Below, piece by piece: positions 1-37,948 of a stretch of DNA of 37,948 nucleotides (the first letter of the stretch is position 1; each line of letters begins with the position of its first letter). The notes below the pieces were generated by a model. That model was not told where the DNA came from and searched no databases. It was given only the letters and a program-made list of their open reading frames with translations. The stretch comes from Candidatus Rokuibacteriota bacterium (GTDB lineage Bacteria; Methylomirabilota; Methylomirabilia; Rokubacteriales; CSP1-6), in NCBI GenBank assembly GCA_016209385.1, contig JACQWB010000308.1, positions 1-37,948 on the forward strand, in the 5' to 3' direction. Position numbers and translations under genes: made by a program.

Positions 1-380
1 ATGTTGACCCGCTTGTCCGAGGTGATCCGGGCCGTGCCGATGTCGGCGTCCGCGGCGATCCGCATGGTGAAGACCTCGTCGTGGGCGCCGACGTGCGACG
101 CGACGTCGAAGTCCAGGTCGGCCAGGAGCCCGTACATCACCGTGGCGTGGCGGACCTCGTCCTTCACGATCTGGGCCACCACGTGCTTCTCCTCCACGGT
201 CGGCGCCTTGGTGATCCACGGCACATACCCGTAGGCCCCCGCCAGCTCCGAGTCTGCCTGCATCGTCATCAGGTGGATCAGGTTCTCGCGGTACTCGTCC
301 GTCATCTCGCTGACCGATTCGATCCGCTCCCCTGCCCGGATCCTGACGAGCATGCGTTCTTCACGCGCTGTGTCGCTCAT
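1..380 (-). CDS. PaaA-like (phenylacetic acid catabolic family) di-iron oxygenase, 5' part only
   Basis: The first 126 codons are present and the gene runs off the left edge of the window. The translation begins MSDTAREERMLVRIRAGERI. It contains a ferritin-like helical segment with a conserved Glu at residue 45 (ADSELAGAYGY), the phrase WITKAPTVEEKH, and a DEVRH (ExxH) metal-binding motif at residues 74-78. This pattern resembles the PaaA/BoxB group of di-iron oxygenase subunits acting on aryl-CoA thioesters, but the second half of the di-iron site lies outside the window, so activity and substrate cannot be judged. The ATG at 380 overlaps the stop of the upstream gene as ATGA, indicating translational coupling. 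No PaaB, PaaC or PaaD partner is visible upstream; a glycosyltransferase and two unknowns lie there instead. It may therefore be a stand-alone paralogue rather than part of a phenylacetate pathway. Confidence 0.7.
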   Translation of the reverse strand, partial: MSDTAREERMLVRIRAGERIESVSEMTDEYRENLIHLMTMQADSELAGAYGYVPWITKAPTVEEKHVVAQIVKDEVRHATVMYGLLADLDFDVASHVGAHDEVFTMRIAADADIGTARITSDKRVN

Positions 381-736
381 CCCGTACTCCTCTGCCGTTC
401 GGCCCATCGCGGTTCGGCCCCCGCGCGCGAGCGCGGCGGCGGGACGACGAAAAGCTCGCTCACGACGGCGTGGGAGCGTACCCCCACCGCCTCGCGCTGG
501 ATCATGAGGTAGCGCCGCGCCGTCAGGGCCTGGACCCTGAGCGCCTCGTACCGCCGCTCGGCGTCCGCCACGCGGTCCCGGGATCCCGAGGCTTCCAGGC
601 GCTGGAGCTCGGCGGCCAGCGCATCCAGCTCTCTGAGCAGGCGCTCGATTCGCTCGCCCGCCCGACCCAGGGCCTCGGCCTTTTCGCGGGCGATCTCGCG
701 GTTCGTCCTCACGAGGGACTCTTGGCGCCGGTTCAT
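377..736 (-). CDS. Small predicted coiled-coil protein of unknown function
   Basis: A 119-residue protein I do not recognise. Residues about 1-75 are rich in Arg, Glu, Ala and Leu with a heptad-like spacing (RNREIAREKAEALGRAGERI), so a long amphipathic helix or coiled coil is likely. The C-terminal 35 residues are Pro- and Arg-rich and probably disordered. There is no signal peptide or membrane segment. Its stop overlaps the start of the PaaA-like gene by four bases, and its start lies one base after the stop of the preceding small gene, so it belongs to the same transcription unit. That packing is the main evidence that it is a real gene. No function is proposed. Confidence 0.55.
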   Translation of the reverse strand: MNRRQESLVRTNREIAREKAEALGRAGERIERLLRELDALAAELQRLEASGSRDRVADAERRYEALRVQALTARRYLMIQREAVGVRSHAVVSELFVVPPPRSRAGAEPRWAERQRSTG

Positions 737-737
737 C

Positions 738-998
738 TCAGCGGATCTCGACCGCCTTCACCAACCACTGCTGCCGCTCGAGGAACCGGGCCACCGTCTC
801 CAGCAGCCGCGGATCCACCGCCAGGTCCAGGCTGATCTGGTGGGGCCGGATGTGTCGGACCTCCGGATACGAGACCAGGACGCGCCGGAGCAGCCGCACG
901 CGTGCGTCATCGCCCAGGAGGCCTTTCCCGTCCGGCGGGCCCCACCCCGGTTGAAAGCTCACGGAGATGCCGCGGGACTTGGCGGCAACCGGGGTCAC
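738..998 (-). CDS. Hypothetical protein, 86 residues
   Basis: A small protein without a family that I recognise. It has a short variable N-terminus (MTPVAAKSRGISVSFQPGWG) and a C-terminal half resembling a compact alpha/beta domain (VRHIRPHQISLDLAVDPRLL, then ETVARFLERQQWLVKAVEIR). There is no membrane segment or signal peptide. The ATG at 998 overlaps the stop of the glycosyltransferase gene as ATGA, and one base separates its own stop from the next gene, so it is probably co-transcribed with both. The tight spacing supports it as a real gene. Confidence 0.5.
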   Translation of the reverse strand: MTPVAAKSRGISVSFQPGWGPPDGKGLLGDDARVRLLRRVLVSYPEVRHIRPHQISLDLAVDPRLLETVARFLERQQWLVKAVEIR

Positions 999-2146
999 GA
1001 CCGGGGTCCCTCCAGGAGCCGCGCGTACAGCCTCGACACCCGGAGCGCCTGTGCGTCGGCGTCGAACTGCCGGTGCGCCAGGTCGCGCGCCCGCGCCCCC
1101 ATCGCCTCTCGCCGGGCCGGGTCGAGGAGGAGCCCGATCGCGGCTTCGGCCAGCGCTGCGGGATCAGCCTTGATCAGAAGCCCGGTCTCGCCGTCCGCGA
1201 CGACCTCCTGCATCCCCGGTGCCGCCACCGCGACGGCCGGCAGCCCGCAGGCGGCCGCCTCGGCAAGTACGAGTCCCTGGGTCTCGGTCCGCGAGGCGAA
1301 CCAGAAGAGGTCGGCCGCCCGGTAGTAGTCGGGGAGGCTCTCCCTCGGCTTCACGCCGACGAAGCTCACGCGGTCCCGTACGGTCGTGGCCTCGGTCCGC
1401 GCGCGCAGCTCCCCCGCGTGGCTCCCCTGCCCCACGAGGAGCAGGCGCGCGCGCGGCAGCACTTCTGCCACGATCTCGAAGGCGTCCAGGAGCAGCTCCA
1501 CGCTCTTCTCCCGGTCGAGACGGCCCACGTACAGGAGGACCGGATCGTCAGGCAGGAGGCCGCGCGCCGCACGCGCCCGGGAGCGATCGCCGGGCACGAA
1601 CAACCGGAGGGGCACACCCGTCGGCACGACCTGGATGGGGACCGTCACGCCACGTTCGCGGAGGGCGTCACGGACCGCCCGCGACGGCGCGAGCACGAGG
1701 TCCGATCGCCCGGCGAAGCGCGTGCTGCACCGCATCGCCGCACACTCGACCAGGCTGCGTCGGAGCGGGACGTAGTGGGCGTACTTCTCGTAGTGGGTGT
1801 GGTACGTGAACACCAGGGGCCTGCCCGCGCGGCGCGCCAGGCGGCGCGCCGTGCCCCCCAGCAGGAAGGGGTGCTGCGCGTGAAAGATGTCGAGCTGTAG
1901 CGCCTCGATCTGTCGGCAGAGCCGGTGCGACCACGGCACGGGCAGCGAGAAGTCGGGATAGGTGGGAGCCGGAAACGACGGGAAGCGGAGAACCCCAGCG
2001 GGATCGCCGGAGGCGCCGGCGAACTGGGGGGCGAAGACCCAGACGTGGTGGCCGAGCGCCGTGAGACCGTCCGCCAGAGTCTGGACCGAGCTCGTCACCC
2101 CTCCCCGCATGGGGAGGTAATTGTTCGTGAAGATCCCGATCCGCAC
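995..2146 (-). CDS. Glycosyltransferase family 4 protein
   Basis: A 383-residue GT-B fold glycosyltransferase. The N-terminal acceptor domain starts MRIGIFTNNYLPMRGGVTSS, the glycine-rich loop typical of GT4 enzymes. The C-terminal donor domain carries VPTGVPLRLF, LLYVGRLDREKSVELLLDAF and the signature ETQGLVLAEAAACGLPAVA, which holds the conserved E-x7-E pair that contacts the nucleotide sugar. It resembles enzymes that glucosylate diacylglycerol or phosphatidyl-inositol, or that build surface glycans, but the acceptor cannot be read from sequence. The start is a GTG. It lies 7 bases after the stop of the nuclease-family gene and overlaps the next gene by four bases, so it may be read as part of a longer unit. 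Confidence 0.9.
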   Translation of the reverse strand: MRIGIFTNNYLPMRGGVTSSVQTLADGLTALGHHVWVFAPQFAGASGDPAGVLRFPSFPAPTYPDFSLPVPWSHRLCRQIEALQLDIFHAQHPFLLGGTARRLARRAGRPLVFTYHTHYEKYAHYVPLRRSLVECAAMRCSTRFAGRSDLVLAPSRAVRDALRERGVTVPIQVVPTGVPLRLFVPGDRSRARAARGLLPDDPVLLYVGRLDREKSVELLLDAFEIVAEVLPRARLLLVGQGSHAGELRARTEATTVRDRVSFVGVKPRESLPDYYRAADLFWFASRTETQGLVLAEAAACGLPAVAVAAPGMQEVVADGETGLLIKADPAALAEAAIGLLLDPARREAMGARARDLAHRQFDADAQALRVSRLYARLLEGPRS

Positions 2147-2153
2147 CGACGTC

Positions 2154-2657
2154 CTACATCTTGTTGAACTTGCCGAAGTCTTCCGGCTTCAGGTTCTCCA
2201 GCCACTCCTTCAGCTTCTCGCGGTCGTCGGGATTGACTGCCTCCGCCTCCTTCACCACCTCGACGCTCTTGGCTTTCCGCACGACTTCCTCCTCGACGTA
2301 GATGGGGGCCCCGACCCGCAGGGCCAGGGCGATGGCGTCGGACGGGCGCGAGTCCACGGTGAGCTCGGATTTCCCGAGCTGGAGGTGGATCGCGGCGAAG
2401 AAGGTGTTGTCCCGGAGATCGTTGACCACGACCTTCAGCACCCGGACCTCCAGCGCCTCCAGGATGCTCTTGATCAGGTCGTGGGTCATCGGGCGAGGCG
2501 TCGTGATCTTCTCGAGCTCCAGGGCGATGGCGTTGGCTTCGAAGATCCCCACCCAGATGGGGAGTGACCGCTTTTCCTCCTCGTCCCGCAGGATGATGAT
2601 GGGCATGTTCGACAGCGGGTCGAGGGCGAGCCCGCGGACTTTCATCTCAACAAACAT
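2154..2657 (-). CDS. Bifunctional nuclease family protein (DUF151)
   Basis: A 167-residue protein with the DUF151/bifunctional nuclease domain over residues about 1-135. Recognisable segments are [53 protein letters not shown] and [20 protein letters not shown]. The domain was first described in plant BBD nucleases and is widespread in bacteria, often next to miaB as here; its bacterial role is not established. A Lys/Glu-rich tail (residues about 140-167) follows. A GGGGGAGG Shine-Dalgarno sequence precedes the ATG. It lies 15 bases downstream of miaB and is presumably co-transcribed with it. Confidence 0.9.
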
Positions 2658-2672
2658 AACCGGTCCTCCCCC

Positions 2673-3986
<1,314 letters not shown>

Positions 3987-4022
3987 GAGGAAAAATCGAA
4001 ACCGCCTGTAATTGTAGAAGTT

Positions 4023-4051
4023 ACCTTACCATCGCGAGGTGGGGTTGTCAA
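4023..4051 (-). promoter_or_regulatory. Predicted sigma70-type promoter for miaB
   Basis: On the minus strand there is a perfect -35 (TTGACA at 4051-4046), a 17-base spacer and a -10 of TAAGGT (4028-4023). It lies in the only non-coding stretch between the aldolase/phosphatase stop (4176) and the miaB start (3986). It would drive miaB and the bifunctional-nuclease gene. The rest of this gap (4052-4175) shows no clear gene or terminator. Confidence 0.65.
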
Positions 4052-4175
4052 CAAACCGGCGGCCTGGCGCGGCCCTCGGGGGGTAACTCGCCCACGCTGA
4101 CGCCCGTGTTCCCGCCGCTCGACGTACGCCCAAGCGTGCCGAGCGGTCGGCGGGGCCGTGCGGGCGGACGGTGGA

Positions 4176-5642
4176 CTACTTGGCCAGCGCCTTCGCGCGC
4201 GTGCCGCGACCGTTCCAGACCAGCGGGGGCTTGACCTCGAACCGCTTCTCGAGGCGGGCCCGACGTTCCTTCCAGCCTTCCTGGTACTCGAGCTCGTCCT
4301 CGTGGAGCGTCGCCGGCTGCTTGATGCCGTGGGCGGTCCTGAACTGGACGGCTAGCTCCGACGCGCGCTGCCGGACGTAGTCCCAGGGTGTACCCAGCGC
4401 GAACTGATCGGACACGGCGCCGATGCGCCCGGTGTGAATGTTCACCGACAGCGTGACGGCCGAGAGAATGGGCCCGGACCAGTAAGACGTCTGCCAGTTG
4501 ATCGGCACCGGAAGCACGTGCAGGTTGTGGCTGCCCCGACAGTCGCCGGCCACCATGGGACACGCGGCCCAGGGCGACGTGATCTCACCCGGCGCCGGCC
4601 AGTCCCCCTGGGCAAAGGCCAGGAGCACCGGGTCGTCCTTGCCGCCGTAGGTGAAGCCCTTCTTGGTCTTGATGTTGTGCAGGCGCTCCGCGGAGCAGAT
4701 GTAGCCGAGCTGGGCTTGCCCGCCCTTCTCGTCTCGACTCCAGATCCGGGCGACGACGAACCGGGAGGACCGGCAGAGCCCCTCGATGTCGAAGAGATCC
4801 TCGGGCGAGCGCAGCGTGATGACACGCTCCTGGAGGCCCTTGGCCAGCTCCTCCATCTTGCCGTCGAGGGCCTTCTGGTCGCGCGGGTGCGCGCCCGCCT
4901 CGATCGCCTGCGCTTTCGTGTCGAGGTCCACGATTTCCATGACGTAGCCGCGTTTCATGCTCGAGGAGGCGATCACGAGCCCGGAGTTGAAGCGGGGCAG
5001 CAGGTAGGCGCCGGTGGCGTAGTAGTTGAACGCCATCGGCTCGGTCTTGTCGGCAAAGGAGACCAGCACCGTCTGGGATGGGTTCTCAGGCCGGAGGGGC
5101 AAGGGGAGCGCGACCGTTGCGGGGCCGGCCCCGCGGAGGTTCCCGGTGAAGGCGTCGGCGATCAGGTCCTGCCCGGGGCCGTACAGCCCGAGCTCCCGCG
5201 CCTTGTCGGCGCCTTCGGTCAGGGCATCCCACAGCAGCTCGTCGATCACGGACATCGGCACGTTCTCCGACATGATCCCGGTGATGCCTACGTCGTCTCC
5301 CGTGTGCGTCACCATCAGCGAGCTGAAGATCGGTTCGCCCTGGAACGCGTTGTTTTCCAGGACAAACCGGGTGACCACCGACTTGACTTCGTCCGCGGCC
5401 ACGACGTGCCCGCCCACACCACCCACGTCGCACTTCGTCGCCTTGACGAACCGCTGGATCAGCTCCGGCTTCCTGGCGAACACGTACGACTTGTACGAGA
5501 AAATGTTGGGCGTGTTCGTCAGGGGGATCTTGTCGGCCGTGGTCTGCGGGAGCCCTTCCAGGTTGTCCTTGGACTGGTGGTAGGCTGCCAGCGGAACCCG
5601 CCCCTTGCCGTTCCCGGGCCCGTACCTCTTCTGGTTCGGCAT
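4176..5642 (-). CDS. Fructose-1,6-bisphosphate aldolase/phosphatase, long form
   Basis: A 488-residue member of the FBPase class V family (FBP aldolase/phosphatase). This enzyme condenses triose phosphates to FBP and hydrolyses it to fructose-6-phosphate, making gluconeogenesis one-directional; it is typical of archaea and some deep-branching bacteria. Family landmarks are the metal ligands D72 and H79 (DVGGVGGHVV), THTGDD (112-117), GLYGPGQDL (152-160), DAFTGN, ADKTEP (197-202), GGKDDPVLL (333-341, K335 being the expected Schiff-base lysine) and RGSHN (369-373). It is longer than the usual 360-400 residues. About 60 extra residues precede the first metal motif, and an insertion occupies about 242-275. 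The ATG at 5642 is chosen over a TTG 18 bases upstream because GAGGAGG stands six bases before it. Its neighbour is a divergent SorC-type regulator. Confidence 0.88.
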   Translation of the reverse strand: MPNQKRYGPGNGKGRVPLAAYHQSKDNLEGLPQTTADKIPLTNTPNIFSYKSYVFARKPELIQRFVKATKCDVGGVGGHVVAADEVKSVVTRFVLENNAFQGEPIFSSLMVTHTGDDVGITGIMSENVPMSVIDELLWDALTEGADKARELGLYGPGQDLIADAFTGNLRGAGPATVALPLPLRPENPSQTVLVSFADKTEPMAFNYYATGAYLLPRFNSGLVIASSSMKRGYVMEIVDLDTKAQAIEAGAHPRDQKALDGKMEELAKGLQERVITLRSPEDLFDIEGLCRSSRFVVARIWSRDEKGGQAQLGYICSAERLHNIKTKKGFTYGGKDDPVLLAFAQGDWPAPGEITSPWAACPMVAGDCRGSHNLHVLPVPINWQTSYWSGPILSAVTLSVNIHTGRIGAVSDQFALGTPWDYVRQRASELAVQFRTAHGIKQPATLHEDELEYQEGWKERRARLEKRFEVKPPLVWNGRGTRAKALAK

Positions 5643-5666
5643 GCGTGGCCTCCTCGGCAAAATGTG

Positions 5667-5696
5667 TTGGCAATTACCAGCTTAGGGCGGTAGAAT
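5667..5696 (+). promoter_or_regulatory. Predicted promoter for the SorC-type regulator gene
   Basis: On the plus strand TTGGCA (5667-5672) is followed by 18 bases and TAGAAT (5691-5696), both one or two bases from consensus. The predicted start near 5703 fits the ATG at 5741 and excludes the GTG at 5645 as a start. It overlaps the opposed promoter of the aldolase/phosphatase gene, so polymerase binding at the two sites is probably mutually exclusive. Confidence 0.55.
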
Positions 5697-5708
5697 TATT
5701 CGTGTCAA
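5679..5708 (-). promoter_or_regulatory. Predicted promoter for the FBP aldolase/phosphatase gene
   Basis: On the minus strand there is a perfect TTGACA (-35, 5708-5703), an 18-base spacer and TAAGCT (5684-5679) as a weak -10. Transcription would start near 5672, leaving a leader of about 30 bases that carries the GAGGAGG ribosome binding site. The element overlaps, on the opposite strand, the predicted promoter of the SorC-type regulator. Confidence 0.5.
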
Positions 5709-5740
5709 GCAAAAAATCCTACGATCTGAAAGTAATTTCA

Positions 5741-6745
5741 ATGGCGGGAGAGCTGGCGAGCCGGCAGGAACTGCGGGAGATGGTGCAATGCCTGGAGCTG
5801 TACTATCGCCAGCAAAAGCACCAAAAGGAGATCGCGAGCGCGCTCGGACTGTCCTCCTCGAAGGTGTCACGGCTCCTGAAGCGGGCCTTCACGGAGGGGC
5901 TGATCCGGGTCGAGCTGGACTTGCCGCAGAACCCCCGGCTCGAGGCGGCCCTGGTCCAGCGCTTCGGGGTCCGCGACGCCGTCGTCGTCCCGACGGGCGG
6001 TGAGCACGATGTCAAGGAGGAGCTCGGGGCAGCGGCGGCCCGGTACTTCGAGAAGGTGGCGGCCAACGGCATCTCGGTGGGGCTCTCGTGCGGTTTCACG
6101 CTCTACCACACGATCCGCCACCTGCGCGAGCGGAAGTTCCGCGACCTGCGGCTCTACCCGCTTTCGGGCGAGTGCACGCTGAAGCTCGTGGACCTCTTCC
6201 CGAACACCCTGGTGGGGATGATGGCCGCGAAGTACCGTCCGCACGTGAGCGCGTACGCGCTCCCCGTTCAGCTGGTCGGGCCTCTCCGCGAGATCGAGGC
6301 CGAGCGCCGGCGGTTGCTCAAGAACGCGGAGATCCGGCGGATCTACGCGCAGGCGCAGGACGTCCAGATCGCCCTGGTCGGGATCGGGATGATCGGCGAG
6401 GACACGCCGGGGTTCTGCTCGCTGGCCGAGTCCTACGGGGTCAGCGTCAAGAAGCTTCGGGCGCTGGGCGTCGTGGGGGAGATCAACTACCAGCCCTTCG
6501 ACAGCCGGGGCGACGTGTTCGACCGCCGGGAGCTGAGGGGTCTGACCCGGCGCGTGCTGGCGGTGTCGGCGGAACGGCTCCGCGAGATGTCCCGGGTCTT
6601 CGGCAGGTATGTCATCGCCGTCGCGGGCGGGCGGCCGAAGCTCGCCGCGATCCAGGGAGCACTCCGGGGCCACTTCATGAATGTCCTGATCACCGACGAG
6701 GACACGGCCCTGAGGCTCATCGAGGGGCGCCACCCCGCGGCGTAG
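5741..6745 (+). CDS. SorC/CggR-family transcriptional regulator
   Basis: A 334-residue regulator from the ATG at 5741. The N-terminal helix-turn-helix is at about residues 24-50 (HQKEIASALGLSSSKVSRLL). A SorC-type sugar-phosphate-binding domain (PF04198-like) follows, with GVRDAVVVPT, GISVGLSCGFTLYHTIRHL, IALVGIGMIGEDT and VGEINYQPFDSRGDVF. In this family the effector domain resembles phosphosugar isomerases. CggR of Bacillus binds fructose-1,6-bisphosphate, while SorC and DeoR-like members bind other sugar phosphates. Divergence from an FBP-handling enzyme makes FBP or a related phosphate the leading effector candidate; this is inference from context. GTG codons at 5645 and 5702 also keep the frame open but lie upstream of or on the predicted transcription start. 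No strong ribosome binding site is seen. Confidence 0.88.
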   Translation: MAGELASRQELREMVQCLELYYRQQKHQKEIASALGLSSSKVSRLLKRAFTEGLIRVELDLPQNPRLEAALVQRFGVRDAVVVPTGGEHDVKEELGAAAARYFEKVAANGISVGLSCGFTLYHTIRHLRERKFRDLRLYPLSGECTLKLVDLFPNTLVGMMAAKYRPHVSAYALPVQLVGPLREIEAERRRLLKNAEIRRIYAQAQDVQIALVGIGMIGEDTPGFCSLAESYGVSVKKLRALGVVGEINYQPFDSRGDVFDRRELRGLTRRVLAVSAERLREMSRVFGRYVIAVAGGRPKLAAIQGALRGHFMNVLITDEDTALRLIEGRHPAA

Positions 6746-6771
6746 GAGCGTGTCGGAGTAATACCCTTCGA

Positions 6772-6790
6772 GCGCGGGCTTCGCCCGCGC
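6772..6790. terminator. GC-rich hairpin in the convergent gap
   Basis: A perfect 8-bp inverted repeat, GCGCGGGC / GCCCGCGC, with a TTC loop, 26 bases after the regulator's stop codon. It could help end transcription but has no T-run, so intrinsic termination is uncertain. Confidence 0.4.
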
Positions 6791-6800
6791 AACCGATTCC

Positions 6801-6840
6801 TGGGGGAGGCCTCGGAGGGGGCCGTCGAGGCCCCCTCCGA
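6801..6840. repeat. Copy of a dispersed palindromic repeat; probable bidirectional terminator
   Basis: A perfect 12-bp inverted repeat, TCGGAGGGGGCC (6812-6823) and GGCCCCCTCCGA (6829-6840), with a 5-base loop, preceded by GGGGGAGGC. It lies between convergent genes (regulator stop 6745, accA stop 6879), where it may terminate both transcripts. A closely similar unit in reverse orientation occurs at about 17530-17568, so this is better seen as a dispersed REP-like element than a one-off terminator. Confidence 0.6.
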
Positions 6841-6878
6841 TTGCCGTAGCCCGCTCCGTCCCGGCGTGGCCGGGCCTT

Positions 6879-7832
6879 CTACACCGCTTCCTCGACGACT
6901 CCCATCCGCCTGAACTTCTCCTGCCGCTGCCGGACCAGCTCCTCGGGCGGCTTTGAGCGAAGCCCCCAGAGCTGATCTTTGAGGGCCTGCTTCACGGCGG
7001 CGGCAGTCGCTTCCCAGTTCCGGTGCGCGCCACCGACGGGCTCCGGCACGATCCCGTCGATGACCCCGAGCCGCAGCAGGTCCGGAGCGCTGAGCCGGAG
7101 GAGCTCCGCGGCTTCCGGAGCCCGGGAGGCATCCCCCCACAGGATCGCCGCACACCCTTCCGGCGAGATCACCGAGTAGATCGCGTACTCGAGCATCAGC
7201 ACGCGGTCGCCGAGCGCGACGGCAAGCGCGCCCCCGCTCCCCCCCTCACCCGTCACCACGCAGACGATCGGGGTCCGGAGCGCGGCCATTTCCGCAAGGT
7301 TCCGCGCGATCGCCTGGGCCTGGCCGCGCTCTTCGGCGCCGACCCCGGGAAACGCGCCCGGCGTGTCGACGAACGTGAAGACCGGCTTCGCGAACTTTTC
7401 GGCGAGCTTCATCAGCCGCAGCGCCTTCCGGTACCCCTCGGGATGCGGCATCCCGAAGTTCCGCGCGAGGTTCTCACGCGTATCCCGCCCCTTCTGGTGC
7501 CCGAGGACGACCAGCGACTCGCCTTCGAACCGCGCGAGCCCCCCAACGATGGCCTTGTCGTCGCCGTACAGCCGGTCGCCGTGGAGCTCGACGAAGTCGT
7601 CCAGGATCAGCTTGAAGAAGTCCAGGGTACGGGGACGCTTGGGGTGGCGGGCGAGCTGTGTCCGTTGCCACGCGGTGAGGTTCGCGTAGATCTTGTGCTG
7701 GAGTCGGGCGAGGCGCTCCTCGAGGCGCAGGATCTCGTCGCGCGCCGCAAGCGGGTCCTGGCCGGCCCGGAGCTCCGCGATCCGGGTCTCCAGGTCCAGA
7801 ATCGGCTTCTCGAAGTCAACGTCCGCGCGCAT
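6879..7832 (-). CDS. accA: Acetyl-CoA carboxylase carboxyltransferase subunit alpha
   Basis: A 317-residue AccA, which with AccD transfers the carboxyl group from carboxybiotin-AccB to acetyl-CoA in the first step of fatty acid synthesis. An N-terminal helical segment ([20 protein letters not shown]) is followed by the crotonase-fold core with [57 protein letters not shown] and [14 protein letters not shown]. Length matches the family. The ATG at 7832 overlaps the 3' end of dnaE by 17 bases, the dnaE-accA order seen in many bacteria. No accD or accBC is in the window, but birA, whose product biotinylates AccB, lies about 10 kb away on the same strand. Confidence 0.97.
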
Positions 7833-10800
7833 GCTCGACGAGGAGACTCCCCGGCCCCAGCAGGGCTTCCACCTTCGTCGTTAGCTCCGGGACGGGGTCC
7901 ACAGATAGCTCCCGGGCCAGGATCACTACCTCCTGCTCGGGAAGGAGCAGGTGCAGAAACAGCGGCACGCTCCCGCGATGCTCGGCGCAACAGGCCCTGA
8001 TCTGCTCCAGGAGCGTGTCGGCATCCCCCCGGACGCGAACGCGGATCCGGCACGCGCGAGGCAACGGGCCGGGATCGAACGGATCCGGCGGGCTCACCGC
8101 CGGCACGCGCTCCTCCACGAGGGGGCGGATGTCTTCCGCCAGCACGACCCGTCCCCGCTCGGTCTCGTCCACCCGTCCCCTGACCAGAATCGGCTCCCGC
8201 GAGCGGAGGAGCGGCGCCGCGGTGCGGAACGGACCCGGGAACACCGTCAGCTCGACGCTTCCCTCCAGATCCTCCAGCGTCGCGAAGGCCATCCGCTCGC
8301 CGCTCTTGGTCGGGATCTCCTTGAGCGCGGTGACGTGGCCGAAGAGCACGATCCGCGAGCCGGGACTGCGCCCTTCCAGCTCACCGATCGAGGTGACACC
8401 GACGCGTTCGGCCAGAACCTTGAATCGGGTCAGCGGGTGACCGGAGAGGTAGAATCCGAGCACCTCCTTCTCGTAGGCCAAGAGCTGGTCGCTCTCCCAC
8501 TCGGGGACCGAGTCTGGGGTTTCCGATTCCGGAGGTGGCGGGCGCAGCGACGGGGCTGAGGGTGCCGGACCGCGCTCCCCGTCGCGCATCAGATCAAACA
8601 GCGAGGTCTGCCCCTGCTGACGGTCGCGCTGGTGGCGCTGCCCGGCCTCGATGGCCTCGTCCAGGGAGGCGAGCAGCTCGGCGCGGGGCATGCCGAGCGA
8701 GTCGAAGGTGCCAGCCTTGATCAGGCTCTCGATCACGCGCCGGTTCACGAGGCGCAGGTCGACCCGGCTGCAGAAGTCCGCCAGCGACGCGAACGGGCCG
8801 CGCTCCTCGCGCGTCTTCAGGATCGAGGCGATCGCGGCTTCGCCCACGTTCTTGATGGCGGCCAGGCCGAACCGGATCGCCGTCCTGACCACGCTGAACT
8901 GGATGCCCGAGGAGTTCACGTCGGGCGGCAGCACCTGAATTCCCATCGCCCGGCACTCGTCGATGTACGTGACGATCTTGTCCGTGTCGCCCGTCTCGGA
9001 GGTAAGCAGGGCTGCCATGAACTCGACCGGGTAGTTCGCCTTGAGATAGGCGGTCTGGTACGCAACCATCGCGTACGCCGCACCGTGCGAGTTGTGGACG
9101 ACAACACCATTGGCAATGAAGCTCTTTGCCCCCGGCACCTCGAAGTCATAGGTCGGCTCGGAGCCTTCCAGGGTGAACGCTTTGGGTCTGGACCAGCCGA
9201 CGGAGGATCGTGACAGCGCGTCGAGCTGGGGCGACTCGAGCCGCTCGGCTAGGTACTCGAGCGTGTCCCGACGAATCCCCAGTTTCCTCCGGTCGGCAAA
9301 GAGCAATCCGTATGCGAGCCCGAGGTCCCGACAGCCTGCCTTGAGGCTTGGATACCGTTTCAGGATCGCTTCTCGGAGCTGTGGCCGGTAGAGTTCGGCC
9401 GGGATAATGTCCACGCTCCCGCGCGCGAGCAGCCTCCGCATACCTGCGTAGGAGTCCACGAGCTTGGCGAGCGCCGTCCGCTTTTTCCCAACCAGGCTCG
9501 GACCCACGAGTGTTTGGAACCGCCGGTACGCGGATCGGCCCCCGAGCAGGTTGACCGTGTACCCGACCCGCCGCCCGCCACGGTAGGAGAACACCTTCCG
9601 GTGAATCGTCGACGACAGACCGAGCTTGAGGAGGAGGCGGCGGACATCCTGTGCGAGCCCTTCGGATGATGTGGCGTAAAAGATGGATCGCGTGCCGGGG
9701 TGGATGCACCCATCGCCCTGGAACAGCTTCCCGACAAGCACCGCGATGACGTCCTGACTCCACCGGTCTACCAGCGGCGGGACCCGCTTCGTCAGCGCCC
9801 TCTTGCCCTGCAATCCGCACTCATGGAAGAGGAACTCCACGGCTCCGGACGGACGCTTTGGATTAATTCGCACGGGACGGACCGATCGGGTGCTCCGGTC
9901 GGCACGAGCCTCGACCCGGGGGGAGGTATTCGGGAAGGCGGAGAGGATCGCCTCCATGTCCCCGATCTCGTCCGGGTCCTTGGAGTAGAGGTAGAAATGG
10001 CCTTCGTAGCCCAGGCTCCCCTCCGCAAGGGCGTAGCCGAGCAGGGCCGGGAGGTGTGACGGGACCCGCTGGCTCCCACAGGGGAGCTCGCGCACCACCG
10101 CCACGAAATCGCGCGCGGTGAGGTCCTCCGTGCTCACCCATCCGCGCTGGGTGAAGAGCGGATGATCGGCGGTGCAGCGCAGCGTCATGCCGTTGGCAAG
10201 CCTGAGGCGGCCGACCCGTCTGGTTCCGCTCGGCCTGACGCCGGACGCACGGAACGGCCCGTCCTTTGTCAGGACAACGTCTCCTGCTCGGACCTCGGTG
10301 ATCGGCTTCAGCGTGCCGTCGGCCATCTCGATCAGGACGTCGGCGGTGACGCACTTGTTGAAGCCGTAGCCGGCGAACTTTTCCATCATGTCCCAGATCT
10401 TCTCGGCCTTCTTCTCCAGGACGCCATGCGCCTTGCATCCCTCAACAAACTTACGCCGCTGTTGGACCATGAGCTCTCGGTCCTTCTTCCCCATGGCGCG
10501 GCGGAGCGTGTCGGCCTCGCCCATCGTGAAGCCGGCCATCTCCGAAGCGATCTGCATCACCTGCTCCTGGTAGAGCATGATCCCGTACGTCTCGCGCAGG
10601 TACTTCTCCATCAGCGGGTGCTCGTAGGCGATCTTCGAGCGCCCGTGCCGCCGGTTGATGAACTCCGGGATCAGCTCCATGGGGCCCGGCCGGTAGAGAG
10701 AGACGATGGCGATCAGGTCTTCCAGGCGCTCGGGCTTGAGGCCCCGCAGGATGTCGCGCATCCCCGGGGACTCGAGCTGGAACACGCCGAAGGTCTTGGC

Positions 10801-12600
10801 CTCGGAGAGCAGCTGGTAGGTCTTCGTGTCGTCCAAAGGAATCGCATCCGGGTCGAAGGAGAGCCCCCGGGTGGCGGCGACCAGCTTCGCGGTGTTCGCG
10901 ATCACGGTGAGGGTCCGCAGCCCGAGGAAGTCCATCTTCAGGAGGCCGATCCTCTCGATCGCCTCCATGGCGTAGCCGGTCACGATCTCGTTCTTCTTGG
11001 GATCCTTGTAGAGCGGGATGTGCTCGACCAGGGGCTCGTCCGAGATCACCACGCCCGCCGCGTGGGTCGAGGCGTGGCGGGTACACCCCTCGAGCGCCCT
11101 GGCGACCTCCCAGAGCTCGGCTACCTCGGGTTGGCTCCGCACCAGCTCCGCCAGGGCCGGCGACTTGGAGAGCGCCTCCTCCAGGGTGATATTGAGCTGG
11201 TTGGGCACCAGCTTGGCGATCCGGTCGACCTCGTTGTAGGCTATCCCGAGCGCGCGGCCGACGTCACGGATCACGGCTTTGGCCCCGAGCGTCCCGAAGG
11301 TGATGATCTGGGCCACGTTCTCCCTGCCGTATCGGGTGGCGACGTACTCGATCACCTCGTCCCGGCGGTCGTCGGAAAAGTCGATGTCCATATCGGGCAT
11401 CGAGACGCGCTCGGGGTTCAGGAAGCGCTCGAAGAGGAGACCGTAACGCGTCGGATCGATGCTGGTGATCCCGAGGGAGTACGCCGTGACCGAGCCGGCC
11501 GAGGAGCCGCGTCCCGGCCCGACCGCGATGCCCCGGGACTTCGCGAAGCGGATGAAGTCCCACACGACCAGGAAGTAGCCGGCGAAGCCCATCTTCTCGA
11601 TGACCGCGAGCTCGTGCTTCAGCCGATCCGCGACCGCGTCCGGTGGTGAGGCCCCGTACCGGCGGCGGAGCCCCTCCCAGGCCAGCTGCTCCAGGTAGCT
11701 CTCGGCCGAGTGCCCCGCCGGAACCTGATAGCGGGGTAGGTGGAACTGGTCGAAGGCCAGCTCGAGGTTGCAGCGCTCGGCGACAGCCAGGCTGTTCCGG
11801 TAGGCCTCCGGCACTTCCGTGAACACCTGGCGCATCTCTTCGGCGGCCTTCAGGTAGAAGTGCTCGGAGGAGAAGCGCCACCGGTTCGGATCCCGGACGG
11901 TCGTTCCGGTCTGAATGCAGAGGAGCACCTCGTGGGCCCGCGCGTGGCCAGCTTCGAGGTAGTGGGAGTCGTTGGTCCCGACGACGGGAGCACCGATCGC
12001 CCGGCCGATCCTCAGCGTCCCCTCGGTCACCCTCGGCTGCTCGGGGAGGCCGTGGGACTGGACCTCCATGAAGTAGTAGTCCTTCCCGAAGACCTCCTGG
12101 TGCCACCCGGCGACTTCGCGAGCCTTCCGCTCCTCGCCCTGCGAGAGCAGGCGCGAGACCTCCGAGTTCAAGCACCCGGACAGGGCGACGAGCCCGTGGG
12201 CGTGCTGGGCGAGGAGCTCCCGATCCACGCGCGGCTTGTAGTAGAAGCCTTCGAGGTATGCCTTCGAGACAAGCTTGATCAGGTTCTGATAGCCCTGACG
12301 GTTCCGGGCGAGGACCGTCAGGTGGTTAGCGCCTTCGTACTGACCGTCCACGTTGGCCCGCCCGAACCGGCTGCCCGGGGCGACGTAGAGCTCGGCGCCG
12401 ATGATGGGCTTGATCCCGGCCTTCTGGCACGCCAGATAGAAATCGATGGCGCCGAAGAGGTTACCGTGGTCGGTCAGGGCCAGCGCGGGGAAGCGGAGCT
12501 CCCGCGCCCGCGCGACCAGCGCGTCCAGGCGGCTGGCGCCGTCGAGGAGGCTGTACTCGGAGTGCACATGGAGGTGGACGAAATCCGCGTGCTCCCGCAT
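7816..12600 (-). CDS. dnaE: DNA polymerase III subunit alpha, interrupted by an intein
   Basis: The 1594-codon frame encodes the replicative polymerase alpha subunit plus an in-frame intein (residues 750-1170). After splicing the polymerase is 1173 residues, normal for DnaE. The PHP domain opens the protein ([20 protein letters not shown], then [14 protein letters not shown]). The polymerase core has [18 protein letters not shown] and the catalytic aspartates in [15 protein letters not shown] (about residue 400). The finger region carries GYGFNK and [17 protein letters not shown] on either side of the intein. A C-terminal OB fold (about 1400-1490, [10 protein letters not shown] to VELTVFP) follows. 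Its start is 7 bases after the BtuF-like gene and its end overlaps accA. Expression of active polymerase depends on splicing, because the intein splits a conserved polymerase motif. Confidence 0.96.
9091..10353 (-). mobile_element. DnaE intein with LAGLIDADG homing endonuclease domain
   Basis: A 421-residue class 1 intein inside DnaE. It begins with Cys1 (block [21 protein letters not shown]). Block B follows with [12 protein letters not shown], the TxxH residues needed for the N-S shift step. The endonuclease domain has two LAGLIDADG-like helices, [15 protein letters not shown] and [15 protein letters not shown], with acidic residues Glu and Asp at the expected ends. Block F/G is [21 protein letters not shown], ending in the His-Asn pair, and the first residue of the C-extein is Ser. 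Everything required for splicing appears intact and both endonuclease motifs are present, so it may still be mobile. It sits between FNK and SHGAAYA of the polymerase. Confidence 0.95.
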
Positions 12601-12607
12601 AGGCGCC

Positions 12608-13525
12608 TCAGGCGATCGGGACCACGGCGTCCTCGGGTGGCTTCGCCGGAAACAGCTCTGGATGGATCAGGTGGGCCAGGTACTCCAGGCCTTCAACGAG
12701 CCGCGGCCCGGATCGGTTGTAGTAGGCGTGACCGTTCACCGCGTACGCGCGCCCAGCCTTCACCGCCGGGACATCGCCCCAGCCGGGACGCCCGGTGACG
12801 AGGTCGAGCTCCTTCAGCGTCCGGGGAATGTCGAAGCCGCACGGCATCAGGACCAGCACCTCGGGCTGCGCCGCCAGCACCAGCTCCCAGGTAATCTTTC
12901 GCGAGGGTTCGCCCCGAGCCGCCAGCACATCCCGCCCCCCGGCGAGTTCCACCAACTCGGGCACCCAGTGGCCCGCCGTGTAGACCGGGTCGAGCCATTC
13001 GAGACAGGCCACGCCGGGCAGCGTCACCGCTTCCTTGGCCCGCTCGGCGATCGTTTCGATCCGGTGGCGGAGTCCGGACACGAGCGCCCTCGCCCGCTCT
13101 GCGACGCCAGCCGCCACCGCCACACGCTGGATATCCCGAAGCATATCGCCGAGAAATCGCGGGTCCAATGCGAGGATCTCGGGCTTTTTCGGAAACTGCT
13201 GGATCGCGAGGCTAACGTCACGATAGCCCACCGCGCAGACATCGCACAACTCCTGGGTCAGGATCAGGTCCGGATCTGCCGCCCGGAGCCCTTCGACATC
13301 CAGCTCGTATATGCTCCGGCCCTCACGCACTCGCCGGGCGATGAGCGTGTCGATCTCCGGACTTCCGAGGGACTTGGGCTCGAGGCACGGGCGAGTCAAG
13401 ACCGGCTTCCCGACGATGTCGGGCGGGAAGTCGCACTCGTGGCTGATCCCTGCCAGCTGCTCGGTTAACCCCAAGGCCGCCGCGATCTCGCTGGCGCTCG
13501 GCAAGAGGGAGACGATGCGCATCAC
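12608..13525 (-). CDS. BtuF-like cobalamin/corrinoid-binding protein lacking a signal peptide
   Basis: A 305-residue protein of the periplasmic-binding-protein class III fold (PF01497, BtuF/FepB type). It has RIVSLLPSASEIAAALGL at the N-terminus, a long central helix, and the C-terminal lobe phrases WLDPVYTAGHWVPELVELAG and VLAAQPEVLVLMPCGF. The mature domain begins at residue 3, so there is no signal peptide, lipobox or transmembrane anchor, unlike transport-associated BtuF. A CDVCAVGYRDV motif and several further cysteines and histidines are visible. It sits in a run between a small membrane protein and dnaE with no BtuC or BtuD partner. Members with this cytosolic architecture are commonly annotated as cobalamin-binding proteins; the ligand and role are unproven. 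Confidence 0.82.
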   Translation of the reverse strand: MMRIVSLLPSASEIAAALGLTEQLAGISHECDFPPDIVGKPVLTRPCLEPKSLGSPEIDTLIARRVREGRSIYELDVEGLRAADPDLILTQELCDVCAVGYRDVSLAIQQFPKKPEILALDPRFLGDMLRDIQRVAVAAGVAERARALVSGLRHRIETIAERAKEAVTLPGVACLEWLDPVYTAGHWVPELVELAGGRDVLAARGEPSRKITWELVLAAQPEVLVLMPCGFDIPRTLKELDLVTGRPGWGDVPAVKAGRAYAVNGHAYYNRSGPRLVEGLEYLAHLIHPELFPAKPPEDAVVPIA

Positions 13526-13534
13526 GCGTTCCAG

Positions 13535-13750
13535 CTAAGCACGGCCAGGTTCGCGCGACAGCAATTCCTTGAGCAAGGCCCGAGTCTTTTCCTCCTCCTG
13601 GATGACCAGCCCCGCGACCGCGCGAGTCATCCGCGAGATCTCGCCCGCGGCCCTGAGCCCCCGGACGGCTAGGATCACGAGCGTGATGAGGCCGGCGAGT
13701 TGCACGAGGCCGTTCACCACGACGATCCAGGTCAGCCCGTCAAGTGTCAT
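13535..13750 (-). CDS. Small single-pass membrane protein, 71 residues
   Basis: A short protein starting MTLDGLTWIVVVNGLVQLAG, with one hydrophobic helix at about residues 7-30, then a charged helix (EISRMTRAVAGLVIQEEEKT) likely to be a cytoplasmic coiled coil. The ATG at 13750 is two bases after the guaA stop, and the protein ends 9 bases before the BtuF-like gene, so it is embedded in the guaB3-guaA-dnaE-accA run. The frame is open further upstream inside guaA in another frame, but that extension is a GC-rich shadow. No family is recognised. It superficially resembles small uncharacterised anchors with a trailing coiled coil. Confidence 0.65.
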   Translation of the reverse strand: MTLDGLTWIVVVNGLVQLAGLITLVILAVRGLRAAGEISRMTRAVAGLVIQEEEKTRALLKELLSREPGRA

Positions 13751-13752
13751 TG

Positions 13753-15294
13753 CTACTCCCACTCGATCGTGCTCGGGGGCTTGGAGGAGACGTCGAAGAC
13801 GACGCGGTTCACCCCCTTCACCTCGTTGATGATGCGGTTGGAGATCTTGCCCAGCAGATCGTACGGGAGCCGCGCCCAGTCTGCCGTCATCGCGTCCTGG
13901 CTCATGACGGCCCGCAGCGCGATAACCTGCGCGTAAGTCCGGAAATCGCCCATCACCCCCACCGTCTTCACCGGGAGGAGGACCGCGAAGGCCTGCCAGA
14001 GCTCCCGTTCGAGGCCGGCCCGACGCACCTCCTCCTGGACGATCGCATCGGCCTCCCTGAGCAGCCCCAGACGTTCCTCGGTGACGTCGCCCAGCACGCG
14101 GATCGCGAGCCCGGGTCCCGGAAACGGCTGGCGCCACACGATCTCGGGCGGCAACCCCAGGAGCTCTCCCACCTGCCGGACCTCGTCCTTGAACAGCTCG
14201 CGGAGGGGTTCCAGGAGCTTGAACTTCATCCGCGTGGGAAGCCCGCCCACGTTGTGGTGGGTCTTGATCGTGGCCGATGGCCCCTTCGCCGACACCGATT
14301 CGATCACGTCGGGGTAGAGGGTTCCCTGGGCGAGCCAGGGGATGTCGCCCAGCTTCCGCGCCTCTTCCTCGAACACCGCGATGAACTCGGCGCCGATCCG
14401 CTTCCGCTTGAGCTCTGGATCGACGACCCCGTTGAGCTGGTCGAGAAAGCGCTTGGAGGCGTCCACGTGGACGAGGTTCATCTTGAAGTGGTCCTGGAAG
14501 GTGTGCAGCACGCTTGCGGCCTCGCCCTTCCGCAGGAGCCCGTTGTCAACGAAGATGCAGGTGAGCCGGTCGCCGATGGCCTTGTGGACGAGCACCGCGA
14601 CGACGGACGAGTCCACGCCGCCCGACAGAGCGCAGAGGACCTGTTCGTCGCCCACCTTCCTCCTGATCTCGGGGATGACCGCATCGACGAACGACGCCAT
14701 CGACCAGGTCGGGTTGGCCTCGCAGAACGCGAGAAAGTTCTGGAGGATCGTCCGCCCCTGCCGCGTGTGGACCACCTCCGGGTGGAACTGGACAGCGTAC
14801 AGGCGCCGCCGCGGGTCCGCCATGGCCGCGACCGGGCAGTTCTCGGTCGAGGCCAGGGAGACGAATCCCCTGGGCGGACGCATCACCGTGTCCCCGTGGC
14901 TCATCCAGACGATGATGGACGTCCCGCGCTCGGGCCTGACCCCGTCGAGGAGCCCCTGGCTCCCCAGGAGCTTCAGGTCCGCCCGGCCGTACTCCCGGCG
15001 ATCGGCGGGGACGACGTGGCCGCCCAGGAGGTAGGCCATGGCCTGCATCCCGTAGCAGATGCCGAGGACCGGCAGGTCGAGCTCGAACAACCGCCGTGGA
15101 GGAAGCGGCGCCCCTTCCTCGTAGACGCTGGACGGCCCGCCCGAGAGGATGATCCCCTTGTACTCCCCGGTCAGGAGCGCCTCCACCGGGTGGGTCGGCG
15201 GGAGGATCTCCGAGTAAACGGAGAGCTCACGGATGCGGCGCGCGATGAGCTGAGTGTACTGGGACCCGAAGTCGACAATCGCGATCTTGTCCAC
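13753..15294 (-). CDS. guaA: GMP synthase (glutamine-hydrolysing)
   Basis: A 513-residue two-domain enzyme that aminates XMP to GMP with glutamine and ATP. The class I glutamine amidotransferase domain (residues about 1-195) has the nucleophile in [19 protein letters not shown] and the catalytic HPEV ([14 protein letters not shown]). The ATP pyrophosphatase domain has the P-loop [19 protein letters not shown] and [10 protein letters not shown]. The C-terminal dimerisation domain ends in [12 protein letters not shown], as is usual for the family. Length matches. It lies 153 bases downstream of guaB3, which supplies its XMP substrate. That gap (15295-15447) shows nothing I recognise. Confidence 0.98.
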
Positions 15295-15447
15295 GACGAA
15301 CCCTGGAGCGGGTCAGGCGCTCACGGTCGAGGCACCGGGCACCCGGCCTGCGTCCTTGCCCTCTCACATTCTCTCCGGGGCGCCGCCGACCCCGGTCCCC
15401 TCACCCCCACGCGCGGGCGAGGTTCCGCGCTCAACTCGTTCCGCGCG

Positions 15448-16608
15448 TCAGCGCGGCGTTCCCAGCTTCTGGGCGCGCTGGAAGATCTTCCCTTCGGTCT
15501 TGATCGCCGGCGCGATGATCAGCTCGGTGAGCTGGAGCTCGCGGATGGTCCGGGCCCCCACCGAGCCCATGCAGGTCCGGATCGCGCCGACCAGGTTCAT
15601 CGTCCCATCATCGGTGAAGGCCGGACCAAAGAGGATCTGCTCGAGGAGCCCCACCACGCCGACACGGATCCGGGTGCCGCGGGGGAGATTCTGGTGAGGT
15701 GTGGCCATGCCCCAGTGGTACCCGCGGCCCGGCGCCTCCTCGGCCCGGGCGAACGCCGAACCGATCATGACAGCATCAGCCCCGGCAGCGAGAGCCTTGC
15801 AGATGTCGCCGCCGGTGGTCATCCCGCCGTCGGTGATGATCGGGACGTACCGCCCCCTCTGCTTGAGGTAAAAATCCCGGGCGGCCGCCGAGTCGGCCGT
15901 GGCCGTCACCTGCGGAACGCCGAGTCCCAGGACCTCGCGGCTCGTGCAGGCCGCGCCCGGCCCGACGCCGATGAGGAGCGCATCCACGCCGCACTCCATG
16001 AGCTCGAGGCACGCCTCGTAGGTGACCACATTCCCCACGATGAGGGGGATCGAGAGGTTCTTCTTCAGCTTCCGGAAGTCGAGGGGCGTGTACTCGGTGG
16101 CGATGTGGCGCGCCGTGGTCACCGTCGACTGGACGACGAAGATGTCGGCCCCGGCTTCCTCCGCGATCTTGGCGAAACGCTCGGCGCGCTGCGGGATCGA
16201 CGAGACCGCCGCCGGCCCCCCGCCCTTCTTGATCTCGGTGATCCCCTTGTGGATCAGCTCCTCCTTGATGGGCTCGCCGTAGATCGACTGGATGATCTTC
16301 GTGGCCTCTTCGAGGCTCGCCGACACGATCCGGTCGAGCACCGCCTCGGGGTCCTCGTAGCGCGCGAAGATGCCTTCCAGGTTCAGCACCGCCAGGCCGC
16401 CGAGCCGTCCCATCTCCACCGCCAGCCGCGGCCCAACCACGCCATCCATGGCCGCGGCGATGATCGGGATCTCGAAGCGCCGCCCGCAGATGTCCCAGGA
16501 GATGTCCACCTCGTTGGGGTTGACGGTCACCGTTCCCGGAACCAGGGAAATGTCATCGAAGCCATAGGCGACCCGCGCCTTTCGCCCCCGGCCGACCCAC
16601 ATGCCCAT
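15448..16608 (-). CDS. guaB3: GuaB3-family IMP dehydrogenase
   Basis: A 386-residue TIM-barrel protein of the GuaB3 type (IMP dehydrogenase-related family, first annotated in actinobacteria and cyanobacteria). It begins [20 protein letters not shown] and has [20 protein letters not shown] and [16 protein letters not shown]. The nucleotide-binding loop with the candidate catalytic Cys is [16 protein letters not shown], followed by [30 protein letters not shown] (quoted in two parts across the barrel). There is no CBS domain pair, unlike classic GuaB. Its position directly before guaA supports conversion of IMP to XMP. The AAGGAG sequence 8 bases before the ATG at 16608 fixes the start. It appears to open the run through guaA and dnaE to accA. 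Confidence 0.93.
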
Positions 16609-16625
16609 CTGCGCGTCTCCTTATC

Positions 16626-16641
16626 CCTCGTCGGGACGAGG
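16626..16641 (-). promoter_or_regulatory. Leader hairpin just upstream of the guaB3 ribosome binding site
   Basis: In the roughly 70-base guaB3 leader, CCTCGT and ACGAGG pair around a CCCG loop (minus-strand sense), ending 3 bases before the AAGGAG ribosome binding site (16622-16617). It could influence translation. No known purine riboswitch consensus is recognised in the leader. Confidence 0.3.
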
Positions 16642-16687
16642 CCCTGTATCTAGGCCACAGTTCGCAGGACCATACAATATTTGGGGT

Positions 16688-16716
16688 AGTATAGCGACGC
16701 AGGCCGGCACTGTCAA
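16688..16716 (-). promoter_or_regulatory. Near-consensus sigma70 promoter for guaB3
   Basis: On the minus strand there is a perfect TTGACA (16716-16711), exactly 17 bases, then TATACT (16693-16688), one base from TATAAT. This is the best promoter match in the window. It lies in the 123-base gap between coaX (stop 16732) and guaB3 (start 16608), and predicts a start near 16681 and a leader of about 70 bases. It probably drives guaB3, guaA, the small membrane gene, the BtuF-like gene, dnaE and accA. Confidence 0.8.
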
Positions 16717-16731
16717 GCGTCCGGCCTCCGG

Positions 16732-17508
16732 CTAGCTCCGGCTCCGGGCCTGCTCGTAGATGATCCTGATCCCCTCCAGTGCCAGGTCGGCGTTCACCTG
16801 CTGGATCGTCCGCGCGACCTCCTGGATCAGTCCGGCCAGCCCGCCGGTCGCGACGACCGTTGCGGGCCCGCCCAGCTCGGCCCGCATCCGCTCCACCAGC
16901 CCGTCCACCAGCCCCGCGTACCCGTAGATGATCCCCGACTGGATGTTGGTGATCGTGTTCCGGCCGATCGCGTCCTTGGGGCGGACCAGCTCCACCCGGA
17001 AGAGGCGCGCCGCCTTCGAGATCAGCGCCTCGGAGGCGACGACGATCCCCGGAGCGATCGCCCCGCCGACGAACTCGCCGCGCGCGTTCACGCAGTCGAA
17101 GGTGGTGGCGGTGCCGAAGTCGATCACGATGAGCGGCGCGGGGCCGTAGAGCTCGAGGGCGCCGACCGCGTCCACGACGCGATCGGGGCCGACCTCGGCC
17201 GGGTTCTCGACCCGGAGCGGCATCGCGACGTTGACGCCCGGCTCCACGCTGAACGGGAGGAACCCGAAGTACTTCTCGCACATCCATTCGAGGGTCTGCT
17301 GGACGGGCGGGACGACGTTGGAGATCGCCACGGCGCTGATCTGGCGCGGCTCGAGTGCGCGGCCCTGCAACAGGGTCTGGATGAAGACCCCGTACTCGTC
17401 GGCGGTCTGTTCGCGCCGGCTCGTCAGACGCCAGGAGACGCACAGGCGCCGGCCCTCGAAAACCCCGACGACCGTGTTCGTGTTGCCGACGTTCATGACG
17501 AGCAGCAT
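16732..17508 (-). CDS. coaX: Type III pantothenate kinase
   Basis: A 258-residue CoaX-family protein of the ASKHA fold, catalysing the first step of coenzyme A synthesis. Motif 1 reads LLVMNVGNTNTVVGVF, where the family normally has Asp at the sixth position (DVGNTNT); here it is Asn6. The other acidic positions are present: GPDRVVDAVGA (D109) and VIDFGTATTFDCV (D130). The C-terminal phosphate-2 region (GGPATVVATGGLAGLI) is also present. Length matches the family. A GAGGAG sequence stands shortly before the ATG. It lies between birA and guaB3; birA-coaX adjacency is common in bacteria. The Asn6 change may alter metal or ATP handling. Confidence 0.93.
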   Translation of the reverse strand: MLLVMNVGNTNTVVGVFEGRRLCVSWRLTSRREQTADEYGVFIQTLLQGRALEPRQISAVAISNVVPPVQQTLEWMCEKYFGFLPFSVEPGVNVAMPLRVENPAEVGPDRVVDAVGALELYGPAPLIVIDFGTATTFDCVNARGEFVGGAIAPGIVVASEALISKAARLFRVELVRPKDAIGRNTITNIQSGIIYGYAGLVDGLVERMRAELGGPATVVATGGLAGLIQEVARTIQQVNADLALEGIRIIYEQARSRS

Positions 17509-17529
17509 TGGCTCTCCTCCTCTAGATCG

Positions 17530-17568
17530 TCGGAGGGGGGCTTTGCCCCCCTTCCGATGCCTCCCCCC
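17530..17568. repeat. Second copy of the dispersed palindromic repeat
   Basis: TCGGAGGGGGGC (17530-17541), a TTT loop and GCCCCCCTTCCGA (17545-17557) form a 12-bp stem with one bulged base, followed by TGCCTCCCCCC. Read on the minus strand this matches the copy at 6801-6840: GGGGGAGGC, one variable base, TCGGA, G-run, loop, C-run, TCCGA. The gap carrying it (17509-17681) separates birA from coaX. Confidence 0.6.
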
Positions 17569-17591
17569 GGGAGGGGTCGCGCGGGCCGGGT

Positions 17592-17642
17592 ACCCATGCC
17601 GGAGGCATGGGTGCGCGCTCGGAGCGCTTCGCTCCGGAGCGC
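17592..17642. repeat. Two further adjacent hairpins in the birA-coaX gap
   Basis: ACCCATGCC (17592-17600), GGA loop and GGCATGGGT (17604-17612) make a perfect 9-bp hairpin. Two bases later GCGCTCGGAGCG (17615-17626), CTT loop and CGCTCCGGAGCGC (17630-17642) make a 12-bp stem with one bulge. With the repeat at 17530 this makes three hairpins in about 115 bases. They could be a composite REP-like element or processing and termination signals. Confidence 0.5.
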
Positions 17643-17681
17643 GAGAACACGCGGGCGGGAGAGGCCTTTTTCAGCATCCTG

Positions 17682-18491
17682 TTAGCGGAGCTCGCCGGCG
17701 ACGAGCCTCACACGGGTCCCCTCCCGCGTGCGCACGATCAGCGCGCCATCCGCGTCCAGGTCCTCGGCGACGCCCGTCACGCCGGCCGTGCTGACCGGCT
17801 GCCCCAGCGTGAGGGAAGCCCGGCACCAGCCCGCGCGCACGGGCGCGAAGCCCTCCCGAAGGTAGCGCGCGTACCACCGGTCCAGGGATCCGAGAAGCGC
17901 CTCCAGGATGGCTTCCCGGTCCAGCATCAGCCTGGCCTCGAGGGCCAGGGAGGTGACGCGGGGAGCCAGGTCGGCGGGAAACTCGGTCTGGTTCACGTTG
18001 ATCCCGAGGCCGAGAGTCACATGCTCGACGCGCTCACCCGCCGTGACGGCCTCGGCGAGAATCCCGCCCAGTTTCCGCTCGCCGACCTGGAGGTCGTTTG
18101 GCCAGCGGATCCCGACTGCGACGCCCGTCGCCAGCGTGAGCGCCTCGGCGGCCGCCACCACCGCGAGAAGGGAGAGCTGGGGGACTCGTGCCGGCGGAAT
18201 CTCGGGGCGCAGCAGAACCGAGACCAGGAGGTTGGCTCCGGGCGCATCGAGCCACTGCCGGCCGTGACGACCCCGCCCCCGGGTCTGATGGTCGGCCACG
18301 ACGACCGTCCCCTCTGGAGCCCCGGCTTCGGCCAGGCGGCGAAGCTCGTCCTGGGTCGAGGTGGCGGCCTGAAACGCATGGAAGGCGCGCCCCAGCCGGC
18401 CGATGGGCAGGCGCGCGGCAAGTCCGGGGAAGAGCCGGCCGGAAGACGGCGCGTCAGCCAGCGTGCTTAGCGGCGTCGAGGCGTCCGACAC
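17682..18491 (-). CDS. birA: Biotin--[acetyl-CoA-carboxylase] ligase
   Basis: A 269-residue biotin protein ligase. The catalytic domain contains [15 protein letters not shown], the biotinyl-adenylate loop [47 protein letters not shown] and [14 protein letters not shown] short C-terminal SH3-like domain follows. There is no N-terminal helix-turn-helix, so it is the monofunctional form and probably not a biotin-operon repressor. The likely start is a GTG at 18491, overlapping the 3' end of valS by 38 bases. The N-terminal 30 residues are variable, so a downstream start is possible. Its substrate would be AccB of acetyl-CoA carboxylase, whose alpha subunit is encoded in this window. Confidence 0.95.
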
Positions 18492-21150
18492 TCTCGAGCA
18501 ACTTGTCGCGGAGCGTTCGCTGCGCGGTCAGGCGGGTCGTCTCCCGCTCGACCACCTCCGCCGGAGCTCGCTCGCGAAACTCACGCCGGTCGAGCTTGGC
18601 CTCCAGGAAGCGGACCTCGTCCTCGGCCTTCCTGATCTCTTTCTGCAGACGCTGGCGCTCGGCAGTGAGGTCCACGAGCCCGGCCAGGGGGACGAAGCAC
18701 TCTACCGGTCCCACGATGGCGAGAGCAGAGGCCGCCGGCCGGCTGGCCGCCGGGTCGACCGTCGCCTCGCAGCGTGCCAGGGCCTCGACCAGCGGGACCA
18801 GCGGGGTCAGGCGATCCGTCGCCTCCCGGCTGGCGGGCCGCAGGAGGACGCGGAGCGTGGTGGCGGGCTGAATCCGCATCTCGGCCCGAATGTTTCTGAC
18901 CGCGGTGACGATCGCCATGAAGAGGTCCATCTCGCTCTCGGCATCGGGGTCCTCAGCCTTGCGCGAGGCCCTGGGGAACGCTGCCACCATGATCGAGTCC
19001 ACCGCCCCGCGGCCCGCCGAGACCGGGCCGGCACCCGCGCTCCGCGTGCGGGCCCCTGCGCTCTGCGCAGGGAGCCGCTGCCAGATCTCCTCGGTGAGGA
19101 ACGGCATGAACGGGTGCAGCAGCCGGAGCGTCGTCTCGAGCACCTCCACGCAGGTCCGCTGGGTGCGGGCGCGTGCGGCCAGGTCCGGCGACCGGTAGAG
19201 CGGGAGCTTGGCACACTCCAGGTACCAGTCGCAGTACTCGTGCCAGAGGAACTGGTAGACCGCGCTCGCAGCGTCGTTGAACCGGTAGGCGCCCACGGCT
19301 TTGCGAACGGCGCCGATCGTGCGCGCCAGGCGGCTCAGGATCCAGCGCTCTGCCAGCGTGGGCTCCGCCTTTCGGGCAAGCCGCGGCTCGTACCCCTCCA
19401 GGTTGGCGAGGACGAAGCGCGCGGCGTTCCAGAGCTTGTTGGCAAAGTTCCGGTAGCCCTCGATCCGCTCCTCGGCCAGGCGGATGTCACGCCCCTGGGC
19501 GGCCAGCGCCGCCAGGGTGAAGCGGAAGGCGTCGGTGCCGTACCGGTCCATCACCTCCAGCGGGTCGATCACGTTCCCGCGGGACTTGGACATCTTCTTC
19601 CCCTCGGGGTCGCGCAACAGGGCGTGGATGTAGACATCCCGGAACGGCACCTCACCCGTGAACTTGAGCCCCATCATGATCATGCGGGCGACCCAGAAGA
19701 ACAGGATGTCGAAGCCCGTCACGAGGCAGGAGGTGGGGTAGAACGTCTTCAGCTCGGGAGTGTCCGCCGGCCAGCCGAGCGTCGAGAAGGGCCAGAGCGC
19801 CGAGGAGAACCAGGTGTCGAGGACATCGGTGTCCTGGCGGAGCGGGCCGCGGCAGTCCGGACACGCGGTGAGGTCAACGCGCGAGACGTGCGTGGCTCGG
19901 CAGCGATCGCAGTACCAGACCGGCAGGCGATGGCCCCACCAGAGCTGGCGCGACACGCACCAGTCCCGGATGTTCTCCATCCACTGGAAGTACGTCTTGC
20001 GCCACTGGCGGGGGACGATCTTGATCTTCCCGGCCCGGACCGCCTTGATCGCCGGCTCCGCCAGCGGCTTCATCCGCACGTACCACTGGGTCGAGACCAG
20101 CGGCTCCACTACAGTCTTGCAGCGGTAGCAGAGCCCGATGCTGTGGCGGTAGGGCTCCACCTTCTCGATGAGGCCCAGCGCCCGCATGTCCTCCACGATG
20201 CGCTTCCGGCACTCGAAGCGGTCCAGCCCCGCGTACTTGCCCGCGCGCTCGTTCATCCGGGCGTCGAAGCCGATGACCTGTCGGACCTCGAGGCCGTGCC
20301 GCTTGCCGATCTCGAAGTCGGCCGGGTCGTGGGCCGGGGTTACCTTCACGACGCCGGTGCCAAACTTCGGGTCTACGGCAGCGTCGGCCACCACCCTCAT
20401 GGTGATCTCGCCCTCAACGGAGCGAACCGTCAGGGTCTGACCCACGTAGCGCGCGTAGCGCCGGTCTTTCGGGTGGACCGCCAGGGCAGTGTCGCCGAGC
20501 TTGGTCTCGGGACGGACCGTCGCGAGCGTCAGCGACCCGTACTTGATGTAGTACAGCTCGGCGTCGCGCTCCTCGTGCTCGACCTCCAGGTCCGAGAGCA
20601 CGGTCTGGCAGCGGGGGCACCAGTTCACGATGTAGTCGCCGCGGTAGACGAGCCCCTCCTCCCACAGCCTGACGAAGACCTCGCGCACCGCCGCGGACAG
20701 GCCGGGGTCCATCGTGAAACGCTCGCGCGCCCAGTCGCACGAGGAACCGAGCCGCTTGAGCTGGCGGATGATGGTCCCGCCCGAAGCCTCCTTCCACTGC
20801 CAGACGCGCCGGATAAAGGCCTCGCGCCCGAGGTCGTCCTTCGTTTTGCCCTCCTCGGCGAGCTGGCGCTCCACCACCACCTGCGTCGCGATCCCCGCGT
20901 GATCGGTCCCGGGCATCCAGAGGGTGTTGAAGCCGTCCATGCGCTTCCAGCGGATCAGGATGTCCTGGAGGGTGTTGTCGAGCGCGTGGCCCAAGTGGAG
21001 GGAGCCGGTGACATTGGGGGGCGGTATCACGATGCAGTACGGCTTTTTCGGGGAGGCCGGGTCAGCCCTGAAGTAGCCGCGCTCCTCCCAGGCGCGATAC
21101 CATCGCTCCTCCACCTGGGAGGGATCGTAGCGATCAGGGATCTGGCTCAT
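18454..21150 (-). CDS. valS: Valyl-tRNA synthetase
   Basis: An 898-residue class I aminoacyl-tRNA synthetase that charges tRNA-Val. The HIGH region is [16 protein letters not shown] at about residue 42 and the KMSKS loop is [13 protein letters not shown]. Between them lies the CP1 editing domain ([30 protein letters not shown]). [16 protein letters not shown] and [11 protein letters not shown] mark cysteine-containing inserts. The anticodon-binding domain ([20 protein letters not shown]) and a C-terminal coiled-coil arm ([20 protein letters not shown]) complete the enzyme. Length and domain order are normal. A tRNA-Val(CAC) gene lies about 5 kb away. A TAGAAT stands a few bases upstream of the start, but without a matching -35. 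Confidence 0.98.
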
Positions 21151-21190
21151 CGGGGGCTTCTATTCTAGCACAGGGGTCCGCGCGCGCCCC

Positions 21191-22246
21191 TCACGGGACG
21201 CGTCCGGCGCCGGCGAAGCGCCAGCCGTTCGCCGTCCGCCGGAAGCGCAGGGCCCACGGCCGCGGGTCACCCGGCGCCGTGGCTGAGACCGTGACCAGCT
21301 CGGGATTCGGATCGTCGGCGACGTCGCAAACGGGCTCGGGCTCGAGAACCTCCGGAAGGTTCTGGCGAAGCTCGGGCGACAGGCCGAGCGCCGAGAGGAC
21401 CCGCTGCTCCCCTCGCCTGAGCGCTCCGAGCAGGCGGTCCACGACGGCGTGGAGCTCCCGGTGCCAGCCGTTCGACACCTGGCGGCGAACGAGGACGAAG
21501 GTCTCGGAAGCCGCGAGATACCGGTAGTAATCCACCTGCTCGGTCTGGCCCTCGCACCCGAGCTTCCATCCCGGGTAACGCGCTTCGGAACGAACCGCGA
21601 GCTCCTGGCCGCGGACCTCGAAGGCGATCGGCGAGAGGTCAGCGCCGAGCAGCTCCGCCGTGCTCCACACAGCCCGAACCTGCTCCCCCTGCTGGCGCCA
21701 CAGCTCGATGCCCAGCACGGGCACCCCGCGCCGCGCGGGCGAGCCCTGCCACACGACGAGAAACTGGCCCTGGCCCGCGCGCGTGGGTGGCATCGGGAAG
21801 AGGTGCGGCACCCCCGGTCGATGGATTGCCGTGACGAGTTCCGCCCCCCCGCCCCGCCGGTAGACGCGCACACTGTTGCCCGATCCTCCCACCGAGAGCT
21901 GAAAGCTGCCGACGGCGACGTCTCCCGCCGCGAGGTGGACGATCCGGAAGGCGCTCCCACCCCAGGTGTCGGCGAAGGCGTCGAGCCGGTCCTGGAGGAA
22001 GCCCGCGGAGGCGAAGACGCTCCCCGCATTCAGGTTCTCGATGATCTCGTCATCCAGGAGCGCGTAGATCTCGCGGACACCCTCGACCGAGGACTCCGGC
22101 CCCGAGAGCTCGAGGATCGCGAGCCGCGAGGACGCGAGCTGCCGGAAACGGTCCAGCCGGTCACCCTCGGCGGCCGGGGCTGGGCCGGGTGAGGAGCCGA
22201 TCGCCAGCCAGACCGCCAGGCAGCACGCGGAGGTTCGGAGCGTCAC
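21191..22246 (-). CDS. Secreted or periplasmic protein of unknown function
   Basis: A 351-residue protein from a GTG at 22246; a TTG at 22261 is the alternative. It starts with a Sec-type signal peptide (MTLRTSACCLAVWLAIGSSP, cleavage probably after PAPAA). The mature protein is mixed alpha/beta with no family I recognise. Segments include LAILELSGPESSVEGVREIY, FQLSVGGSGNSVRVYRRGGG and DYYRYLAASETFVLVRRQVS. Its C-terminal phrase WALRFRRTANGWRFAGAGRV resembles the end of small beta-sheet modules. It stands 40 bases upstream of valS on the same strand and diverges from lptFG with about 25 bases between start codons. Shared regulation with LPS export is possible but unproven. Confidence 0.6.
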   Translation of the reverse strand: MTLRTSACCLAVWLAIGSSPGPAPAAEGDRLDRFRQLASSRLAILELSGPESSVEGVREIYALLDDEIIENLNAGSVFASAGFLQDRLDAFADTWGGSAFRIVHLAAGDVAVGSFQLSVGGSGNSVRVYRRGGGAELVTAIHRPGVPHLFPMPPTRAGQGQFLVVWQGSPARRGVPVLGIELWRQQGEQVRAVWSTAELLGADLSPIAFEVRGQELAVRSEARYPGWKLGCEGQTEQVDYYRYLAASETFVLVRRQVSNGWHRELHAVVDRLLGALRRGEQRVLSALGLSPELRQNLPEVLEPEPVCDVADDPNPELVTVSATAPGDPRPWALRFRRTANGWRFAGAGRVP

Positions 22247-22271
22247 GGAGGTATGGTACAACAGGTGGGAG

Positions 22272-24566
22272 ATGAACCGGATCCTCGACCGCTACGTCTT
22301 CAGGGACCTGGCGCCGCCGCTCCTCCTAAGCGGGGTGCTCCTCACCTTCCTCCTCATTATCGACCGCATCTACCACCTCACCGACCTCGTCGTGACGAAG
22401 GGCGTGCCCTTCTCCATGGTGCTCGGGCTCCTCCTCTTCATGCTCCCCTCGTTCCTCGCCCATACACTCCCGATGGCGCTCCTGGTGGCCGTGTTGCTGA
22501 CGGCCGGCCGGCTGGCCGGAGACCTGGAAGTCGTGGCCCTCAAGGCCTCGGGCGTGAGCCCCCTCCGGCTCTTCCGCCCCTTCGTCGTCGCCGCCTGTCT
22601 CGCCACGCTCGCCACCGGCCTCCTGACGCTCTGGCTCAACCCGTTGGCCAACCGGGCCTTCCAGCGCCACCTGGTGAGGATCCTCCAGACCCGGGCGGCC
22701 ACCGGAATCTCCGAGCGCGTGTTCAGCACCACCTTCGGCCAGATCGTCGTCTACGTGGAGGAAGTGTCGCCCTCACACGTGGCCCTCGGGGGTGTCCTGG
22801 TCTCCGACGAGCGCGACCCGAAGCGATCGCGGATCATCACGGCCCGCGAAGGACGCCTCCTGACCGACGAGGAGAATGACCGCATCACGCTCCGCCTGAT
22901 CGACGGCGCCCTCAACGAATCGCCGGCGGGCGAGCCGGGGCGCTACCGCTACTCCACCTTCGAGCTCTATGACATGAACCTCGCGGTGGAGGCTCCGTTC
23001 AAAGGGGCACCGCGGGTCGAGAAGCCGGAGAAGTACCTGTCGCTCCGGCGACTCCTCGCGGCCGCGGCAACGCTCCGGCGCGAAGGGCAGAACCCCGCGC
23101 CGTACGAGGTGGAGGTCCACAAGCGCTTCGCGCTGCCCGTAGCCGCCCTGGTGTTCACCCTCGTCGGGTTCCCGCTCGGCATCCGCGCCCACACCGGCGG
23201 TCGTGCCATCGCCGTGGGCGGCAGCCTGGCCATCATCGTGGCGTACTACTTCCTGCTCACCTCGCTGGAGGGAATCGCGCTCGTGCGCCGCCTCCCGTCC
23301 TGGGCGGCGATCTGGGCGCCGAACCTGCTCTTCGGCGGCGTCGGGTTGGTGCTGCTCCGGTCCACGATCGCGCCGCCGGTCCCGCTCGCTCGCTCGGCGC
23401 TCGTCAGGCGCCTCCGGGCCGTCCTGGTGTGGCGCCTCCCGATCGGGACGCTGAGGGCCGCGCGGATCGGCGGTCCCCGCGCGACGAGCTGGATCATCGA
23501 CCGCTACCTGGTCAGGGAGTATTTGACGTACCTCGGGTACGGCCTGGCGGTCGGCGCGGTGCTGTTCGTGATCGTGGACATCTTCCAGACGCTGGACCGG
23601 TTCCTCCGCCTCAAGCCGCCGCTCCACCTGATCGTCGAGCACCTCCTCTACCGCCTGCCCGCCGAGCTCTACAAGGGACTTCCGGTCGTGATCCTGGTCG
23701 CGACGATCTTCCTCTTCCTCTCGCTCGCGCGGGCGCACGAGTTGACGGCCCTGAAGGCGGCCGGCGTCAGCCTCTACCGGGTGAGCCGGCCAGTGCTACT
23801 CCTCGCCGTGGGCGTGAGCGCCGCGTCCGTGCTCTTCCAGGAGACGCTGTTGCCGATGCTGAACGCCAAGGCCGACGAGGTGGACCGGATCAAGATCCGC
23901 GGTGAGCCGCCTCGACACCTCCAGCGACGCAACCAGATCTGGTACCGGAGCGCGGACACCCGGTTTTTTAGGATGGAGCTCCTGGACCCGGCGGGCCAGG
24001 CCATCGACGGCCTCACGCTCCTGGAGATCGATCGGGACTACCGGCTCCTGAGCCGCCTCGACGCCCGCCAGGCGCGCTGGACCACCGCCGGGTGGGAGTT
24101 CCGTGACGGCGTCGTTCGAGAGTTCTCGGGCGGAGACCAGGTTCAAGCTATCCCCTTCCGCCTGACTACGCTGGAGCTCCCCGAGCGGATGGAGACGTTC
24201 ACCCAGATCCAGAAACCCACCGAGATGATGAACTTTCTGGAACTCAGGGCGTACCTGGCGCGGCTCCAGGAGAGCGGGCACCAGGTCGGCAAGTACATCG
24301 TGAAGCTCTACGAGAAGCTAGCCTTCCCCCTGATCCACGCCGTCCTCGCGCTGGTCGCGATCCCGCTCGCCCTCGCCTCGCCGCGGAGCGGGCGCTTGAT
24401 CGGCATCGGGCTGGCGATCGTGATCGCGATGGCCTACTGGTTCGTCCACTCGCTGGCGCTCTCCTTCGCCAAGGCGGACATGCTGCCGCCGCTCCTGGCC
24501 GCGTGGACCGCGAACATCATCTTCGCGGGCCTGGGGCTCTCCCTGTTCCTCCGCGCCCGGACGTAG
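22272..24566 (+). CDS. lptFG: LptF-LptG fusion, LPS export ABC transporter permease
   Basis: A 764-residue protein made of two YjgP/YjgQ-family permeases in one chain. The LptF-like half (about 1-370) starts MNRILDRYVFRDLAPPLLLS and has three N-terminal transmembrane helices, a periplasmic beta-jellyroll region and three C-terminal helices. After a basic linker (about 372-403), the LptG-like half starts WIIDRYLVREYLTYLGYG and repeats the architecture to residue 764, ending in FAGLGLSLFLRART. LptF and LptG normally are separate subunits that, with LptB2, extract LPS from the inner membrane. The frame is continuous, with no internal stop or restart. This indicates an outer membrane with LPS-like glycolipid. 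The ATPase LptB and LptC are not in the window. Confidence 0.93.
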   Translation: MNRILDRYVFRDLAPPLLLSGVLLTFLLIIDRIYHLTDLVVTKGVPFSMVLGLLLFMLPSFLAHTLPMALLVAVLLTAGRLAGDLEVVALKASGVSPLRLFRPFVVAACLATLATGLLTLWLNPLANRAFQRHLVRILQTRAATGISERVFSTTFGQIVVYVEEVSPSHVALGGVLVSDERDPKRSRIITAREGRLLTDEENDRITLRLIDGALNESPAGEPGRYRYSTFELYDMNLAVEAPFKGAPRVEKPEKYLSLRRLLAAAATLRREGQNPAPYEVEVHKRFALPVAALVFTLVGFPLGIRAHTGGRAIAVGGSLAIIVAYYFLLTSLEGIALVRRLPSWAAIWAPNLLFGGVGLVLLRSTIAPPVPLARSALVRRLRAVLVWRLPIGTLRAARIGGPRATSWIIDRYLVREYLTYLGYGLAVGAVLFVIVDIFQTLDRFLRLKPPLHLIVEHLLYRLPAELYKGLPVVILVATIFLFLSLARAHELTALKAAGVSLYRVSRPVLLLAVGVSAASVLFQETLLPMLNAKADEVDRIKIRGEPPRHLQRRNQIWYRSADTRFFRMELLDPAGQAIDGLTLLEIDRDYRLLSRLDARQARWTTAGWEFRDGVVREFSGGDQVQAIPFRLTTLELPERMETFTQIQKPTEMMNFLELRAYLARLQESGHQVGKYIVKLYEKLAFPLIHAVLALVAIPLALASPRSGRLIGIGLAIVIAMAYWFVHSLALSFAKADMLPPLLAAWTANIIFAGLGLSLFLRART

Positions 24567-24572
24567 CGCGCG

Positions 24573-25211
24573 TTGGTGGGCGCCTGGCCGGTCCTCCTGC
24601 TTCTGGCGCTCCTCGCGTGGGGCTGCGCGACGCCGGCGCCCGCCACCTTCCGTCATCCGGACTTCAGGCCCGACGCGATCCGGCGGCCCGCGGTTCTCAT
24701 CCGGGTCTCCCTCGACCGGACGGCAGCGCCTGGCGACGGTGGCTTGTCACCGCGCGCGCGGAGCCCACTAGCCGACGCCTTCGAGATCGGGTTTCTCGAG
24801 GGGCTCAACGCCCGGGGGATCCTCCCGCTGGATACGACCCTCTCGGCGCACCTCGGCGACCGACCGTTGCCGGTGCCCCAGGCCGAGCGCCAGCGCGCGC
24901 TCGAGCGCGCCCGCGCCCTGAAGGCCGACGCCATGCTGATCGTGAGCGTGGTCGTCTCGCGGCTCGACCTTGTCTACTGCCGCGATGCCCGACGGCCGTT
25001 TGCCGCGCGGACCACGCTCTGGACGGTGAGCGCGGAGGTGCTTCGCGTCGCGGACGGAGCGCGCCTGCTCTTCGAGCCTCCGAGCCCCGGGCTGCGCCTC
25101 ACCGACGTCGAGCCCGACTGCGACGCGGGGCGGATCGAGCGGCGGTTGAGCTCGCAGGAACTCCTCGACGCGGCAGTGCAGCGCAGCCTCTCGGTGCTCC
25201 TCGGACGGTAG
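24573..25211 (+). CDS. Predicted lipoprotein of unknown function downstream of lptFG
   Basis: A 212-residue protein with a lipoprotein signal: a hydrophobic stretch (WPVLLLLALLAWGC) with lipobox Cys18 followed by ATPAPATF. The mature part contains AFEIGFLEGLNARGILPLDT and ALERARALKADAMLIVSVVV, a layout reminiscent of outer-membrane assembly or secretion lipoproteins with a small alpha/beta domain, but no family is recognised. The start is a TTG at 24573 (GTG at 24576 is equally possible), 6 bases after lptFG, so co-expression is likely. A role in envelope biogenesis is inferred from context only. Confidence 0.65.
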   Translation: MVGAWPVLLLLALLAWGCATPAPATFRHPDFRPDAIRRPAVLIRVSLDRTAAPGDGGLSPRARSPLADAFEIGFLEGLNARGILPLDTTLSAHLGDRPLPVPQAERQRALERARALKADAMLIVSVVVSRLDLVYCRDARRPFAARTTLWTVSAEVLRVADGARLLFEPPSPGLRLTDVEPDCDAGRIERRLSSQELLDAAVQRSLSVLLGR

Positions 25212-25249
25212 CGACCCCGCCGGGTGCCGGCGCGACAGCAAAAAAGGGG

Positions 25250-25271
25250 GGGGCGGGTTGCGTACCGCCCC
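25250..25271 (+). terminator. Probable terminator after the lptFG-lipoprotein unit
   Basis: GGGGCGG (25250-25256) pairs with CCGCCCC (25265-25271) across an 8-base loop, 38 bases after the lipoprotein stop. A T-run (five Ts) appears only 14 bases later, so it is a non-ideal intrinsic terminator. Confidence 0.45.
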
Positions 25272-25273
25272 TT

Positions 25274-25609
25274 GCCCTCGGCGCTTTTTCTGGTGGGCTG
25301 GACTGTTCAGGCACCCGCCCGAGCCGCTCGCCGACTTCAAGTCACGTGACCACCTTCGGTCGCGATCCGAAACAGACACCTGGGTCCCCTAGTGCCCCGC
25401 TGCCGTTTCGCACCGGCGAGGAGTCGGCTAGGACTGTCCTAGAGGCCCGCTCGGGGGCTGTCCCGCCTCCGTCGCCTGACGCTCGACGCGATCGTTGCGC
25501 GCGTACGATGATCCCGCCCCGGAAAAATGATGCAGACGACCGCGTCCTTCATGGGCTGGCCGCGTGATTTCGGATTGAGGCTAAAATAGAGCCGACTACT
25601 TGATCAGGT
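25274..25609. other. Gene-free stretch with a perfect short palindrome
   Basis: About 335 bases with no supportable gene. It contains CTAGGACTGTCCTAG (25428-25442), a palindrome with 7-bp arms and one central base, which might be an operator. Base composition looks less GC-rich than the flanking genes towards 25520-25600. This is the left part of the accessory patch that ends at the tRNA-Val gene. Confidence 0.4.
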
Positions 25610-25963
25610 CTAGGTCTTGGTCTTCATAAGCGCCTCGGCGCACGCGCTCGCAACTCCCCGCGTAGGCTCTTTGCTCCCCGGCATAGTGGCCCAACCGCCC
25701 TTTTCGACAAATTCTTGTCGTTTCCACGAATCAGTTTCCCGGAGTCCTGCCAGTGTCTTGGCTGCGTCCGATTGCTTCATGAAGCTCTGGACGCAGATCG
25801 GGGTGAGGGCGGCGGTCACGGCTGACTCAGCACGTTGCTCGGCCACTCTCTCGGCCGTGCTGCCGAGGGTCCACCCCAACGAAGAAAAGCCGATGATCAT
25901 GGTCGCCACAGCGCCGATGATCGCACCCCAGACCGCTGGTGTAAGCGAAGCTGGCACTTGCAT
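25610..25963 (-). CDS. Conserved small membrane-anchored protein of unknown function
   Basis: A 117-residue protein from the ATG at 25963, chosen because GAGGAGG lies six bases before it. An N-terminal transmembrane helix (residues about 8-30, VWGAIIGAVATMIIGFSSLG) is followed by ERVAEQRAESAVTAALTPIC, a helix with a conserved-looking Cys, and the C-terminal phrase FVEKGGWATMPGSKEP with a second Cys near the end (ASACAEALM). I recall similar proteins, all annotated hypothetical, in soil alphaproteobacteria and other GC-rich soil bacteria; no function is known to me. It is flanked by a recombinase remnant and may be cargo of the same lost element. Confidence 0.7.
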   Translation of the reverse strand: MQVPASLTPAVWGAIIGAVATMIIGFSSLGWTLGSTAERVAEQRAESAVTAALTPICVQSFMKQSDAAKTLAGLRETDSWKRQEFVEKGGWATMPGSKEPTRGVASACAEALMKTKT

Positions 25964-25991
25964 GAGGCACCTCCTCGTTTTTCGAAAATGA

Positions 25992-26168
25992 ATTTCTCTC
26001 GGGTCCAGGCTTGGCCACAAGACCCGCTCGATCTTCGACCGCTACAACATCGTGAGCGAAGCCGACCTTAAGCAGGCGGCCATCCGACTCGCCGACTACG
26101 TCGCGATTCAGCTCACCGCATCAGTCGTCGTGCCGCTTGCCAAGGCGGCTGAGACGAGCACCCCGTGA
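25992..26168 (+). pseudogene. C-terminal remnant of a tyrosine recombinase (phage-type integrase)
   Basis: A 58-codon reading frame, closed upstream by an in-frame TGA at 25989. It contains GHKTRSIFDRYNIVSEADLK, the end of a phage/integron-type tyrosine recombinase: the last catalytic-box His in the LGH motif and the nucleophilic Tyr in DRYNIV, followed by AAIRLADY and a normal-looking tail to the TGA at 26166. The N-terminal core-binding domain and the Arg and first His of the active site are missing, so it cannot be functional. It lies 75 bases from the 3' end of tRNA-Val, the usual place for such integrases. Confidence 0.75.
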
Positions 26169-26199
26169 TGCCTCTCCGCACAAATCCCGCACAATCGAA

Positions 26200-26223
26200 G
26201 GGGGGCGGCTCCTCACCACCCCC
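26200..26223 (-). terminator. Hairpin downstream of tRNA-Val
   Basis: On the minus strand GGGGGTGG and CCGCCCCC form an 8-bp stem with one G-U pair around a TGAGGAG loop, 20 bases past the tRNA 3' end. It has only a short T-rich tail, so termination is plausible rather than certain. Confidence 0.45.
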
Positions 26224-26243
26224 TCGTAACTCCTTGTCTTTCC

Positions 26244-26319
26244 TGGTGGACGATGCTGGACTCGAACCAGCGACCTCTGGCATGTGAGGCCAGCGCTCTG
26301 CCAACTGAGCTAATCGTCC
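26244..26319 (-). tRNA. tRNA-Val (anticodon CAC)
   Basis: A complete 76-nt cloverleaf. The acceptor arm GGACGAT/ATCGTCC is followed by the D arm GCTC-AGTTGGCA-GAGC, anticodon arm CTGGC-CTCACAT-GCCAG with CAC at positions 34-36, a 5-base variable region, T arm GCTGG-TTCGAGT-CCAGC, discriminator A and an encoded CCA. It reads GUG codons. It is preceded by its own promoter. The element remnant abuts its 3' side without damaging it. Confidence 0.97.
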
Positions 26320-26331
26320 GTCGCGAACCCG

Positions 26332-26360
26332 ATTGTAATCACTTGCGCGACGCGGCGCAA
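26332..26360 (-). promoter_or_regulatory. Predicted promoter for tRNA-Val
   Basis: On the minus strand TTGCGC (26360-26355), a 17-base spacer and TACAAT (26337-26332), one base from the -10 consensus, lie 13 bases before the tRNA 5' end. Confidence 0.6.
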
Positions 26361-26385
26361 GGGGCCCGTCGGGTTCCCGGTTCCG

Positions 26386-27008
26386 TCATATTGTGAGCAC
26401 CGCCCTGCACGGCGCGCCGTCGATCCCCTTGACAGGGAGCGCGAGGCAGAGCAGCTCGTACACCCCGGGCTCGACCCCGGCGAGGCAGAGTCCCTCCAGG
26501 ATCACCACGCCCGCCTCCAGCAGGACGCGGTGGACCGGATGTCCGGGAGCGTCAAGGGCCTCGATGGAGAGGTAATCGATGCCCACGAGCCGGATCCCCC
26601 GCTCGGCGAGGTAGCGGACGGCGTCGAGGCCCAGGGCGACATAGTCGCGCGAAAACCGCCCGAGCGCCCAGAGCGCCGAGTTCCGGGTCTTGAGGAGAAG
26701 GCGCGTCTGACCATCCAGCGGCAGACGTTCGAGGTCTGCCCGGCCGATCAGCCGTTCGCTCGCCAGCTCACCGACCAGCGCCGGTCCCATCAGGACATCC
26801 AGCGAAACCTGTTCGAGCGTCCCGCCGCCCGCGAGGAAGTGGGCGGGGGCATCCAGGTGGGTGCCCGTATGGGAACCCAGCGAGAGGAGCGAGACGTTGG
26901 CCGGATCGCCGCGGGCGAGCTCGAGGTGCGGGGTAATGCGTACCTCGGGATCGCCCTCGAACACGTCCATACGGGCTCGATCGGGAGGCTGATATCGATG
27001 ACCCTCAT
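26386..27008 (-). pseudogene. Cyclase/kynurenine formamidase-family gene with an N-terminal frameshift
   Basis: A metal-dependent cyclase-family protein (PF04199) whose reading frame is broken near codon 13. The N-terminus MRVIDISLPIEP starts at the ATG at 27008, which overlaps the upstream stop as ATGA. The family-typical continuation MDVFEGDPEVRITPHLELAR is in another frame from 26970. One missing base around 26971-26976 (CCCGTATG where CCCGGTATG would restore the frame) explains this. The remaining 194 codons are intact and carry the metal motif SHTGTHLDAPAHF, IGIDYLSIEAL-like VGIDYLSIEALDAP and LEGLCLAGVEPGVYEL. Members hydrolyse formylkynurenine or cyclic amides and esters. It may be a recent pseudogene or a sequencing error; initiation at 26970 lacks a ribosome binding site. 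Confidence 0.75.
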
Positions 27009-27499
27009 GCGAACGTCTCCGGGCGCTCTCGACCTCCGCGGCCGAGGAGCTTGGCCAGCCGTGTGAGCATCCTGTCGGCGTGACTCCCGGCCCAGTAGAT
27101 CCTTCCGCAGCCGGGACATCCCGTGAACTCGCTCTGGGTGGCGAAGATGTACTCGGGAACGAGGCCGCTCACGCTCGCCCTCTGGCGGGGCTCCAGCAAC
27201 CCATTGCACTCGAGACACCGGGAGAGCCAGTCGGCGTCCTGCGGTGAGAGCGTCAGCTTCTGGACGACCTCCGCGAGCTGGTGGTCCAGCTGGCCGGCCT
27301 CGATCAGGCATCCCATGGGCGCGGCCAGCCGCGCGAGCCTGGCGTCACGCGTCAGGAGGATCCGCTCCTCGATCTGGGCGAGCTGGAGGAGCCGGCGGTC
27401 CTCGGCCGGTCCGAGGTAGAGCGTGTCGTAGCCCATCGCCCGGAGCCAGCGGGCTAGCCGGCCGAGCATCGTGTCCACCACAAACCGCGGAGCGTTCAT
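27005..27499 (-). CDS. Mut7-C RNase-fold domain protein
   Basis: A 164-residue protein of the Mut7-C (DUF82) family. The N-terminal PIN-like domain has FVVDTMLGRLARWLRAMGYD with the conserved Asp, and ILLTRDARLARLA with a second acidic patch. A C-terminal zinc ribbon uses CLECNG and CPGCGRIYWAGSH. The family is predicted to act on RNA, but its bacterial function is not established to me. The stop overlaps the start of the cyclase-family gene by four bases. The ATG at 27499 is only 23 bases from the divergent pyrD-like start, so its promoter must lie within or beyond that gene's 5' end. Confidence 0.88.
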   Translation of the reverse strand: MNAPRFVVDTMLGRLARWLRAMGYDTLYLGPAEDRRLLQLAQIEERILLTRDARLARLAAPMGCLIEAGQLDHQLAEVVQKLTLSPQDADWLSRCLECNGLLEPRQRASVSGLVPEYIFATQSEFTGCPGCGRIYWAGSHADRMLTRLAKLLGRGGRERPETFA

Positions 27500-27522
27500 G
27501 GTATCCTGCCCCGGGAACCGCC

Positions 27523-28581
27523 ATGGCGCAAGCCGGTTACACAGCGCGAAGCGCGCAGCTGGGCTACGCCGCGATCTACCGCGGCCTTCTCTGCCGGCTC
27601 CCCGAACCCAAAGCGGTCGCCCTCGGCCAGACCCTGCTCCGTTTCCTCCCGCTGGACCGTCTCCGCGTCTTCCGCCTGACGGACCCGAGCCTGAGCGTCA
27701 CGCTCGGCGGTGTGCGCCTCTCCAATCCCCTGATCCTCTCGTCGATGTACTACGATCCGCGGATCCTCCGTCGCGCGATGGGGCTCGGCTTCGGCGCGGT
27801 GACCACGAAGACGATCACGCCGACACCCCGTCCGGGCCACCCCGAGCCCAACCTGGTGCGCACCGAGACCGCGCTGGGACCCGGGCTGATCAACTGCAAC
27901 GGCTTCAAGAACCCCGGGCTCGCGGCGTACCGGCAGACGCTCGCGACGCTCCGCCAGCGGGTGCCGCTCATCGTGTCCGTCGCCGGCGAGTCCGTCGAGG
28001 ACTACGCGACGCTGGTCGACGCGCTGGCGCCTTTCGCCGACCTCTTGGAAGTCAACATCTCGTCCCCCAACACCCGGCTCGTCTACGCGTGGAGCCAGAA
28101 GCCTCGCGAGGTAGGGCACCTCTTCAAGGCCATCCGCCAGGCCACCGCCAAGCCCCTCATCGTCAAGGTCTCGCCGGACTTCAGCGACGCGAACGACCGG
28201 GCCATCATCCCCGCCGCGCTCGACCACGGCATCCGGATCGTGAACCACGGCAACACGCGTCGCGTCGACGAGCCGCGGCTTTCCCAGGGCTTCGGCGGGC
28301 TTTCGGGTCCCGAGCTGTACCCCGAGACGCTCGCGGCGGTCCGCCGGCTCCGGCAGCGCTTCGGCGATCAGCTCCAGATCATCGCCACCGGCGGCATCGA
28401 TGCGCCCGACAAGGCCCTCGAGCTGCTGCGCGCGGGGGCGACGGCGTGCAGCTACTTCACGGGCTTCATCACGCGGGGCCCGATCCTCGCGCGATTGATC
28501 CTCGAACACCTCCGCGAGGAGCTGCTCCGACGCGGGATCGGCCAGCTCGAACGCCTCTGCGGTGTCGGTCGCGATTCCTGA
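27523..28581 (+). CDS. pyrD: Dihydroorotate dehydrogenase (PyrD-like, probably class 2)
   Basis: A 352-residue flavin TIM-barrel enzyme. A helical N-terminus (YAAIYRGLLCRLPEPKAVAL) of the length seen in quinone-linked, membrane-associated class 2 enzymes precedes the barrel. The barrel has LGGVRLSNPLILSSMYYDP, GAVTTKTITPTPRPGH, LINCNGFKNPG, the loop VNISSPNT with the Ser expected as class 2 base, KVSPDFSD, GGLSGPELYPETLAAVRRL and the FMN-phosphate site IIATGGIDAP with YFTGFITRGP. It would oxidise dihydroorotate to orotate in pyrimidine synthesis. Some positions differ from E. coli PyrD (NHGNTRRVDE in place of ATNTT), so a related flavoenzyme role is not excluded. The ATG at 27523 is used; the open frame upstream is antisense to Mut7-C. 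Confidence 0.87.
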   Translation: MAQAGYTARSAQLGYAAIYRGLLCRLPEPKAVALGQTLLRFLPLDRLRVFRLTDPSLSVTLGGVRLSNPLILSSMYYDPRILRRAMGLGFGAVTTKTITPTPRPGHPEPNLVRTETALGPGLINCNGFKNPGLAAYRQTLATLRQRVPLIVSVAGESVEDYATLVDALAPFADLLEVNISSPNTRLVYAWSQKPREVGHLFKAIRQATAKPLIVKVSPDFSDANDRAIIPAALDHGIRIVNHGNTRRVDEPRLSQGFGGLSGPELYPETLAAVRRLRQRFGDQLQIIATGGIDAPDKALELLRAGATACSYFTGFITRGPILARLILEHLREELLRRGIGQLERLCGVGRDS

Positions 28582-28618
28582 TACCCACAGGTTATCCACA
28601 TTTCCACAGTTGTCCACA
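28581..28618. promoter_or_regulatory. Cluster of four tandem DnaA-box-like sites
   Basis: In the same orientation lie ATACCCACA (28581-28589), TTATCCACA (28592-28600, a perfect DnaA box), ATTTCCACA (28600-28608) and TTGTCCACA (28610-28618, one mismatch). Starts are 8-11 bases apart. A further TCGTCCACA occurs at 28681-28689. They begin at the pyrD stop codon and lead into the largest plus-strand intergenic gap here. They may be a DnaA regulatory or titration site, or part of a replication origin. Confidence 0.65.
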
Positions 28619-28742
28619 ACCCGCGAAAACGAAGGTCTGGCGCGCATTCAGAAGCGGACCCCGCAAAAATCTCGGTCCTGTCGTCCACACGCGCAGCGCG
28701 TGCGAAAAATCGCCTCATCCCATGAGGCTCCGACGAGCATGG

Positions 28743-28758
28743 CGCGCGAAAGCGCGCA
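28743..28758. other. Hairpin in the pyrD downstream gap
   Basis: GCGCGC-GAAA-GCGCGC forms a perfect 6-bp stem with a GNRA tetraloop. It lies midway between the DnaA-box cluster and the promoter at 28781. It has no T-run; it could stabilise or end the pyrD transcript. The remainder of 28619-28780 shows nothing else recognisable. Confidence 0.4.
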
Positions 28759-28780
28759 TCGTACGCGGCGAAACGAGTCC

Positions 28781-28809
28781 TTGACAATGTTTTCGGGGCT
28801 CCATACCTT
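28781..28809 (+). promoter_or_regulatory. Predicted promoter for the 80-residue unknown gene
   Basis: A perfect TTGACA (28781-28786), 17 bases and TACCTT (28804-28809) as a weak -10 lie 71 bases before the ATG at 28880. Confidence 0.5.
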
Positions 28810-28879
28810 GACGACGTTGCGGTTTTGTACTTCTTTATGACGTGCGGTACACCTTCTTTCGCACTGGGGGCCATGACGT

Positions 28880-29122
28880 ATGGAGACGAGTCGCAAACCG
28901 CTGGCGAAGATCGAGGGCCGAAAGCGCATGCGGCTCAGCGGGCTCACGATCGCGTGGCGGGGAACACCAAGCCTGGATGATTGGGTGGCCTACATCCAGA
29001 ACGGCCTCAAATCCAAGAAGCTGATCCTGGCCGACCGCGTCTCGGAGCGGAAGGTCAAGACGCTGCTCGCGCGGCTGCAGACTCTCTCCCGGAGGGGGAT
29101 CGAGAAGCTGGCGAAGGGCTAA
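28880..29122 (+). CDS. Small basic protein of unknown function
   Basis: An 80-residue Lys/Arg-rich protein (METSRKPLAKIEGRKRMRLS at the start). Its C-terminal half could be a small helical domain (LDDWVAYIQNGLKSKKLILA, then ERKVKTLLARLQTLSRRGIE). No family is recognised. It is preceded by its own predicted promoter and a weak purine-rich stretch (GGGGG) about 10 bases before the ATG, and converges on the VOC gene with 6 bases between. The charge and size would suit a nucleic-acid-binding protein, but this is speculative. Confidence 0.5.
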   Translation: METSRKPLAKIEGRKRMRLSGLTIAWRGTPSLDDWVAYIQNGLKSKKLILADRVSERKVKTLLARLQTLSRRGIEKLAKG

Positions 29123-29128
29123 CTAGCC

Positions 29129-29569
29129 TCAGAGCTGCAGCGGTCGGACCGTCGCCACCGCGGACGGCTCCCGCGTCCAGAGGGCCGGATCGCCGTCCAC
29201 GAAGAGTTCCACCACGTTGCCGTCGGGATCTTCCAGGTAGAGCGACTGGCTCACCCGGTGGTCCCGCACTCCGACGATCTTGACGGCGTGCGCCTCGAGA
29301 TGGGCCTTGGCCTCCCTGAGCACCTCAAGGTCATCGCCGATCTTGAAGGCCACGTGATAGAGCCCGACGCTCCCGGGGTCGGGACCAGGCGCCTCCCGCC
29401 CGACGCTCAGGATGGCCAGATCGTGGTGGCTCTTGCCTGCCGAGAAGAAGACCATCCGGTCCTGAAAGCGCGCCACCTCCGTGAGCCCGAGCAGATCGCG
29501 GTAAAACCGGGTTGAGCGCTCGAGGTCCCGGACCTTCAGCACTACATGCCCGATCGCTTGGATTTTCAT
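29129..29569 (-). CDS. VOC/glyoxalase-superfamily protein
   Basis: A 146-residue vicinal-oxygen-chelate protein with two beta-alpha-beta-beta-beta units. The metal-ligand positions typical of extradiol dioxygenases and glyoxalases are visible: His in AIGHVVLKVRDLERSTRFYR, His in LYHVAFKIGDD, and Glu in DPDGNVVELFVDG. The substrate cannot be inferred; it most resembles small catechol-2,3-dioxygenase-like or fosfomycin-resistance-like members. The ATG at 29569 with GAGAGG upstream is preferred over a GTG two codons earlier. It is 26 bases downstream of radC on the same strand. Confidence 0.85.
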   Translation of the reverse strand: MKIQAIGHVVLKVRDLERSTRFYRDLLGLTEVARFQDRMVFFSAGKSHHDLAILSVGREAPGPDPGSVGLYHVAFKIGDDLEVLREAKAHLEAHAVKIVGVRDHRVSQSLYLEDPDGNVVELFVDGDPALWTREPSAVATVRPLQL

Positions 29570-29595
29570 CGGCACCTCTCACCCTTCTGTGGCGC

Positions 29596-30285
29596 CTACC
29601 CGATGACGCCACGCTGGGCCAGGCTGACGAACCGCCCGAGCCCGATGACGACATGATCGTGAACCTTCAGGTCCAGGAGCCTCCCGCACTCGACGAGCTG
29701 CCGGGTGAGCCGGAGATCCTCCTTGCTCGGGGTCGGGTCGCCGCTCGGGTGGTTGTGGACGAGGATTACGGCGGCGGCCGATTCGAGGATGGCCGGCTTG
29801 AACACCTCCCGGGGATGAACCAGGCTCGCCGAGAGCGTCCCCTCCGAGACTACCACGTCCCGCAGAAGCCCGTTCTGGGCGTCGAGAAGGGCGGCCCTGA
29901 ACACCTCCTTTTTCAAGCCCTCGACGATGGGGCCGAAGTGGGCGAAGACCTGCTCCGGGCTCCCCAGGACGACCTTGCCGTCGGTCGGCCTGGACCTGAG
30001 GCGCCGCGTCAGCTCAAACGTTGCCGCGAGTCTCACCGCCTTGGCCCGCCCCACTCCCCTGACACCTGCCAGCTCCGAGACGCTCCGCCCCGACAGGCCG
30101 CTCAGCGACCCGTAGCGCGACAGGAGCGCTCGGGCCAGGTCTACCGCGGTCAGCCCATGGATCCCCGTGCCGAGCTGAAGGGCCAAGAGCTCGGCATCGG
30201 CTAGCGCCTCCGCCCCCTTGTCATAGAGCCGCTCCCGGGGCCGTTCCCCCGCTGGCCAGTCGCTAATTCTCACCGCCTTCCCCAC
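29596..30285 (-). CDS. radC: RadC-family JAB-domain protein
   Basis: A 229-residue RadC/UPF0758 protein. A helix-hairpin-helix-like N-terminus (residues about 1-100, with SGLSGRSVSELAGVRGVGRA) precedes the MPN/JAB domain with the full JAMM metalloprotease motif, ILVHNHPSGDPTPSKEDL. The name reflects an old DNA-repair link that was later withdrawn for E. coli; the actual function is unresolved. The start is a GTG at 30285. The gap before it (30286-30411) holds a terminator for the upstream operon. Confidence 0.95.
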   Translation of the reverse strand: MGKAVRISDWPAGERPRERLYDKGAEALADAELLALQLGTGIHGLTAVDLARALLSRYGSLSGLSGRSVSELAGVRGVGRAKAVRLAATFELTRRLRSRPTDGKVVLGSPEQVFAHFGPIVEGLKKEVFRAALLDAQNGLLRDVVVSEGTLSASLVHPREVFKPAILESAAAVILVHNHPSGDPTPSKEDLRLTRQLVECGRLLDLKVHDHVVIGLGRFVSLAQRGVIG

Positions 30286-30365
30286 TCCGGCTCCCGTCCG
30301 GACTCGGTAGCACGGCCTGGACCCAGCGTCAATGTCGCGAATCGGATACGTCGTGGAACGTACCC

Positions 30366-30391
30366 AAAAGGGCCAACGGGCAGCCTGGCCC
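30366..30391 (-). terminator. Intrinsic terminator at the end of the folP-tsaE-VOC operon
   Basis: On the minus strand GGGCCA (30391-30386) pairs with TGGCCC (30375-30370) across a 10-base loop and is followed at once by TTTT. It lies 20 bases after the VOC gene stop and before radC, dividing two transcription units. Confidence 0.65.
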
Positions 30392-30411
30392 GCCCCGAGC
30401 CCCGCTTCTCG

Positions 30412-30753
30412 TCAGTCGGCGTACAGCTCGACCGTGTAGCCGTTCGGGTCGCGGAAGTAAATCCCCCACCGTCCGCGCCGCCCCGTCAGCTTCACCCCCG
30501 CGGCCTTCAACTGCTCCTGGAGCGACCGGAGCCGCTTCCGGTCCACGTGCAGGCCGAAGTGGTCCAGGCCGCCGGCCTCGGGATCGAAGCGACGGGATGT
30601 CCGGCGGAAGTTCAGGACATCGCTCTCCCCGGGGCTTTCGAAGAAGACCATGCCCCGATACCGGAAGGCGATGCGCAGTCCGAGCACTTCGGTGTAGAAG
30701 CGCTCGGTCGTCTTGAGGTCTCGGGTCTTCAGGGCCAGGTGGCGGAGCCCCAC
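30412..30753 (-). CDS. VOC/glyoxalase-superfamily protein
   Basis: A 113-residue VOC protein from a GTG at 30753. GLRHLALKTRDLKTTERFYT opens the first module, FGLHVDRKRLRSL the second, and FRDPNGYTVELYAD ends it with the conserved Glu. The metal positions His, His and Glu are all present. An ATG at 30801 is possible but would add 16 unrelated residues that overlap tsaE. It is the last gene of the operon before the terminator. Its function is unknown; it is distinct in sequence from the VOC protein at 29129, so the two are not a recent duplication. Confidence 0.85.
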   Translation of the reverse strand: MGLRHLALKTRDLKTTERFYTEVLGLRIAFRYRGMVFFESPGESDVLNFRRTSRRFDPEAGGLDHFGLHVDRKRLRSLQEQLKAAGVKLTGRRGRWGIYFRDPNGYTVELYAD

Positions 30754-30760
30754 GGGCTGA

Positions 30761-31249
30761 TTATAGCCGCGCCAGGTCGGCTTCGCGCAGGAGGCGTTCA
30801 AGCCTCAACCGGCCGGCATCGCCAGGAAGCCCGTCGAGAACGATCTCGCGAGGTTCACTGCCCAGGCCGGAGATCCTGACCACCAGCGTCTCAGGGGGGA
30901 GGAGCGGAAGCAGCTTCTCGGCCCACTCGATGACCGTGACCCCATCCTCCCAGAGCATCTCCTCGACCCCCAGGTCCAGGATTTCGCTCAGGCTTTCGGT
31001 TCGATAGGCGTCCACGTGGTAAACGGAAACCCGGCCCCGGTACTGATTGATCAGGACGAAGCCCGGGCTCGTTGCCGGTTCGGCCACCCCGAGCCCGCGG
31101 AGGACTCCCTGGAGAAAGCAGGTTTTCCCCGCGCCCAGTTCCCCAATGCAGGCGACGACGTCGCCGCGCCCGAGGCCGGTGCCCAGCAGCTCACCCAGGC
31201 GCCGGGTTTCCTCGGCACTCCGACTCTCAAAGCGGCTGATGGCCGCCAC
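30761..31249 (-). CDS. tsaE: tRNA threonylcarbamoyladenosine biosynthesis ATPase TsaE
   Basis: A 162-residue P-loop ATPase that supports the TsaD-TsaB complex in making t6A37 in ANN-decoding tRNAs. The Walker A motif is GELGAGKTCFLQGV. The switch-like segment is ATSPGFVLINQYRGRVSVYH, followed by VDAYRTESLSEILDLGVEEM and VTVIEWAEKLLPLLP, the family signature. The start overlaps the end of the NAD(P)HX repair gene by 23 bases. TsaB, TsaC and TsaD are not in the window. Confidence 0.95.
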   Translation of the reverse strand: MAAISRFESRSAEETRRLGELLGTGLGRGDVVACIGELGAGKTCFLQGVLRGLGVAEPATSPGFVLINQYRGRVSVYHVDAYRTESLSEILDLGVEEMLWEDGVTVIEWAEKLLPLLPPETLVVRISGLGSEPREIVLDGLPGDAGRLRLERLLREADLARL

Positions 31250-32798
31250 CGCGCTGGACCTCCGCGATTGCCGGGGGGATCGCTTCGAGGATATCTCCCG
31301 CGATCAGGCCTTCCTCACCCCGCATGTCACGCGCCAGGTCGCCCGCCAGGCCGTGGAGGAACACCCCGGCCTGGAGGGCCGCGAGCGGATCCAGCCCTCT
31401 CGCCAGAAATGCCCCCACCATGCCGGTCAGGACGTCCCCCGATCCGCCGCTCGCCATGCCCGGGTTACCGGTCGGGTTGATGTACACCGTCCCTCCCGGC
31501 TCGCCGATCGTGCTCCGGGCGCCCTTCAGGACCACGTAGGCGCCATAGCGCTGGCAGAACTCGCTGACCGTTTCAATCCTGTCGGCCTGGACCTCGCTCA
31601 CGCTCACACCCAGGAGCCTGGCCATCTCCCCCGGATGCGGCGTCAGGCAGCGCGGCGCGGCCGCCTTCCTGAGGTGGTCCAGGTGACCGGCCAGGGCCGT
31701 CAGCCCATCGGCGTCCACCACCATCGGGCGCGCCACTTCGAGGACCAGTTCCCTGACCAGGCGCTGAGTCTCCGGGTCCAACGACACTCCCGGGCCGAGC
31801 GCCAACGCCTCGGTGCGCTGGGCCAGCTCCAGGATCCGTTCCTTGGCCTTCGGGCTGGCCGACTGGCTTTGAGTCTCAGCCACCGGCTCGGTCATCACCT
31901 CCATCCCCAGGGCGGCGATCACCGGCTGCTGGGACGCGGGAGTGGCAATCGTCACCAGGCCCGCCCCGCTCCTCAACCCCGCGCGCCCGGCCAGAGCAGC
32001 CGCTCCCGTCTTTCCCACCGATCCCGCCACCACGAGGAGATGGCCGAAGGTCCCTTTGTGGGCATCCGGCGGTCGCGGAGGAAAGTGTGGCGCGATGTCG
32101 GCGGATTCGAGGAGAAACACGCCGATCCCTTCGCGCGTCGCGGCGTCCGGGATTCCGATGTCCACCAGTCTTACCTGACCGGCCCGCGCGGCGCCGGGGT
32201 GGAGGAGCAACCCCCGCTTCCACCCGGCAAACGTCGTTGTAAGCACTGCACGGACGGCGGGCCCGAGGAGGCGACCGTGGTCCGAAGCCAGGCCGGAGGG
32301 AAGGTCGAGGGCGACCACGGGCTTCCCGCTCGTGTTGATGGCCTCGATCACTGCGGCGACGAGACCGGTCGCCGGGCCCGTCAGGCCGGTTCCCAGGAGC
32401 CCGTCCACCACGAGGTGCGCCGAGGCGAGAGCCGTGTTGAGGGCGCGAAGGTCACTCTCGCGCGTGACTTCCTCGATCGCCCCCCGGGCCCTTCGGTACG
32501 CGGCCAGCATCGCGGCCGAGTCCCCCCTCACGTCCCCGGCCCGGGCCACCAGAAAGACGCTCACGCGCGCGCCCGCGGCCTTGAGGCCCCGGGCCACGAC
32601 GAAGCCATCACCGCCGTTGTTCCCCTTGCCGCAGCAGACGACCACCCGCTTTCCCTTCTGTGAGCCGAAGTGAGCCAGGATGGCCCGGGTCGCGCCTCGG
32701 CCGGCGTTCTCCATGAGGCGGATACCCGGGATGCCGAGGCGGGTCATCGCCCGCTGGTCGAGGGCGCGCATCTCGGCAGCCGTGAAGACCGGGAGCAC
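31227..32798 (-). CDS. nnr: Bifunctional NAD(P)H-hydrate epimerase / ADP-dependent dehydratase
   Basis: A 523-residue fusion repairing damaged NADHX and NADPHX. The N-terminal epimerase (YjeF_N) has FTAAEMRALDQRAMTRLGIP, MENAGRGATRAIL, VCCGKGNNGGDGFVVARGLK and VVALDLPSGLASDHG. The C-terminal dehydratase (ribokinase-like) has HKGTFGHLLVVAGSVGKTGA, LGPGVSLDPETQRLV, TPHPGEMARLLG and NPGMASGGSGDVLTGMVGAF. The GTG at 32798 is chosen because GGAGG precedes it and it follows the upstream stop by two bases; the frame is open further but overlaps that gene. It is part of the glmM-acpS-nnr-tsaE run. Confidence 0.95.
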   Translation of the reverse strand: MLPVFTAAEMRALDQRAMTRLGIPGIRLMENAGRGATRAILAHFGSQKGKRVVVCCGKGNNGGDGFVVARGLKAAGARVSVFLVARAGDVRGDSAAMLAAYRRARGAIEEVTRESDLRALNTALASAHLVVDGLLGTGLTGPATGLVAAVIEAINTSGKPVVALDLPSGLASDHGRLLGPAVRAVLTTTFAGWKRGLLLHPGAARAGQVRLVDIGIPDAATREGIGVFLLESADIAPHFPPRPPDAHKGTFGHLLVVAGSVGKTGAAALAGRAGLRSGAGLVTIATPASQQPVIAALGMEVMTEPVAETQSQSASPKAKERILELAQRTEALALGPGVSLDPETQRLVRELVLEVARPMVVDADGLTALAGHLDHLRKAAAPRCLTPHPGEMARLLGVSVSEVQADRIETVSEFCQRYGAYVVLKGARSTIGEPGGTVYINPTGNPGMASGGSGDVLTGMVGAFLARGLDPLAALQAGVFLHGLAGDLARDMRGEEGLIAGDILEAIPPAIAEVQRGGGHQPL

Positions 32799-32800
32799 GC

Positions 32801-33550
32801 CTAGGGCCTCCAGATCTGGAGAAGCCTGGCCGCCTCGCTGAGGAACTCGGACAGGATCTCCAGATAGGCCTCTCGGGCCTGGAGCCGCGCGGCGCGGGGG
32901 AGCTCGATGTGGAAAGCCCGCCGGGGAAGGCGCAGGACACCGATCTCCTTGGCCCGGGTTGCGCTCAATTGAAGCCGGTCGAGCGGCTCGATCAGGACTG
33001 CCAGGCGCGGGGCTTCCGGCCAGCTTCGCAGGTGGGCGTCCCGGATCAGCTCGAAGAGGGTCCTGAGCTGCCACGCCTGCTGGCGGTCGACGCCGACAGT
33101 GGCGATCTCGATCCGCCCCGCGCTCTCCTGGCGGGCATTGCCGTGGAGCTCGACCAGGAGCTGGAGCGGCCCCCGCGCGACCTCGCTGACGCCCTGTGCA
33201 TAGGCCTCGTACACGAGCCGGGCGTCTGCGCTGTAAACCTCCTCCTTCGCTGGTCGACCGGGGAGCCCCTCGGTAGGACGATTGACGTGGAAACGGCGGC
33301 CCTGGGAATCGATGCGGGTGAAACCCGTGGCGAGAACCAGGCCGAAGCCGGTGCGCTGGGCCAGGTCACGGCTCATCCTGTCGGTGCTTTCGTCGGAGCT
33401 CCCGTGAGGCGCGCCGATCACGAGCCCGGACCTCCCGGGGACGACGACGAGCTGACCCCTCGCCAGCGCGGTCTCACGCTCTGCCGGGGCCGCCGCACAG
33501 CCTTGGACAAGCAGCGCGAGGAGTACCACGACCTCAGCGGACCTCCTCAC
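32801..33550 (-). CDS. Predicted lipoprotein, possibly an N-formylglutamate-amidohydrolase-like hydrolase
   Basis: A 249-residue protein from a GTG at 33550, supported by AGGAGG six bases upstream. A lipoprotein signal (AEVVVLLALLVQGC, Cys18) is followed by a domain with LVIGAPHGSSDESTDRMSRD and VELHGNARQESAGRIEIATV. The separated HG and ELHGN motifs with an intervening acidic cluster resemble the zinc-site layout of N-formylglutamate amidohydrolase-like enzymes. The match is from memory and weak. Lipidation would place it in the envelope. The start overlaps the end of acpS, and it ends two bases before nnr. Such a gene is not usual in this operon. Confidence 0.6.
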   Translation of the reverse strand: MRRSAEVVVLLALLVQGCAAAPAERETALARGQLVVVPGRSGLVIGAPHGSSDESTDRMSRDLAQRTGFGLVLATGFTRIDSQGRRFHVNRPTEGLPGRPAKEEVYSADARLVYEAYAQGVSEVARGPLQLLVELHGNARQESAGRIEIATVGVDRQQAWQLRTLFELIRDAHLRSWPEAPRLAVLIEPLDRLQLSATRAKEIGVLRLPRRAFHIELPRAARLQAREAYLEILSEFLSEAARLLQIWRP

Positions 33551-33962
33551 GCAGCCCCTCCTGGCCCCCCGCGTCAAGCCCGGGACCCATGAGCATGGCC
33601 TGCGCCAGGGCATACTCGCCGTCGTGGGTCAGCGACAGCAGCACCTGGCTCGCCCCCCTGGCGTGGCCGACCGCCTTCGAACGGCCCGAAAGCACAAGGA
33701 CGGGCGGCTGACCCGGCTTGCGGCGCACCTCGATCTCGGTCCAGCGGACGCCCATCCTGAGCCCGATCCCCAGGGCCTTGAGCGTCGCCTCCTTGGCCGC
33801 GAAGCGCGCGGCGAGGTGCGGGATGGGGTCGCGGCGCTTGAAGCAGTAGTCGAGCTCGTCCTGGGTAAACACGCGTCGGAGAAAGCGTTGATCCCAGCGC
33901 TCGACTACGCGCCGCATCCGCCCGACCGCGACCAGGTCCACACCGAGCCCCTTGACCTCCAT
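33534..33962 (-). CDS. acpS: Holo-[acyl-carrier-protein] synthase
   Basis: A 142-residue AcpS that attaches 4'-phosphopantetheine from CoA to acyl carrier protein. The magnesium-binding Asp is in KGLGVDLVAVGRMR, and the second signature is HLAARFAAKEATLKALG. VLLSLTHDGEYALAQAML is the usual C-terminal strand. The last 20 residues exceed the usual length of about 125. It follows glmM by 14 bases. CoaX in this window contributes to the CoA it consumes. Confidence 0.95.
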   Translation of the reverse strand: MEVKGLGVDLVAVGRMRRVVERWDQRFLRRVFTQDELDYCFKRRDPIPHLAARFAAKEATLKALGIGLRMGVRWTEIEVRRKPGQPPVLVLSGRSKAVGHARGASQVLLSLTHDGEYALAQAMLMGPGLDAGGQEGLREEVR

Positions 33963-33976
33963 GGACGGACGACCCC

Positions 33977-35335
33977 TCAGGCCGGGTCAGCCCCGATGGC
34001 GCGGGCGATGAGCGCGGCCAGCTCCTGAGCCATCGCCTGGATGCCAAGCCGGTCCTCGCCCTCGATCATCACGCGAGCGAGAGGTTCGGTGCCCGAGTAG
34101 CGAACCAGGATCCGTCCCGCGCCGTTCATCGCCGATTCCAGCTCGCGAGTCCTCGCCGCCAGACCCGGGATGCTCTCGATCGGGGGCTTCTCACGGACAG
34201 GCACGTTGACCAGCACCTGAGGAACTTTGGTCAGGCAGCGGGCCAGCGCGGAGAGCCCCTCGTCGCGCTCCCGCATCACTGCCAGGAGCTGGAGGGCCGA
34301 AAGAAGGCCATCGCCCGTGGGCGCCCGGTCGAGGAAGATGAGGTGCCCGGACTGCTCGCCGCCCAGGTAGGCGCCGCGCCGCTCCATCTCCTCCAGGACG
34401 TAGCGGTCGCCCACCTGGGTCTTCACGACGCCGATCCGCGCCTCCGCGAGCGAGCGATCGAGCCCGAGGTTGGCCATGACCGTCGTGACGACCTGGTTCC
34501 CCTTGAGCTCGCCTTTCCCCTTCAGGTGCCGGGCACAGATGGCGAGGAGGTAATCGCCGTCCCTCACCTTGCCGGTCTCGTCCACGGCGATCAGGCGATC
34601 ACCGTCGCCGTCGAAGGCGAAGCCGACATGGGCGCCGGTCGCCTTCACCTTCGTCTGGAGGGCCTGGGGGAAGAGGGCTCCGCAGCCCCGGTTGATGTTG
34701 GTCCCATCCGGCCTCGTCCCGAGGGTGATTACGCGTGCCCCGAGGCCCCGGAAGAGGCGAGGCGCGACGCGATACGTCGCCCCGTGGGCGCAGTCGAGGA
34801 CCAGCGCGAAGCCCCGAAGGTCCAGCCCGAAGGCCGCGCGGAGGAACCGGATGTAGTCGGCCTCGGCGCGCGCGTACGGGACGAGGCACCCGATCCCGGC
34901 TCCCGACGGGCGCGGGGCGCTGTCAGGTCCGCCCAGCCGCGTTTCGATCTCGGCCTCCCACGCGTCGGGGAACTTGCTCCCCTCACCGGAGAAGAGCTTG
35001 ATCCCGTTGTCCTCGAAAGGGTTGTGGGACGCGGAGAGGACGACGCCGCCGTGGGCGCGGAGCTCGCGGGTCAGGATGGCGATACCGGGGGTCGGGAGGA
35101 CACCCGCCGCGACGCACTCCGCCCCTGCCGACAGCGCGCCGGCAGTCAGCGCGGCCTCGAGCATGGGACCGGAGAGGCGCGTGTCGCGGCCGATGACCAG
35201 GCGGACCTGCGGGTCTCGCCCCCGGCTCATCAGCGTTGCGACCAGCTCACGACCCAGCCGGTAGGCCAGATCCGGGGTCAGCGGATCCTCGTTGGCGATC
35301 CCGCGGATCCCGTCGGTGCCAAAGAGCTTTGTCAC
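33977..35335 (-). CDS. glmM: Phosphoglucosamine mutase
   Basis: A 452-residue enzyme converting glucosamine-6-phosphate to glucosamine-1-phosphate for UDP-GlcNAc, hence peptidoglycan and LPS. It has the N-terminal LFGTDGIRGIAN, the phosphoserine loop VLSASHNPFEDNGIKLFSG, the magnesium loop FDGDGDRLIAVDE, the sugar-specificity loop LGGEQSGHLIFL and the phosphate loop VRYSGTEPLARVMIEGED. The start is a GTG overlapping the cdaR stop (GTGA). In other bacteria GlmM binds CdaA and modulates c-di-AMP synthesis, consistent with this operon order. Confidence 0.97.
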   Translation of the reverse strand: MTKLFGTDGIRGIANEDPLTPDLAYRLGRELVATLMSRGRDPQVRLVIGRDTRLSGPMLEAALTAGALSAGAECVAAGVLPTPGIAILTRELRAHGGVVLSASHNPFEDNGIKLFSGEGSKFPDAWEAEIETRLGGPDSAPRPSGAGIGCLVPYARAEADYIRFLRAAFGLDLRGFALVLDCAHGATYRVAPRLFRGLGARVITLGTRPDGTNINRGCGALFPQALQTKVKATGAHVGFAFDGDGDRLIAVDETGKVRDGDYLLAICARHLKGKGELKGNQVVTTVMANLGLDRSLAEARIGVVKTQVGDRYVLEEMERRGAYLGGEQSGHLIFLDRAPTGDGLLSALQLLAVMRERDEGLSALARCLTKVPQVLVNVPVREKPPIESIPGLAARTRELESAMNGAGRILVRYSGTEPLARVMIEGEDRLGIQAMAQELAALIARAIGADPA

Positions 35336-35982
35336 GACGATCCCCGCTCGACGACTTCGAGCGTGACCTCCGCTGTCCGGTCGCCGACGAGCCTCACCGA
35401 GCCGCCCGGCCCCGCGAGCGTCACCGACCGCCGCACGGGTCCGCGAAGCGTCGAGAGGTCGATGGGCTCCGTCTCTACCTGACTGAGGACCCGGACCTCG
35501 CTCCGGGGACCACGCACCTCGACCTGGATCGGCGTGACGCGAACGTCCCTCAGGACGAACCCCGCCGGCGGGGCGCCGGTCAGCCGCGGTACCACCCTGA
35601 GGGTCGCCGACTCGACGGTCTCCAGGACGACGCGGAGGCGGGAGGGCGTGATCCGCACCACCTGGACGCCCGCAGGCACGGGGACGTGCTCGGGCAGGAG
35701 CCGGTGCGTGGTGTCGCCGGGCCCAGCCCCGGCGAGTGGCACCTGGACGCGAAGCGCCTCACCCCTGAGCCGCATGAGCTGGACGCGCAGGCCCCGGAGC
35801 TGGACATCCACGCTGTCGCGATGGCCGGCCGTCAGCTCGAGGCCCGTTGGGATCCCCGAAAACTCGACCGGGACAGGCAGCACCACCTCCGACTTCTCCC
35901 CGCCGACCACGAACAGCCAGAGGACGAGGGCACCCAGAAGTGACAGGAGCTTCAGCTCCCAGTGGGCGGTGAGGAACTTCAT
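35332..35982 (-). CDS. cdaR: YbbR-domain regulator of diadenylate cyclase
   Basis: A 216-residue membrane-anchored protein. An N-terminal transmembrane helix (WELKLLSLLGALVLWLFVVG) is followed by two YbbR-like beta-domains, for example VPVEFSGIPTGLELTAG, VRVTPIQVEVRGPRSEVRVL and TEPIDLSTLRGPVRRSVTL. In Firmicutes CdaR modulates the CdaA cyclase from outside the membrane. The ATG at 35982 overlaps the cdaA stop as ATGA; the frame extends upstream only as an overlap with cdaA. Firmicute CdaR usually has four such domains, so this is a short form. Confidence 0.9.
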   Translation of the reverse strand: MKFLTAHWELKLLSLLGALVLWLFVVGGEKSEVVLPVPVEFSGIPTGLELTAGHRDSVDVQLRGLRVQLMRLRGEALRVQVPLAGAGPGDTTHRLLPEHVPVPAGVQVVRITPSRLRVVLETVESATLRVVPRLTGAPPAGFVLRDVRVTPIQVEVRGPRSEVRVLSQVETEPIDLSTLRGPVRRSVTLAGPGGSVRLVGDRTAEVTLEVVERGSS

Positions 35983-36806
35983 GCCCGCACTTTGATCCAC
36001 AAGCGGCGCCACACGCCCTCGAGGAATGACGGCGCGGCCGCCGCCTCGCCGCCGAGGAGCTCGGTGAGCCGGCGCACCAGCGCATCCCGGTTCGCGGGAA
36101 CGTCCAGGTGACCGCCAACCGCCAGCGAGATCCGGCCAGTCTCTTCGGAGACGACCACGGCCACCGCGTCGGTCTCCTCGCTGATCCCGAGCCCCGCGCG
36201 GTGGCGGGTCCCGAGCTTCCGCCCCACCGCGACGTGACGCGACAACGGCAGGAAGCACGCGGCGGCCACGACCCGGTCAGCCTGGATGACGACCGCGCCG
36301 TCGTGGAGCGGCGAGTACGGGAGGAAGAGGCTCCCGAGCAGGTCCGCGGAGATCACGGCATCGAGGGGCACGCCGAGGTCAGCGTAATGCTTCAGGCCGG
36401 TGGTCCGCTCGATCACCATCAGGGCCCCGATCCGCCGCGCGGCCAGCAGCTCGGCAGCCTTCACGACATCCTCGACCACCCGGCTCCGCTCCTCGGGGCT
36501 CGTTCCGAGCACCCCCTGGAACAGCCGGCTGTGCCCGAGCTGGGTCAGCGCGCGGCGGAGCTCGGGTTGAAAGAGGACGATGAGGGCGAGGACCCAGTAG
36601 GCCCAGAAGTTCTCCAGAATCCAGCCCAGGCTGAACAGCTCGAGGCGATGGGCCGTCAGCGGCGCCCCCGCCAGCAGGAGGACGCCCACGAGCATCTGGA
36701 CCGCCAGCGTACCGCGGAACATGACAAACACGCGATACAGGATCGCGCTCACCAGGAGAATATCGATGGCATCCCGCCATCTGAAGCCCTGAAGGATCTC
36801 CCACAT
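35979..36806 (-). CDS. cdaA: Membrane diadenylate cyclase CdaA
   Basis: A 275-residue c-di-AMP synthase. Three N-terminal transmembrane helices (IDILLVSAILYRVFVMF, AVQMLVGVLLLAGAPL and ENFWAYWVLALIVLFQPELR) precede the DAC domain. Catalytic motifs are LHDGAVVIQ (DGA) and GTRHRAGLGISEETDAVAVV (RHR), with EETGRISLAVGG following. Both motifs match active cyclases. c-di-AMP controls potassium, osmotic balance and wall homeostasis. It begins one base after the folP stop, in the conserved order folP-cdaA-cdaR-glmM. Confidence 0.96.
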   Translation of the reverse strand: MWEILQGFRWRDAIDILLVSAILYRVFVMFRGTLAVQMLVGVLLLAGAPLTAHRLELFSLGWILENFWAYWVLALIVLFQPELRRALTQLGHSRLFQGVLGTSPEERSRVVEDVVKAAELLAARRIGALMVIERTTGLKHYADLGVPLDAVISADLLGSLFLPYSPLHDGAVVIQADRVVAAACFLPLSRHVAVGRKLGTRHRAGLGISEETDAVAVVVSEETGRISLAVGGHLDVPANRDALVRRLTELLGGEAAAAPSFLEGVWRRLWIKVRA

Positions 36807-36807
36807 G

Positions 36808-37692
36808 TCAGAGCTCGTCCGCCCGTGAAAGCTGCCGGATGGCCTGCGCCACGCGCACGACCTGGAGCGTCTCCGCCACGTCGTGAGTCCGGATCATGTG
36901 GGCGCCGTTCATCACCGCCACGGCCGTCGCTGCCAGGGAACCGACGAGGCGCTCCCCGGGGTCATCCTGCCCGAGGAGGGCGCCGATGAACGACTTCCGC
37001 GACACCCCGACGCAGACCGGCCGACCCAGGACCCGAAGCTCGCCGAGCCGGGCCAGGATCTCGCAGTCCCAGGCAACCCACGACCGCCCCCGTCCTCTGA
37101 AGAAGCCGATGGCCGGATCCACGACCACGTGCGCTTCGCCGATTCCGGCCGAGCGGGCGCGGCTCAGGCTCTCGCCGAGTAATGCGGTCACGGCTGCCAG
37201 GGGCGAGGAGGATCCCGGAGCCTGCGGACCCGAAGGCGTCTCCCCGTTTCCTCCGGGCGAGGCCATGACGATGAGGCCGGCCCGAGCGCGGGCGACCAGG
37301 CCCGCGAGCTCCGGGTCCGCCGAGAGCCCGCTGACATCGTTGATGACGACCGCCCCAGCCTCGAGGGCCGCTCTCGTGGGAGCAGCCCGGCTAGTGTCGG
37401 CCGAAATCGGGACACCGAGTTTCGCTGCGAGCCGCTCGACCGCAGCCGCCAGGCGTTCGGCCTCCTCGCTCTCGGGAATCTGCGTCGAGAGGTACGGCGC
37501 GGTAGACATCGCACCCACGTCCAGGATGGCGGCCCCGGCTTCCACCATTCGTTCTCCGGCGGCGAGAAGGTCGTCGAGATGGTGGACGGAACCCCGGTAG
37601 AAAGACTCGGGGCTCACGTTGAGAACCCCCATGACTGCCGGGGGGAGCCCGTCGCCGAGCCGAATCCCGCCGAGAACCGCGTGACGCGTCAT
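36808..37692 (-). CDS. folP: Dihydropteroate synthase family protein, variant form
   Basis: A 294-residue TIM-barrel pterin-binding enzyme. Conserved parts are VMGVLNVSPESF, ISADTSRAAPTRAALEAGA, VINDVSGLSADPEL, VVVDPAIGF, VCVGVSRKSFIGALLGQ and the terminal MIRTHDVAETLQVV. Two motifs deviate from classic FolP: the first loop is SPESFYRGS in place of TPDSFSDGG, and the second is DVGAMSTAPYLST in place of DxGGESTRPG, losing the Arg. From memory, similar loops occur in archaeal dihydropteroate-synthase-like proteins. It would join a pterin pyrophosphate to p-aminobenzoate or a derivative. The ftsH gene that often precedes it is not visible within the 256 bases to the window edge. Confidence 0.88.
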   Translation of the reverse strand: MTRHAVLGGIRLGDGLPPAVMGVLNVSPESFYRGSVHHLDDLLAAGERMVEAGAAILDVGAMSTAPYLSTQIPESEEAERLAAAVERLAAKLGVPISADTSRAAPTRAALEAGAVVINDVSGLSADPELAGLVARARAGLIVMASPGGNGETPSGPQAPGSSSPLAAVTALLGESLSRARSAGIGEAHVVVDPAIGFFRGRGRSWVAWDCEILARLGELRVLGRPVCVGVSRKSFIGALLGQDDPGERLVGSLAATAVAVMNGAHMIRTHDVAETLQVVRVAQAIRQLSRADEL

Positions 37693-37704
37693 GTCCCCCC
37701 CTCG

Positions 37705-37727
37705 ACAAAAATACCACCAACGGGTGG
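37705..37727 (-). terminator. Weak terminator or attenuator just upstream of folP
   Basis: On the minus strand CCACC and GGTGG pair around CGTT and are followed by TATTTTTG, ending about 13 bases before the folP start. It could end a transcript entering from the right or attenuate folP. The stem is only 5 bp. Confidence 0.35.
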
Positions 37728-37948
37728 GCTCGGGGCGAAGTTGTTCTGGGGCAGTCCAGAAGAAGAGCGCAAGCCCCCCCGCCGCGCTAAATAGCTCCCC
37801 ACGATTTGGAGGGGTCGCGCGCCGGGGATGCCCTGCCGAGCGAATGCGACGAGCCGTAGCGGGCGGCGAAGCGCAGGTCGCCGAAGCGCTCTGAGCGGCT
37901 CAACAGCGTTGGGCCGCGAAGACTACCCCTCGCCTCGGGGGGATGGGG
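37728..37948. other. Gene-free end of the window
   Basis: No supportable coding region, RNA gene or clear promoter is visible in these 221 bases. A 14-base string, GGAGGGGTCGCGCG (37808-37821), is repeated exactly at 17570-17583 beside the hairpin cluster, so this may be another dispersed intergenic element. Confidence 0.4.

Follow-up and report, generated by a model that had tools for sequence, protein, structure and literature searches.

A lineage-wide fusion of lptF and lptG in Rokubacteria

LptB2FG is a type VI ABC transporter that extracts lipopolysaccharide (LPS) from the inner membrane, and split lptF and lptG genes are the usual state. In the window analysed here, a whole stretch of 37,948 nucleotides from a Candidatus Rokuibacteriota genome, both subunits are specified by one open reading frame. 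This raises the question of whether the joined frame is a real, inherited gene, and of what transporter its product would form.

A single frame with two permease halves

Translation of the window gave an ATG-started frame of 764 codons at 22272..24566 (+), ending in TAG and without an internal stop, within a stop-to-stop open frame of 832 aa. The Pfam family PF03739 matches the product (here lptFG) twice, with 545.9 bits in all, and each half passes the curated cut-off of its own NCBIfam equivalog over nearly the full model. Residues 4–363 match TIGR04407 (LptF; 354.7 bits against a cut-off of 230, model positions 1–346 of 347), and residues 408–761 match TIGR04408 (LptG; 374.3 bits against 240, positions 1–350 of 351). 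The LptF half thus lies at 22281..23360 (+) and the LptG half at 23493..24554 (+), bearing out the first-pass annotation, which had proposed two complete permease halves in a single frame. No second PF03739 gene was found at E <= 0.001 in the whole window genome (4.57 Mb, 95% complete), so lptFG is the sole candidate there for either subunit. LptB2FG usually has LptF and LptG as separate chains, which its function does not require. Here they are replaced by one open frame; separate versus single chain is the variation seen at this locus, not a defining trait of the LptB2FG family. A divergent gene on the minus strand (21191–22261), which probably encodes a signal peptide and matches no Pfam family, has its ORF start about 10 bases from lptFG.

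The fold of the product was assessed with an AlphaFold2 model built with 30 fused sequences (mean pLDDT 80.9; pTM 0.71, which gives only moderate confidence in how the two halves are placed against each other). Each half of the predicted model exhibits the six helices and periplasmic beta domain of the Lpt fold, as the annotation had anticipated. Membrane helices are modelled at residues 2–43, 47–84, 97–144, 276–305, 311–337 and 343–366 of the LptF half, with strands at 158–238, and at residues 402–447, 451–487, 501–542, 673–702, 708–734 and 740–763 of the LptG half, with strands at 557–634. The top 30 Foldseek matches, which include LptF chains for the LptF half, are all LptF and LptG chains drawn from solved structures of LptB2FG, with TM-scores by target of 0.59–0.88 and sequence identities of 13–22% in the structural alignments. 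The coupling-helix glutamates (E. coli LptF E84 and LptG E88), whose role has been described (PMC10094684), are both present. E86 (22527..22529, +) aligns with LptF E84 in a phmmer alignment to 7efo_F (offset 2), E490 (23739..23741, +) is the equivalent of LptG E88, and both are invariant in the 30 fused proteins.

Distribution and origin of the fused gene

A joined frame can also be produced when an assembly or base-calling artefact removes the stop between two genes. The window genome is a draft of 310 contigs, and a similar-looking but damaged joint, with LptG lacking about 50 N-terminal residues, was seen in one relative (G049, locus L073). Loci of relatives were fetched as DNA, translated directly and split at every stop, and the counts given here are of such genomes only. 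We observed a stop-free LptF–LptG junction, with diverged and in-frame linkers, in 34 more genomes belonging to this order (Rokubacteria), in families f1, f3 and f4. The survey refutes the artefact explanation, to which we give essentially no credence, and the fusion also survives the other objection raised at the outset, a stop and restart near codons 370–405.

Across the order the linkers are 37–52 residues long and always in frame, with 7–17 R/K and 0–5 D/E, and their third-position GC of 0.82–1.00 in the fused genomes is coding-like. The nearest named relative, also a Candidatus Rokuibacteriota (L023/L058, same contig), is fused and 58% identical to the window protein. In f3 the fused frame runs to the contig end inside LptG. 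In one of the 34 genomes (G006) the LptG part is frameshifted downstream of the junction, and in a further genome beyond the 34 (G023) the linker is intact and the frameshift lies inside LptF. At L042 the automatic linker cut failed, and alignment reveals an ordinary linker. No intact split pair of the lptF–lptG type was found in the order. Two genomes each contain two different fused lptFG genes (L042/L043 in G019, L052/L053 in G029), reflecting duplication or mixed bins. A second, distant split PF03739 pair accompanies the standard one, fused or split, at L064, L065, L068 and L070, including two genomes with a fused gene (G015, L064; G033, L065); this second pair may export another lipid.

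In families f5–f9 of the same class, lptF and lptG are two adjacent genes that overlap or lie within about 100 bases of each other. The comparison of related genomes that the annotation had called for thus reveals a real lineage difference, fused in f1, f3 and f4 and split in f5–f9. The split pairs of these sister families (G039–G059), the nearest relatives outside the order, have the same gene order and strand as the two halves of lptFG. They differ in that LptF has its own stop and LptG its own ATG, both of which the fused gene lacks. In the split relatives LptG begins directly at M-RILDRYL, and the LptF tail (GREAFLPARL..., e.g. GREAFLPARLRTAIR) is comparable with the opening of the fused linker (REWR.P...LWR, e.g. 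TAREWRWPAMPRLWR). L073, on the minus strand in family f8, is a 702-aa frame in which LptF is joined directly to the truncated LptG; the other members of its family are split, and the locus reflects a deletion, gene breakage or an assembly error. It was not counted as a fusion, as the LptG start region is absent.

In trees of each half, the fused forms fall in one clade apart from the split forms, with 100/100 support. Two loci labelled "split" inside the fused clade (L062, L063) are explained by a frameshift inside LptF and a contig end, respectively, and the linker frame is intact in both. Both trees are consistent with a single ancestral fusion. Since the trees were rooted for drawing only, the direction from split to fused is taken from the usual state of these genes. 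The two neighbouring genes would have been joined in the order's ancestor when lptF lost its stop. LptF would have kept its C-terminal tail, and the spacer and LptG start would have become the linker, a short basic stretch replacing the start codon. Stop loss with tail retention would be the simplest history. A KMSKS-type tRNA synthetase frame is found near lptFG at several fused loci (f1, f3, f4), and the window has valS; this recurring neighbour suggests a shared ancestral setting.

No verified fusion was found in the other phyla sampled, either among 69 Verrucomicrobiota genomes, where no joined pair was seen, or among 70 Pseudomonadota genomes. Four of the 70 Pseudomonadota had apparent joined frames of 760–799 aa and were rejected, since the fetched DNA has one in-frame stop (TGA, TGA, TAG or TAA) between the genes. 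These loci (L098–L101) are tandem, in-frame lptF–lptG pairs parted by that single stop, and open-frame length from the survey table is misleading for them, as each is listed as one frame. No report describing an LptF–LptG fusion was found in searches of open-access full texts. Events that join two transmembrane domains of an ABC transporter are well known, so any novelty here lies in a lineage-wide variant. The lptFG gene is a real, inherited fusion across a whole order of uncultured bacteria, in a machine that is otherwise ordinary, and its gene structure marks the order cleanly.

The linker and the integrity of the chain

The linker (residues 364–404; 23361..23483, +) is about 41 residues long in the window protein. 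It consists of the LptF C-terminal tail, which includes a short modelled helix at 373–387 (pLDDT blocks near 60), followed by a low-confidence basic stretch at 389–401 (pLDDT below 50). The amphipathicity of the helix is nothing unusual, with 66% of shuffles as high. The join had been placed near codons 370–405; it does fall in that region, and its limits are refined here to about 364–407, with LptG helix 1 starting from about 402. The accompanying description of a basic cytoplasmic linker holds for its charge (8 R/K, zero D/E), and the cytoplasmic side is expected from topology. In the known Lpt topology the helices of each half begin and finish on the cytoplasmic side, so a linker of this length should reach amply.

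Translation starting inside the linker would allow the fused frame to be read also, or mainly, as two proteins, with a separate LptG being made. GTG codon 386 (23427..23429, +) is the sole ATG/GTG/TTG codon in the window linker, and most relatives have some in-frame ATG or GTG in theirs. However, the position of the candidate codons varies from genome to genome, several linkers (L027, L029, L038, L043) have no start codon, and no conserved internal start was found across the fused genomes. Moreover, no purine-rich ribosome-binding site was seen just upstream of GTG 386, and the M-RILDRYL start is lost in the fused forms, making separate production of LptG very unlikely. A second route to two proteins is cleavage, in which one chain is made and then cut in the linker, yielding an ordinary LptF/LptG heterodimer. 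A linker that is basic, of low confidence in the model and variable in sequence is compatible with this, but its alignment contains no conserved cleavage motif, and we regard such processing as highly improbable. We infer that the lptFG product functions as one uncleaved chain.

The transporter and its partners

The locus very probably encodes the transmembrane subunit of a normal LptB2FG-type LPS extractor, in which LptF and LptG, fused head to tail, make up a single chain. The product would be a single 12-helix chain, with two pseudo-symmetric halves seated on an LptB dimer. Split LptF and LptG already assemble 1:1, one each per complex; the fixed 1:1 stoichiometry attributed to the fusion therefore follows from the single chain but is not a new property. 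Some ABC exporters carry two transmembrane domains on one chain, and lptFG shares this covalent joining with them, although its fold differs (type VI Lpt) and its LptB ATPase is separate. The fold, coupling glutamates and partner genes are those of the LptB2FG(C) complexes of E. coli, Klebsiella, Pseudomonas and Acinetobacter (6mhu, 7efo, 5x5y, 8frl), which in contrast have two chains where lptFG has one, with a cytoplasmic linker and only 13–22% identity.

By analogy with E. coli, the fused chain would take up the LptC helix and hand LPS to LptC–LptA–LptD. The linker would lead, in the cytoplasm, to LptG helix 1, which would help form the LptC-binding gate; LptF TM5 and LptG TM1 act in the gate (PMC10094684). 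A covalent tie between the LptF C-terminus and LptG helix 1, which forms one side of this gate, could bias or limit gate opening. Rokubacteria would then use an altered cycle of LptC/LPS entry, established when the order arose, a proposal we consider unlikely. As a single-chain form of a normal extractor, lptFG would be a natural version of an essential antibiotic target, and, because one half could be altered without mixed assembly, it could ease study of the asymmetric contributions that LptF and LptG make.

Elsewhere in the genome, a gene cluster contains lptC, an lptA-like ORF, lptB and an rpoN-like ORF. LptB is over its family cut-off (350.4 bits), LptC retains its N-terminal hydrophobic helix, and the lptA-like ORF between lptC and lptB is called from position and reading only. 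As lptD and, for lipid A synthesis, lpxC were also found, the components of a standard LPS export pathway are present. Elsewhere in the window, the gene at 7816–12600 (-) encodes a DNA polymerase III alpha subunit with an intein at about residues 750–1170, which has LAGLIDADG and splicing domains.
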